This document shows positions 1-64,000 of a stretch of 64,000 nucleotides of DNA, in pieces. The DNA lies in NCBI RefSeq assembly GCF_004364805.1, contig NZ_SOAP01000002.1:496001-560000 (forward strand). Reading direction: 5' to 3'. The translations under genes were made by a program, and so were the position numbers. How positions within the stretch are numbered: the first letter of the stretch is position 1; every line of letters begins with the position of its first letter. The notes beneath the pieces are model-generated. The model worked only from the letters and a program-made list of their open reading frames with translations. It was not told the origin of the DNA and made no database searches. This stretch comes from Pelagimonas phthalicica. Its GTDB lineage: Bacteria > Pseudomonadota > Alphaproteobacteria > Rhodobacterales > Rhodobacteraceae.

Positions 1-1
1 T

Positions 2-181
2 ACCGCATGTATGCATCTACACTTCATCGCCAAGAATATCGAGCGCATGGGTGATCATGTGACGTCGATCGCGGAACAGGTCGTGTTCCTGGCGACAGGC
101 CAGAAGCCAGAAGATGCCCGCCAAAAGGGCGACGAAACTGCTGCTGAGCTTGGTCAGCACAGCGCGAGCAACGGGAGCTAA
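2..181 (+). CDS. phoU: PhoU, phosphate-signalling protein (C-terminal part)
   Basis: Partial gene cut by the window start; the last 59 codons are present. The fragment reads ...FIAKNIERMGDHVTSIAEQ..., the conserved metal-binding helix of PhoU (the E/D of NIERMGDHV coordinate metal in this family). PhoU couples the Pst phosphate transporter to the PhoR kinase and keeps PhoB off when phosphate is ample. It ends 3 bp before phoB, so the two are co-transcribed, as in the usual pstSCAB-phoU-phoB order of alphaproteobacteria; the upstream genes lie outside the window. Confidence 0.93.
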   Translation, partial: TACMHLHFIAKNIERMGDHVTSIAEQVVFLATGQKPEDARQKGDETAAELGQHSASNGS

Positions 182-184
182 CCC

Positions 185-874
185 ATGTCTTCTGATCAAC
201 CGACAGTGCTTGTGGTTGAGGATGAAGCGGCACAGCGCGAAATCCTCAGCTATAACCTGGAGGCCGAAGGGTTTCGCGTCGTTCGAGCCGAAAATGGCGA
301 AGAAGCTCTGGTCATGGTCTCCGAAGAAAGCCCGGATATCATCGTGCTGGACTGGATGATGCCCAATGTGTCGGGCATCGAGGTCTGCCGCCAGATCAAA
401 ACCCGGCCCGACACGCGCAATGTGCCGATCATCATGCTGTCGGCGCGTTCCGAAGAGGTGGACCGCGTCCGGGGTCTGGAAACCGGCGCGGATGACTATG
501 TGGTCAAACCCTATTCGGTGGTCGAATTGATGGCACGGGTGCGCGCCCAACTGCGCCGGACCCGTCCGGCAGCGGTGGGTGTGCAACTGGATTACGAGGA
601 TATCTCGCTGGATCCCGAAACGCACCGCGTAACCCGCAGCGGTCAGACCCTGAAACTGGGCCCCACCGAGTTTCGCCTGCTCTCGACCTTTATGGAAAAG
701 CCGGGCCGAGTGTGGTCACGCGACCAGCTGCTCGACCGGGTTTGGGGCCGCGACATATATGTGGATACACGCACCGTTGACGTTCATATCGGCCGCCTGC
801 GCAAAGCTTTGTGCCAGCATGGCGGCGGTGACCCTCTGCGCACTGTGCGAGGGGCCGGCTATGCTTTGGGCTGA
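185..874 (+). CDS. phoB: PhoB, phosphate-regulon response regulator
   Basis: 229-residue OmpR/PhoB-type regulator. The receiver domain (about 5-120) has the acidic pair in VVEDE, the phosphorylated Asp56 in IVLDWMMP and Lys108 in VVKPY. The winged helix (about 135-228) ends in RTVRGAGYAL. It activates Pho-box promoters after phosphorylation by PhoR. The position directly after phoU supports PhoB over other OmpR paralogues. The start follows the phoU stop by 3 bp. No phoR is visible here. Confidence 0.93.
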   Translation: MSSDQPTVLVVEDEAAQREILSYNLEAEGFRVVRAENGEEALVMVSEESPDIIVLDWMMPNVSGIEVCRQIKTRPDTRNVPIIMLSARSEEVDRVRGLETGADDYVVKPYSVVELMARVRAQLRRTRPAAVGVQLDYEDISLDPETHRVTRSGQTLKLGPTEFRLLSTFMEKPGRVWSRDQLLDRVWGRDIYVDTRTVDVHIGRLRKALCQHGGGDPLRTVRGAGYALG

Positions 875-880
875 AGAAGA

Positions 881-917
881 AAAATCCGTGAACGGATTTT
901 AAGGGGCATTGCCCCTC
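881..917 (+). terminator. Terminator hairpins after phoB
   Basis: A perfect 8-bp stem AAAATCCG / CGGATTTT with a TGAA loop (881-900) follows the phoB stop by 6 bp. A second hairpin, GGGGC/GCCCC, lies at 903-915 and belongs to the palindromic-repeat family described at 1210-1312. The A-rich left and T-rich right arms make this a plausible intrinsic terminator. Confidence 0.7.
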
Positions 918-940
918 TAGAGCCCAAGGGCTCCATTCAC

Positions 941-1211
941 CCTAGGGTCAGGACCCATTCATTTGACGTCACTGGCGCAGGAAGAGCAAAAAAGCAGTGG
1001 TTTTGGACGCGCAGGAACTGGCGGGGTCAATTTCAAGCGGTCAAAGCCGCTGCTTTGCAGCGCTACCTGCGTCTCCAAGATTTGGTTGGTCTTGCCCCTG
1101 AGCTGCGTTACATCACCTTGAAATACAACCAGTATTCCTGCGGAGACGTGCCTTGTCAGGACCAAGACCAACCAAACCAGTGGCGTTAAATTAATGGGTC
1201 CTGACCCTAGG
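941..1211. mobile_element. MITE-like element with 35-bp terminal inverted repeats
   Basis: Positions 941-975 and 1177-1211 are inverted repeats, 32 of 35 bases matching, beginning CCTAGGGTCAGGACCCATT on both ends. Inside, a second perfect 14-bp inverted repeat (TTTGGTTGGTCTTG at 1081-1094 and its complement at 1163-1176) abuts the right arm. About 270 bp in all, with no transposase or convincing reading frame, so it would need an enzyme in trans. Both ends meet the flank at TA (or CTAG), consistent with a TA or CTAG target duplication as made by IS630- or IS5-type enzymes; the family assignment is inference. It sits inside a dispersed palindromic repeat. Confidence 0.75.
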
Positions 1212-1312
1212 ATACTTTTGGCCCAAAGAAGCCTTAGCACCGCGCCCCAGGTTTCTTTGGGCTAAAAATATCCCGGGGAGTCCCGAGCTTGCTCGGGGCG
1301 GGGCAGCGCCCC
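1210..1312. repeat. Inverted pair of dispersed palindromic repeats
   Basis: A reversed copy (about 1210-1231, core TTTTGGCCCAAAGAA) and a forward copy (1251-1312, core TTCTTTGGGCT then ATATCCCGGGG and a GC-rich hairpin ending GGGGCAGCGCCCC) face each other across about 20 bp. Related copies occur at 33033-33093, 46256-46393 and 58347-58398, always just outside genes. The reversed copy's GC hairpin (903-933) is split from its core by the MITE-like element. Probable roles are transcription termination or mRNA 3' end protection. Confidence 0.75.
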
Positions 1313-1504
1313 AATGGTGCCGGTCAGGCGAAACTGCATATTTGAAGAAATAACGCTTGTGTTCCTTTTTTCCTCATTGTATGGCACGCGCACGAACCCC
1401 ACAGGCGGGGGCGGGCATTTGGGGGAGACATCCCCATACGTCCACCGGTTGGCCATTTGGCTGATCCCCCGCTCGAGGATATGAAACCGGAAAGGATAAG
1501 AAGC
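1313..1504 (+). promoter_or_regulatory. Structured 5' leader of rpsB
   Basis: There is no gene in this stretch. It carries a local hairpin GGGGA/TCCCC (about 1423-1436) and a longer-range pairing GCGGGGG (1405-1411) with CCCCCGC (1466-1472), which encloses it just ahead of the rpsB ribosome-binding site. Ribosomal protein S2 represses its own mRNA in other bacteria through leader structures, so an autoregulatory leader is plausible. The pairings are seen by eye and not scored. I could not settle the promoter. Confidence 0.4.
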
Positions 1505-2278
1505 ATGGCTCTTCCTGAGTTCACCATGCGTCAGCTGCTCGAAGCTGGCGTTCACTTTGGCCACCAAACCCAGCGCTGGAACCCTCGTATGGGCGAGTTC
1601 ATCTACGGCTCGCGCAACGGCATCCACATCATGGACCTGACCCAGACCGTTCCTATGCTGGATCAGGCTCTGAACGCGATCCGTGACTGTGTTGCCAAAG
1701 GTGGCCGCGTATTGTTCGTTGGCACCAAGCGTCAGGCCGCTGGCCCGGTTGCTGAAGCCGCTGAAAAATGCGCCCAGTACTACATGAACCACCGCTGGCT
1801 CGGCGGCACACTGACCAACTGGCAGACCGTTTCCCAGTCCATCAACCGCCTGCGTGCGATCGATGAGCAGATGGAAACCGGTGCCGAAGGTCTGACCAAG
1901 AAAGAGCGCCTGAACATGGAACGCGACCAGGCGAAGCTGCAGGCCTCTCTGGGCGGTATCCGCGAGATGGGTGGCGTGCCTGACATGCTCTTCGTCATCG
2001 ACGTGAAAAAAGAAGCTCTGGCCGTTGCCGAAGCCAACAAGCTGGGCATCCCGGTTGTGGCTGTTGTCGACACCAACTGCTCTCCAGATGGCGTTGACTA
2101 CATCATCCCAGGCAATGACGACGCATCTCGTGCGATCTCTTTGTACTGCGATCTGGCGTCGCGCGCTGCTCTGGACGGTATGACCGGTCAGATGGAAGCC
2201 GCCGGCATCGATCTGGGTGCTCTGGAAGAGGCACCAGCAGAAGAAGTTCTGGCAGAAGAAGCCCCTGCAGAGGCTTGA
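1505..2278 (+). CDS. rpsB: 30S ribosomal protein S2
   Basis: 257 residues. The start at [15 protein letters not shown] is chosen over an in-frame ATG 48 bp upstream because it matches the S2 N-terminus and follows the purine-rich GGAAAGGATAAG. The family signatures [13 protein letters not shown] and NNRWLGG-like [12 protein letters not shown] are present. S2 binds the 30S head-body junction late in assembly. The C-terminal tail is Ala/Glu-rich (about 20 residues), an extension common in alphaproteobacteria. tsf follows in the usual rpsB-tsf order. Confidence 0.98.
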
Positions 2279-2286
2279 TCGGAGCT

Positions 2287-2351
2287 GTCGCAAAAGCGAC
2301 ATCCGAATGTGACATAGGCGGGTGGCCGGACTGAATGACTTCAGGCCACCC
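2287..2351 (+). promoter_or_regulatory. Two hairpins in the rpsB-tsf spacer
   Basis: GTCGC-AAAA-GCGAC (2287-2300) is followed by a long hairpin with arms GGGTGGCC (2320-2327) and GGCCACCC (2344-2351) and an inner CTGAA/TTCAG stem. Neither has a T-run, so this is more likely an RNA processing, stabilising or partial attenuation site between rpsB and tsf than a full terminator. Confidence 0.5.
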
Positions 2352-2386
2352 GAACAGCATTTAAGACAGATGAGGAGAGCCAAATC

Positions 2387-3265
2387 ATGGCGATCACTGC
2401 TGCACTCGTAAAAGAACTGCGTGAAATGACTGCCGCTGGCATGATGGATGCCAAAAAAGCGTTGGTTGAAACTGATGGCGACATGGAAGCTGCTGTCGAC
2501 TGGCTGCGCACCAAGGGCCTCGCCAAAGCGGCGAAGAAATCTGGCCGTACCGCAGCCGAAGGTCTGGTGGCCGTTTCCGTTGATGGCGGCAAAGGTGTCG
2601 CTGTTGAGGTGAACTCGGAAACCGACTTCGTTGCCAAAAACGCTGAGTTCCAGGAAATGGTTGGCGGTATCGCCAAGGCCGCTCTGGGCGTTGCTGACGT
2701 AGAAGCTCTGACAGCTGCTGACCTCCTCGGTGGCAAATCCGTTGCAGACACCATCACCGACAAGATCGCCACCATCGGCGAAAACATGTCCGTGCGCCGC
2801 ATGGCGTCCGTTGAAGGTGACGTTGTTGCAGCCTATGTGCACAACGCAGCCACCGCTGGCATGGGCCAGATCGGTGTTCTGGTTGCGCTGAAAGGCGGCG
2901 ACGAAGCATTCGGCAAGCAAATTGCCATGCACATCGCAGCAGCCAACCCGCAGTCGCTGGGCGAAGCAGACCTGGACCCGGCCGTTGTTGAAAAAGAGCG
3001 TCAGGTTCAAATCGACATCGCCAAGGAATCCGGCAAGCCAGACGCCGTGATCGAGAAAATGATCGTTGGCCGCATGAAGAAATTCCTAGCCGAAGTGACT
3101 CTGCTGGGCCAGCAGTTCGTCATGGACACTGACAAAACCGTTGAGCAGGCAGCCAAAGACGCGGGTGCCGAGATCGTTGGCTTTGTCCGTATGCAGGTTG
3201 GCGAAGGCATCGAAAAGAAAGAAGAAGATTTCGCAGCAGAGGTTGCGAAAGCGGTTCAAGGCTAA
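2387..3265 (+). CDS. tsf: Elongation factor Ts
   Basis: 292 residues, the usual length. The N-terminal UBA-like domain reads [19 protein letters not shown], followed by the EF-Tu-contacting TDFVAKN motif near residue 82 and two core domains. EF-Ts exchanges GDP for GTP on EF-Tu in the cytoplasm. GAGGAG lies 9 bp before the start. Transcription ends at a strong hairpin 28 bp after the stop. Confidence 0.98.
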
Positions 3266-3292
3266 GCCCTTGTCCTCTTCTGGATCAAGTGG

Positions 3293-3330
3293 ATGGCGCG
3301 GGATACTCTCCCGCGCCATTTTGCGTTTTT
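3293..3330 (+). terminator. Intrinsic terminator of rpsB-tsf
   Basis: A 10-bp perfect stem ATGGCGCGGG / CCCGCGCCAT (3293-3302 and 3310-3319) with a 7-base loop is followed by TTTTGCGTTTTT. This is textbook rho-independent form. Confidence 0.9.
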
Positions 3331-3356
3331 GGGGCGCGCGCCGCCCGGTCGAAGGG

Positions 3357-3785
3357 TTGGGTGCGCTCGACGATGGACGCAAAGCCTATAACATTGGGCG
3401 GGCTGAACTCCTCAAAGGTCGCGTTCTGAACTCACGTAAAACCCGGGGCAAGCTGTGGCTTCCTCTTGGGCTCGTGTTGCATCGCGCTATGGAGCGCGGT
3501 GACACACTGGCTGATTTCTCGGCACCTCCGACATGGGACTCGCTGTCGCTTTATGAACAGCGGGCTTTGACGATTTGCTGGCGGTTCTATGGGGGTGGCA
3601 CCTTGGACGAGGCGATCAGCGGCAATGCCTTTTTTCTCTTGGAAGAGTTCTTGCGGTTTCGCACCTGTTGGCGTTCGGATGTCACCGAAGTCATTGACCA
3701 GGCCTTGAAACCCGGTTTCTTTCAGAAGGACCAAATTCGCTCAGTCGATCTTGCAAAACAGCTTTGGCAGGCAGAGGCAGCGTAA
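3357..3785 (+). CDS. Hypothetical protein, start uncertain
   Basis: An open frame runs from inside tsf to 3785. Because the tsf terminator intervenes, translation must begin after it; TTG at 3357 (142 residues) is one guess and TTG at 3321 another. The body, with YNIGRAELLKGRVLNSRKT, LHRAMERGD and an aromatic helical C-terminal half, looks like a real soluble alpha-helical protein but I recognise no family. The stop is followed in the same frame by the next ORF. Codon use matches the neighbours. Confidence 0.5.
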   Translation: MGALDDGRKAYNIGRAELLKGRVLNSRKTRGKLWLPLGLVLHRAMERGDTLADFSAPPTWDSLSLYEQRALTICWRFYGGGTLDEAISGNAFFLLEEFLRFRTCWRSDVTEVIDQALKPGFFQKDQIRSVDLAKQLWQAEAA

Positions 3786-3809
3786 CCCTTTCATTGCATC
3801 GCCTTTATC

Positions 3810-4373
3810 TTGGCGGCAAGCGCAGGTGCGGAGGCGAAATTTGGTCACTTGCGTCGCACTCTCCCAGATCCATACGGATATACCGTTTCGCGTGATCAAA
3901 TCGACATCACCTGGTTGGAGCAGAACCGCGATCCGGCATTCTGGCACGAATACGCGGCGCATTTTTGTGACAAAGAGCATTTTGGCCCCCGCCAGTGGGT
4001 GGAATGGATTGTTGCGCAGCCAGATTGTGATTTGGCCACCGCGGCGACTTTCTTTATGCGATGTGATGGCCCAAGACATCTGGGCGGGCCGGGGCAACCT
4101 CATGAACACGGCATTCGCCGAAAAGCGGAGGATGGCCCAGGAAGCTATCACCGCGACGATCGGGATGTTCAGCTATGCGAGGATATAGTTCGACGTGCCG
4201 AGGAAGGCTTTTACACCTTTAACCGGTTTAAGCCACTGGATGAGATCACCGATTTGGACGGTCTGGACCCAAAAGCATATCCGCGCGCCTTGCTACGCTT
4301 GTCCGGTCAGGAAACGGCGAAATCGGTTTGGTTGATGATTGACGAAGATACATTCATGCTGCGGCTCGTCTGA
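3810..4373 (+). CDS. DUF4274-like hypothetical protein
   Basis: 187 residues from a TTG at 3810; no ATG lies near, and TTG at 3849 is an alternative start. The central part, WLEQNRDPAFWHEYAAHF followed by WIVAQPDCDLATAATFF, resembles the DUF4274 pattern (a W-D-A helix, then a PDCD-x-ATA motif before a FF/FW pair). The function of that family is unknown. Only one in-frame TAA (3783-3785) and 24 bp separate it from the upstream ORF. The family call is from memory of the motif, not a search. Confidence 0.55.
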   Translation: MAASAGAEAKFGHLRRTLPDPYGYTVSRDQIDITWLEQNRDPAFWHEYAAHFCDKEHFGPRQWVEWIVAQPDCDLATAATFFMRCDGPRHLGGPGQPHEHGIRRKAEDGPGSYHRDDRDVQLCEDIVRRAEEGFYTFNRFKPLDEITDLDGLDPKAYPRALLRLSGQETAKSVWLMIDEDTFMLRLV

Positions 4374-4678
4374 TCACAGGCAAAAGGGCAGGGCGGGCGC
4401 GCCGGGACCCCAACCAGAGACATTGGGGATGAAGGTTGAGGCCCCGACGGTTTGCAAGCTGGAAGATGCTTGAAAACACATCCCCAACCCACTCGGCAAA
4501 AGCCGAAGAAAAGCAGAGCCCGATAATCGACGGGGTACCATTCCCTTGGTGTTCCATGGCCTAAATCGGCCACCACTCACGGAACAAAGCCAAACTCGCA
4601 AGAATGGCCGAAATCCGTAAGTCTGGATTTCCAGACCTTACGTCACTTTAGGACCAAAACGCGGGTAAGGCGCTGAAT
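4374..4678. other. Intergenic stretch without a supported gene
   Basis: Six frames give only short ORFs without a recognisable protein pattern or ribosome-binding site. The one clear element is a hairpin at 4616-4642 (CGTAAGTCTGGA paired with TCCAGACCTTACG, one bulge), 37 bp beyond the luxR stop on the minus strand; it may end the aroQ-luxR transcript, although its T-run is weak. Confidence 0.5.
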
Positions 4679-5440
4679 TTAGGCGTGAATCACATACATC
4701 TGATTGTGGAACGCCGCCTTGGCGACCGCTTGGGCTGTGGTTTCCACATTCAGTGTTTCGCGGGCAAGGCGCAGATGTTTTTCAATCGTCGCCTGGGTTA
4801 GCCCCATGATCTGGGCAATATCCTGCATGGTCTTGCCATCTCCCACCCATTCCAGCGCCTCGCGTTGGCGCGGGGTCAGGTTCTGGTTTTGCAGCGGAAT
4901 GGGCAAGGTCATGATTTTCAGATGAACAAGGTTGTTCATCAGAACAATATCGCCACCATGATCGGCCCACATTTCGTCAATCTGATCCTGGTTGATATCG
5001 GCCGCCGCACAAAGCGAAATAGCCCCTTTGGCGCGGCTGGAAACCGATTTGAAGCTGACGGTGTAGCCGGCATTCACCTTGTGGGTGAGGTTGAAGGCAA
5101 TGACCTTTTGCACCTTCTCGTCAATCTGACCATGCGAGATCCGCTCGGCCATCACACGCCAGCTGGCATGACCTTCGTTTTCAAGCGCCCAACGCACCAT
5201 GGGCGCATCGCGGTACAAGCCATCTTCGACAAAGCCCTTGCGGTATTCCGCAGTGTGGTTGCTGAGAACCACAAAGTCATTTGGATCGCCAAAGGAGGTC
5301 GGCGTCATGAATTGGGTAAACCCGTAAATGAGCCGGTCAAAGCCGAACTCTGCCATCTTGTCACAATGCAAAGACCAAAGAGCTTCGACATTGTCGACAT
5401 TGGTCAGTTCGGTCAGGTATGTGCGCAAATTGGCTTTCAC
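4679..5440 (-). CDS. LuxR-family regulator with autoinducer-binding domain (LuxR solo)
   Basis: 253 residues. The N-terminal two thirds (about 15-165) fit the acyl-homoserine-lactone-binding domain: Tyr, Asp, Pro and Trp of the ligand-pocket pattern appear in GLYRDAPMVRWALE, and another Trp in HASWRV. The C-terminal LTPRQREALEWVGDGKTMQDIA (split here by the 185-205 region) starts a GerE-type helix-turn-helix ending near 245. No LuxI-type synthase is nearby, so it is a solo regulator; the ligand is unknown. Its start overlaps the aroQ stop by 4 bp, giving translational coupling. Confidence 0.85.
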   Translation of the reverse strand: MKANLRTYLTELTNVDNVEALWSLHCDKMAEFGFDRLIYGFTQFMTPTSFGDPNDFVVLSNHTAEYRKGFVEDGLYRDAPMVRWALENEGHASWRVMAERISHGQIDEKVQKVIAFNLTHKVNAGYTVSFKSVSSRAKGAISLCAAADINQDQIDEMWADHGGDIVLMNNLVHLKIMTLPIPLQNQNLTPRQREALEWVGDGKTMQDIAQIMGLTQATIEKHLRLARETLNVETTAQAVAKAAFHNQMYVIHA

Positions 5441-5880
5441 GATCCGGTCTCCAAATGGTTGTTAAGCGCATCCATGGCCAGAATATAACCATGCGCTCCA
5501 AACCCACATATCAGACCTATGGCGACAGGTGAGATATAAGATTTGTGTCGAAAGCTTTCACGGGCGTGAATATTGGACAAATGCAGCTCAATAATCTTGG
5601 CGTCGCAGCCTTTGATCGCGTCCAGCAAAGCAATCGAGGTATGCGTGTAGGCACCCGCATTCAGAACGATGCCATCATGCGTGCCGCGCGCCTTGTGGAT
5701 TTCATCAACAAGGGCACCCTCGTGGTTCGATTGAACACAGCAGACCATTACGCCAATCTTGTCCGCATGGGCCGCGCACATGGCTTCGACATCGGGCAAG
5801 GTGGTGTGGCCGTAGATTTCCGGCTGTCGCGTGCCAAGCAGGTTCAGATTGGGACCGTTCAGGATCAGGAAGGAGCGCAT
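5437..5880 (-). CDS. aroQ: Type II 3-dehydroquinate dehydratase
   Basis: 147 residues. MRSFLILNGPNLNLLGTRQPEIYG is the family N-terminus; the catalytic Tyr is in EIYG and the flexible-loop Arg just before it. QSNHEGALVD, NAGAYTHTS and the catalytic His in ELHLSNIHARE follow. It dehydrates 3-dehydroquinate to 3-dehydroshikimate, the third step of the shikimate pathway, as a dodecamer. The start is set at the second Met, 24 bp inside the longest frame, because GGAG lies 6-9 bp ahead of it. It is first in a two-gene unit with the LuxR solo. Confidence 0.95.
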   Translation of the reverse strand: MRSFLILNGPNLNLLGTRQPEIYGHTTLPDVEAMCAAHADKIGVMVCCVQSNHEGALVDEIHKARGTHDGIVLNAGAYTHTSIALLDAIKGCDAKIIELHLSNIHARESFRHKSYISPVAIGLICGFGAHGYILAMDALNNHLETGS

Positions 5881-5992
5881 GAGTTTCTCCGAATTTCTGA
5901 TCATCTGGTAAAGGGCAGGGCGTGGCCCTGTCCAGTGTTTCCTGATTTTTCCTGATCTTTAACGGTTTTACTGTGCTTTCTGCACCTGCAAC

Positions 5993-8341
5993 CTATGTGG
6001 ACCGCTGGCCGCTTGCCGGAACCTGAATATCTTGGGGAGCTTGCCCCGCGCGCCAAAGCTCATGCGCCATATCAAATCCGGTTTCGAGATCGCGTGTATA
6101 GCCTTCGGTGTCGAACAAGGGGGCCGTCGCGCGTGTTTCTTCCAAGCGGGTCTTCAATTGCGCGCGCCGGTCCGGGTCTTTCGCCAAGGCCAGGATCAAA
6201 GCTTCGTAATCCGCCTCGGTTTCGGTGATCAATTCGGGCAAACCAACAGCCTTGAGCAAACTGCCACAAACGCGCGCAGCGAACTGGTCACCCAAGAGAG
6301 TCACAATTGGCACGGCCATCCACAAAGCATCGCTGCCCGTGGTGTGGGCGTTATAGGCAAAGGTATCGATGAACAGATCCGCGTGCTGGTGACGCGCCAA
6401 ATGGTCGATATTGTTCGCGCGTGGCGCGAAGACCAACCGGTCCGGCGCAATCCCGACCTTCGCCGCTTGTTCTTTCAAATTGGCCTGCGCCCAGTCATTG
6501 GATTCCAACAACCAAAGCACCGCATTGGGCACCTGTTCGAGAACACGCATCCAGATGGCAAACTCGCGCGGCGTAATTTTATACGTGCTGTTGAAACAAC
6601 ACAGCACAAGCGCATCCTCAGGCAGCTCATGCTCTGCGCGCGTTTTGGCGTCCTTAGGCACTTCGCGACGGTTGTCATTGGGCTGGTAACAATGAGGCAA
6701 GCTCAATAGCGCTTCGCTGACATGGTTGCGATGGGTCGATGGAACCAAAGTGGGATCAACCACGATGTAATCCATGAAGGGGGCACCAGAGGTTCCCGGA
6801 TAGCCAAGATAGTTCATTTGCACCGGCGCAAGACGTTTGGCGAAAAGCGCAGTGCGCGAATGCTGCGTATAGCTTGTCAGATCGATGGCGATATCAAGTT
6901 TGTCGTCCTTAACAAGTTGCGCCGCCTCATTGTCACTGAGGGCGCGAATATCGCGAAAAGTCGAAAACTCCTGGCTGAGTTCATCGCGCAACGCGTCTTG
7001 CTGGTTGGGACCAAAGGAATAGCCGATCAGCTCGAACCGGTTGCGATCATGCGCTTTCAGAGTGCCGGCGATCAAGCGCCCGACCGGGTGATTGCGGTAA
7101 TCAGCCGAGAAATAGCCAATGCGCAACTTCGCGGGGCGTTCGGAGCTTTGGGGTGGTTGGGGCAGGGGGGCAATATCTGAAAAAGACGTTTTCGCATAAT
7201 TGCTTGCCCTGGCAAGTTGATGTTCCGCATGATCCACCATCGCCAACAAAGTCAACGGCGGAACAGCATCACCTTTAATACCCAAGGTATCGGTCACATC
7301 AGCGAAATCTGCATAGGCCCGGAAATCGCATATGTGAGCCATTTGATGCAATCGTTGTGCGCTGGCCATGGCGTGATTGTCATCCGCACGCAACGCCGCA
7401 TCATAGGCTGCAACAGCCTCATCTAATCGGCCAAGACGTTGAAGCAAAGTGCCATAGGAGTTTTGCGCATTTGCGTCTTTGGGGGCGAGGTCCACAGCCT
7501 TTTTCAAGACCGTTTCCGCCTGAGCCAAGCGACCGAGCGATTGCAATACATTGCCCAGATTGATGTAGGCCGCGGCAAATTGCGGGCTGGCTGAAATGGC
7601 CTTCTCGTAATGCTCTGCGGAAGCTTCCAGTTGTCCGGTGGCTTTCAGGGCAAGGCCAAGATTGAAATGAGCCCCAGCAAAACGCGGATGGGCTTTGAGG
7701 GCGCGGTGGTACAACTTGACAGCCTCGGTTAAATCACCGGTCTTCTGAAACATATTCCCAAGATTGGTCAGAAATTCCGGGTTATCTGCGTTCAATTCGG
7801 TGGCACGGGTAAAAGCGGCCAACGCCTCTGATATCTGCTCGGTTTCTTGCAGGACCGCACCAAGCGAATTCCAGCCCTCAGCATAGGTTGGAGCCAGCTT
7901 CAAAGCCGCACGAAACGCGCGCTCGGCATCTGCCATCCGCCCCTGAGCGCGCAAGGCCAATCCAAGATTGTTATGGCTTGCAGGCTTGTCCGGTGCGAGC
8001 ATCAGAGACTTACGAAAAGCGTCCTCCGCACCTTTAAAATTGCTCAACTGCATCTGAGACGCCCCCAAAAGCGCAACAATACCAGGTGCGTTTTGTTGTG
8101 CTGCTGGCAGAGCGGAAATGGCGCGGACGACCTGCTGAAATTTTCCTTGTTGATAAAGCGTCTGAATCGATAGGGCCGGATTGCGCTTGGACGGGTTCAA
8201 CCGTTGCAGTCCTTTTTGGGCGTCCTTGTTATTGGGGTTCTTGGCCAACAGTTGCGCATAGATCTTTGCAGCCTGCGCAGGATTTCCTTGAGTCTCCAAG
8301 AGCTTTGCAGCTCTGAGGGCTTTTTGGTCGCTTTGGGTCAC
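5993..8341 (-). CDS. TPR-repeat O-GlcNAc transferase-like glycosyltransferase (GT41)
   Basis: 782 residues. Residues 1-345 form about nine tetratricopeptide repeats (for example ASHNNLGLALRAQGR). Residues about 400-750 match the GT41/SPINDLY catalytic region: GYFSADYRNHPVGRL (catalytic-site His), CCFNSTYKITP (nucleotide-binding Lys) and AHTTGSDALWMAVP (UDP-binding loop). Such enzymes transfer GlcNAc or related sugars to Ser/Thr of proteins; in bacteria some modify flagellin or adhesins. No signal peptide, so cytoplasmic. It stands alone, with a long stem-loop upstream. The substrate is unknown. Confidence 0.88.
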   Translation of the reverse strand: MTQSDQKALRAAKLLETQGNPAQAAKIYAQLLAKNPNNKDAQKGLQRLNPSKRNPALSIQTLYQQGKFQQVVRAISALPAAQQNAPGIVALLGASQMQLSNFKGAEDAFRKSLMLAPDKPASHNNLGLALRAQGRMADAERAFRAALKLAPTYAEGWNSLGAVLQETEQISEALAAFTRATELNADNPEFLTNLGNMFQKTGDLTEAVKLYHRALKAHPRFAGAHFNLGLALKATGQLEASAEHYEKAISASPQFAAAYINLGNVLQSLGRLAQAETVLKKAVDLAPKDANAQNSYGTLLQRLGRLDEAVAAYDAALRADDNHAMASAQRLHQMAHICDFRAYADFADVTDTLGIKGDAVPPLTLLAMVDHAEHQLARASNYAKTSFSDIAPLPQPPQSSERPAKLRIGYFSADYRNHPVGRLIAGTLKAHDRNRFELIGYSFGPNQQDALRDELSQEFSTFRDIRALSDNEAAQLVKDDKLDIAIDLTSYTQHSRTALFAKRLAPVQMNYLGYPGTSGAPFMDYIVVDPTLVPSTHRNHVSEALLSLPHCYQPNDNRREVPKDAKTRAEHELPEDALVLCCFNSTYKITPREFAIWMRVLEQVPNAVLWLLESNDWAQANLKEQAAKVGIAPDRLVFAPRANNIDHLARHQHADLFIDTFAYNAHTTGSDALWMAVPIVTLLGDQFAARVCGSLLKAVGLPELITETEADYEALILALAKDPDRRAQLKTRLEETRATAPLFDTEGYTRDLETGFDMAHELWRAGQAPQDIQVPASGQRST

Positions 8342-8390
8342 ACAGGGTACCGGGGAATTGGGTCGTTACACTGACACCTGAAAACGGCGT

Positions 8391-8428
8391 TACCAGCGCA
8401 ACGATTGGTTTAAAATCGTTGCGTGGTA
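8391..8428. promoter_or_regulatory. Long stem-loop upstream of the GT41 gene
   Basis: CGCAACGATT (8397-8406) pairs perfectly with AATCGTTGCG (8414-8423) around a 7-base loop; a one-base bulge then extends the stem by TACCA/TGGTA (8391-8395, 8424-8428). It lies 50 bp before the GT41 start and about 195 bp before psuK on the other strand. With no T-run on either side it is not a standard terminator. It could be an mRNA leader structure or a protein-binding dyad. Confidence 0.6.
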
Positions 8429-8623
8429 TTTAGGAATTCTCTGACGAACTACCAGTGCAAAACGGCGAATTTGATAGCACCGTGGGTGATGGGTTCAATG
8501 TGTCGCGGGCAGCGTTTCTGTGCAGTAATATATTTTACATAATACGGATTATGGGTTAATTGCATTGCCAGAGCTAACGCTTCGGCTCTTGCCCCTTTTG
8601 CCAATCCGCTGCAAAACCGCATC

Positions 8624-9517
8624 ATGACAAAGACTCCACATATCCTATGTATTGGTTCGGTCCTGTGGGACATCATTGGCCGATCCGCCAGCGTTATGCG
8701 CGCCGGATCTGATGTGCCCGGACGGATCATCAGGTTGCCCGGCGGCGTTGCGATGAACATCGCCATGGCCCTGTCGCGTTTTGGTTTAAAGGCGGATCTG
8801 TTATCTGCCATTGGCCAGGACGCCGAAGGCAACGAATTGGTCAGCGAATGTGCGCGGCGTGGGCTTGGCACGGATCACCTCTATCGCTCGGCTGACTTGC
8901 CCACAGATCGTTACATGGCGATTGAAGGTGCTAACGGGTTGATCGCAGCAATCGCAGACGCCCACTCCTTGGAAGCTGCGGGCGACAAGATACTGAATCC
9001 ACTGAACTTTGGCCCGTTGGGGAATCCGGAAAAACCCTTTGACGGTCTGATCGCACTTGATGGCAATCTCACCGCTGCTTTGCTCGAGAAAATCGCGGTC
9101 AGCGACTCTTTTTCTGCCGCTGATCTGCGCGTTGCGCCTGCCAGTCCGGGCAAGGCTGAGCGCCTCTTGCCCTTTGTTCGCGAAGGGCGCGGGACGCTTT
9201 ACGTGAATCTGGAAGAAGCTGGAATTCTCTGTCAGGCCTCTTTTGAAACCGCTTCCGAAGCTGCGGCTAAACTATTGGAAAGAGGAGCGTCTCGGGTTTT
9301 GGTGACCAATGGCGGCGATAGCTGTTGTGACGCAACCCAGGATGGTTTGATCAGTCAGTCACCGCCCGAAGTGTTGGTCACCCGTGTGACCGGTGCCGGC
9401 GATACCTTTATGGCGGCCCATATCGCCGCAGAATGTGACGGCGCAAATCGTGCCGACGCCCTGAGCCGCGCCTTGCACGCCGCTGCATCCTACGTTTCCG
9501 GAGAAGTCGCAATATGA
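8624..9517 (+). CDS. psuK: PfkB-family sugar kinase, probable pseudouridine kinase
   Basis: 297 residues with the ribokinase fold: the GG motif region RLPGGVAMNIAMALSRFG (about 38-55) and the C-terminal catalytic signature VTGAGDTFMAAHIA (about 258-271), whose Asp is the base. It would phosphorylate pseudouridine to pseudouridine 5'-phosphate. The specificity is inferred from its 4-bp overlap with psuG (9514-9517), the enzyme of the next step. Other PfkB kinases look alike in sequence, so the substrate rests on context. Confidence 0.85.
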   Translation: MTKTPHILCIGSVLWDIIGRSASVMRAGSDVPGRIIRLPGGVAMNIAMALSRFGLKADLLSAIGQDAEGNELVSECARRGLGTDHLYRSADLPTDRYMAIEGANGLIAAIADAHSLEAAGDKILNPLNFGPLGNPEKPFDGLIALDGNLTAALLEKIAVSDSFSAADLRVAPASPGKAERLLPFVREGRGTLYVNLEEAGILCQASFETASEAAAKLLERGASRVLVTNGGDSCCDATQDGLISQSPPEVLVTRVTGAGDTFMAAHIAAECDGANRADALSRALHAAASYVSGEVAI

Positions 9518-10428
9518 CCATCGTTACCCCCTCGCCCGCCGTTGCCCAGGCTCTGCAAGACGGTCGTCCCGTTGTTGCGCTGGAAAGCACGATTATCACC
9601 CATGGCATGCCTTGGCCGCAAAACCTTGAGGTGGCGCGCCAGGTCGAGGCCACGGTTCGTGAAAACGGAGCAGAACCGGCAACGATTGCGGTTATTGACG
9701 GCGTTTTGCATGTCGGGTTGACCGATGAGCAGCTGGAAAAGCTGGCGCAGACCAAAGGTGTCGCCAAGCTGAGCCGCGCCGATATGGCCGTTTGCATGGC
9801 GCAAGGCCGCACGGGTGCAACCACTGTCGCGGCGACCATGATTGCCGCCAAACTTGCCGGAATTTCGGTCTTTGCGACCGGAGGCATTGGGGGCGTGCAT
9901 AAAGGGGCCGAAAACAGTTTCGACATCTCCGCCGATCTTCAAGAGCTTGGTCAAACTGCCGTGACCGTCGTTGCGGCGGGTGCCAAGGCAATCCTTGACC
10001 TTCCGAAAACCTTGGAAGTACTTGAAACCCTTGGCGTTCCGGTCATTGCCTTTGGTCAGGATCAGCTCCCCGCCTTCTGGTCGCGCGAGGCAGGTTTGCG
10101 CGCACCTCTGCGTATGGATTCCGCGGCTGAGATCGCCGCAGCTCAGGTGATGCGGGCCAAGCTTGGTCTGCCGGGTGGTCAATTGGTGACCAATCCGATT
10201 CCTCAAGATGCTGAAATCGCACGCGAAACCCTTGCCCCGATTATTGGTGAGGCAACCAAAGACGCCGAAACTCATGGGATCAAGGGCAAGGACGTAACGC
10301 CCTATCTGTTGCAGCGGATCTATGAACTGACCGAGGGCCGTTCGCTGGAGGCAAATATCGCGCTGGTTCTGAACAACGCGCGGCTAGCCTCTGAAATCGC
10401 GCAAGAATTGTGCAAAATAGAAGCATGA
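9514..10428 (+). CDS. psuG: Pseudouridine-5'-phosphate glycosidase
   Basis: 304 residues. VVALESTIITHGMPWPQN (about 20-37) carries the catalytic Glu, FATGGIGGVHKGAE the phosphate and metal site, and AGAKAILDLPKTLEVLE the Schiff-base Lys (near residue 154); GQDQLPAFW and LVTNPIP also fit. It cleaves the C-C glycosidic bond of pseudouridine 5'-phosphate to uracil and ribose 5-phosphate, which salvages pseudouridine from RNA breakdown. It is translationally coupled to psuK. No PsuT-type transporter is adjacent. Confidence 0.95.
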   Translation: MTIVTPSPAVAQALQDGRPVVALESTIITHGMPWPQNLEVARQVEATVRENGAEPATIAVIDGVLHVGLTDEQLEKLAQTKGVAKLSRADMAVCMAQGRTGATTVAATMIAAKLAGISVFATGGIGGVHKGAENSFDISADLQELGQTAVTVVAAGAKAILDLPKTLEVLETLGVPVIAFGQDQLPAFWSREAGLRAPLRMDSAAEIAAAQVMRAKLGLPGGQLVTNPIPQDAEIARETLAPIIGEATKDAETHGIKGKDVTPYLLQRIYELTEGRSLEANIALVLNNARLASEIAQELCKIEA

Positions 10429-10513
10429 CGACACAGAAATGACCTCCGACCATTGTCGCGAGGTGAATCAGACCTTAATTTCCCTGTGACCACTACTCAA
10501 AGTACACCGGACC

Positions 10514-11245
10514 ATGACAACACCATTTGACCCGGAAACCAAGCGCCCCGGCTTTATCGCCAGATTGCGCAATTCCTTTTTGACGGGGATCATCGTCATT
10601 GCTCCGGTTGGCCTGACTGTCTGGTTGATCTGGACAGTCATCGGCTGGGTGGACAGTTTTGTCTGGCCGTTTGTCCCGGATGCCTATCACCCGGCCGAAA
10701 TTCTGAATCGTTGGTTTGAGCTTGAGGGCGAAAACCGGATTGAGGTGAATGTTCGCGGCCTGGGCGTTGTCGTCTTTTTGATCTTTACCATTCTGGTTGG
10801 CTGGATCGCCAAGGGGCTGATTGGTCGCTCGATGATCAATTTTGGGGAAACTCTGGTGGATCGCACCCCTGTGGTGCGCTCGATCTATTCGGGGATCAAA
10901 CAGCTTGCCGAGACGGTATTCGCCCAATCCGAGCGCAGTTTTGAAAAGGCCTGCTTGATCCAATATCCGCGCAAGGGGATCTGGGCCATCGGGTTCATTT
11001 CAACCGTCGCCAGGGGTGAAGTCGCTGAAAAAGCAGAGAATATGGGCGATTTGATATCGGTTTTCGTCCCCACGACGCCCAACCCGACCTCTGGGTTTTT
11101 GCTGTTCTTCCCGCGTGAGGATGTGATCGAGCTCGACATGAATATCGAAGACGCCGCCAAATTAGTGATCTCGGCGGGCTTGGTTTACCCCAATGGCGAA
11201 AAGGCCAAGGAAGCGGTCGAAGAACAGCTACGCAAGGCGTCCTGA
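10514..11245 (+). CDS. DUF502 family membrane protein
   Basis: 243 residues with a hydrophobic segment near the N-terminus (GIIVIAPVGLTVWLIWTVIGW, broken at about 28-48) and a second at about 75-95 (VVVFLIFTILVGWIAKGLIG, 20 residues). The DUF502 hallmarks follow: RTPVVRSIYSGIKQLAETVF, TPNPTSGFLLFFPREDV and a C-terminal VISAGL. Role unknown; a plant member (COV1) affects vascular patterning. Probably an inner-membrane protein. It is monocistronic, between psuG and a convergent patatin gene. Confidence 0.85.
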   Translation: MTTPFDPETKRPGFIARLRNSFLTGIIVIAPVGLTVWLIWTVIGWVDSFVWPFVPDAYHPAEILNRWFELEGENRIEVNVRGLGVVVFLIFTILVGWIAKGLIGRSMINFGETLVDRTPVVRSIYSGIKQLAETVFAQSERSFEKACLIQYPRKGIWAIGFISTVARGEVAEKAENMGDLISVFVPTTPNPTSGFLLFFPREDVIELDMNIEDAAKLVISAGLVYPNGEKAKEAVEEQLRKAS

Positions 11246-11277
11246 TCCAGGTCAGGCACGGCCCCTGCCCTGACTTC

Positions 11278-12309
11278 TTAACCAAACATGGCGCGCAAAT
11301 CGGCGGTCTGCGCCTTGCCCAGATCCTTTTTATGCGCGTCGATAAAGCTGCCAGCGGCACGTCGCCCGGCCTTTTTCAACTGCGCCAAAACGGATGGCAC
11401 GGGCAGGGTTTTCGTCGCCACCGAGAGGTCATTCATCAGGTCGTCATCAGCGATCATATGCACGCGAACATCCTTCATGCTGCCCGCCTGCAATGATCCC
11501 TGTTTCAGCAGGCGTTGAACGAATTCAATAGCGCGCAACTCACGTAACAGCGAAGAGTTAAAGCTGATCTCATTGATTCTATTCTGAATTTCTGGTGGCG
11601 TCACCGGAACCTGACTGCGAAACATCGGGTTGATGTTCACGACGATGATATCATCTGGCAAAGCACTGTCGAAAAACGGGAAAAGCGGCGGGTTGCCTGT
11701 GTATCCGCCATCCCAAAAGGCTTCGATGACACCGGTTTCCGGGTCTTCCAATTCAACTGCTTGAAACAGGGTTGGCAGGCAGGCCGAGGCCAGAATAGCT
11801 TTGGTCGTGATCCGTTTGCCGGTAAAGACCCGGATCTTACCTTCGCGCACCTGCGTGGCCCCGACATAAAACCGTGGCCCGTCCTCGGCGCAGATCGTGT
11901 CAAAGTCAAAACGATCAACGATCTTTTCCAGCGGATTGCGATAGGCTGGCCCCCAGGCATAGGGCGACATCATGCGCCCCATCGTCTCGCCCCATATATA
12001 GGGCAGCGAATATTCGACGGCCTTGGACACGATGCCGGGATTGGGCAGCCAGGGATGCATCCATTGCGGGGTGGTGGTTTCCCCTGCCCCAAGCTGCGAC
12101 CAAAGCCAGTCGAGGTTTTCACGCGCGCCTTCGCGCCCGCCATGGATCAGGCCCGATTTCAGCGCAGCGCCGTTCAGCGCCCCGGCAGAGGTGCCGGAAA
12201 TGGCGGCAATTTCGATCTCATCATCTTCGAGAAGCCGATCCAGGACACCCCAGGTAAAAGCCCCATGCGCACCGCCGCCCTGTAGGGCCAGGTTGATCTT
12301 TACCATCAC
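11278..12309 (-). CDS. Patatin-like phospholipase
   Basis: 343 residues with the patatin catalytic set: oxyanion GGGAHGAFTWG (11-21), nucleophile Ser41 in GTSAG and the DGG of FWDGGYTGNPP for the Ser-Asp dyad. A hydrolase of acyl esters, probably of membrane phospholipids. No signal peptide is seen. Either of the first two Met codons could be the start. It is convergent with the DUF502 gene. Related bacterial proteins act on stored lipids or polyhydroxyalkanoate granules, and bdhA is close, but a link is only inference. Confidence 0.88.
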   Translation of the reverse strand: MMVKINLALQGGGAHGAFTWGVLDRLLEDDEIEIAAISGTSAGALNGAALKSGLIHGGREGARENLDWLWSQLGAGETTTPQWMHPWLPNPGIVSKAVEYSLPYIWGETMGRMMSPYAWGPAYRNPLEKIVDRFDFDTICAEDGPRFYVGATQVREGKIRVFTGKRITTKAILASACLPTLFQAVELEDPETGVIEAFWDGGYTGNPPLFPFFDSALPDDIIVVNINPMFRSQVPVTPPEIQNRINEISFNSSLLRELRAIEFVQRLLKQGSLQAGSMKDVRVHMIADDDLMNDLSVATKTLPVPSVLAQLKKAGRRAAGSFIDAHKKDLGKAQTADLRAMFG

Positions 12310-12501
12310 GTGTCCTCTCTATCGGCTTGTTCAAGGTAATCGCTGCCGCGCAGAATTGCCAGAAACAGGCGCTGAAAAACATGACAGGGGTATTTCATTC
12401 CATTTGACGTGACGGAGTGCCCGGCAAACGGCAACTTGTTCTTTTCAGACCGGTTTTCTCGGGGAATACCTGTGGCACGACATTCCACAAAAGAGGCCAC
12501 C

Positions 12502-13296
12502 ATGACTGAAACCGTTCTGCTCAAACGCAATGATCACGTGGCCGAAGTGTGGTTGAACCGCCCCGAGAAACACAATGCCGTGGATTTGTCGGTCTTCGAA
12601 GGGCTGGCCCGCATTGGCGAGGAGATCAAGGCTGACCCAAGCATTCGCGCGGTTGTTCTGGCCGGAACTGGCGACAATTTTTGTTCCGGCATCGATACCG
12701 GCTTTTTCACCGGTGCGATGAACCCGGCCAAACTGGTTGAACAGATAAAGACTTTCCCTGACGGCGAAGTTGCCAATATGTTCCAAAAGCCGGGCTATGT
12801 CTGGCAAGAGATCGAGGTTCCGGTGATCGCCGCGCTTCAGGGCGTGACCTATGGCGCAGGCACACAGATCGCTTTGGGCGCGGATATCCGATTTGCCGCA
12901 CCGAATACGCGGATGTCGGTGATGGAAATCAAATGGGGTTTGATCCCGGATATGAGCATCACCCAGACCCTACCGCGTTTGGTGCGCATGGATGTGGCCA
13001 AAGAGTTGGTCTTTACCGGTCGTATCGTCGAGGCCGAGGAATGTGCGCAGCTAGGACTAGTGACTCGCGTTGTCGACGACCCATTGGCCGAAGCCCGCGC
13101 CTTGGCTGACGTGATTGCGGGCAAAAACCCGGATGCGATCCGACGCGATAAGCAATTGTTGAACGATTGCTGGCTTGGCGATGCAGAAACCACTCTGCGG
13201 CGCGAGGCGGAATTGCAAGCCGAGGTAATCGGACAACCCAACCAGCTTGAGGCGATTTTTGCTCAGATGCAAAAACGCGCCCCGGTCTTTAAATGA
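12502..13296 (+). CDS. Crotonase-family enoyl-CoA hydratase/isomerase
   Basis: 264 residues; the Met preceded by AAAGAGG is preferred to one 93 bp upstream. Crotonase fold: oxyanion loop AGTGDNFCSGID (about 54-65) and GVTYGAGTQIALGADIRFAA (about 113-132). The position that often carries the second catalytic acid reads EIKWGLIPDMS, an Asp arrangement seen in dienoyl-CoA isomerase-type members, so isomerisation is as likely as hydration. It acts on acyl-CoA thioesters in the cytoplasm. A bidirectional terminator separates it from the convergent pentapeptide gene. Confidence 0.82.
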   Translation: MTETVLLKRNDHVAEVWLNRPEKHNAVDLSVFEGLARIGEEIKADPSIRAVVLAGTGDNFCSGIDTGFFTGAMNPAKLVEQIKTFPDGEVANMFQKPGYVWQEIEVPVIAALQGVTYGAGTQIALGADIRFAAPNTRMSVMEIKWGLIPDMSITQTLPRLVRMDVAKELVFTGRIVEAEECAQLGLVTRVVDDPLAEARALADVIAGKNPDAIRRDKQLLNDCWLGDAETTLRREAELQAEVIGQPNQLEAIFAQMQKRAPVFK

Positions 13297-13306
13297 AGCC
13301 TTGCTG

Positions 13307-13335
13307 AAAAAGGCCCCCGATGACGGGCCCTTTTT
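13307..13335. terminator. Bidirectional terminator between convergent genes
   Basis: AAAAAGGCCC and GGGCCCTTTTT pair around an 8-base centre; A-runs and T-runs on both sides serve both strands. It follows the crotonase gene by about 11 bp and overlaps the stop codon of the pentapeptide gene on the minus strand. Confidence 0.85.
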
Positions 13336-13666
13336 ACCCGTGGATTTTATCCCAAAGCGCAATCAGATCAGACAGTTTGATCCCGTCAATCGTCATGTCG
13401 GTGATGTTGGCATCCGAGATTGCGACCCCTTGCAGGTTCGCATTCTTGATCGAGACATCCGACATGTTGACGTTGTGAAAACATGCGGCTGACAGGTTGA
13501 CGTTTTCAACCTTCAACCCTTGCGCGTTCACATCATCAAGCGTGGCCTCGATCAAATGCGCATCTTTGAACACAGCATCCTTGAGGCTCACGCGGGTAAA
13601 GCGCGAGCCGCACAGGTACATGTTGTCAATTTCGAGCTTGTCGCGCCCTGCCTCTTTGTCGCTCAC
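13334..13666 (-). CDS. Small pentapeptide-repeat protein
   Basis: 110 residues. Residues about 20-95 follow the pentapeptide-repeat pattern, with a Leu, Val or Phe at each central position (for example ATLDDVNAQGLKVENVNLSA). Such proteins fold as a right-handed four-sided helix; functions range from scaffolding to DNA mimicry, and none can be assigned here. The start overlaps the bdhA stop by 4 bp, so it is the second gene of a bdhA operon. Confidence 0.8.
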   Translation of the reverse strand: MSDKEAGRDKLEIDNMYLCGSRFTRVSLKDAVFKDAHLIEATLDDVNAQGLKVENVNLSAACFHNVNMSDVSIKNANLQGVAISDANITDMTIDGIKLSDLIALWDKIHG

Positions 13667-14436
13667 AGCGCGGTCCAGCCGCCATCGACGCTGATGGTTG
13701 TGCCGGTGATTTGCGCCGCCGCGTCAGAGCAAAGGAACACTGCGGTGCCACCCATTTGTTCCACGGTCGCAAACTCCTTGGATGGTTGGCGCGTCAGCAT
13801 GACATTCTTGACCACCTCTTCGCGCGACATGTTGTATTCTTTCATCGTGTCGGGGATCTGCGCCTCGACCAATGGGGTCAGAACATATCCTGGGCAGATG
13901 GCATTGGCGGTGATTGGTTCTTGAGCGGTTTCCAACGCCACAACTTTGGTCATGCCGACGACTCCGTGTTTTGCCGCGACATAGGCGGACTTGTAGGGCG
14001 AGGCAGTCAACCCATGGGCCGAGGCGATGTTGATCACCCTGCCCCACCCGGCGGCGCGCATCTTGGGCAAAGCGGCGGCGGTGGTGTGAAAGGCAGAGTT
14101 CATGTTGATCGCGATGATGGCATCCCATTTTTCAACCGGGAATTCGTCGATCGCGGTCACATGCTGAATCCCGGCATTGTTGATCAGGATATCGCAGCTG
14201 CCCGCCTTTTCGATCAGGTTACGGCATTGATCGCCTTTGGACATGTCCGCCTGAATATAGCGCGCGGTCACGCCGGTTTCCTTGGCAATCTCGGCGGCGA
14301 TAGCGTGGTCTTCTTCACGGTCGGTGAAGGAGTTGATCACCACATCGGCCCCCGCCTTGGCCATTTCCCAAGCGATTCCCAAACCGATTCCCGAATTGGA
14401 TCCGGTGATGACGGCTGTTTTTCCCTGAAGCGACAT
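13663..14436 (-). CDS. bdhA: 3-hydroxybutyrate dehydrogenase (SDR family)
   Basis: 257 residues. MSLQGKTAVITGSNSGIG has the NAD-binding TGxxxGIG, NNAG follows (ILINNAGIQHVTAID), and the catalytic Ser and YxxxK occur in INIASAHG and YKSAYVAAKHG. The close match to the beta-hydroxybutyrate dehydrogenase pattern (GLGIAWEMAKAGADVVIN, NAICPGYVLTPLV) supports oxidation of D-3-hydroxybutyrate to acetoacetate in PHB and ketone-body metabolism. The start has GGAAGAG at the right spacing. The promoter is described at 14459-14487. Confidence 0.88.
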   Translation of the reverse strand: MSLQGKTAVITGSNSGIGLGIAWEMAKAGADVVINSFTDREEDHAIAAEIAKETGVTARYIQADMSKGDQCRNLIEKAGSCDILINNAGIQHVTAIDEFPVEKWDAIIAINMNSAFHTTAAALPKMRAAGWGRVINIASAHGLTASPYKSAYVAAKHGVVGMTKVVALETAQEPITANAICPGYVLTPLVEAQIPDTMKEYNMSREEVVKNVMLTRQPSKEFATVEQMGGTAVFLCSDAAAQITGTTISVDGGWTAL

Positions 14437-14458
14437 GTGCTCTTCCCTTTTACGTGAA

Positions 14459-14487
14459 TGACTTTGCTTGTGCGGCATAACATGCTG
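14459..14487 (-). promoter_or_regulatory. Likely sigma-70 promoter of bdhA
   Basis: On the minus strand TTGCAA, a 17-bp spacer and TGTTAT occur about 25-50 bp ahead of the bdhA start and downstream of the terminator at 14563-14588. Four of six bases match consensus in each hexamer. Its presence means the upstream minus-strand transcript need not be the bdhA leader. Coordinates are approximate to a few bases. Confidence 0.45.
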
Positions 14488-14562
14488 CATCGCCAATATT
14501 TGCAAGGGAAAGCGTACATAATAAGCGCAACACGCCTTGAAGCCCGCCGCCCAATCACGCAG

Positions 14563-14637
14563 AAAAAAACCCCGGCGCAAGGCCGGGGTTCAGTCATTGA
14601 GGCAGGTTTCATACAGGCAAGAAACCTATCGAGCAGT
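14563..14637 (-). ncRNA. Candidate small RNA, about 75 nt
   Basis: On the minus strand a promoter (TTGGAC, 14667-14672; 17-bp spacer; TATAAC, 14644-14649) predicts a start near 14637. The transcript would fold a 7-bp hairpin AGGTTTC/GAAACCT with a 10-base loop and end in a strong terminator, CCCCGGC/GCCGGGG followed by seven T (14563-14588). No ORF with a ribosome-binding site lies inside. Promoter, hairpin and terminator together in about 110 bp between the divergent bdhA and yejA-like genes suggest an independent small RNA. The alternative is an attenuated bdhA leader. Confidence 0.65.
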
Positions 14638-14643
14638 GATTTT

Positions 14644-14672
14644 GTTATAAGCGTTTCCTCGCCCGAGTCCAA
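14644..14672 (-). promoter_or_regulatory. Promoter of the candidate small RNA
   Basis: TTGGAC and TATAAC hexamers are separated by exactly 17 bp on the minus strand (14667-14672 and 14644-14649). The -10 box matches consensus at five of six positions. It points away from the yejA-like gene, whose start is 80 bp to the right. Confidence 0.6.
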
Positions 14673-14751
14673 GCTAAAAGTTTGAAAAGGCGTAAAAGCA
14701 CCGGTAGGCTGCGGATCAATAAAACAAGGGTTAACAGGGATTGTTGCCAAA

Positions 14752-16569
14752 ATGAGCGTAAACTTTTTCCGAAATTCGAGACTGACCGCAGGCGTCATTT
14801 CTCTGATTCTCTCCAGTGGGTTAGCGGTTGCCGAGCCCCAACATGGCATAGCTATGTATGGTGACCCCGAACTTCCACCGGATTTTGTGTCGCTCCCCTA
14901 TGTGAATATCGATGCTCCCAAAGGTGGGGTGATCGCCGCAGGCGAGGTTGGCAGCTTTGACAGCCTGAACCCTTATATCCAAAAAGGGCGCGTGCCCTGG
15001 CAGTTGCGTTTCCTCGGAGTCGAAAGCCTGATGGGGCGCAATTGGGACGAACCTTTCTCGCTTTATGGCCTGCTGGCCGAATCGATTGAGGTCGGTCCGA
15101 ATCGCGAGTGGGTTGAATTCACCCTGCGCGATGAGGCGCGTTTTTCTGATGGCAGCCCGGTCACCGTCGAGGATGTGATGTGGAGCTATGAGACCCTTGG
15201 GACCAAGGGGCATGGCCGCTACCGTGGGTTGTGGGGCAAAATCGGCAGCATGGAGCAGACCGGCCCCAACAAGGTCAAGTTCACATTCAACGTCGAAGAT
15301 CGCGAACTGGCCCTGATCGTCGGCATGCGTCCGATCCTGAAAAAGGCTCAATGGGAAGGTGTGGATTTTGAAACCTCGCGCCTGGATCAAGTCCCGATCA
15401 CCTCATCACCCTATGTCGTAGACGATTACGAGGCGGGCCGTTTCGTTACCCTGAAACGCAACCCCGACTACTGGGGCAACGACCTGCCCTATCGTCGCGG
15501 CACCATGAACTTTGATGAAATCCGCATGGAATTCTTTGGTGACGAAACCGCTCTGTTTGAAGCATTCAAAGGCGGGCTTTTGAACACCAACCGTGAATTC
15601 AACGTCGAGAAATGGGAAACGCAATATGGTTTCCCTGCCATTGGCGCAGGAGAAGTCGTTAAATCGGAAATCCCGCATGCCAGACCGTCGGGCATCATCG
15701 GGTTGGCGATGAACACCCGCAAAGACCTCTTCGCCGATTGGCGTGTGCGTGATGCGATGACCCACGCCTTTAACTTTGAATACATCAACGAAATCCTCAC
15801 CGGATCAAAACAGCCGCGCATAACCTCGTATTTCTCAAACTCGGTTCTGGGGATGCAGGACGGACCGGCCACTGGCAAGGTCAAGGAGCTGTTGGAGCCG
15901 TTCAAAGACGATCTGCTGCCCGGCGCGCTTGAGGGCTACGCCCTGCCCGTTTCTGACGGCTCGGAACGCAACCGCAAGAACCTGCGCAAAGCCTTGGCCC
16001 TTATGGAAGAAGCTGGCTACACCGTGCAGGACGGCGTGATGAAAGATGGCGACGGTAATCCGTTCACCTTTGAAATTCTCATGCGCAAAGGCAATTCAGA
16101 GCATGAGCGGATCGCCGACACCTTTGTTCAAGCGTTAAAACGCATGAGCATCGATGCCACAATCAACACAATCGACTCGGCGCAATATAAGGAACGTACG
16201 CTCGAATACGATTTCGACATGACCTTTTACTGGCGCGGCGTCTCTTTGTCCCCCGGCAATGAACAGTATAATTATTGGGGCTCGAACGGTGTCGAAACGC
16301 CGGGAACGCGCAATTGGATGGGGGTGAATTCACCCGCAGTTGATGCGATGATCAATGAGATCCTAACCGCGCAATCTCGCGAAGATTTTGTCTCAGCGAC
16401 CCGTGCCCTGGACCGCGTGTTGACATCAGGGCGCTATGTCATCCCGTTCTACACCTACACAAATGGCCGTCTTGCACATGCCAAGGAGCTTAGCTATCCC
16501 GAGCGTATTCCAGTCTATGGCGATTGGATCACCTGGCAATCCGACGTGTGGTGGTGGGAAGACAAATAA
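14752..16569 (+). CDS. YejA-like extracellular peptide-binding protein
   Basis: 605 residues. A Sec signal peptide (about 1-27, ending SSGLAVAEP) precedes an SBP_bac_5 domain: GGVIAAGEVGSFDSLNPYI, then WVEFTLRDEARFSDGSPVTVEDV, the family signature, at about 118-140. The length and N-terminal APKGG pattern match the YejA/microcin C-type dipeptide or oligopeptide periplasmic proteins of ABC importers. No permease or ATPase genes follow; a terminator does, so it is an orphan binding protein here. It may share transporters encoded elsewhere. Confidence 0.88.
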   Translation: MSVNFFRNSRLTAGVISLILSSGLAVAEPQHGIAMYGDPELPPDFVSLPYVNIDAPKGGVIAAGEVGSFDSLNPYIQKGRVPWQLRFLGVESLMGRNWDEPFSLYGLLAESIEVGPNREWVEFTLRDEARFSDGSPVTVEDVMWSYETLGTKGHGRYRGLWGKIGSMEQTGPNKVKFTFNVEDRELALIVGMRPILKKAQWEGVDFETSRLDQVPITSSPYVVDDYEAGRFVTLKRNPDYWGNDLPYRRGTMNFDEIRMEFFGDETALFEAFKGGLLNTNREFNVEKWETQYGFPAIGAGEVVKSEIPHARPSGIIGLAMNTRKDLFADWRVRDAMTHAFNFEYINEILTGSKQPRITSYFSNSVLGMQDGPATGKVKELLEPFKDDLLPGALEGYALPVSDGSERNRKNLRKALALMEEAGYTVQDGVMKDGDGNPFTFEILMRKGNSEHERIADTFVQALKRMSIDATINTIDSAQYKERTLEYDFDMTFYWRGVSLSPGNEQYNYWGSNGVETPGTRNWMGVNSPAVDAMINEILTAQSREDFVSATRALDRVLTSGRYVIPFYTYTNGRLAHAKELSYPERIPVYGDWITWQSDVWWWEDK

Positions 16570-16597
16570 GCCCAGACAAGTCGATCAAATGAAAAAG

Positions 16598-16621
16598 CGG
16601 CGGGGGTTTCCCCGCCGTTTT
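16598..16621 (+). terminator. Terminator of the yejA-like gene
   Basis: An 8-bp GC stem CGGCGGGG/CCCCGCCG with a 4-base loop, then TTTTG, lies 29 bp after the stop. Confidence 0.8.
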
Positions 16622-16729
16622 GCCGTCTTAGGGTCTGGTCCTTATGCGACTTTTCGGTAAGAGACCTGAGCGCCAGACCGTTATAGTCTGATCTTGAAAC
16701 CTCAAAAGACAACATAAAGACAAGGCGAC

Positions 16730-17422
16730 ATGACCCCGCAAACAACACCCGACCAGCGAGACGAACCCACCACAGCCCTGGTTGTCGATGATCACCCGTT
16801 GTTTTGCGATGCGCTAACCCTGACCTTGCAATCCATTGCCGATTTTTCGGAAATTCGCACCGCAGGCACGCTTGAGAAAGCGCTGCAGATCGTGGGCCAG
16901 GACAGCAGCATTGGGTTGATCATCCTTGATCTGAACTTGCCCGATGTGAATGGGCTGGACGGGGTTGTGCGGTTGCGGACCGCAGCGCCGGATGCCTTGA
17001 TCATCATCGCCTCCTCCATGGCCGATAACCGGATGATCAGTCACGCGCTCAAGGCCGGTGCCAATGGCTTTGTCCCCAAACACTCGCAACGCTCGGTCTT
17101 TCGTCGCGCTTATGAGGCCGTGGTGGCAGGTCAGAGCTATGTTCCCGATGACTATATCGATCCCCAGGGTGGGCAAGAAGGCTCTCCCGACGAGGCACTG
17201 ACACGACTGGCATCGCTGACCAACCAGCAGGCCCGGATCTTGCATCTGATTTGCGAAGGCAAGCTGAACAAGCAAATCGCCTTTGACCTTTCAATCGCTG
17301 AAACAACTGTCAAAGCGCATGTCACCGCGATCATGCGCAAACTGGGGGTGCAATCGCGCACCCAGGCCGTGCTGGTCGCGCAAGAGGCACGGTTTTCACG
17401 GGTCTTGCCAAGCGACGGCTAG
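16730..17422 (+). CDS. NarL-type response regulator
   Basis: 230 residues. The receiver (about 15-130) has the acidic VVDDHP, phospho-acceptor Asp67 in ILDLNLPDVNG and GANGFVPKHS for the Lys. The LuxR-type helix-turn-helix (about 160-220) reads LTNQQARILHLICEGKLNKQIA then TTVKAHVTAIMRKLGV. It heads a three-gene unit with a FIST protein and a hybrid kinase; that kinase is its probable partner. Regulated genes are not evident from the sequence. Confidence 0.88.
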   Translation: MTPQTTPDQRDEPTTALVVDDHPLFCDALTLTLQSIADFSEIRTAGTLEKALQIVGQDSSIGLIILDLNLPDVNGLDGVVRLRTAAPDALIIIASSMADNRMISHALKAGANGFVPKHSQRSVFRRAYEAVVAGQSYVPDDYIDPQGGQEGSPDEALTRLASLTNQQARILHLICEGKLNKQIAFDLSIAETTVKAHVTAIMRKLGVQSRTQAVLVAQEARFSRVLPSDG

Positions 17423-17460
17423 GCCCCCTATCCTTGGACGACAACTGAGGACGTAAAAGA

Positions 17461-18642
17461 GTGGACGGAGCGAATAACAGCTCCGCTCGGGAGGAGATGA
17501 CACGATTGCCGGCCTTGCGCATTGCGCAGGTGCAAGCTGATGCGCCGAATCCGGCGCAAAGCCTGTGCAATCAATTGGGGGACGGGCCATTTTCAATGGT
17601 CTGTCTATTTGTCAGCCCAGAAGCGGATTTTGCTGCCCTGACAAGCGCAGCCCAAACCCTGTTCGCGGGGGCCGATGTGCTGTCTTGTACGACCGCTGGT
17701 GAGCTTGGGGAGAATGGTTATGAAGATGGGCAAATCATCGCCATAGGTTTTCCGGAGGAAAACTTTGCCACCTCTACCTATGTCATTGACGACATAAGCA
17801 AAATGGATGAGCAAAGCGTGGTCGACACGCTCATTCAGCAACGGATCGAATTGAACCAGCGCGCCGACACGATGGAGTCAGAGTTTGCCTTTCTGCTGGT
17901 TGATGGGTTGTCCCTGTGTGAAGAGAAGCTGACCAGTGTTCTGGCCTCCGGACTTGGGACCATGCCGCTTTTTGGGGGCTCCTCGGGCGATGGAACCGAG
18001 TTTGGTCAGACATGGCTGGCCTATAACGGGGCCATTCGGCAGGACGCTGCCGTTGTCGCCCTGGTGCGCAGCCATTGCCCTGTTCGCGTCTTCAGCCTAG
18101 ATCATCTCATCCCGACCGAAACACGCATGGTGGTGACTGGTGCCGATCCGGCCAATCGACTGGTTTCCGAGATCAATGCTGAACCGGCAGCCAAGGAATA
18201 TGCCCGCCTGACTGGGAAAGACCCCTATCAACTTTCGGCCTTTACCTTTGCTTCTCATCCGGTTGTTGTGCGCTTGGGCGATACCCATCACGTGCGCGCC
18301 ATTCAGCGGGTCAACGAAAATGGTGAACTCGTTTTCTTTTCCGCCGTGAACGAGGGCATGGTGCTGACACTGGCTCAGCATCAAGATATGGCAACCCATC
18401 TTGAGGCGGGCCTGTCCAAATTCAGAGAAGAAGTCGCGCCGGATCATATTCTGGGCTGTGACTGTCTCTTGCGGCGGATTGAGGCCGAACAAACTCAGAA
18501 AAATCATGAGATTTCAAATATATTGAAACGCCATAACGTTGTCGGCTTTTCCACCTATGGCGAACAGATCGGGGGGCTGCATGTCAATCAGACCCTGACC
18601 GGAGTCGCCATCTTTCCGCCCGTTGCCCGTGAGGATGGGTAG
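17461..18642 (+). CDS. FIST-domain sensor protein, NosP-like
   Basis: 393 residues from GTG (an ATG 36 bp later with GGGAGGAG just ahead is an alternative). FIST_N (about 35-225) shows SMVCLFVSPEADF, SCTTAGELGENGY and MPLFGGSSGDGTEF; FIST_C (about 230-370) shows TGKDPYQLSAF and the cysteine-bearing GCDCLLRRIEAE, then GFSTYGEQIGGLHVNQTLTG. FIST proteins bind small ligands; the NosP branch binds haem and nitric oxide and controls an adjacent NahK-type kinase. The hybrid kinase starts 2 bp downstream, which supports that reading. Haem binding cannot be read from sequence alone. Confidence 0.82.
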   Translation: MDGANNSSAREEMTRLPALRIAQVQADAPNPAQSLCNQLGDGPFSMVCLFVSPEADFAALTSAAQTLFAGADVLSCTTAGELGENGYEDGQIIAIGFPEENFATSTYVIDDISKMDEQSVVDTLIQQRIELNQRADTMESEFAFLLVDGLSLCEEKLTSVLASGLGTMPLFGGSSGDGTEFGQTWLAYNGAIRQDAAVVALVRSHCPVRVFSLDHLIPTETRMVVTGADPANRLVSEINAEPAAKEYARLTGKDPYQLSAFTFASHPVVVRLGDTHHVRAIQRVNENGELVFFSAVNEGMVLTLAQHQDMATHLEAGLSKFREEVAPDHILGCDCLLRRIEAEQTQKNHEISNILKRHNVVGFSTYGEQIGGLHVNQTLTGVAIFPPVAREDG

Positions 18643-18644
18643 GC

Positions 18645-20861
18645 ATGTCCCTTGTTGATCCGACCGACAGTCTTGAACGTCAAAATGAAAAGCTGCTGAA
18701 AATCGCCGACGCGTTGATGCAGCGTGTCGAATACGGGACCGAACAATCAAGCGCTGCCTATGTGCAATTCGAACGTGCCGCCCTGTTGGAAAAGCGGGTG
18801 CGTGAGCGGACTAATGAATTGGAACGCACGCTTGATCTGTTGCACCAGTCCAATTCGCAACTGGCGCAAGCGAACGAAGAAACCGAGGCCGCGCGCCGCA
18901 ACCTGGCCGATGCCATCGAAACCGTTTCCGAAGGTTTTGCTCTTTTTGATCCGCTCGACAATCTCGTGATGTGCAATTCACGTTTTTGTCGAGATTTCAA
19001 AGATATAACAGAAGCTCTTCATCCAGGCCTTCCTTTTGGCACTTATGTCCAAGAGATCAGCCATTCGAAATACCTAGCCTTGCCCGAGGGCATGACCTCG
19101 GACAAATGGGCGGAACAGAGGCTCAAAAGCCACCGTGACCGCCATGTCATGTTCAACGTGCGCCTTGTGCATGACCGTTGGTTGCAGGTTTCGGAACATC
19201 GCACCACCAATGGCGGCACGGTTGTGCTCCAGACCGATGTGACCGATCTCATCCGGTTGGAGCGTCAAGAACGCGACCGCCTCAAGGACAAACAAACCCG
19301 CATGATCCGCGCGACCTTGGATCATTTGAACCAAGGCGTGTGTGTGTTTGACGAAAACGCCCGTCTGGTGGGATGGAACCGGAAAATTGGCACGTTGCTG
19401 GCCCTGCCCGCCCGACGGCTGCAATTGGGTGCCTCCTTTTCCAGCCTGTTGCAGCAGCTTGATGACCAGATCGTCTTTACCCGCGGGATTGGACGCGATG
19501 GATTTCGGGATTGGGCCTATTCTGGGCGCCCACAAGGTCCGATCAGTTTTGAGATCAAACACGGCACCACCATGACCTTGCAGGTCTTTGGTCGCGGCAT
19601 GCCGGATCAGGGGTTCGTCATTTCGGTGACGGATGTCACCGCCGAACGCGAAGCGGCGCAGAAACTCGCGGAAATCAACGAAATCCTGGAGCGTCGTGTG
19701 GTCGAACGGACCATGGAGCTTGAGGACGCCTTGGCAGCCGCGGAACGCGCCAATGCCTCCAAGTCTCGCTTTGTGGCTGCGGCCAGCCATGATTTGCTGC
19801 AACCCTTGTCGGCGGCCAAGCTCTTTATCGCCTCGCTTGCGGATCGTGACCAACCCGACGCCGATCGCGCTGTTCTGAGCAAGGCCGAGGCGGCGCTGGG
19901 CAGTGCCGAGCAGATCATCGACGCCTTGCTGGACATCTCCAAGCTGGATTCCGATGAAGGGATTTCCTTTGACGTGCGCCCGGTTGCCTTGGACGATGTG
20001 CTTGGTCCCCTTTGTGACGAAGGCGACGTGTTGGCGCGCGAACACGGGTTGGAACTGCGATATGTGCCAAGCTCGGTTATCGTAGATACCGACCCGGCCT
20101 ATTTCCGCCGTATCGTGCAAAACCTCGTCTCCAATGCCATCCGCTACACTCAAACAGGCAAGGTTCTGGTTGGCGTGCGGCGCATCGCTGATTCCGCGCG
20201 GATCGAGGTTTGGGATACCGGCCCCGGTATCAGCGAAGAGGATCAGCTGGCCATTTTTGAGGAATTCCGCCGGTTGGACCCCAATGCCAGCGACAACGAA
20301 GGGCTTGGGCTTGGGCTGGCGATTGTTGAACGTGCCTGCACACGGCTTGGGCACGCCTTGGATCTGCGCTCCAGCCTTGACGCGGGCAGTTGTTTCAAGG
20401 TGACTGTGCCCTTGTCAGGCCGGTCCGTGCGCAACAAACAGGTCAGCCGCCGCATTGCCGCCCCTGTGGGATTGGCGCAGGCAGGCCTTGTGGTTTTGCT
20501 GGTCGAAAACGAAACTCAAATGCGCCGGGCATTGACCGTCATGCTGGAGTCTTGGGGCGTGCATGTGATCGAGGCCGAGGATGCTGAATCGGCCCTTAGC
20601 TTGCTCGAAGACCTGGATCTCAAGCCCGACTTGTTATTGCTCGACTATCAACTCGGGCCGGGGCCGTCCGGGCTCGATCTGTTTTCCGAAATCAAATCGC
20701 GCCTGGGCTCCCTGCCCTGCGCCATCATTTCCGCCGACCGAACCGATGCACTGAAAGAGGCCTGCAAAAAGGAAACGGTCGAGCTGCTACCAAAGCCGCT
20801 CGACCGTCATAAACTTGGTGCCTTTCTGGACGCGATTGCCGACGGCTCAGAAAGGTTTTGA
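18645..20861 (+). CDS. Hybrid sensor histidine kinase, NahK-like
   Basis: 738 residues, no membrane segment. An N-terminal coiled coil (about 1-90) is followed by two PAS domains (about 88-200 and 220-340), a second coil, HisKA with His382 in ASHDLLQPLSAAKLF, HATPase_c (RIVQNLVSNAIRYT, then DTGPGIS and GLGLGLAIVERA) and a C-terminal receiver with Asp667 in LLLLDYQLG. The H-box wording HDLLQPLSAA, PAS content and receiver match the NahK/ErcS' branch. It is coupled to the FIST gene with a 2-bp gap; phosphate could pass to the NarL-type regulator of the operon. Confidence 0.87.
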   Translation: MSLVDPTDSLERQNEKLLKIADALMQRVEYGTEQSSAAYVQFERAALLEKRVRERTNELERTLDLLHQSNSQLAQANEETEAARRNLADAIETVSEGFALFDPLDNLVMCNSRFCRDFKDITEALHPGLPFGTYVQEISHSKYLALPEGMTSDKWAEQRLKSHRDRHVMFNVRLVHDRWLQVSEHRTTNGGTVVLQTDVTDLIRLERQERDRLKDKQTRMIRATLDHLNQGVCVFDENARLVGWNRKIGTLLALPARRLQLGASFSSLLQQLDDQIVFTRGIGRDGFRDWAYSGRPQGPISFEIKHGTTMTLQVFGRGMPDQGFVISVTDVTAEREAAQKLAEINEILERRVVERTMELEDALAAAERANASKSRFVAAASHDLLQPLSAAKLFIASLADRDQPDADRAVLSKAEAALGSAEQIIDALLDISKLDSDEGISFDVRPVALDDVLGPLCDEGDVLAREHGLELRYVPSSVIVDTDPAYFRRIVQNLVSNAIRYTQTGKVLVGVRRIADSARIEVWDTGPGISEEDQLAIFEEFRRLDPNASDNEGLGLGLAIVERACTRLGHALDLRSSLDAGSCFKVTVPLSGRSVRNKQVSRRIAAPVGLAQAGLVVLLVENETQMRRALTVMLESWGVHVIEAEDAESALSLLEDLDLKPDLLLLDYQLGPGPSGLDLFSEIKSRLGSLPCAIISADRTDALKEACKKETVELLPKPLDRHKLGAFLDAIADGSERF

Positions 20862-20864
20862 TCC

Positions 20865-21134
20865 CTACATCATGCCACGGCAGCCTTTGGGTGGCTTGGG
20901 CAGGCCCAGCCGCTGCGGGTTTACCACCAGAATCCAACGCGGCGGATGCCCTGGGGCTTGGGTTTTGCGATAGGTGCAGCCCTTGGCCGTCGTCATGTAA
21001 TCACCGCGCGGCACGGCGATCCCTTGCGTGGAAATAAACGGATTGGCCTGTGCCAACACCTCTCCGGTTGGAGCGGTGGATGGTACAGAGGCAAGGCCAA
21101 GCGAAGCGAGCGTGACAAGTGTTGTAATACCCAT
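20865..21134 (-). CDS. Small predicted secreted protein
   Basis: 89 residues from the ATG at 21134; longer in-frame starts reach into the EnvZ-like gene and lack protein-like sequence. MGITTLVTLASLGLASVPS looks like a weak signal peptide, followed by a mature part with GCTYRKTQAPGHPPRWILVVN and a lysine/proline tail ending KGCRGMM. Two Cys could form a disulfide in the periplasm. No family recognised. It is convergent with the hybrid kinase, 3 bp apart. Confidence 0.55.
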   Translation of the reverse strand: MGITTLVTLASLGLASVPSTAPTGEVLAQANPFISTQGIAVPRGDYMTTAKGCTYRKTQAPGHPPRWILVVNPQRLGLPKPPKGCRGMM

Positions 21135-21249
21135 TGGATCGGGGCTCCCATGATTTGAATTCCGGTGCCGCATCAGCAGCTCGTGGGAACGTTCTGGCCT
21201 TTCAAAGACGCGCTGAGGTGTTTGGTTCGTGGCCAAAATTGGGCGAAAG

Positions 21250-21277
21250 TCGCGGATTTTATTAAACAAATCCGCGA
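21250..21277 (-). terminator. Hairpin after the EnvZ-like kinase gene
   Basis: CGCGGATTT (21251-21259) pairs with AAATCCGCG (21268-21276), 9 bp perfect, about 25 bp beyond the kinase stop on the minus strand. No clean T-run follows, so termination is probable rather than certain. Confidence 0.5.
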
Positions 21278-21301
21278 GTGGGACCTCAAATGCGACTTGG
21301 A

Positions 21302-22594
21302 TCACAGCCCGATAACAATATCCGCGCGTAACCCGCCAAGCGCATCGCTTTCGCCCAGCCGCAGGACGCCGCCATGGGCACGGGCAATATCCGCCGCAAT
21401 CGCCAACCCCAATCCAACGCCCGAGCCGCGATCCTGATTTCGCGCCGGATCCAGACGCACAAAGGGGCGCAGGGCGCGTTCGCGATCCTCAACGGCGATT
21501 CCCGGCCCGTCATCCTCGACCCGAATGCGCAGCGCCTTGCCCGACAGGTTGACCGAAACATGACAGGTCTTGCCATAGCGGCCAGCATTCCCGACCAGAT
21601 TCTCAATCGCGCGCCGCAAAGCTTTGGGACGCAACAGAACCTCTCCACGGCCCTGTGTCTCGGTCAAGGTCACATCCTGACCGGCGCGCGTGGCATCCGT
21701 CACCACATCTGCCACCAATTGCGTCGGATCCACAGGCTCTGCCTCACCCGCCTCGGCCTCGCCCCGTGCGAAATCCAGGAAAGCGTCGATCAGGCGCTGC
21801 ATTTCTTCCACGTCTTTTTCAAGCGGTTCGCGGTCTTCGGGTTCCAGCAGCGACAGGCCCAATCGCAGGCGTGTAATCGGCGTGCGCAGATCGTGACTTA
21901 CGCCCGACAACATCATCGTGCGCTGTTCAATATGGCGCTCAATCCGCGCCCGCATATCCAGAAACGCGTGACCGGCTGCCCGAACTTCGACCGCGCCGGA
22001 GGGTGAATAACTCACGTGGCGCCCTTTACCAAAAGCTTCGGCAGCTGCGGCGAGACGGGTAATTGGGCGCAATTGGTTGCGTAGATATAGGAACGCAATC
22101 AACGTCATCAGCATTCCAAAGAAAACCATGTTGACCAAAAGCTGATGCGGATTTGACGCCGAAACGCGCCCCCTGTTTACCGTGAGCTGCAAAAGTTCAT
22201 CGCCGCGCTGAACATATAACAGAACCCGCCCATCATCGGGCAGTTGCACGCGCTGTAGATTCGGAATGAATTTGTTCAACTCGCGGATCACGACCAGACC
22301 GGTAAAGTCATACCACCGGCGAAAATTCTCTGCTGGCAGGTCGGTTTCAGGAATGGTCGTCAGTTTCAGGTCCAGCCCGAGCAGGGTTTCGGGCGACGCT
22401 TCGGCTTGCGCCAAAGCAAGATTGGTCGACCGCGCCAGTTCCCGGCTCATCTGTTGGGTGACGCCCTCGAAATGGCGTTGAATGAAGATGACCGAAATCA
22501 ACAGTTGCAGCGTGACAACCGGCAAGACCAGAATCAAAGCCGCCCGCCCGTACAGGCTGCGCGGCATATAGTGTTTGAGCCACTTGAAAGACAT
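21302..22594 (-). CDS. EnvZ-like sensor histidine kinase
   Basis: 430 residues. TM1 is at about 17-38, a periplasmic loop of about 115 residues follows, TM2 is at about 153-171, then HAMP (to about 225), HisKA with His234 in SGVSHDLRTPITRLR, and HATPase_c with NLVGNAGRYG, DDGPGIA and GSGVGLGLAIAADIARAHGG (split over about 335-410). The SHDLRTPxTRxRL wording is typical of the EnvZ group, which answers osmotic or envelope stress by phosphorylating an OmpR-type partner. No response regulator gene adjoins it, so the partner is elsewhere. Confidence 0.86.
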   Translation of the reverse strand: MSFKWLKHYMPRSLYGRAALILVLPVVTLQLLISVIFIQRHFEGVTQQMSRELARSTNLALAQAEASPETLLGLDLKLTTIPETDLPAENFRRWYDFTGLVVIRELNKFIPNLQRVQLPDDGRVLLYVQRGDELLQLTVNRGRVSASNPHQLLVNMVFFGMLMTLIAFLYLRNQLRPITRLAAAAEAFGKGRHVSYSPSGAVEVRAAGHAFLDMRARIERHIEQRTMMLSGVSHDLRTPITRLRLGLSLLEPEDREPLEKDVEEMQRLIDAFLDFARGEAEAGEAEPVDPTQLVADVVTDATRAGQDVTLTETQGRGEVLLRPKALRRAIENLVGNAGRYGKTCHVSVNLSGKALRIRVEDDGPGIAVEDRERALRPFVRLDPARNQDRGSGVGLGLAIAADIARAHGGVLRLGESDALGGLRADIVIGL

Positions 22595-22646
22595 GCTCTA
22601 AGCCTAAACAAAGCAATACCGCCGTGCCATTCGAAAAGGACAGGCC

Positions 22647-23564
22647 ATGCAAGATCCACAACCGGAGTTTCGCCCGGTCGCCGGAGTACCAGAAGAGGTG
22701 GCACCAGGGGTTCGCCGCCTTCTGGCCCCCAACCCCTCGCCCATGACCTATCGCGGCACCAATACCTATCTGATTGGTGACAGCGATCTCGCCATTATTG
22801 ATCCAGGCCCGGATGACGCGGCTCATTTTCAGGCGATTCTGGCCGCTATGGAAGACGGTCAGTCAATCACCCATATTCTGGTGACCCATGCGCATCTCGA
22901 TCACTCGCCTTTATCGAAACGTTTGTCCCAACACTTTGACGCGCCCATTTACGGGTTTGGCCCTGCTGAGGCGGGTCGCAGTGCCGCCATGCAAACTTTG
23001 GCCGATTCCGGCTGCGTTGGTGGCGGTGAAGGGGTGGATTCAGAGTTCAATCCCGATATCACCCTTTCTGATAGTGATCAGGTGTCGGGAAGCGGGTGGA
23101 GCCTGACCGCGCTGCACACGCCCGGGCATATGGCCAACCATCTCGCCTTTTCCTTGCGCGATGATCTGTTGTTCTCCGGGGATCTTGTCATGGGGTGGGC
23201 CAGCTCCTTGGTGTCACCACCGGATGGTGACCTCGGGGCTTTCATGGCGTCTTTGCGACGGCTGTCGAAAATGAATTGGTCTCGGTTCTTTCCTGGGCAC
23301 GGAGCCCCGGTTGAGGACCCGAAGGAGCGGATCGAATTTTTGTTGAATCACCGTCTGTCTCGCGAAGACGGGATTCTCAAAGCTTTGCACCAGGGTCCAG
23401 CCAGTGCCCGCATGATTGCCGAGATCGTTTACACCGATACGCCCGCTGCGCTCTTGCCAGCTGCCTCTCGCAATGTTCTTGCCCATCTCATTGATCTGAT
23501 GGAACAATCTCGCGTTTCACCTACCGGAGTTCTTGGCGAAGAGGCGGTTTTCAAACTGATTTAA
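22647..23564 (+). CDS. MBL-fold metallohydrolase (LACTB2/GloB-like)
   Basis: 305 residues. The metal site HxHxDH is in VTHAHLDHS (about 77-85), with further ligands in HTPGHMANHLAF and SGDLVMGW, and GHGAP near 216. The N-terminal TYRGTNTYLIG and a C-terminal winged-helix-like part (about 225-300, HRLSREDGILKALHQGPASA) match the LACTB2/RNase-like MBL branch. Substrate uncertain: thioester hydrolysis or single-strand RNA cleavage are known in relatives. Divergent from the kinase gene with about 50 bp between. Confidence 0.82.
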   Translation: MQDPQPEFRPVAGVPEEVAPGVRRLLAPNPSPMTYRGTNTYLIGDSDLAIIDPGPDDAAHFQAILAAMEDGQSITHILVTHAHLDHSPLSKRLSQHFDAPIYGFGPAEAGRSAAMQTLADSGCVGGGEGVDSEFNPDITLSDSDQVSGSGWSLTALHTPGHMANHLAFSLRDDLLFSGDLVMGWASSLVSPPDGDLGAFMASLRRLSKMNWSRFFPGHGAPVEDPKERIEFLLNHRLSREDGILKALHQGPASARMIAEIVYTDTPAALLPAASRNVLAHLIDLMEQSRVSPTGVLGEEAVFKLI

Positions 23565-23604
23565 GCGGCTGCGAAAAAAATCTGCATTTTTGTTACAAAC
23601 CCTC

Positions 23605-23633
23605 TGGACGCCCGGAATCCACATGGCTATACA
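23605..23633 (+). promoter_or_regulatory. Promoter of tRNA-Asn
   Basis: TGGACG (23605-23610), a 17-bp spacer and TATACA (23628-23633) place a start near 23640, giving a 5' leader of about 33 nt on the precursor. The leader contains GATGAT-GACA-ATCATC, a small hairpin. Confidence 0.5.
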
Positions 23634-23672
23634 CCCCCTCACACGAGATGATGACAATCATCGACACAGTGT

Positions 23673-23747
23673 TCCGGCGTAGCTCAGCGGTAGAGCAGTT
23701 GACTGTTAATCAATTGGTCGTAGGTTCGATCCCTACCGCCGGAGCCA
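23673..23747 (+). tRNA. tRNA-Asn (GTT)
   Basis: A 75-nt cloverleaf with acceptor TCCGGCG/CGCCGGA, D-arm GCTC..GAGC, anticodon loop CTGTTAA (GUU), T-loop TTCGATC and encoded CCA. A terminator follows. Confidence 0.97.
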
Positions 23748-23750
23748 TAA

Positions 23751-23786
23751 AAAGTCCTTAAGCTGAACAGCTTGAGGGCTTTTTTG
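23751..23786 (+). terminator. Terminator of tRNA-Asn
   Basis: Nested stems GTCC/GGGC and AAGCT/AGCTT around GAAC, followed by TTTTTT, starting 3 bp after the tRNA. Confidence 0.85.
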
Positions 23787-23923
23787 GTTCTGCAGCGCGG
23801 CTTTAGCCATCAGCGGTTTCGTTGACGTGTTTACGGACTTTTTGAGCAGCCTATACGACATATTTGACCTCTTGCCCTGAGCCGCGTAATCCAATCCTGA
23901 GATTGCGGCAGATGAGGGCAGGC

Positions 23924-24787
23924 ATGCGGTACAACACGGAACAGGAATGGCTTCAGGCTGCGCAAAAGCGCGTTGTGCTGTTTGCCATGTCGGGTCTTGG
24001 CAAAACCACTGTGTCCAATGTGTTGCGCGACAGTGGCGATTGGTTCCACTACTCTATCGATTACCGCATAGGCACGCGTTACATGGGCGAATACATCGCG
24101 GACAACGCCAAGCGTGAAGCGATGAAGAACCCGTTTCTGCGCGAATTGCTCATGACGGATTCGATCTATATCGGCTCCAATATCAGCTTTGAAAACCTCT
24201 CACCGGTGGCGGCCTATCTGGGTAAGCCGGGCAATGTGGAACGCGGTGGCGTGCCGATTGACGAATACAAACGTCGCCAGGCCCAGTTCGAACGCGCCGA
24301 ACGGCAGGCTTTGCTGGACACGGAATACTTTATTGATCGCGCCCAGGACCTTTATGGCTACCCACATTTCATCTGTGACACTGGCGGGTCGATTTGTGAA
24401 TGGGTCGATCCGCAAAATCCCAATGACCCAATCCTGAAACCTCTGTCAGATCAGGCGCTTATGGTTTGGATCAAAGGCAGCGAAAATCACACCCAGGAAT
24501 TGATCCGCCGCTTTGACAAAGCGCCAAAACCGATGGCCTATCAGCCACAATTCCTGGCCAAGGCCTGGTCCGATTACTTGGACGAATCCGGACAGCGCGC
24601 CGCGGATGTCGACCCGGATACCTTCATTCGCTGGACCTATGCCAAGGCGCTGGCCCATCGTCAGCCGCTATATGAGGCCATGGCGACAAACTGGGGCATC
24701 ACGATTGAGGCCTCAGATATGGCCGAAGTCAGGGACCAGCAGGATTTCACAGATGTGATCGGCAAAGGTCTTGCAAATCGCAGCTAA
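23924..24787 (+). CDS. P-loop ATPase/kinase-like protein of unknown role
   Basis: 287 residues from the Met preceded by GAGGG; two earlier in-frame Met are possible. A Walker [11 protein letters not shown] lies at about 19-28, and the following [16 protein letters not shown] resembles substrate-binding parts of small-molecule kinases. [13 protein letters not shown] (about 148-160) could hold the Walker B-like segment. The C-terminal half is helical. It is cytoplasmic by composition. The order before metA, 59 bp apart, may be an operon. I know no experimentally defined function. Confidence 0.65.
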
Positions 24788-24846
24788 ATCCTTGCCCTCT
24801 ACCAAACGCTTACTTATTTAACCCATCCTCAAATCAGGATCGTATC

Positions 24847-25797
24847 ATGCCTATCAAACTGCCCTCTGACCTGCCCGCCTATGACGTTCTTTCGAACGAA
24901 GGCGTGATGGTCATGTCCGAGGATGCAGCCTCGCGGCAGGATATTCGCCCTCTGCGCATCGGTTTGCTGAACCTGATGCCGAAAAAGATCCAGACCGAGA
25001 ACCAGTTTGCCCGGTTGATCGGTGCGACCCCCTTGCAGATCGAGCTGTCTTTGATCCGCATGAGCGAACACAAGACCAAGAATACCGCCGCCGACCATAT
25101 GGAAACCTTTTACCGGCCGTTTTCCGATGTTTTGGCGACCGGTGAAAAGTTTGATGGTCTGATCATCACCGGGGCCCCTATCGAACATCTGCCTTTCGAG
25201 GACGTCACCTATTGGGACGAGCTGAAACAGGTCTTTGAGTGGACCCAAACTCATGTGCATTCCACCTTTGGCGTGTGCTGGGGCGGCATGGCGATGATTT
25301 ACTATTTCCACGATGTGGCCAAACACATTCTGGATGCCAAAGCCTTTGGCTGTGTGCGCCATCGCAACAACGATCCGGCCTCGCCCTATCTGCGTGGATT
25401 CTCGGATGATATGGTCATTCCGGTGTCGCGCTGGACCGAATTGCTGCGTGAAGAGATCACCGATGCCGGTCTGCCGATCCTGATCGATTCCGAGGAAACC
25501 GGCCCGTGTCTGGTCGAAGATCCCAACCATCGCGCGCTCTATATCTTTAACCATCTGGAATATGACAGCGGCACTCTGAAGGAAGAATATGACCGGGATG
25601 TTTCCGAAAACAAACCGATCAATGTGCCCGCCAATTATTACCCGGATGACGACCCGAGCCAGGAGCCGCAGAACAGATGGCGCAGCCATGCCCATCTGCT
25701 TTATGGCAATTGGATCAATGAGATCTATCAGACCACGCCGTTCAAGCGCGCTGATATCGGGCTCAAGGTCAAAGATCGTCGCGCGCCCAGCTCATAA
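24847..25797 (+). CDS. metA: Homoserine O-acetyltransferase (MetA family)
   Basis: 316 residues. [17 protein letters not shown], catalytic Cys144 in [10 protein letters not shown], and His/Glu in the C-terminal half fit the MetA family, which acylates homoserine at the entry to methionine synthesis. By aligning with the E. coli enzyme, where residue 111 is Gly, the equivalent here is Glu113 in [10 protein letters not shown]; Glu at this site is associated with acetyl-CoA use, so O-acetylhomoserine is the expected product. No SAM-II type riboswitch is visible in the 59-bp leader. Confidence 0.92.
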
Positions 25798-25886
25798 CCC
25801 TCAGGATTTGCGTTAAGCCTGTTAACATCACATAGTGACCCCCATATGTGATTGGGCCTAGGCCCGCTGACCAGAGAGGATTTGCC

Positions 25887-26756
25887 ATGCCCCTGCCCTT
25901 TGATGGTGCCATTTCCGCGTTCTATGACAACGACGCCCCCAAAGAGGTGCGCGACGCCATCGCGAAGGCAGACAAGGATGACGTGCTGGATCAGGGCTAC
26001 CCCTATGATCAGCAGATGAAGCGCAAGGAATACGAGCGTGACATGGACGCCTTGCAGATTGAGCTGGTCAAGTTGCAGGCTTGGGTCAAGGAGACCGGCG
26101 AACGGGTTGCGATTGTCTTTGAAGGGCGCGACGCTGCCGGAAAGGGCGGAACCATCAGCCGGTTTCGCATGAACCTCAACCCGCGTGGCGCACGGGTTGT
26201 GGCCTTGTCCAAACCGACGGAAACCGAGGCCACGCAATGGTATTTCCAGCGCTATATCGATCATCTTCCTGCCGGGGGTGAGATCGTTTTCTTTGACCGC
26301 AGTTGGTACAATCGCGGCGTTGTGGAACATGTTTTTGGCTTTTGCGAGCCGGAACAACGGGCGCATTTTTTCACCCAAACCCCTGATTTTGAACGCATGT
26401 TGGTGGATGAGGGCATTCACCTGTTCAAGTTCTGGCTCAACGTGGGTCGCGCCGAACAGTTGCGCCGCTTTTTGAAACGCGAAAGCGATCCGTTAAAGCA
26501 GTGGAAACTGAGCTGGATTGATGTTGAGGGGTTGAAGAAATGGGATGCCTATTCAGAGGCGATCGCAGAAACGCTAAAGCGCAGCCATTCTGATGCCGCC
26601 CCTTGGACCGTGATCAAAACCGATGACAAGAAACGCGCGCGGCTGGCCGCCATTCGCCATGTTCTGCACAGTCTCGATTATGCCCGTAAAGACGCCAAAA
26701 CCATTGGCGAAATCGACGGAAAAATCTGCGGCGGCCCGGAAATTTGGGGGGCTTGA
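25887..26756 (+). CDS. ppk2: Polyphosphate kinase 2 (PPK2)
   Basis: 289 residues from the Met after AGAGAGG. Walker [14 protein letters not shown] (about 80-92), the lid-arginine region [10 protein letters not shown], Walker [16 protein letters not shown] and a lid helix [16 protein letters not shown] (about 195-210) match PPK2. These enzymes use polyphosphate to phosphorylate nucleoside diphosphates or monophosphates; the single-domain layout suggests class I (NDP to NTP). A dyad TCACATA/TATGTGA (25828-25851) lies in the short region ahead. Confidence 0.93.
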
Positions 26757-26781
26757 CAGGTGAAGTGGAACTTTAAAAAAT

Positions 26782-27399
26782 ATGCCTAAACGCGGCTATC
26801 ATCACGGAAATCTTCGGCAGGCACTTGTCGAATCCGCCTTGACGCTGATCGAGGAAAAGGGCCCAACGGGCTTTACCCTGTCCGAAGCGGCCAAGCTGGC
26901 GGGCGTGACACCGGCGGCGGTCTATCGCCATTTTGCGGGCCGCGAGGATCTGATCGCCGAAGCCGCGCGGCAAGGCTATGAGATTTTCGCCGATGTCATG
27001 CAATATGCCTATGACAGCGGCCAGCCCTCGGCTCTGGCCGCGTTCGAGGCCACCGGTCGCGCCTATCTCGCCTTTGCGCGCAAATATCCCGGCCACTATA
27101 TCGCGATGTTCGAAAGCGGCATCAGCGTTCAGCATTCACCGGAACTGGCCGCGGTGTCGGCCAAGGCGCGTGGCGTTTTGGAACGGGCAGCCACCGAGCT
27201 GTCAGAACATATCCCACCGGAAAAACGCCCACCTCCAGCGATGTTCTCTGCCCATATCTGGGCGATGAGCCACGGTGTTGTCGAACTTTTCGCCCGAAAT
27301 TCCCCCGGCACCCAGGCCCCCTTCCCGCCCGAAGATCTGCTTGAGACCGGGATTGGCGTCTATCTGCGAGGGCTTGGGCTGATCGAGCCAGATAGTTAG
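26782..27399 (+). CDS. TetR-family regulator with WHG-type C-terminal domain
   Basis: 205 residues. The N-terminal TetR DNA-binding domain is GYHHGNLRQALVESAL then FTLSEAAKLAGVTPAAVYRHFAGREDLI (split at 20-60). The C-terminal HIWAMSHGVVELFAR (about 155-170) resembles the WHG motif of one TetR subgroup. The ligand and targets are unknown. It follows ppk2 by 25 bp and converges on the next gene with 4-bp overlap at the stops. Confidence 0.85.
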   Translation: MPKRGYHHGNLRQALVESALTLIEEKGPTGFTLSEAAKLAGVTPAAVYRHFAGREDLIAEAARQGYEIFADVMQYAYDSGQPSALAAFEATGRAYLAFARKYPGHYIAMFESGISVQHSPELAAVSAKARGVLERAATELSEHIPPEKRPPPAMFSAHIWAMSHGVVELFARNSPGTQAPFPPEDLLETGIGVYLRGLGLIEPDS

Positions 27400-28349
27400 T
27401 CCTGAGCCTCACCCTGGGTTAGCAAAGCGACCAAGCTCATCGCGATTTGCTGGTTGCTCACCTGCTGGCGGATCACTTCCATACGATCAAGCGCACGCGC
27501 CCAAACCGGGCCGCCAAAGCTTTGTATAGCAAAATCAATAACTTTTACGATTGCCTCCGGCGTCGGCTCGTCCACATAATATGGATAATCCTCGCCTAGG
27601 AAACGATGCGCCTCGACATCACCCCGCCATGCGAGAACCGGCGCGCCAACATGGGCAGCAAGAAAGCCCTTGGTAAAGGGTTTGCGGACATTGCCTTTGT
27701 ACTTTGCATTCGGGTTACGCACGCAGATATGGAAATTCGTGTCTTCGATGACTTTCTCAACATCAGAAATCTCGGTCGCGCGCTCAAACGGGACATAGCG
27801 AACAAGCCCGTCCAATTCGGCCCCATGAACGGTATTGGCCAGATCGCCGATATAGACCGGCGAAAGGCGTTCCGCTGGCTGGACCCGAGCATGCTCGAGG
27901 CGGGTGTCGGTGTTGTGATGCAGCAGGCCTATGTTTTCGCCGACCCCCACATTCTTACCAGAGATGATCCGCTCTAACTCTTCTTTCGCCTCAAAGGAGC
28001 AGGCCAGATGAATGTCCGGAGCAAGGTCGCGGGCATTGTCCAAATCCCCGTCCACATAATCCATGATTGTCTGACAGCCGCGCCTTTTGCACAGCGCCAA
28101 AATGGACGGTTTCAACACTTTCAAACAGGATTTTGAAAACAGTAGGACCGAGCCCTTGGGCCGCGTCATGGCCCAAATCAACTGACGAATCCGCCATTTG
28201 GACGGAAAAGTGACTAACTTGACCGACACTGCCCCTTTGGTGTGCTGCTCGATAATCCTGGCCAGTTGAAACACCCGCAGCTCGACACTGCCGTAATTCT
28301 TTTGTCTGGAGAGATAAACCAGTTCCAAATTGATAGGCTGATCGGACAT
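27396..28349 (-). CDS. Glycosyltransferase-like hypothetical protein
   Basis: 317 residues from MSDQPINLELVYLSRQ. It has a GT-B-like alternation of strands and helices: an N-terminal half with KVLKPSILALCKRRG and IMDYVDGDLDNARDLAPD, and a C-terminal half with SPVYIGDLANTVHG, KPFTKGFLAAHVGAPVLAW and YYVDEPTPEAIVKVIDFAI, where the lysine-rich loop and acidic segment sit where nucleotide-sugar would bind. No defined family recognised; function inferred weakly from fold-like features. It is separated from rpsI by a terminator. Confidence 0.5.
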   Translation of the reverse strand: MSDQPINLELVYLSRQKNYGSVELRVFQLARIIEQHTKGAVSVKLVTFPSKWRIRQLIWAMTRPKGSVLLFSKSCLKVLKPSILALCKRRGCQTIMDYVDGDLDNARDLAPDIHLACSFEAKEELERIISGKNVGVGENIGLLHHNTDTRLEHARVQPAERLSPVYIGDLANTVHGAELDGLVRYVPFERATEISDVEKVIEDTNFHICVRNPNAKYKGNVRKPFTKGFLAAHVGAPVLAWRGDVEAHRFLGEDYPYYVDEPTPEAIVKVIDFAIQSFGGPVWARALDRMEVIRQQVSNQQIAMSLVALLTQGEAQD

Positions 28350-28461
28350 CTGGGACGGTTTCCTCGCGCGAGAATGACTTGGGCGGTTCAGGTGACTTAA
28401 CCTCTTCGGTCTCAAAAGAAAACCACAGCTCGGCCTCGCTCAAACGAAAGGCCACATAAGA

Positions 28462-28488
28462 AAAGGGCCCGTGAAACACGGGCCCTTT
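28462..28488 (-). terminator. Terminator of rplM-rpsI
   Basis: An 11-bp perfect stem, AAAGGGCCCGT against ACGGGCCCTTT, with a 5-base loop, lies 27 bp past the rpsI stop on the minus strand and runs into TTTTCTTA. Confidence 0.9.
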
Positions 28489-28514
28489 CGCAAATTCTGG
28501 CCAAGGGCCAAAAA

Positions 28515-29003
28515 TTAACGCTTGGAGAACTGGAAGGAACGGCGGGCTTTGCGCTTACCGTATTTCTTACGTTCAACAACACGGCTGTCGCGTGTCAGGA
28601 AGCCAGCGGCTTTCAGAGGGGCGCGCAACGCGGGTTCGTAGAGCTGCAGAGCTTTCGAAATACCGTGCTTGACCGCACCGGCCTGACCGGTCAGGCCGCC
28701 GCCCTTGACGGTTGCATAAACGTCGAATTCACCTTCGACACCGGCAACCTGGAACGGCTGGCGCAGGATCAGCTGCAGAACGGGACGCGCAAAATACTTG
28801 TCCTGGTCTTTGCCGTTTACGACGACCTTGCCGGAGCCTGGCTTGATCCAAACGCGGGCAACAGCGTCTTTACGCTTACCGGTGGCATAGGAACGGCCCA
28901 GCTCGTCACGAACCGGCTCACGCGGTGCAACAACTTCGGCCTCGGGGGCGTCGACGCCTGCAACGCCGGCCAGCTCTTCCAAAGAATTGATCTGATCAGA
29001 CAT
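28515..29003 (-). CDS. rpsI: 30S ribosomal protein S9
   Basis: 162 residues, longer than the usual 130 because of an acidic N-terminal extension (about 1-30, [18 protein letters not shown]) typical of alphaproteobacterial S9. The core begins [21 protein letters not shown] and ends in the conserved basic [17 protein letters not shown], whose tail reaches the ribosomal P site. It starts 3 bp after the rplM stop. Confidence 0.98.
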
Positions 29004-29006
29004 TGT

Positions 29007-29465
29007 TTATACCCGGGTGTTTTTCTTGTTCATCGACTTGACGTCGAGCGCCTCGGGGCTCTGGGCCTCGTGGGGGTGCTCGGAACCGGCGTATACACGC
29101 AGGTTTGTCATGATCTGGCGGGACAGGCGGTTGCCTGGCAGCATACGCTTGACCGCCTGGACAACAACGCGCTCAGGATGCGCGCCTTCCAGGATTTCGG
29201 CCTTGGTGCGGGATTTGATGCCGCCGGGATGACCGGTGTGCCAGTAGTAGTTTTCTTCGCGCTTCTTGCCGGTCAGCTGAACTTTGTCAGCGTTGATGAC
29301 AATAACGTTGTCGCCACAATCCATATGAGGCGTGAAGGACGGCTTGTGCTTGCCACGCAGGCGCATGGCAATGATCGAGGCAAGACGGCCCAGCACCACG
29401 CCTTCGGCGTCGATGATGATCCACTTCTTCTCGATGTCTGCCGGTGTAGCAGAGAAGGTTTTCAT
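29007..29465 (-). CDS. rplM: 50S ribosomal protein L13
   Basis: 152 residues from [34 protein letters not shown] and [15 protein letters not shown] are L13 hallmarks, as is [11 protein letters not shown]. An early assembly protein of the 50S subunit. First gene of the rplM-rpsI operon, with its own promoter about 60 nt upstream. Confidence 0.98.
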
Positions 29466-29533
29466 GGGTCTGTTTCCATTTCGAGTAGCAAGGGCCGCGC
29501 CATATCTGGCCCGGCCCAAAATCCGATAGCGGG

Positions 29534-29561
29534 GTTATAAACATGTCATGTTCACAGTCAA
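29534..29561 (-). promoter_or_regulatory. Promoter of rplM-rpsI
   Basis: On the minus strand TTGACT (29556-29561), a 16-bp spacer and TATAAC (29534-29539) predict a start near 29527 and a leader of about 60 nt. The leader contains a GC-rich pairing (GCCGGGCC with GGCGCGGC) that could bind L13 for feedback; this last point is inference. Confidence 0.7.
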
Positions 29562-29641
29562 TGACAGTTCTTCCGTTTTAAATGTTTAAAAACAACACCC
29601 TACAAATATGGTATTATTATACCCCATCAATTTTGACGCAA

Positions 29642-31054
29642 TCAAACAGTAAACCCAGCCGGAGGATTATCCAAAAGCGCCCGCAAGCGCGCCATGGCCG
29701 ACTCAAAACTGCGCAAACTGACGCCCGCATTGATCGCCATACGCACCGCATGGGGCGCAAAACCGGTACGGGGCACGAAATCTTCGGCGGTACGCACCTG
29801 CACCCCCTGCGCCTCGGCCGCCTGGGCAAAGGCTGAGGCCCGCCAGCCCTCGGGCAGACGCAACCAAATATAAGGCACATCGTCCTGCCAAGTTATGTCA
29901 AAGCCCCCCAACGCATTCACAGCCGCATGCACATAGCGCCGCATCTCGGCGCGAATGGCATCCATCACGTCAAAAGTCTCCTGTCGTGACAGCAAATCCT
30001 CAGTCGCATAGACCAAAGGTTGCGCCATTCCAAAATGCCCATGCACCGTGGTCTGCCGGATCGCTTGCCGGAACGGGCGCGGCGCGATGACAAAGCCGAC
30101 GCGCAAGGCAGGTGTGAGTGATTTGGAAATCGAGGTGATGAACCAACCCAGATCAGGCAGCAAAGCGCGATAGGTTGGGCAATTCGCCTCGGGTAGGCGA
30201 TAGGATTCATCCTCGATAATATGGAGGCCATTCCGCCGGGCCACATCGGCAATTTCGCGACGCCGAAACAGCGGTGTTGTTAGCCCCGTCGGATTGTGCG
30301 CATCCGGACAAGTACAAAGCACCTGCGCGTCATATTTGCGGGCAAGCCGGTCAAGCTCTTCTGGTACAATTCCGTGATCATCCATTGGAACCGCCACAAT
30401 CTCAGCACGCAACAAGCGTGCGGCGCGCCGAAACCCTGGGTAAGACAGTTCCTCGACCAGGATCACGGGCTTCGGACCTTTCAAAACCGTCTGCAAAATC
30501 AAGGACAAACCGTTTTGGCTGCCAAATGACAGCACCATGTCTTGTTCCTGCACCGGCCCCAAATCCGTATCCGACAGCCAACGCAAGGCCGCACGATGCG
30601 CCCGCGTTTCCGCCTGCAAGCCTGGATAAGAGATCAGGTCAACGTTAGGATCCGTTGCCATTCTGGCATAGCTTTCATGGATCAAGGCAACCTGCCCAAG
30701 GTCCGGAAGCACCGGAGAAAACAGGCTGACACTATCCGTTTCCAGCGGGGCGATATGGCGTTCCCATTGGCGATCGCGGTTCAGATCCCGTTGAGACACA
30801 TGGGTTTTCTCACCCGATACAAAGGTGCCACGCCCCACTTCGGCATATAGAACGCCCTCTTCTGTCAGGATGCTATAGGCGCGCGCCACAGTGCCCGGCG
30901 TGATCTGCAAACGCCAGGCAAGGTCACGCACTGGCGGCAGCTTTTCATGTTCGGCCAAGACTTTGACATCCACCGCCTGACGGATGGATTGCGCGACTGC
31001 CTTGTATTTCGGACCATCTGTCTGCGCCGCATAAAGAGTCTCAATTGTATCCAT
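29642..31054 (-). CDS. MocR/PdxR-type regulator (GntR domain fused to aminotransferase)
   Basis: 470 residues from MDTIETLYAAQ. GntR winged helix at about 12-80 (LPPVRDLAWRLQITPGTVARAY over 39-60), a linker, then a fold-type I aminotransferase domain (about 110-465) with the PLP-lysine site ITSISKSLTPALRVGF and NPTG. MocR regulators bind PLP or an amino-compound adduct and usually control a divergent or neighbouring gene. Here the divergent neighbour is the DUF1127 gene, with repeated TGTATC sites between. The effector is unknown. Confidence 0.88.
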   Translation of the reverse strand: MDTIETLYAAQTDGPKYKAVAQSIRQAVDVKVLAEHEKLPPVRDLAWRLQITPGTVARAYSILTEEGVLYAEVGRGTFVSGEKTHVSQRDLNRDRQWERHIAPLETDSVSLFSPVLPDLGQVALIHESYARMATDPNVDLISYPGLQAETRAHRAALRWLSDTDLGPVQEQDMVLSFGSQNGLSLILQTVLKGPKPVILVEELSYPGFRRAARLLRAEIVAVPMDDHGIVPEELDRLARKYDAQVLCTCPDAHNPTGLTTPLFRRREIADVARRNGLHIIEDESYRLPEANCPTYRALLPDLGWFITSISKSLTPALRVGFVIAPRPFRQAIRQTTVHGHFGMAQPLVYATEDLLSRQETFDVMDAIRAEMRRYVHAAVNALGGFDITWQDDVPYIWLRLPEGWRASAFAQAAEAQGVQVRTAEDFVPRTGFAPHAVRMAINAGVSLRSFESAMARLRALLDNPPAGFTV

Positions 31055-31128
31055 TACAATGTTTCTCTCGACCAGTGTATCAACAATCTGTATCAGAACA
31101 ATTACTGCAAGACATTGCATTGTGTCAA
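31046..31128. promoter_or_regulatory. Repeat-rich operator region between mocR-type gene and DUF1127 gene
   Basis: TGTATC occurs at 31046-31051, 31076-31081 and 31089-31094, and ATTGTGTCAATACAAT near 31111-31126 is an imperfect dyad of the same motif. The last two direct copies are 13 bp apart. MocR proteins commonly recognise direct repeats, so autoregulation and control of the DUF1127 gene are plausible. The 95-bp spacer is clearly more A+T-rich than its surroundings. Confidence 0.5.
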
Positions 31129-31149
31129 TACAATTGAAAGGATTTTCCC

Positions 31150-31377
31150 ATGGCACAGCCTGCGCTGAAACCCGCCCTCTCCCTTCTTGATGCTGCACCC
31201 GCCGTGCCGGCTCTGGCTGGCGTTGCGGTTCGTTTCGCGGCGGCGCTGACCAAATGGGGACAACGCCATTCGACGCGCAATGAGTTGCGTCATCTGAGCG
31301 ATTATCAATTGTATGATATCGGCATTGATCGCGAAGCCGCGCGCGCCGAAATCGAAAAACGTTTCTGGCAGGGGTAA
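31150..31377 (+). CDS. DUF1127 protein
   Basis: 75 residues. The C-terminal HLSDYQLYDIGIDREAARAE is the DUF1127 (YjiS-like) motif; the N-terminal half is hydrophobic and Ala-rich. Small arginine-rich DUF1127 proteins in alphaproteobacteria affect phosphate and carbon metabolism or RNA turnover and are often stress-induced. The start has AAAGGA 7 bp ahead. It is divergent from the MocR-type gene. Confidence 0.85.
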   Translation: MAQPALKPALSLLDAAPAVPALAGVAVRFAAALTKWGQRHSTRNELRHLSDYQLYDIGIDREAARAEIEKRFWQG

Positions 31378-31664
31378 CTCCAGTTCTCCTGCCACGGGTA
31401 TCCGCCCCTGTTGCCCCCATGCTGTGACGCGACAGACGTCTCGGCACAAGGACGGATGCCCATTGCGCCGCCATCCCCGGCGCGTCACTCCGGGTGCAGC
31501 CCCCGCTGCATCCGGTTTTTTGCCAGTGTTGCGAAAAACTTCTTGATCGACTCAGACCAAGCCCCTAAGTGACCCCCACTTTCGGAACCGATCCCAACCT
31601 GAAGTCTTTCGGGGGGCGCTAAGGGACCGACTGGAACGAACTGCTGGTAACGAAGGGGCGCGTC
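31378..31664 (+). other. Spacer between DUF1127 gene and speD, with terminator
   Basis: No gene is seen in this 287-bp stretch. A strong terminator lies at about 31492-31523: CCGGGTGCAG/CTGCATCCGG, a 10-bp stem with one G-T pair, then TTTTTT, about 115 nt after the DUF1127 stop. The remaining 140 bp before speD are the likely speD promoter and leader; I found no clear hexamers. Confidence 0.6.
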
Positions 31665-32171
31665 ATGACCGATGCCAACCTCTTCCAACTGGGGTACGGT
31701 CTGGCAACAGGCGCCCAAGAGGAAGACAAACAGGGGGATTCCCCCATCACTGCTGCATGCGATGTTCTGAACGAAGATCGCCATGACCACTTCATCCGTG
31801 AAGGGGACAGCATCTATGCGGGCAACCATGTGATCATCGAGGTGGTCAATGGTCACGGGCTGGATGACGAAACCCGCATCCAAAACGCCTTTCGCAAGAT
31901 AATCGAGGTCTGCGGTGCCACTCTGCTGCATATCCACACTCACAAGTTCAGCCCCCAGGGCGTAAGCGGCGTGGCCGTGCTGAGCGAAAGCCATATCTCG
32001 GTCCACACCTGGCCGGAAATCGGCTATGGCGCGTTTGATGTCTTTATGTGCGGCGATGCCAAGCCATGGCTGGCCGTCGATGTCCTGAAAGAAGCCTTTG
32101 GCACCCAGGATGTGCGCACCAAATCCCTGCGCCGTGGCGAGGGCCTCATCACCGAAGTGGTGGCGGCATGA
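31665..32171 (+). CDS. speD: S-adenosylmethionine decarboxylase proenzyme (SpeH type)
   Basis: 168 residues. Self-cleavage between Glu108 and Ser109 in LSESHISVHTWPE would make the pyruvoyl group from the Ser; GATLLHIHTHKFSPQGVSGV is also characteristic. It makes decarboxylated SAM, the aminopropyl donor for spermidine. The N-terminus is some 30 residues longer than the short SpeH enzymes. The stop overlaps the speE start by 4 bp, so the products of the two steps are made together. Confidence 0.95.
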   Translation: MTDANLFQLGYGLATGAQEEDKQGDSPITAACDVLNEDRHDHFIREGDSIYAGNHVIIEVVNGHGLDDETRIQNAFRKIIEVCGATLLHIHTHKFSPQGVSGVAVLSESHISVHTWPEIGYGAFDVFMCGDAKPWLAVDVLKEAFGTQDVRTKSLRRGEGLITEVVAA

Positions 32172-33025
32172 GTACGGACACATCTGACTGGATCCGCGAA
32201 CCGCTGCATGCCGATTACGGCCAGGGTTTGAAGGTCGAAGAGGTCTTTTACGACAGCAAGACCGAGCATCAGCGCCTACGCGTTTTCCGCAACAACACGT
32301 TCGGGCGCATCCTGACCCTGGATGACGTGGTGCAAACCACCGAGGGCGACAATTTCATCTATCACGAGATGCTGACCCATGTGCCGATCCTCGCCCATGG
32401 CGCGGCAAAACGCGTGTTGATCATCGGCGGCGGCGATGGTGGCATGGCGCGCGAAGTGCTGAAACATCAATCGGTTGAACATGTCACCATGGTCGAGATT
32501 GATGCCGGCGTTGTGGAATTCTCCAAGGAGCACCTGCCAACCCTGTCACAAGGGGCCTTTGACGATCCGCGCCTGAACCTGGTGATCAATGACGGCGCGC
32601 TCTTCATGAAAGAGACCACCGACCGTTTCGACGTTATCATCGTCGACAGCACCGATCCCATCGGCCCGGGCGAAGTGCTGTTCACCGACACCTTCTATGG
32701 TCACGCCAAACGCGCCCTGACCCCGGGCGGTATTCTGGTGACCCAAAACGGCGTGCCCTTCATGCAAGGGGACGAGCTGACCAACACCATGCGCGCCTTC
32801 CAGGCGCTGTTCGCCGACGCGACCTGCTACATGGCCACCATCCCCACCTATGCCGGGGGTCCGATGGCCTTTGGCTGGGGCACGGATAGCGACGCACGTC
32901 ATGTAACATTGGAAACGCTGCAAACCCGGTTCCAAGCCGCAAAGCTGACCCCGGATTACTACACCCCCGAGGTCCATCAAGGCGCATTCGCCCTGCCCGG
33001 CTATGTTCTGAAACTGATGCCCTAA
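32168..33025 (+). CDS. speE: Spermidine synthase
   Basis: 285 residues. VLIIGGGDGGMAREVLKH is the dcSAM-binding loop; IIVDSTDPIGPGEVLFT holds the catalytic Asp and putrescine site; PTYAGGPMAFGWG closes the pocket. It transfers an aminopropyl group to putrescine. The first start codon is the ATGA overlap with speD. One palindromic repeat of the dispersed family follows the stop. Confidence 0.96.
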   Translation: MSTDTSDWIREPLHADYGQGLKVEEVFYDSKTEHQRLRVFRNNTFGRILTLDDVVQTTEGDNFIYHEMLTHVPILAHGAAKRVLIIGGGDGGMAREVLKHQSVEHVTMVEIDAGVVEFSKEHLPTLSQGAFDDPRLNLVINDGALFMKETTDRFDVIIVDSTDPIGPGEVLFTDTFYGHAKRALTPGGILVTQNGVPFMQGDELTNTMRAFQALFADATCYMATIPTYAGGPMAFGWGTDSDARHVTLETLQTRFQAAKLTPDYYTPEVHQGAFALPGYVLKLMP

Positions 33026-33032
33026 ACCCCCT

Positions 33033-33093
33033 GGTTTCTCTGGGCTCAAAATATCCCGGGGGTGTCGCCCTTGGCGACGGGGGCAGCGCCCCC
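33033..33093 (+). repeat. Dispersed palindromic repeat copy
   Basis: GGTTTCTCTGGGCTCAAAATATCCCGGGG-type core (given in pieces: TTTCTCTGGGCTCAAA at 33034-33050, then ATATCCCGGGGG) followed by hairpins GTCGCC/GGCGAC and GGGGGC/GCCCCC. It is the forward form of the family at 1251-1312. It sits between the converging speE and thioesterase genes and touches the stop of the latter, a natural terminator position. Confidence 0.75.
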
Positions 33094-33518
33094 TACCCTC
33101 GCTTTGGCGGAATTGAATAGGTCAATGAGGCATGGGCCACCGGCTCTGTCTCACCTTCGCTGAACAACAACACATCCGTCACGCTCAGCGCCTTGCCAAG
33201 CTTCAACACCCGCGCTTTCGCCAGAATATCCGCTCCGGCTTTGGGTTTGCGCATGAAATCAATGCTACAATGGGTCGTCACCGCAAGCGCCTCGCGCCCG
33301 ACCCGCGCCATGGTCGCAACATAGGCCGCCACATCGACCAGCGAAAACATGGCCGGCCCCGAGACTGTGCCGCCAGGGCGCAAATGCCGCTCATGGGCGT
33401 GTAGGCGCATGACCAGCAACTCCTCATCAAGCCGATCAATGCCAAACATGCCATCGACCTGAGGGAACACCTCGGCCAAAAACGCCATCATCTCATCCGC
33501 TGGTACGACTATTTGCAC
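33093..33518 (-). CDS. PaaI-like hotdog thioesterase
   Basis: 141 residues. HLRPGGTVSGPAMFSLVDVAAYVATM (split at 52-77) gives the hotdog helix with the Asp that acts in PaaI-type acyl-CoA thioesterases, and TTHCSIDFMRKPKAGADILA the following strands. It would hydrolyse an aromatic or short acyl-CoA; substrate unknown. Divergent from the adjacent crotonase gene. Confidence 0.82.
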   Translation of the reverse strand: MQIVVPADEMMAFLAEVFPQVDGMFGIDRLDEELLVMRLHAHERHLRPGGTVSGPAMFSLVDVAAYVATMARVGREALAVTTHCSIDFMRKPKAGADILAKARVLKLGKALSVTDVLLFSEGETEPVAHASLTYSIPPKRG

Positions 33519-33580
33519 GCTTCCCTCCCTGCTCGCTTGTGATTACGCTGGCGAGAGGTTGACGAAAGGGCAAGACGGAA

Positions 33581-34357
33581 ATGTTGGAACGTCACGACAC
33601 AAATGGCATTGCGCATCTGCGCATGAACGCGCCGCAACGGCTGAACGCCCTTTCGGACGGCATGCTGGCTGCTCTGCAAACGCAGATCGACAGTCTCAAA
33701 ACTGACCCGTCCATCCGTGTTGTCATCCTGTCCGGCGCGGGCAAAGCGTTTTGCGCGGGCCATGATCTTAAGGAAATGCAGGCCGGGCGTGCTTCCGACG
33801 ATAAGGGCCGCGCCTATTTCATCGATCTTTTTCAACGCTGCTCCAAGGTGATGACGGGCCTGCAACGCCTGCCTCAGCCGGTGATCGCGCAGGTGCACGG
33901 CATTGCCACAGCCGCTGGCTGCCAATTAGTCGCCAGTTGCGATATGGCTGTGGCGGCAGAGGATTGCAAATTCGGTGTGAATGGCGTGAAAATCGGGCTG
34001 TTTTGCTCAACGCCGATGGTCGCGCTCAGCCGAAATATCCCACGCAAGAAAGCCTTTGAAATGCTGACGACCGGGCGGTTCCTTTCCGCCCAACAGGCCG
34101 AAGAGTTGGGCCTGATAAACCGCGCCGTCCCAGCAGATCAATTAGAGCAAGAAACGCAGGACCTGGCAGAAACCGTAGCCAGCAAGCTTGGCGCGGCGGT
34201 GGCCATCGGCAAAGAGGCGTTTTACGAGCAGCTGCAAATGCCGCTGGATCAGGCCTATGCCTTTACCGGTGAGGTCATGGTCGAGAACATGCTGTGGCGC
34301 GACACCAACGAGGGCATCACAGCGTTTCTTGAAAAACGCAAACCCGATTGGGACTGA
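33581..34357 (+). CDS. Enoyl-CoA hydratase-family protein (ECHDC3-like)
   Basis: 258 residues. LSGAGKAFCAGHDLKEMQ supplies the first oxyanion NH and GIATAAGCQLVASCDMAVAA the second. The usual catalytic Glu pair is not seen: the first site reads GCQL and the second GLFCSTP. This pattern resembles the ECHDC3 group, whose reaction is not settled. Divergent from a thioesterase gene and upstream of trmFO with about 50 bp between. Confidence 0.82.
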   Translation: MLERHDTNGIAHLRMNAPQRLNALSDGMLAALQTQIDSLKTDPSIRVVILSGAGKAFCAGHDLKEMQAGRASDDKGRAYFIDLFQRCSKVMTGLQRLPQPVIAQVHGIATAAGCQLVASCDMAVAAEDCKFGVNGVKIGLFCSTPMVALSRNIPRKKAFEMLTTGRFLSAQQAEELGLINRAVPADQLEQETQDLAETVASKLGAAVAIGKEAFYEQLQMPLDQAYAFTGEVMVENMLWRDTNEGITAFLEKRKPDWD

Positions 34358-34408
34358 AACACCGCTAGACACCTTGGCAGGCGGGCGCGGTTGGATTACA
34401 TCCGCGCC

Positions 34409-35749
34409 ATGACAGAGAAGCTACATATCGTTGGCGGCGGAATGGCCGGATCCGAGGCCGCCTGGCAGGCGGCTGAAAAAGGTGTTCACGTGGTGCTGCA
34501 CGAGATGCGGCCCAAGGTGAAAACATTTGCCCATCGCACTGAAATGTTTGGAGAAATGGTTTGCTCCAACTCCTTCCGCAGTGATGATGATGAACAAAAC
34601 GCGGTCGGGTTGCTGCATTGGGAAATGCGCGCGGCGGACAGTTTGATCATGACCAGCGCCAACACCCATCGCCTGCCCGCAGGCGGTGCCCTGGCTGTGG
34701 ATCGTGATCCTTTTGCGGAAACGATCACGCAAAAGCTGAAATCGCATCCCAATGTTGAAGTGTCCTATGAAGAGGTCACCGAACTGCCCGATCAGGGACA
34801 GTGGATCTTTGCCACCGGGCCTTTGACGTCTGAGGCGCTGGGGGCCGCGATCCAAAAGGAAACCGGAGCGGACCGTCTGGCCTTTTTCGATGCTATCGCC
34901 CCCATCGTTTACGCGGAAAGCATTGATATGTCCGTGGCTTGGATGCAGTCGCGCTATGACAAGGGTGAGACTGAGGAAGAGCGCAAAGCCTATCTCAACT
35001 GCCCGATGACCAAAGATCAGTATGAGGCGTTCATCGACGCCCTGCTGGCAGCTGACAAAACTGAATTCCATGACGGTGAAACCGCCGGGTATTTTGACGG
35101 CTGTCTGCCAATTGAGGTTATGGCCGAACGCGGGCGCGAGACCCTTCGCCACGGGCCGATGAAACCCGTTGGCCTGACCAACCCGCATAAGCCCGAAGAA
35201 AAGGCCTATGCGGTGGTGCAATTGCGCCGTGACAATGCCTTGGGCACTTTGTTCAACATTGTCGGCTTCCAAACCAAGATGAAGTATGGCGCGCAAACGG
35301 CTGTTTTCAAAATGATTCCAGGTTTGGAAGATGCGTTCTTTGCGCGTCTTGGCGGCATTCATCGCAACACCTTCCTGAACTCGCCCACCTTGCTGGACGA
35401 CCAGATGCGGTTGAAAAGCAAGCCCAATATCCGCTTTGCCGGACAGGTCACCGGTGTCGAGGGATATGTCGAATCCGCCTCTATGGGCTTGTTGGCGGGT
35501 CGCATGGCGGCTGCGGAGATCCTGGGAGCCGAGCTGCCTGTGGTGCCTCAGGACAGCGCCCATGGTGCCTTGATCCATCACATCACCGGCGGCGCCGAAG
35601 CCAAGACCTTTCAACCGATGAACGTCAACTTTGGCTTGTTCCGCCCGGTTGACGGGCTCAAAGGCGGCCGACGCGGGCGCAAGGATCGCTACAAAGCCTA
35701 TACGGATCGGGCAAAATCCGTCTGGTCGGAGTGGCTGTCGGGTCAATGA
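34409..35749 (+). CDS. trmFO: Folate-dependent tRNA (uracil-54-C5)-methyltransferase TrmFO
   Basis: 446 residues from [14 protein letters not shown] site [18 protein letters not shown], then [14 protein letters not shown] with the first conserved Cys and [15 protein letters not shown] with the second. [13 protein letters not shown] and the C-terminal [10 protein letters not shown] are also TrmFO marks. It methylates U54 of tRNA using methylenetetrahydrofolate and FADH2. The stop overlaps the gluQRS start by 4 bp, joining two tRNA-modification genes. Confidence 0.95.
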
Positions 35750-36609
35750 TCACCCGCTTTGCCCCCTCGCCAACCGGGCCATTGCATCTGGGCCATGCCT
35801 ATTCGGCGCTCTTGGCCCATGACATGGCCCGCGCCTGTGGGGGCACGTTTCTTTTGCGGATCGAGGATATCGACAGCACTCGCTCACGCCCGGAATGGGA
35901 ACAGCAGATTTATGATGACCTGCAATGGCTTGGCATTACCTGGGACGCCGAACCGATCCGCCAATCCGACCGCTTGCCCTCCTATAAATCCGCCTTGAAG
36001 GAGCTGTGGCACCGCCAATTGCTTTACCCCTGCACCTGCAATCGCAAAGACATTTTGGCCGCACTCGATGCGCCGCAAGAAGGTGTCGAACCTGACTATG
36101 GGCCAGACGGTTTGATCTATCCCGGCACGTGTCGGGACAAGACCAACCGCAACACGGCCTATCCAGATGGCAGTGTAATAAGGTTGGACATGGCCAAAGC
36201 GATTGCCGCAATCGGACAAGATCAATTGCACTTTCTTGAAACCGGCGAGCCGGTTGATCACAAAGCGCAGTTCATCACGACTCCCGCCTCAGATATCACA
36301 TCAACAATCGGCGACATTATCCTGTCTCGCAAAGATTTTCCCGGGTCTTACCACCTCTCGGTCGTTCTCGACGATGCAGCGCAAGGGATCACCGATGTCA
36401 TTCGCGGTGCTGACCTTTTTGAGGCCACGCAGATCCATGTCGCCCTGCAAGCTTTGCTGGACCTTCCGACACCGCGCTATCACCACCACCACCTGATCCG
36501 CGACGACAATGGCAAGCGCCTCGCCAAACGGGACGATGCGCGCGCCATTTCCAAATACCGGGCCGAAGGCGCGACGCCGGAAGACATCCGGCGCATGGTC
36601 GGGCTTTGA
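35746..36609 (+). CDS. gluQ: Glutamyl-Q tRNA(Asp) synthetase
   Basis: 287 residues. [15 protein letters not shown] is the class I HIGH region and [16 protein letters not shown] the KMSKS-like loop. The truncated length (no anticodon-binding domain) and a Cys-rich [10 protein letters not shown] with YPGTCRD as zinc ligands separate GluQRS from full GltX. It attaches glutamate to queuosine at position 34 of tRNA-Asp. The tRNA-Asp genes at 52038 and 52151 would be its substrates. Confidence 0.94.
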
Positions 36610-36628
36610 GTTCGAGAGCAGCCAGTCC

Positions 36629-36988
36629 CTATTTCATCGGCTTCATCAGCTCGACTTCTTCACCATCGGTGACCGAGGTGTAAAAGCACGAGCGACGATT
36701 GGTGTGACAAGCAGGCCCCTCTTGGTTCACAACCGCCAGCAGGCAATCCTGATCACAATCAACGCGCAGATCGATCAGTTCCTGCGTATGCCCCGAGGTT
36801 TCCCCTTTGATCCAGAAGGACTGGCGCGAGCGAGACCAATAAGTGACTCGCTTGGTTTCAAGGGTTTTTGCGACGGCGTCGGCGTTCATCCAGGCCATCA
36901 TCAGGATCTCGCCAGTCCCATCTTGCTGCGCAATACAAGGGATCAGGCCATTCGCATCATAGACCAAGGTCGCAGGATCAAAGGACAT
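36629..36988 (-). CDS. hisI: Phosphoribosyl-AMP cyclohydrolase
   Basis: 119 residues. MMAWMNADAVAKTLET, TYWSRSRQSFWIKGETSGH and DCDQDCLLAVV (metal-binding Asp and Cys) then ACHTNRRSCFY match HisI. It opens the purine ring of PR-AMP, the third histidine-synthesis step. As usual in Rhodobacterales it is a stand-alone gene without a fused HisE domain. Convergent with gluQ, 19 bp apart. Confidence 0.96.
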   Translation of the reverse strand: MSFDPATLVYDANGLIPCIAQQDGTGEILMMAWMNADAVAKTLETKRVTYWSRSRQSFWIKGETSGHTQELIDLRVDCDQDCLLAVVNQEGPACHTNRRSCFYTSVTDGEEVELMKPMK

Positions 36989-37056
36989 AGGAATAAAAAC
37001 CTTTTTCTTGGGTTACGATGATCCTATCTATGGGGAACAGAGGAAAAGGAAAACCC

Positions 37057-37509
37057 ATGTCCGGCGAAAATGACCTGATCAAACTCTATTCCGGCAAGAT
37101 CCTGGAACTTGCTGCGGATATTCCGCGTTTGGGTCGTCTTGAGGCCCCGGATGCCAGCGTCAAGAAACGCTCACCTCTGTGTGGATCAACGGTTACCGTT
37201 GACATTAGTCTCAAGGATGGCGTGGTGTCGGACTACGCTCAGGATGTGAAGGCCTGCGCGCTGGGGCAAGCGTCAGCCTCGGTCGTCGGAGCCGCCATTG
37301 TTGGGCAATCCGCTGAACAAATCCAGGCAGCGCGCGATGCGTTAAAGGCGATGTTGAAAGAGGACGGGCCCACCCCGACCGCACCATTTGACGGGCTTGA
37401 GGTCCTGCGCCCTGCCGCGACCTATAAGAACCGCCATGCCTCGATCCTTTTAGCATTGGATGCGGCCTGCGAAGCGGCCTCTCAGGCGAAGGAAAGTCAG
37501 ACGGCTTAA
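37057..37509 (+). CDS. IscU/NifU-like Fe-S scaffold protein
   Basis: 150 residues from the Met at 37057; the longer frame adds a basic stretch without a better ribosome site. SPLCGSTVTVDISLKDGVV and KACALGQASASVVGAAIVGQ carry two conserved Cys with their usual surrounding, and YKNRHASILLALDA has the region where the third ligand Cys of IscU would be but reads Arg-His instead. This is the common alphaproteobacterial variant annotated as an iron-sulfur assembly scaffold. Whether it builds clusters is unproven. Confidence 0.8.
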   Translation: MSGENDLIKLYSGKILELAADIPRLGRLEAPDASVKKRSPLCGSTVTVDISLKDGVVSDYAQDVKACALGQASASVVGAAIVGQSAEQIQAARDALKAMLKEDGPTPTAPFDGLEVLRPAATYKNRHASILLALDAACEAASQAKESQTA

Positions 37510-37548
37510 TCTTCCATTCGCGAGTTTCGGCTAAAAGAGGCGAAACAC

Positions 37549-38970
37549 GTGAAATGGAACAGCTTTATGCAACATGATCGAGATCTGGCTGCGCCCGATA
37601 CGACAGATGAACTTGGCAAATTAACCAAGGCCGCGACAGGCCTTGGCCGCGAAACTGTGGATATTGGCGGTTTTTTGCAGGATCTGGATGATCGCTGTCA
37701 CGCTCAGTTGGATAATCTTGGGGGCGTGAAAACCCATACGAACAACCTGGCAACCGTGTCCGAACGCATGGTCGATGCCGTCAAACGGATGACCACTGCT
37801 GCGGACGATGCTATTGGAAGCATTGGAAAATCCACCGATCTGATTGCGCAGAATGGCCAGAATGCCCAGGACTTGGCGGAATGGGTCCGGTCGGTTAATG
37901 CCGAAAGCACCACGGTCGAGGAAATGCTTCAGGCGGTCCGCAGTTCAAACACAGAAATTTCCGACATCGCTTGGCAAGTCCACATTCTGGCCGTGAACGC
38001 CAAGATCGAAGCAGCGCGCGCTGGCCCAGCAGGCAAAGGGTTTTCAATCGTGGCCGATTCGGTGTCCGAACTTAGCCAAAAGACGGCTGATGCCGCGGAT
38101 ACAATTTCTTCCACGGTCAAACGCCTGTCAGAATGGATGGCGCGATTGCATCAAGGGGCGCAAACGACGTCAGAAAAAGCAAATCAGGTGTTGGACCACA
38201 GCAGCGACGCCGACCAGGCCCTGAATGAAATCCAACAATATATGGGCACATTGCGCGATGATGCTCATGGGCTTAGCGATGAAACCAGTGCGGCGCAAAA
38301 CGCGGTTCATCAAGTCGGCGATGTCGTCACCAGTCTGATCTCCTCGGTCACGGATGTGGCCACCGGCGTTGACGAAGCGACACGGCGCTGTGACAAGCTC
38401 GTCGATACCTCGGAAAACATCCTTCAACACGCTGTCGCGCTTGGCGGCAATGGCGACGATTCAGGGATGATCACCTTGGTGCAGGACACGGCCGGGCGCA
38501 TTAGCGAAGTGTTTGAAACCGCCATCAAAAGCGGGAAAATCTCGCTCAACCAAATGTTTGATGAGACATATCAACCCATTGCGAACACCGATCCACAGCA
38601 GGTGCAAACGGCCTTTACGCGGTTAACCGACAATGTCCTGCCGGCGATCCAGGAACCTTTGCTAGAGGCGGATGACAACATCGTTTTCTGCGCTGCCATT
38701 GACCGCAACGGCTACTTGCCGACACACAATAAGAAATTCTCACAACCACAAAGCAGCGACCCCGTCTGGAATGCCGGGAACTGTCGCAACCGGCGCATTT
38801 TCGATGACCGCGTTGGGTTGAAAGCCGGGCAAAGTGAGGCACCTTTCCTGTTGCAGGTCTATCGGCGTGATATGGGGGGCGGCAATTTTGTCCTGATGAA
38901 GGATCTTTCGGCCCCTATTCGTATCCAAGGCCGCCATTGGGGTGGGTTCCGTATCGGTTACAAGATCTAA
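37549..38970 (+). CDS. Soluble methyl-accepting chemotaxis protein
   Basis: 473 residues from GTG (AGAGG 9 bp ahead); ATG at 37567 is an alternative. No transmembrane segment. The long coiled coil includes the signalling tip near NTEISDIAWQVHILAVNAKIEAARAG (pieces at about 140-165), then SIVADSVSELSQKTADAAD. The C-terminal part (about 380-470), FCAAIDRNGYLPTHNKKFSQ to GRHWGGFRIGYKI, resembles a PAS/Cache-like sensory module placed after the coil. It is a cytoplasmic receptor; the signal and Che partners are not in the window. Confidence 0.85.
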   Translation: MKWNSFMQHDRDLAAPDTTDELGKLTKAATGLGRETVDIGGFLQDLDDRCHAQLDNLGGVKTHTNNLATVSERMVDAVKRMTTAADDAIGSIGKSTDLIAQNGQNAQDLAEWVRSVNAESTTVEEMLQAVRSSNTEISDIAWQVHILAVNAKIEAARAGPAGKGFSIVADSVSELSQKTADAADTISSTVKRLSEWMARLHQGAQTTSEKANQVLDHSSDADQALNEIQQYMGTLRDDAHGLSDETSAAQNAVHQVGDVVTSLISSVTDVATGVDEATRRCDKLVDTSENILQHAVALGGNGDDSGMITLVQDTAGRISEVFETAIKSGKISLNQMFDETYQPIANTDPQQVQTAFTRLTDNVLPAIQEPLLEADDNIVFCAAIDRNGYLPTHNKKFSQPQSSDPVWNAGNCRNRRIFDDRVGLKAGQSEAPFLLQVYRRDMGGGNFVLMKDLSAPIRIQGRHWGGFRIGYKI

Positions 38971-39027
38971 AGCGAAGCCTTTGGCGAAAGGCAGCGAAAG
39001 CTGATTCCAGGTAAATTGAAAACGCTC

Positions 39028-39062
39028 AAAAAAAACCGCCGCTCTCTGGTCAGAGGCGGCGG
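39028..39062 (-). terminator. Terminator of the small membrane-protein gene
   Basis: On the minus strand CCGCCGCCTCT pairs with AGAGCGGCGG (one bulge) and runs into eight T, about 125 nt past the stop of the 39-residue gene. The long 3' region between (39063-39185) holds no supported gene. Confidence 0.8.
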
Positions 39063-39185
39063 CAAGGCATGCGTATCTTTCGTGACCGTGACAGGTTTCG
39101 GCGTCAGGCAGGATACCGAAGGGGACAGGCAGGCATCGGGACAGGTGATGCAGTCAGGCCAGTGTCACGAAACGCAGGCAGAAAC

Positions 39186-39305
39186 TCAAAGCATGGGCAG
39201 ATGCAGGGCACCATAGAGGATCACAACCAAAGAAACGGCCCCAAGCCCATCCTTCCAAAGCGTGTGTTGCTGGCGGGTCAAGGCGGTTTTGACTGTCTCC
39301 AACAT
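39186..39305 (-). CDS. 39-residue single-pass membrane protein
   Basis: Too short for usual gene calling. An ideal ribosome site GGAGGA lies 6 bp before the ATG at 39305. The peptide has a polar N-terminus (MLETVKTALTRQQHTLWKDG) and a hydrophobic C-terminal segment GAVSLVVILYGALHLPML that can span the membrane once. It lies 98 bp downstream of recG on the same strand, with its own promoter overlapped by GTTC-type half-sites, and a strong terminator follows. Function unknown; SOS-induced small division inhibitors such as Caulobacter SidA are an analogy, not a homology claim. Confidence 0.7.
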   Translation of the reverse strand: MLETVKTALTRQQHTLWKDGLGAVSLVVILYGALHLPML

Positions 39306-39321
39306 GGCGCGTCCTCCGTGT

Positions 39322-39396
39322 GTTCCATCTTGTTGCCTCTTTGTTCTCACATTGTTAACCCCGTGTAAAGAATAAAATGAGAACAAAGGGGAACAA
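39322..39396 (-). promoter_or_regulatory. Promoter with phased GTTC half-sites, possible LexA control
   Basis: Minus-strand promoter: TTGTTC (39391-39396), 16-bp spacer, TATTCT (39369-39374). Around it, GTTC-like half-sites recur every 10-11 bp: on the plus strand at 39322, 39332, 39343 and 39354, on the minus strand at 39391, 39381 and 39370. Three pairs fit the alphaproteobacterial LexA form GTTC-N7-GTTC with one mismatch each (39332-39346, 39343-39357, 39370-39384). Regulation by LexA is inference. Confidence 0.5.
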
Positions 39397-39403
39397 AAGA
39401 AGG

Positions 39404-43614
<4,211 letters not shown>

Positions 43615-43675
43615 CTATTCGCTCGCTCACATGATCTGTGATAGGCGGGGTCAATGGCAAGGTCCAGCGCCAGAA

Positions 43676-44392
43676 TTACCCGTTGGCGGCCAGCGCCTTT
43701 GGTTCATCTGCAGAGGGTTCCGGATCGCGCAGAACATAGCCACGCCCCCAGACCGTTTCGATGTAATTATCATCACCGGTGGCTTCGGAAAGTTTCTTGC
43801 GCAACTTGCAAATGAAGACGTCGATAATCTTCAATTCCGGCTCATCCATACCGCCGTATAGGTGGTTCAGGAACATTTCTTTGGTCAGGGTTGTGCCCTT
43901 GCGCAGGGACAACAATTCGAGCATTTGGTATTCTTTGCCCGTCAAATGTACTGGTTTTCCAGCGACTTCGACGGTTTTGGCATCCAGATTGACCGAGATC
44001 TTGCCCGTGCGGATGATCGATTGCGAATGCCCTTTGGAACGGCGGATAATGGCGTGGATGCGTGCGACCAGTTCATCCCTGTGAAAGGGTTTGGTCATAT
44101 AGTCGTCGGCACCAAATCCAAAACCTTTGATCTTGCTCTGGGTGTCGTCATCACCCGACAGGATCAAAATCGGAGTTTCGATACGCGCCACGCGCAGTTG
44201 ACGCAGCACTTCATGCCCGTTGATGTCAGGAAGGTTCAGGTCAAGCAAAATAAGATCGTAATCGTAAAGCTTGGCCAGATCGATCCCTTCCTCACCCAGA
44301 TCCGTCGAATAGACGTTCAGGTTCGCATGGCTCAGCATCAACTCGATGCTTTTGGAGGTTGTTGGATCGTCTTCAACCAACAGAATTCGCAT
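43676..44392 (-). CDS. ctrA: CtrA, cell-cycle master response regulator
   Basis: 238 residues. [20 protein letters not shown], phospho-Asp51 in [18 protein letters not shown] and [15 protein letters not shown] are the CtrA receiver; the winged helix has [24 protein letters not shown] (about 147-170) and [12 protein letters not shown]. In Rhodobacterales CtrA is non-essential and drives motility, gene-transfer agent and quorum-linked genes. sciP, its inhibitor, lies directly upstream on the same strand. A GGAGA ribosome site precedes the start. Confidence 0.96.
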
Positions 44393-44485
44393 GTCCCGTC
44401 TCCGAAAATTAGTACGTGTTAAGATTACTCTGAGGTAAAAAGGTTAACGCACAACTAACATAGATCGGTTCTTGGGATTTGCAAC

Positions 44486-44764
44486 TTATGGTTGCCGATA
44501 TTGCTGCACACGCGTGACCTTGAGCGCGTCTTCGCCATGTTCGGTGGCCGCGCGCACCCATTCCAACAATTCTTCCTCACTCAAACCATACCGCTCAAGT
44601 GCTTGATCTGGCGTCAAAAGTCCGTTTTGAACGGCTTTGACAACCGATGCTTTGCGCGATGCCACCCACCGGCGCGTTTCTGCCGGGGGCAGGTCAGCCC
44701 GGGTCATCATGCTTCCATCCGGAAGCTTAACAGCACGGGGCCCCTCAATTTTTTTCAGAAACAT
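44486..44764 (-). CDS. sciP: SciP, CtrA-binding transcription inhibitor (DUF1153)
   Basis: 92 residues from the Met with GGAG 8 bp ahead; a Met 33 bp earlier has a poorer site. KLPDGSMMTRADLPPAETRRWVASRK (split), LLTPDQALERYGLSEEELLEW and the end TRVQQYR match SciP. In Caulobacter SciP binds CtrA at promoters and blocks RNA polymerase recruitment. It is followed by ctrA after 93 bp, an A+T-rich spacer with TTAAC half-sites that could bind CtrA. Confidence 0.92.
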   Translation of the reverse strand: MFLKKIEGPRAVKLPDGSMMTRADLPPAETRRWVASRKASVVKAVQNGLLTPDQALERYGLSEEELLEWVRAATEHGEDALKVTRVQQYRQP

Positions 44765-44885
44765 TGTTAACTCCACGTCTCGATTTGCGCCCATCAAGAC
44801 ATGCGCTGTTTAACGAGGGCTAAAGCGCCCCCTTGAGAGTATTTCAGATTTTCCTATATTCTTGCGCGTCTTCAGGAGATTCAGA

Positions 44886-46028
44886 ATGCCGCTCGATCCA
44901 AGCCCGCTCAATTCGCTGGGCCTGCCCAAACCGCCGTCAGAAACCCGCGTTGTCGTTGCCATGTCCGGCGGCGTCGATAGCTCTGTTGTGGCCGCGATGC
45001 TCAAGGAAGAGGGCTATGATGTGGTGGGCGTAACGCTGCAATTATATGACCATGGCGCGGCTTTGGCCAAGAAAGGTGCCTGTTGCGCGGGCATCGATAT
45101 TCATGACGCGCGCCGCGTCGCCGAAGAGATGGGTTTCCCGCATTACGTCTTGGATTATGAGAATATTTTCCAGGAAGCGGTGATCGAAGAATTCGCCGAT
45201 AGCTACCTTGGCGGGGCCACACCGGTGCCCTGCATTCGTTGTAATGAAAGGGTCAAATTTAAAGATCTTTTGGAAACGGCCAAGGATCTGGACGCCGATT
45301 GCATGGCCACCGGCCACTACATCCAGCGCAAAATGGGCCCAAACGGAGCCGAGCTGCATTCCGCCACCGATTCGAATCGCGATCAAAGTTACTTTTTGTT
45401 CTCAACCACGCCGGAGCAACTGGATTTCCTGCGCTTTCCCCTGGGCCACCTGCCGTCCAAAGAAGCAACGCGCGAGCTGGCTGCGAAATACGGGCTGGCC
45501 GTGGCGGATAAACCCGATAGCCAGGATATCTGCTTTGTCCCGGATGGGAATTATGCTGGTGTGATCGAGAAATTGCGCCCTGGTTCTGCCGAACCGGGTG
45601 AGATTGTACATGCGGATGGGCGCGTGTTGGGCCAGCATAATGGCGTGATTCACTACACGATTGGTCAGCGGCGCGGGCTTGGCATTGGTGGGCTGAGCGA
45701 GCCGCTCTATGTGGTGCGCCTCGATGTGGACAAGAAAGAGGTTGTTGTCGGCCCCAAAGAAATGCTGGCGACCCGAACCATTCCCGTGCGCGAAATCAAC
45801 TGGCTGGGCGATAAACCTTTGACATCGCGAACGGAATGGCATGTGGCAGTCAAAGTCCGCTCGACCCGCCCACCGCGCGAAGCCATCATCCGACCAATCT
45901 CGGACACCGAGGCCGCAGTTGAATTGATCACCCCCGAAGAAGGTGTCAGCCCCGGCCAGGCCTGTGTTTTCTATGATCCAGACAGTTCGCGCATCTTTGG
46001 CGGCGGCTGGATCTGGCGCGGGTATTAA
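44886..46028 (+). CDS. mnmA: tRNA-specific 2-thiouridylase MnmA
   Basis: 380 residues from the Met after AGGAGA. PP-loop [16 protein letters not shown], the first catalytic Cys in [13 protein letters not shown] and the second in [16 protein letters not shown]-terminal beta-barrel after about 220. It thiolates U34 of tRNA Lys, Glu and Gln. Divergent from sciP, 121 bp between the two starts. Confidence 0.97.
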
Positions 46029-46412
46029 ACGAACTCAACTTCTGACTGCGCAACCCGGGCCAAGTATTCCCCACCAACCGCACCGCCCGCGCAACAGGCA
46101 ACGGGGGCAATCGGTACAAAACAAGGCGCGTTTGGGGGAGATCGCCCCACCGCGCCAATTTCCAGAAACACGCCAGAAGCCCCCAATCTGTACAAAACAG
46201 CTCGCGTTTCGGAGGGATTGCCTAGCGCGCCGCTTCGCGGTTTTCGGAGAGGTGAAAGGGGCCAGCCCCTCTTGCCGCAAGCGGCAATTCACCCCGGAGT
46301 ATTTGCCACCACGAAGAAACACGAACACCTTTGGTTTCTTTGGGCCTAAAATATCTTGGGGGAGTCTGCTTGCAGACGGGGGCAACGCCCCCTGCCCGCT
46401 CACGTCAATAGG
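46029..46412. repeat. Repeat-rich intergenic region after mnmA
   Basis: No gene. It contains two tandem elements. First, a 38-bp direct repeat (46109-46146 and 46185-46222, 30 of 38 identical) sharing GTACAAAACA and CGCGTTT, with a period of 76 bp. Second, an inverted pair of the dispersed palindromic repeats: a reversed copy at about 46256-46320 (GGGGCCAGCCCC hairpin, then CCGGAGTATTTG) and a forward copy at 46334-46393 (TTTCTTTGGGCCTAAA, ATATCTTGGGG, GGGGGCAACGCCCCC). The latter ends 19 bp from the fabF stop and likely terminates the fabF transcript and mnmA. Confidence 0.75.
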
Positions 46413-47621
46413 TTAGGGTCGCGCCAATGCGATGACTGCGTTCAGCCCGCCAAAAGCAAAGGCGTTGGACATGACCACGTCGACCTTGGCCTCGCGCGCC
46501 TCATTGGGGACCACGTCCAGGGCGCATTCGGGATCCGGCTCTTCGTAATTGATGGTTGGCGCGATCACGCCATCGCGCAGCGCCATCAAACAGGCGAGCA
46601 GCTCCACGGCACCGGTGCCGCCGATCAGATGGCCATGCATCGACTTGGTCGAGGAGATCATCAGATTGTCCGCATGGGCACCAAACACATCCGCAACCGC
46701 AGCGCATTCGGTTTTGTCATTGGCGGCCGTGCCGGTGCCATGGGCGTTGATATAGCTGACGCGCTCTTTCGCGATTTGGCCGTCCTTCAACGCACCTGAA
46801 ATCGCCCGAGCCGCGCCTGCTTTGGACGGCATGACGATGTCAGCGGCATCCGAGCTCATGGCAAAACCGATGATTTCCGCCAGGATATCAGCGCCACGGG
46901 CGCGAGCGTGTTCGTATTCTTCAAAGACAAAGACACCAGCGCCTTCGCCCTGCACCATGCCGTTGCGGGTAGCAGAGAACGGGCGGCAGGCCTTTTTGGA
47001 CATGACACGCAGCCCTTCCCAGGCCTTCACACCGCCAAAACACAACATCGCCTCGGACCCGCCGGTGATCATCGCCGGGGCCATACCCGAGCGCACCATC
47101 TGATAGGCTTGCCCCATGGCGTGGTTGGAGCTGGCGCAGGCGGTGGACACGGTAAAGGTCGGGCCGCGTAGGTTGAACTCCATGCTGACATGGCTGGCAG
47201 CGGCGTTGTTCATCAGCTTGGGCACCACAAAGGGATGCACCCTGTTCTTGCCCTCTTCATAGACGGCGCGAAAATTCTCGTCCTGCGTGGTCAGCCCGCC
47301 GCCGGAATTGCCCAGGATCACCCCGGAACGATCCGCAAGCTCGCCATGAAATTCGAGCCCCGATTGCGCCAGCGCCTGACGGGCGGCCAAAAGCGTGAAC
47401 TGGGTGAACCGATCATAGAGCGAGAGCTGTTGGCGGTTGAAATAGGTCTCCGCCTCATAGCCCTGAACCTGCCCGCCGATCTTGATCGCCAGACGGTCCA
47501 CATCCTGAAAGTCCAAAGGGCCAATGCCGCATGTGCCCTCTCGCATGGCAGCATAGGTGGCGGGGACATCAAAGCCGAGCGCATTGATGGTTCCCGCGCC
47601 GGTAATGACGACCCGTTTCAC
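46413..47621 (-). CDS. Beta-ketoacyl-ACP synthase, FabF-type
   Basis: 402 residues. Thiolase-fold condensing enzyme: nucleophile Cys in TVSTACASSNHAMGQAY, and the two His in INAHGTGTAANDKTE and STKSMHGHLIGGTGAVE. It extends acyl-ACP with malonyl-ACP. It lies after lpxD and an acyl carrier gene, overlapping the latter by 4 bp, so it probably serves a dedicated acyl chain (for lipid A or a similar product) rather than bulk fatty acid synthesis. fabF as a gene name would imply the housekeeping role, which is uncertain. Confidence 0.88.
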   Translation of the reverse strand: MKRVVITGAGTINALGFDVPATYAAMREGTCGIGPLDFQDVDRLAIKIGGQVQGYEAETYFNRQQLSLYDRFTQFTLLAARQALAQSGLEFHGELADRSGVILGNSGGGLTTQDENFRAVYEEGKNRVHPFVVPKLMNNAAASHVSMEFNLRGPTFTVSTACASSNHAMGQAYQMVRSGMAPAMITGGSEAMLCFGGVKAWEGLRVMSKKACRPFSATRNGMVQGEGAGVFVFEEYEHARARGADILAEIIGFAMSSDAADIVMPSKAGAARAISGALKDGQIAKERVSYINAHGTGTAANDKTECAAVADVFGAHADNLMISSTKSMHGHLIGGTGAVELLACLMALRDGVIAPTINYEEPDPECALDVVPNEAREAKVDVVMSNAFAFGGLNAVIALARP

Positions 47622-47878
47622 GAGACCTGCTCGGCAATCAGTTTTTCGATGCCTGCGATGATCTTGGCGACCGAGGAGATGTCAAAATCGCTCTCGCTGG
47701 GATCGTTGGCGTTGAAGGGCACCGAGATATCAAAGGCTTCTTCGATGGCGAAAATCGCTTCGACCAATCCAAGGCTGTCGATTCCGAGATCTTCTGGTGA
47801 GCTTTCCAATGTCACATCCGAGGGCTCGAGCAGAGCCTGTTCAGCAACAATTGCGATGACCTGGTCTTTGACGTTCAT
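47618..47878 (-). CDS. Dedicated acyl carrier protein
   Basis: 86 residues, acidic. The phosphopantetheine Ser is in LGIDSLGLVEAIFAIEEAF (about 42-60; consensus DSL). It differs from housekeeping AcpP (DSLDTVELVMALEEEF) and, by its neighbours lpxD and a FabF-type synthase, recalls AcpXL, the carrier for the long lipid A acyl chain in rhizobia. The equivalence is inference. Stop overlaps the synthase start by 4 bp. Confidence 0.88.
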   Translation of the reverse strand: MNVKDQVIAIVAEQALLEPSDVTLESSPEDLGIDSLGLVEAIFAIEEAFDISVPFNANDPSESDFDISSVAKIIAGIEKLIAEQVS

Positions 47879-47915
47879 CTTCCCCGTCCTGTAACCGTTT
47901 CGCCTTCGCAGTGAT

Positions 47916-49007
47916 TTAGTGCGTCCCAGTGAGTTTTGAAACAGCTTTTTTCAACTCCGCAACGTCGCGGAACAGGCGTGGCAGGCGGCGCAGGCCTTTG
48001 TAGCTTTCAACATGGGTGTCCATTTTGACCGCCGGATAGCCCAGCATAACGCGGCCCGCAGGCACGTTGGACAGAACCACCGAGGCCCCGCCCAGAATCG
48101 CCCGGTCGCCGATGGAGATATTGTCAGATACGCCCGATTGCCCGCCCAAGACCACATTGTTGCCGATCACGCTGGAGCCAGCGACGCCGACCTGAGAACA
48201 GAGCAGACAGTCATTGCCAATCACAACGTTATGGCCCACCTGCACCAGGTTATCGAGCTTGCAGCCATTTCCGATGCGTGTGTCGCGCACGGTACCACGG
48301 TCGATGCAGGAATTGGCCCCGATCTCAAGATCGTCACCAATGCTCACCCCGCCCAGTGAATGAATGCGGGCCCAAGATTGGGCGCTGTCGGTGCCCTCTT
48401 CGCCCAAGGAGGCGCGGGCCTTTTCGACGCCGGAGGGTTCTGGCGTGACAAAGGAGAAGCCGTCTGCTCCGATGCAGGCCCCGCCATGGGCAATCAGGCG
48501 ATCGCCGATGGTGACGCGGTGGCAGACGCGAACGCCCGCATGCAGCAAAGCCCCCTGCCCGATCCGCGCCTGGGTGCCGATATAGCACTGCGGGCCGATC
48601 AGGGAGTTGTCACCAATCTCTGCCCCGGCCTCGATCACGGCAAAGGCTCCGACCGAGACATTTTCGCCCAAGGTAGCCTCGGGTGAGATGACTGCAGATG
48701 GGTGAATGCCGGTGGGATACTCCGGCCCCGGATCCAACATGGCAGACAGGCCCGACATGGCATAGCGCGGGCGTGGGGCCAGCAACACTGCCTTGAGCCC
48801 AAAGCCCTGCCAATCTGCGCCTTGCCACATCATCGCGGCCCGCGCGCTGCCCTGTGCCAGCCCTTTGGCGAATTCCGGTTTCATCGCAATGGCCAGTTGA
48901 TCCGCCGCAGCGTCGGCAGGTTCTGCCACAGAGGTGATCCGCAGATCGCCGTCCCCTTCATAGGCAATGCTGAGCGTCTGCGCGATTTCTGCGATGGAAT
49001 AGGACAT
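47916..49007 (-). CDS. lpxD: UDP-3-O-acylglucosamine N-acyltransferase LpxD
   Basis: 363 residues. The N-terminal uridine-binding domain (about 1-100) is followed by a left-handed beta-helix of hexapeptide repeats (IGDNSLIGPQCYIG, VQVGHNVVIGNDCLLCSQVG) with the catalytic His in the latter. C-terminal helices from about 330. It adds the second 3-hydroxyacyl chain in lipid A synthesis, from an acyl-ACP. First gene of the lpxD-acp-ketosynthase unit; acp starts 37 bp after. Confidence 0.95.
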   Translation of the reverse strand: MSYSIAEIAQTLSIAYEGDGDLRITSVAEPADAAADQLAIAMKPEFAKGLAQGSARAAMMWQGADWQGFGLKAVLLAPRPRYAMSGLSAMLDPGPEYPTGIHPSAVISPEATLGENVSVGAFAVIEAGAEIGDNSLIGPQCYIGTQARIGQGALLHAGVRVCHRVTIGDRLIAHGGACIGADGFSFVTPEPSGVEKARASLGEEGTDSAQSWARIHSLGGVSIGDDLEIGANSCIDRGTVRDTRIGNGCKLDNLVQVGHNVVIGNDCLLCSQVGVAGSSVIGNNVVLGGQSGVSDNISIGDRAILGGASVVLSNVPAGRVMLGYPAVKMDTHVESYKGLRRLPRLFRDVAELKKAVSKLTGTH

Positions 49008-49063
49008 AGAGGCTCCGCATTACTGTGTCGTGGCACAGGTGTAAGCCTTGCGCGGGCAAGAGA

Positions 49064-49094
49064 AAACCCCTCTGGAGGCTTGCCAAAGGGGTTT
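49064..49094 (-). terminator. Terminator of the L,D-transpeptidase gene
   Basis: On the minus strand AACCCCTTTGG.. pairs with ..AGAGGGGTTTT (8-bp core ACCCCTTT/AGAGGGGT with a G-T-tolerant end), running into TTTTCTC, 23 bp past the stop and just before lpxD's start region. Confidence 0.7.
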
Positions 49095-49116
49095 GGTCAT
49101 CGTCTTGTTTATGCGT

Positions 49117-50754
49117 TCAGATCGAGCCGGTGCGCAGATTGACACCTGCATTGACCAGCGCGCTCCAGATCTTGGCATCGCGGCCATAGACATCGGGGCG
49201 ATAGTTCATCTGCCCTTTGGCCTTGGTAAAGGCGGTGCGATAGATCAGGTGCACAGGCACATCCACCTCAAGATCGACATGAGTTTCCTGACGCGAATTC
49301 AGGATGCTTTTGAAGTAGTTGACCGGGTCATGATGCTGTTTGGCCAAGAGCGCATAGGCAAAGTCATGCGGATCATCCAGGCGGATGCAGCCATGGCTAA
49401 AGGTGCGCACTTCGCGCGCAAAGAGGTGCTGCGATGGGGTGTCGTGCAGATAGATGTTGTATTTGTTCGGGAACATGAATTTCACAGATCCCAGCGCATT
49501 ACGCGGCCCCGGAGGCTGGCGCATGGAAAACGGGAAGGTGCGCGCGCTGTATTTGGCAAAGCCATGGCCACGGCTGACCACCCGGCCCCGCGCATCGATG
49601 ATCTCAAGATGGCCAACGGCACCGGGATTGCCACGCAGCAGCGGCAGATATTCATTCACGATGATCGACCGCGGCACATACCAGGACGGGTTGATGACCA
49701 TATGTTCCATCACATCGGAGAATTCCGGCGTGCGGCGGTCAAGGTCCTGATGACCAATCACCGATTTGGTTTCATAGGTCAGCTTGTTGTCGTCAAAGAT
49801 TTGCGCGTGGTAATTGACCAGGTTCACTTTGACATGACGTTTGCCTAAGCCCTCAGGCAGGTTGATCCAACGCTCGCGCTCCATGGCGACCATGATGGAT
49901 TTCAAACGCTGTTCCGGCGAGGTGTTGATCTGGCGCATGGTGCCAGAGCCGGCGACGCCGTCAGCCTTGAGCCCATGATCCTCTTGGAATTCCTGAACGG
50001 CGGCCTGCAGGGCATCATCATAGCGCGACGACAAAGAGCGGCGCATGTAGCCCATCTTGGTCAAACGATTGCGCAGGGCGACGACGGACCCGCCGCTTTG
50101 CCCCGGTTTCAAACTGCCCGACGGCACAACCGAGCCCCAACCGCCATGAGCGATGCGATGTTCCAGCTTGAGCTTGGCACGCATGAGGCGGGCATATTCC
50201 GGGCTGTTCGGGGCCAGGCTGCGCAGCACGGCGCGCGGATCTTCGTCGACAAGGCGTTGCAGCAGCATCTGACCGTCGCGATGCGGCAGTTTTCGTTTGA
50301 TACCGGAATCGATGCGCGCCGGGACAAGCATCCCGGATTGCAGATCACGGGCAAAACGCAGGTAGATCTGTGACAGTTCCACTTCGAGCAAGCCACGCTC
50401 GCGCCCGGTTTGCACCTGGGCGAGCTTTGCCATCAGCATGTCTTTATTATAACGGCTCACCGGAAGCCCGTGATCATCCGCCATGGAAAAGGCTTCGATC
50501 AAAGCCAGGCGGCGGGCGCGATCTTCGGGGGCGTCGCTGGTCCAGATCGGTCCGAATCCACGGGCGCGGTAAAAGGCGGCCATCTGTTCATCATCGCCCA
50601 ACTGTTCGGCCACGGCCTGTTTGTAGGCGGTGACCTGAAAGGAGAACCCATCATTTTCCTGTGCCTGCGCCGTTCCCGCCGCGAGCCAGATCGCCCCGGC
50701 TGCAATCAATGCGGTTGTCCAGCTTTTCCTGCGATGCATTGCTGAAAATTTCAT
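49117..50754 (-). CDS. L,D-transpeptidase (YcbB/LdtD-like)
   Basis: 545 residues with a signal peptide (about 1-31, ending AGTAQAQ). A peptidoglycan-binding domain (about 215-275, LRNRLTKMGYMRRSLSSRYD, GLKADGVAGSGTM) precedes the YkuD catalytic domain (about 305-490): the active Cys is in FSHGCIRLDDPHDF with His two residues earlier. It cross-links meso-DAP residues (3-3 bonds) or attaches proteins to the periplasmic wall. Divergent from a DUF882 peptidase that may act on the same wall. Confidence 0.92.
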   Translation of the reverse strand: MKFSAMHRRKSWTTALIAAGAIWLAAGTAQAQENDGFSFQVTAYKQAVAEQLGDDEQMAAFYRARGFGPIWTSDAPEDRARRLALIEAFSMADDHGLPVSRYNKDMLMAKLAQVQTGRERGLLEVELSQIYLRFARDLQSGMLVPARIDSGIKRKLPHRDGQMLLQRLVDEDPRAVLRSLAPNSPEYARLMRAKLKLEHRIAHGGWGSVVPSGSLKPGQSGGSVVALRNRLTKMGYMRRSLSSRYDDALQAAVQEFQEDHGLKADGVAGSGTMRQINTSPEQRLKSIMVAMERERWINLPEGLGKRHVKVNLVNYHAQIFDDNKLTYETKSVIGHQDLDRRTPEFSDVMEHMVINPSWYVPRSIIVNEYLPLLRGNPGAVGHLEIIDARGRVVSRGHGFAKYSARTFPFSMRQPPGPRNALGSVKFMFPNKYNIYLHDTPSQHLFAREVRTFSHGCIRLDDPHDFAYALLAKQHHDPVNYFKSILNSRQETHVDLEVDVPVHLIYRTAFTKAKGQMNYRPDVYGRDAKIWSALVNAGVNLRTGSI

Positions 50755-51107
50755 TCAAAAAACCCCTGTCACACGCGCCTTTTTATCTATTCTCTTTGTA
50801 TTCAAACACCTGTCCCTGTCCACTCACATTTGTGACAGAAGGTGAAAGGTTTTGAACGCGGGTCCGCCAGAACACGGCCAAGCTGTTGATTGCACATTCT
50901 CGCCACAGTTCATGGGGAATTTGGCAGAAAACTGCCCATTTCCCCTTGATCCTCGCAAAGCGGCCAAATCTTACTTTTTTAGCAACCCGATTCGTGCCAT
51001 ACCAATGTCGACATCTGGGGATAGATGGCAGGTTGTGATCCGCAACATGCAGGAAAGCATGGCGGGACACGCGAAACAAGGAATGGCGACGGGACAGGCG
51101 CTTAAAC
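50755..51107. promoter_or_regulatory. Divergent promoter region of two cell-wall genes
   Basis: 353 bp without a supported gene. The main element is a two-part hairpin at 50914-50945: GGGGAA/TTCCCC outside and GGCAG-AAAA-CTGCC inside. It has no T-run, so it may be a leader structure or regulator site. The rest should hold the two divergent promoters; I could not place them. Confidence 0.45.
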
Positions 51108-51677
51108 ATGGCAGATTTCAATTCAGGCAGCATTTCGCGGCGGGGCGTTCTTGGCGCATTTGCAGCGACGGCAGTGGCAGCAGCCCCAACATATACAAAT
51201 GCCGCAGGTTTCCTGCGCGGCGGTGGCGATATTCGCCGTATCCGCATGTATAGCGGGCGCACCGGCGAACGGATCGACATGATTTACTGGATCGAGGGCA
51301 AGTACCTTGCCGACGCGGTCAAGGAAATCAACTACTTCATGCGCGACTGGCGCACCAATGACGTCAAAAAGATGGACCTGCGCACGGTCGACATCATGGC
51401 GGCGGCGCATAACCTGATGGATGCGTCGGAACCCTATATGCTGATTTCCGGCTATCGCAGCCCGAAAACCAACGCGATGCTGCGCTCTCGTTCCAGCGGC
51501 GTTGCCAAGAATTCCCGCCATTTGCGCGGTCAGGCCGCTGATCTGCGTCTTGCCTCGCGGTCGGTCAACCAAATGTACAAGGCGGCCGTGTCCTGCGGCG
51601 GCGGCGGCGTGGGCCGGTATTCCAAATCCAACTTTGTCCATATGGATTGCGGCCCTGTTCGCAGCTGGGGTCGCTAA
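51108..51677 (+). CDS. DUF882 (YcbK-like) peptidase M15 family protein
   Basis: 189 residues. A Tat-type signal peptide (SRRGVLGAFAATAVAAAP, about 10-27) is followed by the domain with ISGYRSPKTN (about 122-131), the metal-binding SRHLRGQAADL and HMDCGPVRSWG at the end. The His and Asp set fits zinc M15-type carboxypeptidases such as YcbK/MepK, which cleave peptidoglycan cross-links. Acts in the periplasm. The adjacent divergent gene makes 3-3 cross-links, so a maker/cleaver pair is possible. Confidence 0.87.
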   Translation: MADFNSGSISRRGVLGAFAATAVAAAPTYTNAAGFLRGGGDIRRIRMYSGRTGERIDMIYWIEGKYLADAVKEINYFMRDWRTNDVKKMDLRTVDIMAAAHNLMDASEPYMLISGYRSPKTNAMLRSRSSGVAKNSRHLRGQAADLRLASRSVNQMYKAAVSCGGGGVGRYSKSNFVHMDCGPVRSWGR

Positions 51678-51708
51678 CCCCCGGTTTCCTTTACACATAT
51701 CTGTCCCA

Positions 51709-51740
51709 TCAAGCGCCTCGATCACTCGGGGCGCTTTTGT
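51709..51740 (+). terminator. Terminator of the DUF882 gene
   Basis: AAGCGCCTCG pairs with the CGGGGCGCTT arm (one mismatch) around ATCACT, followed by TTGTTTT, 31 bp after the stop. Confidence 0.75.
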
Positions 51741-51978
51741 TTTGGCATTAGGATGCACTGTCAGTCTCTGCGGGACACAGAAACTGACGCGCATAAATGC
51801 GCCAAAACTGGTCTGTCTGGTAAAAGTGAGGATAGTGGCAGCAGACAGTAAGGGGATGTTAACCCGCCCTGCCCCGAAAAAGACAGTCAGGGATTCCCTG
51901 CCTTTTGTGCAAGTTTTAATGAATGGTGGCTGTGTCGGCTGAGGGCCGACCGAAAAACGGCATCCCGCAAAAACAAAA
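51741..51978. other. Non-coding spacer between the DUF882 gene and tRNA-Asp
   Basis: No ORF with a recognisable pattern or ribosome site. Short inverted words CTGTCAGT/ACTGAC and ACAGTC occur several times without forming one clear structure. I see nothing else. Confidence 0.4.
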
Positions 51979-52003
51979 GCGCCCCGAAACGGAGCGCTTT
52001 GTT
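51979..52003 (-). terminator. Terminator of the tRNA-Asp pair
   Basis: AAGCGCTCCG / CGGGGCGCTTT on the minus strand (one mismatch), running into T, about 35 nt past the CCA of the second tRNA-Asp. Confidence 0.75.
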
Positions 52004-52037
52004 CTAGTGCCGATTTACTTGGTGTTCCAAGTAAAAG

Positions 52038-52114
52038 TGGCGCGGTTGACGGGGCTCGAACCCGCGACCCCCGGCGTGACAGGCCGGTACTCTAACCATC
52101 TGAGCTACAACCGC
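52038..52114 (-). tRNA. tRNA-Asp (GTC), copy 2
   Basis: A 77-nt cloverleaf on the minus strand: acceptor GCGGTTG/CAACCGC, D-loop GCTCAGATGGTTAGAGT, anticodon GTC in CCTGTCACG, T-loop GGTTCGAGC, and encoded CCA. Identical to the copy 36 bp upstream. With G34 it is a target for queuosine and GluQRS. Confidence 0.97.
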
Positions 52115-52150
52115 GTATGACACGCAGGCCTAGGTTTCGGTGGGCAGCGG

Positions 52151-52227
52151 TGGCGCGGTTGACGGGGCTCGAACCCGCGACCCCCGGCGTGACAGGCCGG
52201 TACTCTAACCATCTGAGCTACAACCGC
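52151..52227 (-). tRNA. tRNA-Asp (GTC), copy 1
   Basis: Same 77-nt sequence as 52038-52114, including CCA, read first on the minus strand; the two form a tandem transcript ended by the hairpin at 51979-52003. Confidence 0.97.
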
Positions 52228-52347
52228 TCGCTGCCGCCCGAGCCATATTGGCCGTGGCGTGAGAGGCCTTTTATGGGTAGGTGCCGGGGTCGTCAAGCGA
52301 ATTTCCAAACCTTTTTGCAGCATTTTTCACCGGGCCTATTTTTACCA

Positions 52348-52365
52348 TAAGACAACCGTGTCTTA
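52348..52365. promoter_or_regulatory. Perfect 7-bp dyad upstream of the deacetylase and tRNA-Asp genes
   Basis: TAAGACA-ACCG-TGTCTTA is an exact palindrome with a 4-base centre. It lies about 120 bp from both the tRNA-Asp 5' end and the polysaccharide deacetylase start, and could be an operator for either. No known regulator's site is recognised. Confidence 0.4.
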
Positions 52366-52486
52366 GCGGTCACTGAGGGTGTGTTTCAGCCCTTTGAAGC
52401 CACGATTCAGCTTGCTTTGACGCAAGGCGACGGGCTTTTTCTTAACATCTGCTTAATTTGCCATTTTCTGCCAAGGATGGCCCCCT

Positions 52487-53257
52487 ATGACTACTTTTTC
52501 CCGCCGGACGTTCCTGTCCGCAGGATCGGCTGCGTGTGTTTTGGCGCAGCCCCAGATGGCCCAGGCCGCTGCCCCGGCCATTTCCTTGCCAAAGGATGCA
52601 TCGCGCCGTGATTCCGCGACCGTGATGGCCGTCAAAACCAGCACACCTGTGGTTGCCATGACCTTTGATGACGGGCCCCATCCCAGCCTGACGCCAAAGC
52701 TTTTGGATATGCTCAAGGCCCGCAACCTGCGCGCCACGTTCTATCTGATCGGCAATCGCGTGGTGACCTGGCCCGATATTGTCAAACGGATCGCCGATGA
52801 GGGGCATGAGATTGGCAATCACAGCTGGTCACACCCGAATCTGGCCAAGCATTCCAATGCTTCGGTGCTGTCGCAGATCGATCGGACCACCGATGCAATC
52901 TATAAGGTCACGGGCCGCCCGCCGGTGACCTTCCGCCCGCCTTATGGATCTTTCACCAAGCGCCAGCGCCTGATGCTGTATAAAGAGCGCAACCTGCCGA
53001 CGATTCTTTGGTCGGTGGATCCGCAAGACTGGCGCCGCCCTGGTGCCAGCGTGGTGGCCAAGCGAATCCTCAAACATTCGCGCCCCGGTGCCATTATCCT
53101 CAGCCATGACATTCAAAGCGGCACGGTCAAAGCCATGCCGAACACCTTTGACGGGCTGACCGCGCGCGGGCTGCATTTTGGCACTGTGAGCCAGATGATG
53201 GGCTGGCCTTTGTGGCAGAAACGCAATTTCCGCCGGGTGGCGCAGAAAAAAGGTTAA
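52487..53257 (+). CDS. Polysaccharide deacetylase (NodB domain), exported
   Basis: 256 residues. N-terminal Tat-like signal (SRRTFLSAGSAACVLAQPQM, 5-24, then AQAA). NodB motif 1 in MTFDDGPHPSLTPKLLD with the catalytic base and metal Asp, motif 2 in GNHSWSHPNL (two metal His), motif 3 FRPPYGSF and later LSHDIQ. It removes N-acetyl groups from peptidoglycan or another polysaccharide in the periplasm. Ends with a basic KRNFRRVAQKKG tail. Substrate not decided by sequence. Confidence 0.9.
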   Translation: MTTFSRRTFLSAGSAACVLAQPQMAQAAAPAISLPKDASRRDSATVMAVKTSTPVVAMTFDDGPHPSLTPKLLDMLKARNLRATFYLIGNRVVTWPDIVKRIADEGHEIGNHSWSHPNLAKHSNASVLSQIDRTTDAIYKVTGRPPVTFRPPYGSFTKRQRLMLYKERNLPTILWSVDPQDWRRPGASVVAKRILKHSRPGAIILSHDIQSGTVKAMPNTFDGLTARGLHFGTVSQMMGWPLWQKRNFRRVAQKKG

Positions 53258-53278
53258 GCTCTGCGCCTTTCCGGAGAG

Positions 53279-53854
53279 TTAGAACAACCGCTGTTCGTAT
53301 TTCCATTCATCCGCATCCGGCGTGACGGAATCGAGGTCGAAATCGTTGTCGATCAGGTGCTGGGCACTGGTATCCCCCATTTCTGCAGCTTTGCGGATCA
53401 TGGCTTCGCCCGCCTGTTGATCCTGCACAACCCCGCGCCCGCGTAGCAAATCGAGCCCAAAGTTGAACGCCGCCACCTCTGAGCCAAGCTCCATGGCGCG
53501 GCGATCAAGCTCGGCGGCGGCTTCGGGGTCTTCGGGGCCACCCAGCCCGTTATCATGCATCCAGGACAGCCAGGTCATGCCCTGAACGTTGCCTTCACGA
53601 GTGATGCGTTCAAAGATTTCACGCGCGACTTTGTGATTCCCCTCTTTGGCCGCGCCATAGCCGAGCACACCCATCATCGGATGAGATTCGCCATAGCGCA
53701 TCCGATCCAGGGCACCGCGCAGGGACAGCTCTTCGGGGTTCAATATGCCCTGATCGTCGCCCGGGTTATATCCTTCGGTTGTGTATGTCTGCGCGCCAAG
53801 GCCCGGTGCGGTCAGATACAGGGCAAGGCCCATCATCAAAGCGACTGGTTTCAT
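53279..53854 (-). CDS. Secreted Sel1-repeat-like protein
   Basis: 191 residues from the Met with AGGAG 8 bp ahead. Signal peptide about 1-21 (MGLALYLTAPGLGAQ region). Sel1-like helical repeats at about 55-170 (VLGYGAAKEGNHKVAREIFER, then MTWLSWMHDNGLGGPED, VAAFNFGLDLLRGRGV). Periplasmic, probably a protein-protein scaffold. It is downstream of the membrane-tethered regulator with about 130 bp between, so a shared regulon is possible. Confidence 0.75.
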   Translation of the reverse strand: MKPVALMMGLALYLTAPGLGAQTYTTEGYNPGDDQGILNPEELSLRGALDRMRYGESHPMMGVLGYGAAKEGNHKVAREIFERITREGNVQGMTWLSWMHDNGLGGPEDPEAAAELDRRAMELGSEVAAFNFGLDLLRGRGVVQDQQAGEAMIRKAAEMGDTSAQHLIDNDFDLDSVTPDADEWKYEQRLF

Positions 53855-53987
53855 GCTGGATCTCCTCTTGGGGTCCTTGAGCTGTTTCAAGGATTCTCAG
53901 GCCATCAGAACAAAGACTGCTCTGTCATGTGTCAGAATGGCGTGAGAGACTTGCAAGAAACTTGCAAAATCGTGGCGGCGCAGGGGG

Positions 53988-54788
53988 TTATCCCGGAACG
54001 CGATAACCTTGCCCATAGACCGTCTCGATCAATTCGGTATCGCCAAGCTTGCGCCGAAGCGCCAGCATATGCTGATCGAGCGCGCGGGAATTGGGCATAT
54101 AATCCCGCCCCCACGCGGCGTCATAGAGCGAATCCTTGCTGACGACCTCGCCCTGATGGGTGTGAAGATGACGCAGAATGGCGATGTCACGGGCACCCAA
54201 AGGCTGTTCCTGCCCGTCGATCACACAGGTGCTGCGGCGGGGATTGATCTGCACCGCCCCAATGGCAAAGCTTTCGGGATCGCTGGGCGTGGTGGGACGG
54301 CGGCGCAAGAGCAAAAAGAAGGCCGCAATCCCGACAATGGCAAGGGTGATGGTAAGGTAGAACCAGGTCAGGGCGCGCTGGAAATAGGCAAAGCCTGTAT
54401 TATCCGGCTCTGGTTGTGTCCCCAAGAGTTCCGCATCAAGCACGAGGCAAATCGCCGGTGTGCTGCGGCAATGAAACAGCCGGTCCGGCGACAAGGCGCT
54501 GGTCACGGTTTTGCCTGATCCGGCTTGTTGCTGCAGCGCGCGCAGCTCGTCCCGGTTGTCCAACACCAGCGAGTCGCTGTGAAATGCCAGGGTGTTGGCG
54601 GGGGGAAAGATCACCTCCCCGGCTGTATCCCATTTGATCACGCCCAGAATCTCGGGCGTTTTTGCAATATGCAGGCGCAACTCTTGGTTTGTATCGGGCA
54701 ACCGCGCCAGCATGTCCTGAAACACGCTGGCAGACCCAATCGCAGGTGCCAGCATGAGCATTGCAGAAATTGCCACGACCTGTTTCAT
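53988..54788 (-). CDS. Membrane-tethered winged-helix regulator (inverted ToxR-like)
   Basis: 266 residues from MKQVVAISAMLMLAPAIGSA, a signal-peptide-like or anchoring N-terminus. A periplasmic part (about 22-140) has two Cys (FHCRSTPAICLVL). One membrane segment at about 146-172 (WFYLTITLAIVGIAAFFLLL) is followed by an arginine stop-transfer RRRPTT. A PhoB/OmpR-type winged helix (about 180-266) reads GARDIAILRHLHTHQGEVVS, SRALDQHMLALRRKLGD, TVYGQGYRVPG. The DNA-binding domain is C-terminal and cytoplasmic, opposite to ToxR/CadC. Signal and targets unknown. Confidence 0.8.
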   Translation of the reverse strand: MKQVVAISAMLMLAPAIGSASVFQDMLARLPDTNQELRLHIAKTPEILGVIKWDTAGEVIFPPANTLAFHSDSLVLDNRDELRALQQQAGSGKTVTSALSPDRLFHCRSTPAICLVLDAELLGTQPEPDNTGFAYFQRALTWFYLTITLAIVGIAAFFLLLRRRPTTPSDPESFAIGAVQINPRRSTCVIDGQEQPLGARDIAILRHLHTHQGEVVSKDSLYDAAWGRDYMPNSRALDQHMLALRRKLGDTELIETVYGQGYRVPG

Positions 54789-54934
54789 CTGACCTATATC
54801 CACCCAATGGCGACCCTTGGTGTCAGACCCTAAAAGGTCGCAGGGGTAAAAACCATGCGGCAAAGGTCGGCCCTTTACCCCGGCCCATGAGTTTCCTATA
54901 TGTTTTTATCAAGAATAACGTGGAAGGACCGGCA

Positions 54935-55297
54935 ATGACTGATGCCAGCCCCCAAATGGAAGGCGCACCGCTGATCGCGCCCTCTAGCACTGATCACGCG
55001 CTTTACGACTCGGTCGTTGAGGCGTGCCGCACCGTGTTTGACCCAGAAATCCCGGTGAATATCTATGATCTTGGCCTGATCTATACGATTGATATTTCTG
55101 ATGAAAACATCGTCAGCGTCATCATGACCCTGACCGCGCCGGGCTGCCCGGTTGCTGGCGATATGCCGGGCTGGGTGCAAGAGGCGATTGAACCGGTGGC
55201 CGGGATCCAGCAGGTCAAGGTTGACCTGACATGGGAGCCGCCCTGGGGCATGGAAATGATGTCGGACGAGGCGCGGCTGGAATTGGGCTTTATGTAA
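54935..55297 (+). CDS. sufT: SufT-like (DUF59/MIP18) iron-sulfur assembly protein
   Basis: 120 residues; GGAAGG is 7 bp ahead of the start. ACRTVFDPEIPVNIYDLGLIY (split) and MTLTAPGCPVAGDMPGWVQEA with its conserved Cys are the DUF59 motif; WEPPWGMEMMSDEARLELGFM closes the domain. In SUF systems SufT helps mature or deliver Fe-S clusters, mainly under high demand. No sufBCD is beside it; an A-type carrier gene lies at 56779. Divergent from the winged-helix gene. Confidence 0.88.
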   Translation: MTDASPQMEGAPLIAPSSTDHALYDSVVEACRTVFDPEIPVNIYDLGLIYTIDISDENIVSVIMTLTAPGCPVAGDMPGWVQEAIEPVAGIQQVKVDLTWEPPWGMEMMSDEARLELGFM

Positions 55298-55346
55298 GAT
55301 AGCGTTTAAGCTTCCTTTTTAGCAAAGGAAGTGGTATAGCTTTCTC

Positions 55347-55964
55347 ATGAAACTCACCGTTCTCACCGGCGATATTGTCGGATCAACGAAATTGACAGAA
55401 GCAGTTCTGGATGAGGCCATGGCGGCCTTGGCTGGGGCTGCTTCTTTTGTGTCTGGCTGGGATGAGCGCCCTGCCCTGTTTGGGCGCCGTGGTGGCGATG
55501 GCTGGCAATTGGCGCTGGGCGCGCCGCATTACGGGTTGCGCGCGGCGCTTTATCTACAGGCCAACCTACGCAAGCTCGACAAATCCCTGTCGACTCGCAT
55601 CGCCTTGGCCAGTGGCGCCGGTGATTTGCCCAAGGATGGCGATATCAACAGCGCCCATGGGGTCGCCTTTGTCGCCTCGGGCCGTTTTCTTGACAGTATT
55701 TCCGGGCATATCCGCATGGGTCATGCGGAAAATGCCCTTTTTGATGCTGTAACAGCCCTGGCCGATCAGATCGCCCAAGGCTGGACACAGGCTCAGGCGC
55801 GATCCATGGCCGAGATCCTGCCCCCCAACGCCCCCAACCGCGCCGAAATCGCCACACAGCTGGGCATCTCCCGCCCTGCGGTCAATCAGGCCTTGTGGTC
55901 CGCAGGCTATCCGGGCCTGGAACGGGCCATTGCCCAGTGGGAAAGCCTGGATTGGTCAGAGTGA
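55347..55964 (+). CDS. SatD-like protein: degenerate cyclase-type domain with helix-turn-helix
   Basis: 205 residues. N-terminal LTVLTGDIVGSTKLTEAVLD resembles the opening of class III nucleotide cyclases (DIVGST-K/S-L) and of SatD-family proteins; RRGGDGWQLALG takes the place of the second metal/strand motif. The C-terminus (about 155-195), NRAEIATQLGISRPAVNQALW, is a clear helix-turn-helix. No product can be assigned; the domain could bind a nucleotide without making a cyclic one. Next gene, 40 bp on, is DUF3307, the usual SatD companion. Confidence 0.65.
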   Translation: MKLTVLTGDIVGSTKLTEAVLDEAMAALAGAASFVSGWDERPALFGRRGGDGWQLALGAPHYGLRAALYLQANLRKLDKSLSTRIALASGAGDLPKDGDINSAHGVAFVASGRFLDSISGHIRMGHAENALFDAVTALADQIAQGWTQAQARSMAEILPPNAPNRAEIATQLGISRPAVNQALWSAGYPGLERAIAQWESLDWSE

Positions 55965-56004
55965 TGAAAGCAAAACCAGTTTCTTCCCGCAAAAGGAAGC
56001 TCTC

Positions 56005-56751
56005 ATGCCTTCTTTGATGATTGACCCTGCCGTGGCACAAAGCTTTGCCGCGCTGCTTTTGGCGCATGTGCTGGCGGATTTCACCTTTCAAGCCGATTGG
56101 ATGGTGCGGCGTAAACAGCAACCGCTGGTGCTGCTCTGCCATATTGCCGTGGTCTTTGCCCTGACAACCCTGCTGTTGGGCGGCATCTGGCAAGTGGCGC
56201 TTGTGGTCTCGCTTGCACATCTGATCATCGACGCGATCAAGACCTGGGCCCTGCCCGATCACATCCGCACAGGTTTGCGCGCCTTTCTGATTGATCAGGC
56301 CGCCCATATCCTGACGCTGGTTTGCGCGGCGATCTGGTGGCCCGGGGCCATCACCCAAGGGATCTGGGCCGATTACGCCGCTCTCGCCCTGCCCCCGGCC
56401 ATTTTGCTGACCGGATTTGTTTTGTCCGTCACCGCAGGCGGTTACGTGGTCGGCATGCTGACCGCGCGCTGGGCCAATGTGGTCGATGATCAGGAACCGG
56501 GCCTGCCCGATGCGGGCAAATTGATCGGACAATTGGAACGCAGCATGATCTTTCTGCTGGTCGTCATTGGCCAGCCCGGAGGTGTCGGCTTCCTGATCGC
56601 CGCCAAATCGGTTCTGCGTCTGGACACCGCAAAACAAGGGCGTCAGGCCAGCGAATATGTGATCATCGGCACCATGGCCTCTTTCGCCTGGGCGCTGGGC
56701 AGCACATATGCGATGATCGGCCTTCTTGAGATCGTAACCAAAGCGCCCTAG
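56005..56751 (+). CDS. DUF3307 membrane protein
   Basis: 248 residues from the Met after AAGGAAG. The DUF3307 hallmark LLAHVLADFTFQADWMVRRK lies at about 14-34, with H and D/Q polar residues in a membrane setting. About six hydrophobic segments follow (for example LCHIAVVFALTTLLLGGIW, VSLAHLIIDAIKTW, LPPAILLTGFVLSV). Role unknown. In streptococci and other bacteria DUF3307 genes lie by satD, a gene linked to acid or stress tolerance. Confidence 0.82.
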   Translation: MPSLMIDPAVAQSFAALLLAHVLADFTFQADWMVRRKQQPLVLLCHIAVVFALTTLLLGGIWQVALVVSLAHLIIDAIKTWALPDHIRTGLRAFLIDQAAHILTLVCAAIWWPGAITQGIWADYAALALPPAILLTGFVLSVTAGGYVVGMLTARWANVVDDQEPGLPDAGKLIGQLERSMIFLLVVIGQPGGVGFLIAAKSVLRLDTAKQGRQASEYVIIGTMASFAWALGSTYAMIGLLEIVTKAP

Positions 56752-56778
56752 ATAGGGAATGCACCAAAGAGGTATTCC

Positions 56779-57156
56779 ATGTTCAACATTCCGGGCAAAA
56801 ACGCCGTGACCATGACTCCGGCAGCGATCAAGCAGATCACCAAGCTGATGGACCGTGACGGCCGTCACGGTTTGCGTATCGGCGTCAAAAAGGGCGGCTG
56901 CGCGGGTATGGAATATACCATGGATTACGTTGATGCCGCCGATCCCAATGATGAGGTCGTGGAACAGGATGGCGCACGGGTGCTGATCGCGCCCATGGCG
57001 CAGATGTTCCTGTTTGGCACGGAAATTGATTATGAGACCTCGTTGCTGGAAAGCGGTTTCAAGTTCCGCAATCCCAATGTGACAGATGCCTGCGGCTGCG
57101 GGGAATCGATCAAATTCAAAGACGTAGAAGAGCTGCGCGCTGAACAGCAGGGCTAA
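56779..57156 (+). CDS. A-type Fe-S carrier (IscA/ErpA/SufA family)
   Basis: 125 residues. The three conserved Cys are in KKGGCAGMEYTMDYV (about 40) and TDACGCGESIKF (about 107-109). It accepts and passes Fe-S clusters to apoproteins. The extended C-terminus KDVEELRAEQQG is common in alphaproteobacterial copies. Which paralogue (ErpA, IscA or SufA) cannot be told without a tree. Stop is 3 bp before the TfoX-N gene. Confidence 0.9.
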   Translation: MFNIPGKNAVTMTPAAIKQITKLMDRDGRHGLRIGVKKGGCAGMEYTMDYVDAADPNDEVVEQDGARVLIAPMAQMFLFGTEIDYETSLLESGFKFRNPNVTDACGCGESIKFKDVEELRAEQQG

Positions 57157-57159
57157 GCC

Positions 57160-57483
57160 ATGGCGATTTCCGAAGATGAAATCGCTTTTGCTTTGGAGTT
57201 GTTTGAGGGCCTCGCCCCGCTGACCACCCGCAAGATGTTTGGTGGGCTGGCGATCTATTGCAACGGGGTGATCTTTGCCATTGTCATGTCGGGCGGTGTG
57301 ATCCGGCTCAAAGGTCAGGGTGAGATGGTCGCGCGATTTGAGTCGCTTGGCCTGGAGCATTGGACCTATCAGCGCCCCGGTCATAAACCAGCAGCCATGC
57401 CCTATTGGACGCTGCCCGACAGCGCGCTTGAAGATCCCGATGAGGCCTGTGATCTGGCCCGCGAAGCCCTGCGCCATCTCTGA
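57160..57483 (+). CDS. TfoX N-terminal domain protein
   Basis: 107 residues. FEGLAPLTTRKMFGGLAIYCNG (split at about 14-35) and FAIVMSGGVIRLKG, then PGHKPAAMPYWTLPD are the TfoX-N pattern. Only the N-terminal domain is present, unlike competence regulator Sxy/TfoX of gamma-proteobacteria, so a role in competence cannot be claimed. It is coupled to the A-type carrier gene by a 3-bp gap. Confidence 0.85.
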   Translation: MAISEDEIAFALELFEGLAPLTTRKMFGGLAIYCNGVIFAIVMSGGVIRLKGQGEMVARFESLGLEHWTYQRPGHKPAAMPYWTLPDSALEDPDEACDLAREALRHL

Positions 57484-57590
57484 CTTTCCCTTGGCCGCGC
57501 TTCGTGGCAAGACACACGCGACGGGCCGACGCCTTGCGCGCGGCGGTAAATTGGCGATGATAGCGCCAACATTTTATTGGGGAGAGAGTC

Positions 57591-58334
57591 ATGCGACGCA
57601 AACTGGCCGCAGGAAATTGGAAAATGAACGGAACACAAGCATCGCTGGCCGAGCTGGCAGCAATGCAAACCGCCGTGACTGACGCTGTTGACGTTTTGAT
57701 CTGCCCTCCGGCAACTTTGGTCGCGACTGCGGCGGCGCAGTCTGGCGATATCGCCATTGGTGGGCAGGATTGCCACGCCAATGTCTCGGGCGCGCATACC
57801 GGTGATATCTCCGCCGACATGCTTAAGGATGCCGGCGCAGGATATGTGCTGACAGGCCATTCCGAACGCCGCACCGATCATTCAGAAAGTGACGCTGATG
57901 TTGCAGCAAAGTCCAAAGCTGTATGGGATGCGGGGCTGATTGCGGTGGTCTGCATCGGTGAAACCCTGGAAGAACGCGAAAGCGGCGAAACCCTGCGGGT
58001 GATTGGCCGCCAATTGGCGGAATCGATCCCGGATGGGGCCAGCGCTGCCAACACTGTCGTGGCCTATGAGCCGGTCTGGGCCATTGGCACCGGCAAGGTC
58101 CCCACACCAGAGCTGATCGCCGAGGTGCATGATTTCATGCGCGCCGAGCTGACCAAACGCTTTGGGGCCGAGATCGCAAATGGCACCCGCCTGCTCTATG
58201 GCGGCTCGGTCAAAGCGTCTAACGCGGTTGAGATCTTTGCCACCTCCAATGTGGATGGGGCGCTGGTGGGCGGCGCGTCGTTGAAAGCGGCGGATTTCAA
58301 CCCGATCATCGAGGCCCTCTCGGCAAGCGCCTAA
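57591..58334 (+). CDS. tpiA: Triosephosphate isomerase
   Basis: 247 residues. NWKMNG (Lys), LTGHSERR (His) and [12 protein letters not shown] (Glu) give the catalytic triad, with GASLKAADF for phosphate binding. It interconverts DHAP and glyceraldehyde 3-phosphate. The ribosome site GGGGAGAG precedes the start by about 8 bp. It is alone, followed by a palindromic repeat and a bidirectional terminator. Confidence 0.97.
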
Positions 58335-58346
58335 ACGATGGCGGAT

Positions 58347-58398
58347 GCGAGGGGCCAGCCCCTCGCGCTCCCCGGGATATTTTTGGCCCAAAGAAACA
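58347..58398 (-). repeat. Dispersed palindromic repeat copy
   Basis: Reversed copy of the family at 1251-1312: a hairpin GAGGGGC/GCCCCTC (58350-58365) then CCCCGGGATATTTTTGGCC and CAAAGAAAC. It lies 12 bp after tpiA and may end its transcript together with the next hairpin. Confidence 0.75.
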
Positions 58399-58450
58399 CA
58401 AGGCGCTTCTTCTTGGTCCAAATACTCTTAATCCAACCTTGCAACGTAAA

Positions 58451-58477
58451 ACGACGCCCCGGATGGAGCGTCGCTTT
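58451..58477. terminator. Bidirectional terminator between tpiA and dctM
   Basis: CGACGC/GCGTCG with a 10-base centre, followed by CTTTTT on the plus strand and TTTTAC on the minus strand. It serves tpiA and the converging dctM transcript. Confidence 0.75.
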
Positions 58478-58524
58478 TTGTGTTTCGTAAATTATGAGCG
58501 CGGACGCGCATAATTTGATTGCGC

Positions 58525-59901
58525 TTAGTGCGTCACGATCTCGGGCCCCATGAAGGTTGTCGGCAGGTAGGTCGACAGCCAAGGGATATAGGTCACCATG
58601 ATCAGGAAGACGAAGAGCACCGCGAGGAAAGGCAGGGCTGCGCGCACGACCCGCATCATCGGCATCCCGGCCACGCCCGAGGTCACAAAGAGGTTGAGAC
58701 CAACCGGCGGTGTGATCATACCGATTTCCATATTCACCACCATGATGATACCCAGATGGATCGGGTCGATCCCAAGTTCGATGGCAATCGGGAAGACCAG
58801 CGGCGCCACGATCACGATCAGGCCCGAAGGTTCCATGAACTGACCACCAATCAGCAGGATGATATTGACGATCACCAGGAACATCACCGCACCAAAGCCA
58901 ACATTGATCATCGCGCCGGCAATTTGCTGCGGGATTTGTTCGTCGGTCAGAACATGCTTGAGGATCAAGGCATTGGCGATGATGAACATCAGGGTGATGG
59001 TCAGCTTGCCAGCTTCGAACAACGTGTCTTTGGTGTCTTTGTGGAAAAAGGCGGTGATGATGGCGATGGGCTTGCGGGCCAGAGACAGGTTCTTGCCGCC
59101 CTCTTTATTGGCCAGAGGCCCCATATCGCGATAGATGAAGTTCGCGATGAAGAAGGCATAGACCGCTGCCACAGCTGCCGCTTCGGTTGGGGTAAAGATA
59201 CCGCCATAGATGCCGCCCAGGATGATGACGATCAGGAACAGGCCCCAGATCGCTTCAAAGCCGGAGTCGAACACCTCGCGCCAGCCGCGCCATTCGCCTT
59301 TGGGCAGGTTCTTGAAACGGGCGATCACATAGATGGTGATCATCAGCATGGTGCCGGCCATCAGACCCGGGATCACACCGGCGAGGAACATACGACCGAC
59401 CGAAACCTCAACCGCGGAGGCGTAGACAACCATCACGATGGAGGGTGGGATCAGGATGCCAAGGGTGCCCGCATTGGCGATGACACCGGCGGCGAAATCC
59501 TTGGAATAGCCAACCTGACGCATCCCGGCGATGACGATGGAACCGATGGCTACAACCGTGGCTGGGCTGGAGCCGGACAGGGCCGCGAACAGCATACAGG
59601 CAAAAACGCCCGCAATCGCCAACCCACCGTGGAAATGACCCACAATCGCGATGGAAAAGCGGATGATCCGCCGCGCCACACCACCGGTGGACATAAAGCT
59701 GGAGGCAAGGATGAAGAAGGGAATGGCCAGCAGGGTATAATGCCCCGCCATCGCCTGAAAGAAGCTTTGCGCAACAGAGCCAAGCGAGGTGTCAGACAGG
59801 ACCAACAGGAAGATGATCGAAGAGAAGCCAAGGGAGACCGCGATCGGCACACCGATCAGCATCAGGCCAATGACCATCATAAAGAGAATGGCGACGTCCA
59901 T
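58525..59901 (-). CDS. dctM: TRAP transporter large permease DctM
   Basis: 458 residues with about 12 hydrophobic segments from MDVAILFMMVIGLMLIGVPI onward. GSSPATVVAIGSIVIAGM (about 110-127) and PPVGLNLFVTSGVAGMP near 405-421 are the conserved DctM signatures at the substrate and Na+ sites. It uses the sodium gradient to take up substrate delivered by DctP. Last gene of the dctPQM operon, 5 bp after dctQ. Confidence 0.95.
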   Translation of the reverse strand: MDVAILFMMVIGLMLIGVPIAVSLGFSSIIFLLVLSDTSLGSVAQSFFQAMAGHYTLLAIPFFILASSFMSTGGVARRIIRFSIAIVGHFHGGLAIAGVFACMLFAALSGSSPATVVAIGSIVIAGMRQVGYSKDFAAGVIANAGTLGILIPPSIVMVVYASAVEVSVGRMFLAGVIPGLMAGTMLMITIYVIARFKNLPKGEWRGWREVFDSGFEAIWGLFLIVIILGGIYGGIFTPTEAAAVAAVYAFFIANFIYRDMGPLANKEGGKNLSLARKPIAIITAFFHKDTKDTLFEAGKLTITLMFIIANALILKHVLTDEQIPQQIAGAMINVGFGAVMFLVIVNIILLIGGQFMEPSGLIVIVAPLVFPIAIELGIDPIHLGIIMVVNMEIGMITPPVGLNLFVTSGVAGMPMMRVVRAALPFLAVLFVFLIMVTYIPWLSTYLPTTFMGPEIVTH

Positions 59902-59906
59902 TTTGC

Positions 59907-60635
59907 TTAGTCCTCTTTGTTAAGATGGGCGACGTCATCGACCGCATCTTCGGCTTCGTGGCTGACGATCAGGCTGTCTTCGGCACCGGTCCAGATTTTC
60001 CAGGTGGCCTGCAGAAAGCGATAGAGCAACAGCGCTGCCCCGACGGGCAGAATGACATAGGGAATGAAGCGCGGGATCTTTTCATAAGCTTCGCCCTGGT
60101 TGAAGATCGGCTCGATAAAGCGCAGCCAATCCGGCATGATGATATCGCCAACCTCATACCAGGCCTGATCGCGGCTATTGGCGAAGCCGGTCGGGAACCA
60201 GCGGCCCGATGTGGCGTCAAACCCGGCGAAGGGAGCCCAGTAATCCCAGGAACCTTTGAGCAACAGGAAGGCATAGGCGACACAGATCGCCGCCGCTGTC
60301 AGGCCCAGAACACGCCGCGCTGTGGGGGAGACCATGTTCAGCACCACGTCAACGCCCAGATTGGCGGTCTTTTTCACCGCATAGCTGATGCCGAACAGCA
60401 CGAGCCAGGCAAAAAGAAAGCTGGTCAGTTCAAGCGCCGAGATCATCGAGCGTGGCATCTCGATACCGATCACACCTTCAAAGGAGCGCCACCAGGACGA
60501 GTTGAAGACATAGCGCACGATCACATTCACGAAGGTGATCAATGTCATCGCCCCCAGGATGATCGCAATAAAGGTTTCCTCAAGCTCGTCGATGAACCCG
60601 CCGATCAATGAGGTGTTCGGGGATTTTTCAGACAT
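59907..60635 (-). CDS. dctQ: TRAP transporter small permease DctQ
   Basis: 242 residues from MSEKSPNTSLIGG; four hydrophobic segments, with FVNVIVRYVFNSSWWRSFEG typical of DctQ and ELTSFLFAWLVLFGISYAV for the second. An extra loop (about 130-185, with DYWAPFAGFDATSGRWFP) makes it longer than most. It stabilises DctM. The gene follows dctP after about 190 bp including a terminator hairpin. Confidence 0.92.
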   Translation of the reverse strand: MSEKSPNTSLIGGFIDELEETFIAIILGAMTLITFVNVIVRYVFNSSWWRSFEGVIGIEMPRSMISALELTSFLFAWLVLFGISYAVKKTANLGVDVVLNMVSPTARRVLGLTAAAICVAYAFLLLKGSWDYWAPFAGFDATSGRWFPTGFANSRDQAWYEVGDIIMPDWLRFIEPIFNQGEAYEKIPRFIPYVILPVGAALLLYRFLQATWKIWTGAEDSLIVSHEAEDAVDDVAHLNKED

Positions 60636-60777
60636 CCCACCCTCCGTTCTCCAGAATTGGATAGTTCTGCGTTTTGCAAAAACTGACACAGCAAAGCCTA
60701 GCACGCCAAATGGCGTCCATGAACGTTGATCATGTCAGAAGAAACAGGTTTGCCGAGTGCTGTGACCATACGCTCGG

Positions 60778-60811
60778 AAAAACCCGGCCCGAAACGCGGC
60801 GGGCCGGGTCA
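60778..60811 (-). terminator. Terminator between dctP and dctQM
   Basis: A 9-bp perfect stem ACCCGGCCC/GGGCCGGGT with a 10-base loop (60782-60809), then five T on the minus strand. It lies 17 bp after the dctP stop. Partial read-through would keep DctP in excess over the permeases, as suits a binding protein. Confidence 0.85.
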
Positions 60812-60827
60812 GTTCAAGCCCGAGGGC

Positions 60828-61832
60828 TTAGAACATTTGGTTGGTTTTTTGTGCTGCGTCGATGTTTTCCTGGCCTACATCGTCTTTGAACTGGTCCCAA
60901 ACCGGCTTCATGGTTTCAACCCATGCTGCGCGCTGTTCCGGGGTCAGCTGGCGCACAACGCCGCCCGCGTCGATGACCGACTGTTTGGCCGCCTGGTTCA
61001 CGGTATAGGCTTCGCTGTTCCGTGTCTCGGTGACTTCGTTGATGATAGTGGCCAGTTGGGTCTGAACATCTTCAGGCAGGCTGTCCCAGAAATCGGTCGA
61101 GGTCACGAGGAGGTAGTCGATGATACCGTGGTTGGTTTCGGTGATACCGTCCTGAACTTCAAAGAACTTTTTGCCGTAGATGTTGGACCAGGTGTTTTCC
61201 TGACCATCCACAACGCCGGTTTGCAGCGCGCCATAGACTTCGGAGAATGCCATTGGCTGCGGCGAGCCACCCAGAGCCGCCATTTGTGCCTTGAGCACTT
61301 CGGAGTTCTGAACGCGGAATTTCAGACCTTCGGCATCCGATGGGTTTTCCAGCGGCTTGTTCGCCGACATCTGCTTCATGCCATTGTGCCAGAAGGCCAG
61401 GCCCAGCAGACCGCGACGGGTCATTGATTCTTTCATCGCCTGACCGGTGTCAGAATTCTGGAACGCGTTCACGGCATCCATGTTCTTGAACATGAAAGGC
61501 AAGTCAAAGATGCGGAACTGTTTGGTGAACTGCTCGAATTTCGACAAGGAGGGCGCGGCCAGTTGAACGTCGCCGTTCAGCATCGCTTCGAGAACCTGGT
61601 TGTCGTTGTAAAGAGTGGAGTTCGGGAACACCTCGAGGCAGACCTTGCCGTTCATCTCTTCGTTGACGCGCTGCTCCAGCAGGCTGGCAGCGATGCCTTT
61701 GGGGTGCTTGTCGGTGTTGGTGACGTGGCTGAACTTGATGACGATTTCGCCTTCGTCGCAGGCCGCCATGGCGGTGGTGGCGCTGGTCATCAAAGCGGTG
61801 GCCGCAACGGCGGACATCAGAAACTTCTTCAT
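60828..61832 (-). CDS. dctP: TRAP transporter substrate-binding protein DctP
   Basis: 334 residues from MKKFLMSAVAATALMTSATT, a Sec signal cut near AMA-ACDEG. DctP family: VIKFSHVTNTDKHPKG, VFPNSTLYNDNQVLEAMLNGD and the Arg-containing LKFRVQNSEVLKAQMAALG, whose Arg binds the carboxylate, then GVVDGQENTW. It captures a C4-dicarboxylate or similar acid in the periplasm. The regulator genes dctB and dctD lie just upstream on the same strand, with two dyad operators between. Confidence 0.95.
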   Translation of the reverse strand: MKKFLMSAVAATALMTSATTAMAACDEGEIVIKFSHVTNTDKHPKGIAASLLEQRVNEEMNGKVCLEVFPNSTLYNDNQVLEAMLNGDVQLAAPSLSKFEQFTKQFRIFDLPFMFKNMDAVNAFQNSDTGQAMKESMTRRGLLGLAFWHNGMKQMSANKPLENPSDAEGLKFRVQNSEVLKAQMAALGGSPQPMAFSEVYGALQTGVVDGQENTWSNIYGKKFFEVQDGITETNHGIIDYLLVTSTDFWDSLPEDVQTQLATIINEVTETRNSEAYTVNQAAKQSVIDAGGVVRQLTPEQRAAWVETMKPVWDQFKDDVGQENIDAAQKTNQMF

Positions 61833-62021
61833 GGGTATCCTCCCCAAAATTGTCATTTTCGTTGGCGTCCCCTCCTCGGGTTGCCGACGGGTTAACAAAA
61901 CCGGGGCAAGAGAATCGGATCAAGCGCGGGGTTTGAAATTCTGTCTTGGGGGAATTTTTGTCGCAAAAACCGAGTGTTGCCGCAAAATCAGGCAGAGGGT
62001 GACCAGAGGTGTGAGCAAAGC

Positions 62022-62073
62022 TGTGCGAATTCCCGCACAACTGTTAGCGGTGGTTGTGCGGATTTCCGCACAA
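62022..62073 (-). promoter_or_regulatory. Paired DctD operators upstream of dctPQM
   Basis: Two dyads with identical arms TGTGCG/CGCACA and 6-base centres lie at 62022-62039 and 62055-62072. Their centres are 33 bp apart, three helical turns. They match the known form of rhizobial DctD sites. They sit 190-240 bp upstream of dctP and 4 bp after the dctD stop. No good sigma-54 promoter (GG-N10-GC) is seen between them and dctP; sigma-70-like TTGATC-N17-TTTTGT (about 61895-61924) or TTGCGA-N17-CAGAAT (about 61938-61966) are possible. Confidence 0.75.
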
Positions 62074-62076
62074 GTT

Positions 62077-63324
62077 TCACGAATCGCGATTCGATTCTTG
62101 GGACGGCTTGAAATCTTCGGGCTTGAGCCCATATTTTGCCAGCTTGTCGTAAAAGGTCTTGCGCGGCAGTTTCAGCGCTTCGGCAGCGGCGCGCGCCTGC
62201 CCCTGCGCCTTGCCAAGCGCCTCGGCCAAAAGCGAGCGTTCGACTTGCGCCAATCTATCCGCCAGGCCCAGCCCTTCGCCTGCTTGAGGGGCCTCACCGC
62301 CAACCCCAAGCACCAAACGCATCGCCTCGGACATCAAGGCACGGGCATTGCCGGGCCAATCGCGGGCCATCAGATCGGCCAGTTGGTCCTCTGACACCTC
62401 CGGCATCGGCTGGCCTGCTTGTTCCGCAGCCTGCGAGACATAGTGACGGAAGATAACCGGGATGTCCTCGGGCCGCTCGCTGAGGGCTGGAATGCGCAAT
62501 TGCATCACATCCAGCCGGTAATACAGTTCGAACGAAAACTCGCCCGCATCCACCTGTTTGCTCAGATCACGGGTGGTGCCGCCGATCAGGGTCGCCCCGC
62601 CCTGCTCTACCAGATCCAGCAGCGCCAGTTGCGCGTCTTTGGAGAGCGCGCCAATTTCATCCAGGAACAGCGTACCATTGGCGCAGGCCTCCCAGATTTG
62701 TGTCAGATCACTTCGGGTTAACCCCGCTGCGGCGCGCTTTTCAAAGGGGGCTTTGGCGCGCATGGAACATAAATGCACGACCTCGGCGATTTTGGAGATA
62801 CCCGATCCGGGCGCGCCTGAAATCAACACATCCGTATCAGCCTGCGCCGCTGCGCGCGCCTTTTTACGCAGTGCGTCAGCTTTGGACGAAACGCCAAAAA
62901 TCATCCGCGCTGCCGGGTCACCGTCTTCCATTTGCGCCTTGAGATGGCGGTTCTCAAGAACCAACCCGCGCGTATGCAGTGCCCGATTAACAATGGACAG
63001 CAAATCATTGGTGCCACAAGGTTTTTCAAGAAACCCAAATGCCCCTTGCGACATGGCCCGAACGGCCATGGGAATGTCGCCTTCGCCCGTCAACAGGATC
63101 ACGGGAAGGTCCGTATCCTGCGCGCGCGCATGGTCCAGCAGGTGAAACCCATCACGACCCGGCATACGAATATCGGAGACGATCACCCCGTCAAAGGCGG
63201 GCGTGATGTGATCCTTGGCCTCAAGGAACGACCCGGCAGTCAGCGTGTCGATATCGGCAAGTTCAAGGGTTTGCGACAGGGCCTGGCGCACCTCGAAATC
63301 GTCATCGACCAATAAAACCTTCAT
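62077..63324 (-). CDS. dctD: DctD-like response regulator with degenerate AAA+ domain
   Basis: 415 residues from MKVLLVDDDFEVRQAL. Receiver about 1-118 with phospho-Asp51 (VSDIRMPGRDG) and Lys101. The AAA+ domain (about 140-340) keeps Walker B GTLFLDEIG (217-225) and RLDVMQLRIPAL, but Walker A reads GAPGSGISK (170-178) without the GK pair, and the sigma-54 contact motif GAFTGA is missing from the shortened region 190-212. A Fis-type helix-turn-helix closes it (about 385-405, AAEALKLPRKTFYDKLAKYG). DNA binding should persist; sigma-54 activation looks lost. Downstream partner of dctB. Confidence 0.88.
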   Translation of the reverse strand: MKVLLVDDDFEVRQALSQTLELADIDTLTAGSFLEAKDHITPAFDGVIVSDIRMPGRDGFHLLDHARAQDTDLPVILLTGEGDIPMAVRAMSQGAFGFLEKPCGTNDLLSIVNRALHTRGLVLENRHLKAQMEDGDPAARMIFGVSSKADALRKKARAAAQADTDVLISGAPGSGISKIAEVVHLCSMRAKAPFEKRAAAGLTRSDLTQIWEACANGTLFLDEIGALSKDAQLALLDLVEQGGATLIGGTTRDLSKQVDAGEFSFELYYRLDVMQLRIPALSERPEDIPVIFRHYVSQAAEQAGQPMPEVSEDQLADLMARDWPGNARALMSEAMRLVLGVGGEAPQAGEGLGLADRLAQVERSLLAEALGKAQGQARAAAEALKLPRKTFYDKLAKYGLKPEDFKPSQESNRDS

Positions 63325-63344
63325 CCTAGCTGGCTCCCATCCCC

Positions 63345-64000
63345 TTAATCTGAGCTCCAATATTCGAGTTCTACGGTGAACATCGCGCCATGTTCGGCAT
63401 TGCTGCCACGGATCTGGCCGCCAAAGCTTTGGACCAGCCCGTAAGAAATGGAAAGCCCCAGACCCATGCCCTCGCCAACTTCCTTGGTCGAGTAAAAGGG
63501 TTCAAAGATACGATCCGGATCTGCGATCCCGGGGCCGGAATCAGAAACATTTACAGAGAGTTGTTCGCCATTGTTAATCTCGATCCTGATGCTCTTCTGC
63601 TCAAGTCCCGCCATGGCATCTGCGGCATTGTTGATCAGGTTGACAAAGACCTGGCTTAGCCGAACCTCGCCGCCACGGGCATAAACCGGGCCTTTGGTGG
63701 CCTTTGGGTCCCAATCAAGCGTGACGCCGTCGCTGGCCAAGCGCGCCTCGGTCAATTCGACGGCGGATTGGATCACACCGACTAGGTCAACCTTGCCCAT
63801 CGGTTCATTTTCATTGCGGGCAAAGGCGCGCAAATTGGTGATGATACGCGCCGCGCGGGTGGCCAATTGCGAAATGCGGGAAAGGTTTTCACCAGCCTTT
63901 TCCGGACGCCCGCGAGTTAGAAAAGACTCCCCATTTTCAGCATATTGCCGGATAGCCATAAGAGGTTGGTTTAACTCGTGACTGATCCCCGCCGACATTT
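63345..64000 (-). CDS. dctB: DctB sensor histidine kinase (C-terminal part)
   Basis: Partial: the gene runs out of the window at 64000; 218 residues are present. HisKA with MSAGISHELNQPLMAIRQYAEN (split; catalytic His in SHELNQPL), HATPase with VNLINNAADAM, DSGPGIADPDRIFEPFYSTK and GMGLGLSISYGLVQSFGG. This is the DctB/NtrB type with the SHELNQP box. It would phosphorylate the adjacent DctD in response to C4-dicarboxylates; the sensing domain lies outside. Gap to dctD is 20 bp. Confidence 0.93.
   Translation of the reverse strand, partial: MSAGISHELNQPLMAIRQYAENGESFLTRGRPEKAGENLSRISQLATRAARIITNLRAFARNENEPMGKVDLVGVIQSAVELTEARLASDGVTLDWDPKATKGPVYARGGEVRLSQVFVNLINNAADAMAGLEQKSIRIEINNGEQLSVNVSDSGPGIADPDRIFEPFYSTKEVGEGMGLGLSISYGLVQSFGGQIRGSNAEHGAMFTVELEYWSSD

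What the first reader, a model, noticed from the sequence alone, without database searches (positions are those of the whole stretch)
39186..39403. Small membrane protein under apparent SOS control downstream of recG
A 39-residue single-span protein with an ideal ribosome site has its own promoter embedded in GTTC-type half-sites repeated every 10-11 bp on both strands; three pairs fit GTTC-N7-GTTC with one mismatch. The place after ligA-recG fits DNA repair. SOS-induced tiny inner-membrane proteins that block division are known (SidA), but this sequence is not evidently related.
Basis: partly seen in the sequence, partly recalled or inferred. Interest (0 to 1): 0.7.

Follow-up and report, generated by a model that had tools for sequence, protein, structure and literature searches.

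The report
SOS-controlled peptide-and-RNA gene after recG
Most sampled bacteria of the roseobacter family carry, right after the repair gene recG, a tiny gene with DNA-damage (SOS) control signals that seems to make both a 39-residue membrane peptide and a folded RNA, and the protein and RNA family catalogues we searched do not describe it.

Summary
The 39-codon ORF (39186-39305, minus) is under coding constraint and its profile matches 266 of 292 genomes of the order (110 of 113 genera). Its promoter looks LexA-controlled: with a matrix trained only on recA and lexA promoters of relatives, three of the window's four best sites lie there, and 79 of 81 recG loci keep an exact GTTC-N7-GTTC abutting a CTTTAC (-35-like) box; the window's own copy has one mismatch. 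Its complement GGGACAGGC is the commonest 9-mer around the start of a peptidoglycan-peptidase gene (Peptidase_M15_2/DUF882) in 30 genera (13 of 30). Best reading: a LexA-repressed transcript with two products, a membrane peptide that restrains envelope growth or division and a trans-acting 3' RNA. Gene, operators and RNA are well supported by comparison; LexA binding, induction, division arrest and RNA-target pairing are inferred. New variant of known kinds.

The parts
39186..39305 (-). ORF of 39 codons, small single-helix membrane protein
   Evidence: Profile matches 266 of 292 order genomes; codon-position differences 850/396/2389 over 156 pairs; helix model
39312..39317 (-). Shine-Dalgarno sequence GGAGGA
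   Evidence: Sequence
39370..39384 (-). LexA-type operator 1, GTTCTCATTTTATTC (one mismatch); exact GTTC-N7-GTTC at the corresponding place in 79 of 81 loci
   Evidence: Matrix score 14.8 bits for 39366-39388
39328..39350 (+). LexA-type operator 2 (GTTG-N7-GTTC core), its GAGAACAAA-type half-site kept in 81 of 81 loci
   Evidence: 14.5 bits
39339..39361 (+). LexA-type site 3 (GTTC-N7-GTTA core), overlapping site 2
   Evidence: 12.3 bits
39365..39370 (-). CTTTAC, -35-like box directly after operator 1
   Evidence: Conserved with the box in 79 of 81 loci; role as -35 is inferred
39028..39184 (-). Conserved structured 3' RNA element ending in the terminator
   Evidence: Covariance model matches 81 of 81 loci; covariation; 107 of 121 order genomes
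39133..39151 (-). Hairpin A, loop with CCUGUCCC
39121..39132 (-). Open linker CUGCCUGUCCCC (contains GCCUGUCCC, 39122-39130)
39097..39120 (-). Hairpin B, loop with CCUGCCUG
39028..39063 (-). Intrinsic terminator (G+C-rich stem and T run)
51091..51099 (+). Predicted target: GGGACAGGC 8 nt before the start codon of a Peptidase_M15_2 (DUF882) gene at 51108-51677
   Evidence: pairing is inferred

Best explanation
A LexA-repressed SOS gene with two products. Without damage, LexA on operators on both sides of the promoter keeps it off. After damage a transcript of roughly 300 nt is made. It encodes a 39-residue inner-membrane peptide (basic N-terminal part, one membrane helix) and ends in a folded 3' RNA that shows unpaired C-rich motifs (CCUGUCCC, CUGCCUG). 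The peptide most likely docks on a membrane partner of the division or cell-wall machinery and restrains it while DNA is repaired. The RNA most likely acts in trans by pairing with G-rich ribosome-binding regions, the mRNA of a Peptidase_M15_2/DUF882 peptidoglycan peptidase being the predicted target. Shown here by comparison: coding, operators, RNA structure, synteny, complementarity. Inferred: LexA binding, induction, transcript ends, peptide partner, RNA-mRNA pairing, phenotype.
For: Protein profile in 266 of 292 order genomes, 110 of 113 genera; coding pattern. LexA matrix: three of the window's top four sites, all 81 downstream regions above the 99th percentile of 560 background segments; exact box abutting CTTTAC in 79 of 81. 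RNA in 81 of 81 loci with 104 both-side changes against 30.4 in shuffles. recG, ORF and RNA together in 40 of 40 further genomes, operator above threshold in 38. CUGYC 3.9 per element against 0.9 in shuffles and 78% unpaired against 43% overall (77 elements). GGGACAGGC within 30 nt of the M15_2 ATG in 12 of 30 genera, against 0 of 241 other starts.
Against: No expression or binding data. The window's own operators each have a mismatch. The covariation count was made on an alignment fitted to the model, and RNAalifold on a plain MAFFT alignment recovered only the terminator. Duplex energies beat shuffled targets well in 3 of 5 genomes, weakly in one (13 of 200 as low) and not in one (48 of 200). 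The g7 genome G008, with no match to protein or RNA, still has AGGACAGGC before its M15_2 gene. 17 of 30 genera lack the exact 9-mer. Nothing tested shows a link to cell division.
Confidence: 0.55

Rival explanations
1. SOS-induced membrane-active toxin of the TisB/DinQ kind: the peptide depolarises or perturbs the membrane and slows the cell; the 3' RNA only tunes its own mRNA.
For: Size, single helix and SOS-type operators fit. DinQ is an SOS-regulated toxic single-transmembrane peptide with antisense RNAs (PMC3567139, abstract start in a search listing).
Against: Near-universal, usually single-copy vertical presence is unusual for a toxin (my judgement). No separate antisense RNA was seen, but none was specifically looked for.
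Confidence: 0.2
2. The 3' RNA does not act in trans: it is a stabilising or terminator-linked structure, or a decoy for an RNA-binding protein that recognises CUGYC (as CsrB-type RNAs do for CsrA); GGGACAG before M15_2 is only a weak ribosome site kept by descent.
For: Repeated short motifs in open regions are typical of decoys (recalled). Duplex energies are mixed. GGGA can pair weakly with the 16S end (recalled).
Against: GGGACAGGC is the commonest 9-mer of the M15_2 upstream stretch in 30 genera and is absent from 241 other starts.
Confidence: 0.35
3. The operators serve another regulator than LexA, or the locus is constitutive, and the GTTC arrays are incidental.
For: In the window no pair is an exact GTTC-N7-GTTC on either strand. 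In the 40-genome check 2 promoters failed the threshold and 2 more passed without an exact pair.
Against: The matrix comes from recA and lexA promoters, and all 81 downstream regions score SOS-like. The same genome has exact boxes before lexA, recA and an ImuB-like gene.
Confidence: 0.07

Closest known systems
SidA (SOS-induced division inhibitor) and DidA (SOS-independent) of Caulobacter crescentus
   Same: Small single-span membrane peptides induced by DNA damage; for SidA under SOS control (PMC4211646, passages)
   Different: No sequence relationship shown; the SidA sequence was not obtained. Here the mRNA also carries a conserved structured 3' RNA, and no division phenotype is known
ccaF1-CcsR1-4, ompR-1-SorX and RSP_7527-UdsC of Rhodobacter sphaeroides
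   Same: mRNA with a 3'UTR-derived sRNA, in ccaF1 beside a small protein (PMC8625941 and PMC9779115, passages)
   Different: Other host genes and other stress control (UdsC is RpoHII-dependent, 67 nt); none is described as LexA-controlled in the passages seen
TisB/IstR-1 and DinQ/AgrB of Escherichia coli (TisB recalled)
   Same: SOS-regulated single-span peptide with RNA-level control
   Different: There the RNA is a separate antisense transcript; here the RNA is the 3' part of the same transcript and conserved across a family

Membership tests
LexA (SOS) regulon of Rhodobacteraceae | GTTC-N7-GTTC operator at the promoter | tested here: met
   Exact in 79 of 81 recG loci; the window's copy has one mismatch but scores 14.8 bits
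LexA (SOS) regulon of Rhodobacteraceae | LexA binding and induction by DNA damage | not testable with these tools
   Needs wet-lab data
SidA-type SOS division inhibitors | Small protein with one membrane helix | tested here: met
SidA-type SOS division inhibitors | Sequence relationship to SidA | not tested
SidA-type SOS division inhibitors | Blocks division through FtsW/FtsN | not testable with these tools
   Needs overexpression and two-hybrid tests
3'UTR-derived trans-acting sRNA | Conserved structured RNA between coding region and intrinsic terminator | tested here: met
   81 of 81 loci, covariation
3'UTR-derived trans-acting sRNA | Conserved complementarity to a target ribosome-binding region | tested here: inconclusive
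   GGGACAGGC before M15_2 in 12-13 of 30 genera, but mixed duplex energies
3'UTR-derived trans-acting sRNA | Stable RNA species seen in cells | not testable with these tools
   No expression data
Type I toxin-antitoxin (TisB/DinQ) | Separate antisense RNA and membrane toxicity | not tested
   No dedicated search; toxicity needs an experiment
Any Pfam or NCBIfam protein family | Match over the curated cut-off | tested here: not met
   Three members scanned: NCBIfam none; Pfam best E 0.14, far below cut-off
Any Rfam family | Match reaching the gathering score | tested here: not met
   38800-39600, both strands: 7 sub-threshold matches, none within 39028-39184

The most novel reading that the evidence does not exclude
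A family-wide SOS checkpoint with two arms on one transcript: a membrane peptide that restrains the division or cell-wall machinery, and a 3' RNA whose CCUGUCCC seeds silence translation of a peptidoglycan peptidase (M15_2/DUF882), so that DNA damage slows wall cutting and division together.
Probability: 0.35. Interest if true: 0.85.

Novelty: new variant of a known kind. Interest (0 to 1): 0.74.

Why it matters
A core, usually single-copy gene of a major marine bacterial family sits beside recG under SOS-type operators and has no match in Pfam, NCBIfam or Rfam. If both products work as proposed, one SOS transcript joins a peptide checkpoint and an RNA checkpoint and links DNA damage to peptidoglycan remodelling. 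It makes directly testable how roseobacters halt growth or division after DNA damage; my nine paper searches listed nothing on this gene, in a library of open-licence papers only.

Tried and rejected
The consensus promoter/terminator scan listed neither element. The Rfam E-value search gave 7 sub-threshold hits, six over the promoter's inverted repeats (best mir-3173, E 0.0096, 28 bits against a gathering score of 84), one beyond. RNAalifold on the first MAFFT alignment found only the terminator. Known R. sphaeroides sRNAs: udsC is RpoHII-dependent and 67 nt, hence not this one. The passages seen of the UdsA-UdsH paper do not give the host genes of UdsD and UdsH, and give UdsB's only as RSP_1771, so identity with one of these is not fully excluded; the udsH promoter is stated to depend on RpoHI/RpoHII. 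The R. pomeroyi sRNA paper does not mention recG, LexA or SOS in its main text. Pairing RNA and target by synteny failed: M15_2 was found in 0 of 40 fetched 20-kb stretches. The 12-nt complement GGGACAGGCAGG has one exact own-genome match, the RNA's own complement. Of the 34 own-genome GGGACAGG-N-ATG sites I looked at 19, M15_2 included; of the other 18, three open frames over 300 codons, not followed up. The tool's reversed-pattern control (34 vs 6, 21 vs 5, 25 vs 9) is not a fair control. and partly 69 were faulty or crude scripts, replaced. In one search the high-scoring permutations are register shifts of the motif itself. In one search no RNA was extracted for 2 of 7 genomes.

Rows left out: two sites inside recA coding dropped before training. 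One search used 77 of 81 RNA elements (L028, L039, L065, L078 left out). One search used 81, with longer coordinates for L028 and L039 than the model hit. A5 took 34 of the 81 sources, those nearest in architecture to the window's RNA. Two protein loci's 292-genome list were not needed; of its matches only 30 became loci.

Full report
What is there. On the minus strand, 98 nt after the recG ORF, the window has a 39-codon ORF (39186-39305) with GGAGGA ending 6 nt before its ATG. The stretch between holds GTTC half-sites on both strands. A response-regulator gene (CtrA-like by my reading), ligA and recG precede it on the same strand; the next gene, with an MCP signalling domain, is convergent.

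Is the ORF real? A recG-anchored scan of named genomes kept 80 loci (the best 80 of 532). With the window that makes 81; a frame with the D..G...L[HYL] signature was located downstream of recG in 81 of 81 (a stricter first pattern missed 8). Over 156 pairs with at least 75% protein identity, differences fall 850/396/2389 on codon positions 1/2/3, the mark of a translated frame. A 28-row profile matches 266 of 292 genomes of the order, 110 of 113 genera, mostly one match per genome. In a class-wide sample of 385 genomes there are 6 matches: five in this family and one weak (E 0.0013) inside a 495-codon frame. Of the 26 misses, 20 are listed, 14 of them one genus (g7), in which one other genome does match (E 3.4e-5). 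Three members have no NCBIfam match and only sub-threshold Pfam matches, best E 0.14. AlphaFold2 gives a single helix, residues 2-35, mean pLDDT 79; the C-terminal half is the membrane-like part.

Is the promoter SOS-like? I built a matrix from other genes: GTTC-N7-GTTC sites before recA (26 of 30 loci) and lexA (29 of 30) in the family. Two sites inside recA coding were dropped, leaving 67. The own genome has exact boxes before lexA, recA and an ImuB-like gene (ImuB is my reading of the sequence). With this matrix, three of the four best positions of the window lie at 39328-39388; the best, 57616-57638, is inside a tpiA-like coding start. All 81 recG-downstream stretches score above the 99th percentile of 560 background segments; 17 exceed the background maximum. 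GTTC-N7-GTTC followed directly by CTTTAC is exact in 79 of 81; the exceptions are the window and L042. The other two genomes of the genus, L002 and L003, have exact boxes, so the window's species carries a weakened copy. An opposite-strand half-site (GAGAACAAA, GGGAACAAA or GGAACAAA) is present in 81 of 81. Triple GTTC arrays also occur before lexA.

The part that was missed. Between stop codon and a strong terminator lies a conserved RNA, 39184 down to 39028. Single-sequence folds of 10 sequences (window and 9 relatives) broadly agree on an outer stem, hairpin A, a mostly open linker, hairpin B and the terminator. A covariance model from these 10 matches all 81 sources on the recG strand downstream of recG, E 2.9e-38 to 3.3e-5; 6 further matches in that search have E 0.012 or worse. 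On 34 sequences 93.1% of cells pair (81.3% shuffled), with 104 both-side changes against 30.4 shuffled and 6-16 with partners slid. That alignment was fitted to the model, and unguided RNAalifold on MAFFT alignment A1 recovered only the terminator, so the count leans towards the structure; the agreement of single-sequence folds does not have this bias. In 121 order genomes the refined model matches 107 at E <= 0.01 (104 of 121 at E <= 1e-4), once in the own genome. In 40 of these genomes, fetched around their RNA, recG on the same strand, ORF and RNA stand together in 40 of 40; the operator passes the threshold in 38. In the two failures the ORF match was placed 4 and 35 nt after recG, so the wrong stretch may have been scored. 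Rfam 15 has no match within the RNA.

What the RNA may do. CUGYC occurs 3.9 times per element against 0.9 in dinucleotide shuffles, and 78% of its letters are unpaired against 43% of the whole core (77 elements). CTGTCCC is in 74 of 81. I looked for the complement, GGGACAGG 3-11 nt before ATG, in the three genomes of the genus. By comparing the printed matches by eye I saw one site that recurs in all three, about 12 kb from this locus: window 51091-51110, in front of a Peptidase_M15_2/DUF882 gene with a twin-arginine signal. In 30 loci of that family from 30 genera, the own genome included, GGGACAGGC is the commonest 9-mer of an 80-nt stretch around the start (13 of 30; 17 of 30 with at most one mismatch). 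It lies within 30 nt of the chosen ATG in 12 of 30, against 0 of 241 other starts (15 of 30 against 2 of 241 with at most one mismatch). Of two further genomes, G101 has GGGACAGGC and G146 GGGACAGGA. Against this: duplex energies were matched by 5, 0 and 4 of 200 shuffled targets in three genomes, 13 in a fourth and 48 in a fifth, and genome G008 of genus g7, with no match to protein or RNA, still has AGGACAGGC. The pairing is a good lead, not a result.

Mechanism. The anatomy fits one SOS transcript with two products. LexA on both sides of CTTTAC would hide the promoter; the weakened box in this species would predict easier induction. The basic N-terminal half and hydrophobic end suggest an N-in peptide; D19, G22 and L34 are invariant among 28 members and L16, L26, L36 and P37 nearly so, a likely docking face. 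SidA and DidA of Caulobacter give the precedent for such peptides acting on FtsW and FtsN (PMC4211646, passages). The RNA would act as a 3'UTR-derived sRNA, as known in R. sphaeroides for CcsR, SorX and UdsC (PMC8625941 and PMC9779115, passages).

Known or new. Nine paper searches listed nothing on this gene; the library holds open-licence papers only and no supplements could be read. The D. shibae network paper names in-silico LexA sites in its text without mentioning recG (PMC6473078, passages); its supplement was not seen. I class the locus as a new variant of a known kind: SOS small membrane proteins and 3'UTR sRNAs are known separately; their union under LexA-type operators as a core feature of a family is, as far as I could see, undescribed.

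Noticed in passing
window 57616-57638, minus: Best LexA-matrix score of the window (14.9 bits), inside the start of a tpiA-like coding frame; probably chance.
   Followed up: partly
window 49117-51677: A YkuD L,D-transpeptidase gene and a Peptidase_M15_2 gene stand back to back; the latter's GGGACAGGC leader is shared with many genera.
   Followed up: partly
window 39370-39384: The window's species carries a one-mismatch operator where the two other genomes of its genus have exact boxes.
   Followed up: partly
L127, position 1494 (+): Exact box TTTTGTTCTATCAATGTTCTC before a short ORF (MSHETNQ...), another candidate SOS gene of this genome.
   Followed up: no
L119, position 1119 (-): Exact box GTTCTCTATTTGTTC directly before an ImuB-like ORF, a natural positive control for SOS in this genome.
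   Followed up: partly
lexA promoters, e.g. L167, L180, L183, L191: Three GTTC half-sites in register (GTTC-N7-GTTC-N7-GTTC), hinting at overlapping LexA sites.
   Followed up: no
L015: Record titled Enemella evansiae (an actinobacterium, recalled) but with a recG 77% identical to the window's and the full roseobacter locus; probably mislabelled or contaminated.
   Followed up: no
L345, minus strand: GGGACAGGAGGA 9 nt before the ATG of a 552-codon frame, another possible pairing site.
   Followed up: no
genus g7: 14 of the 20 listed misses belong to this one genus, which seems to have lost or strongly altered the gene.
   Followed up: no
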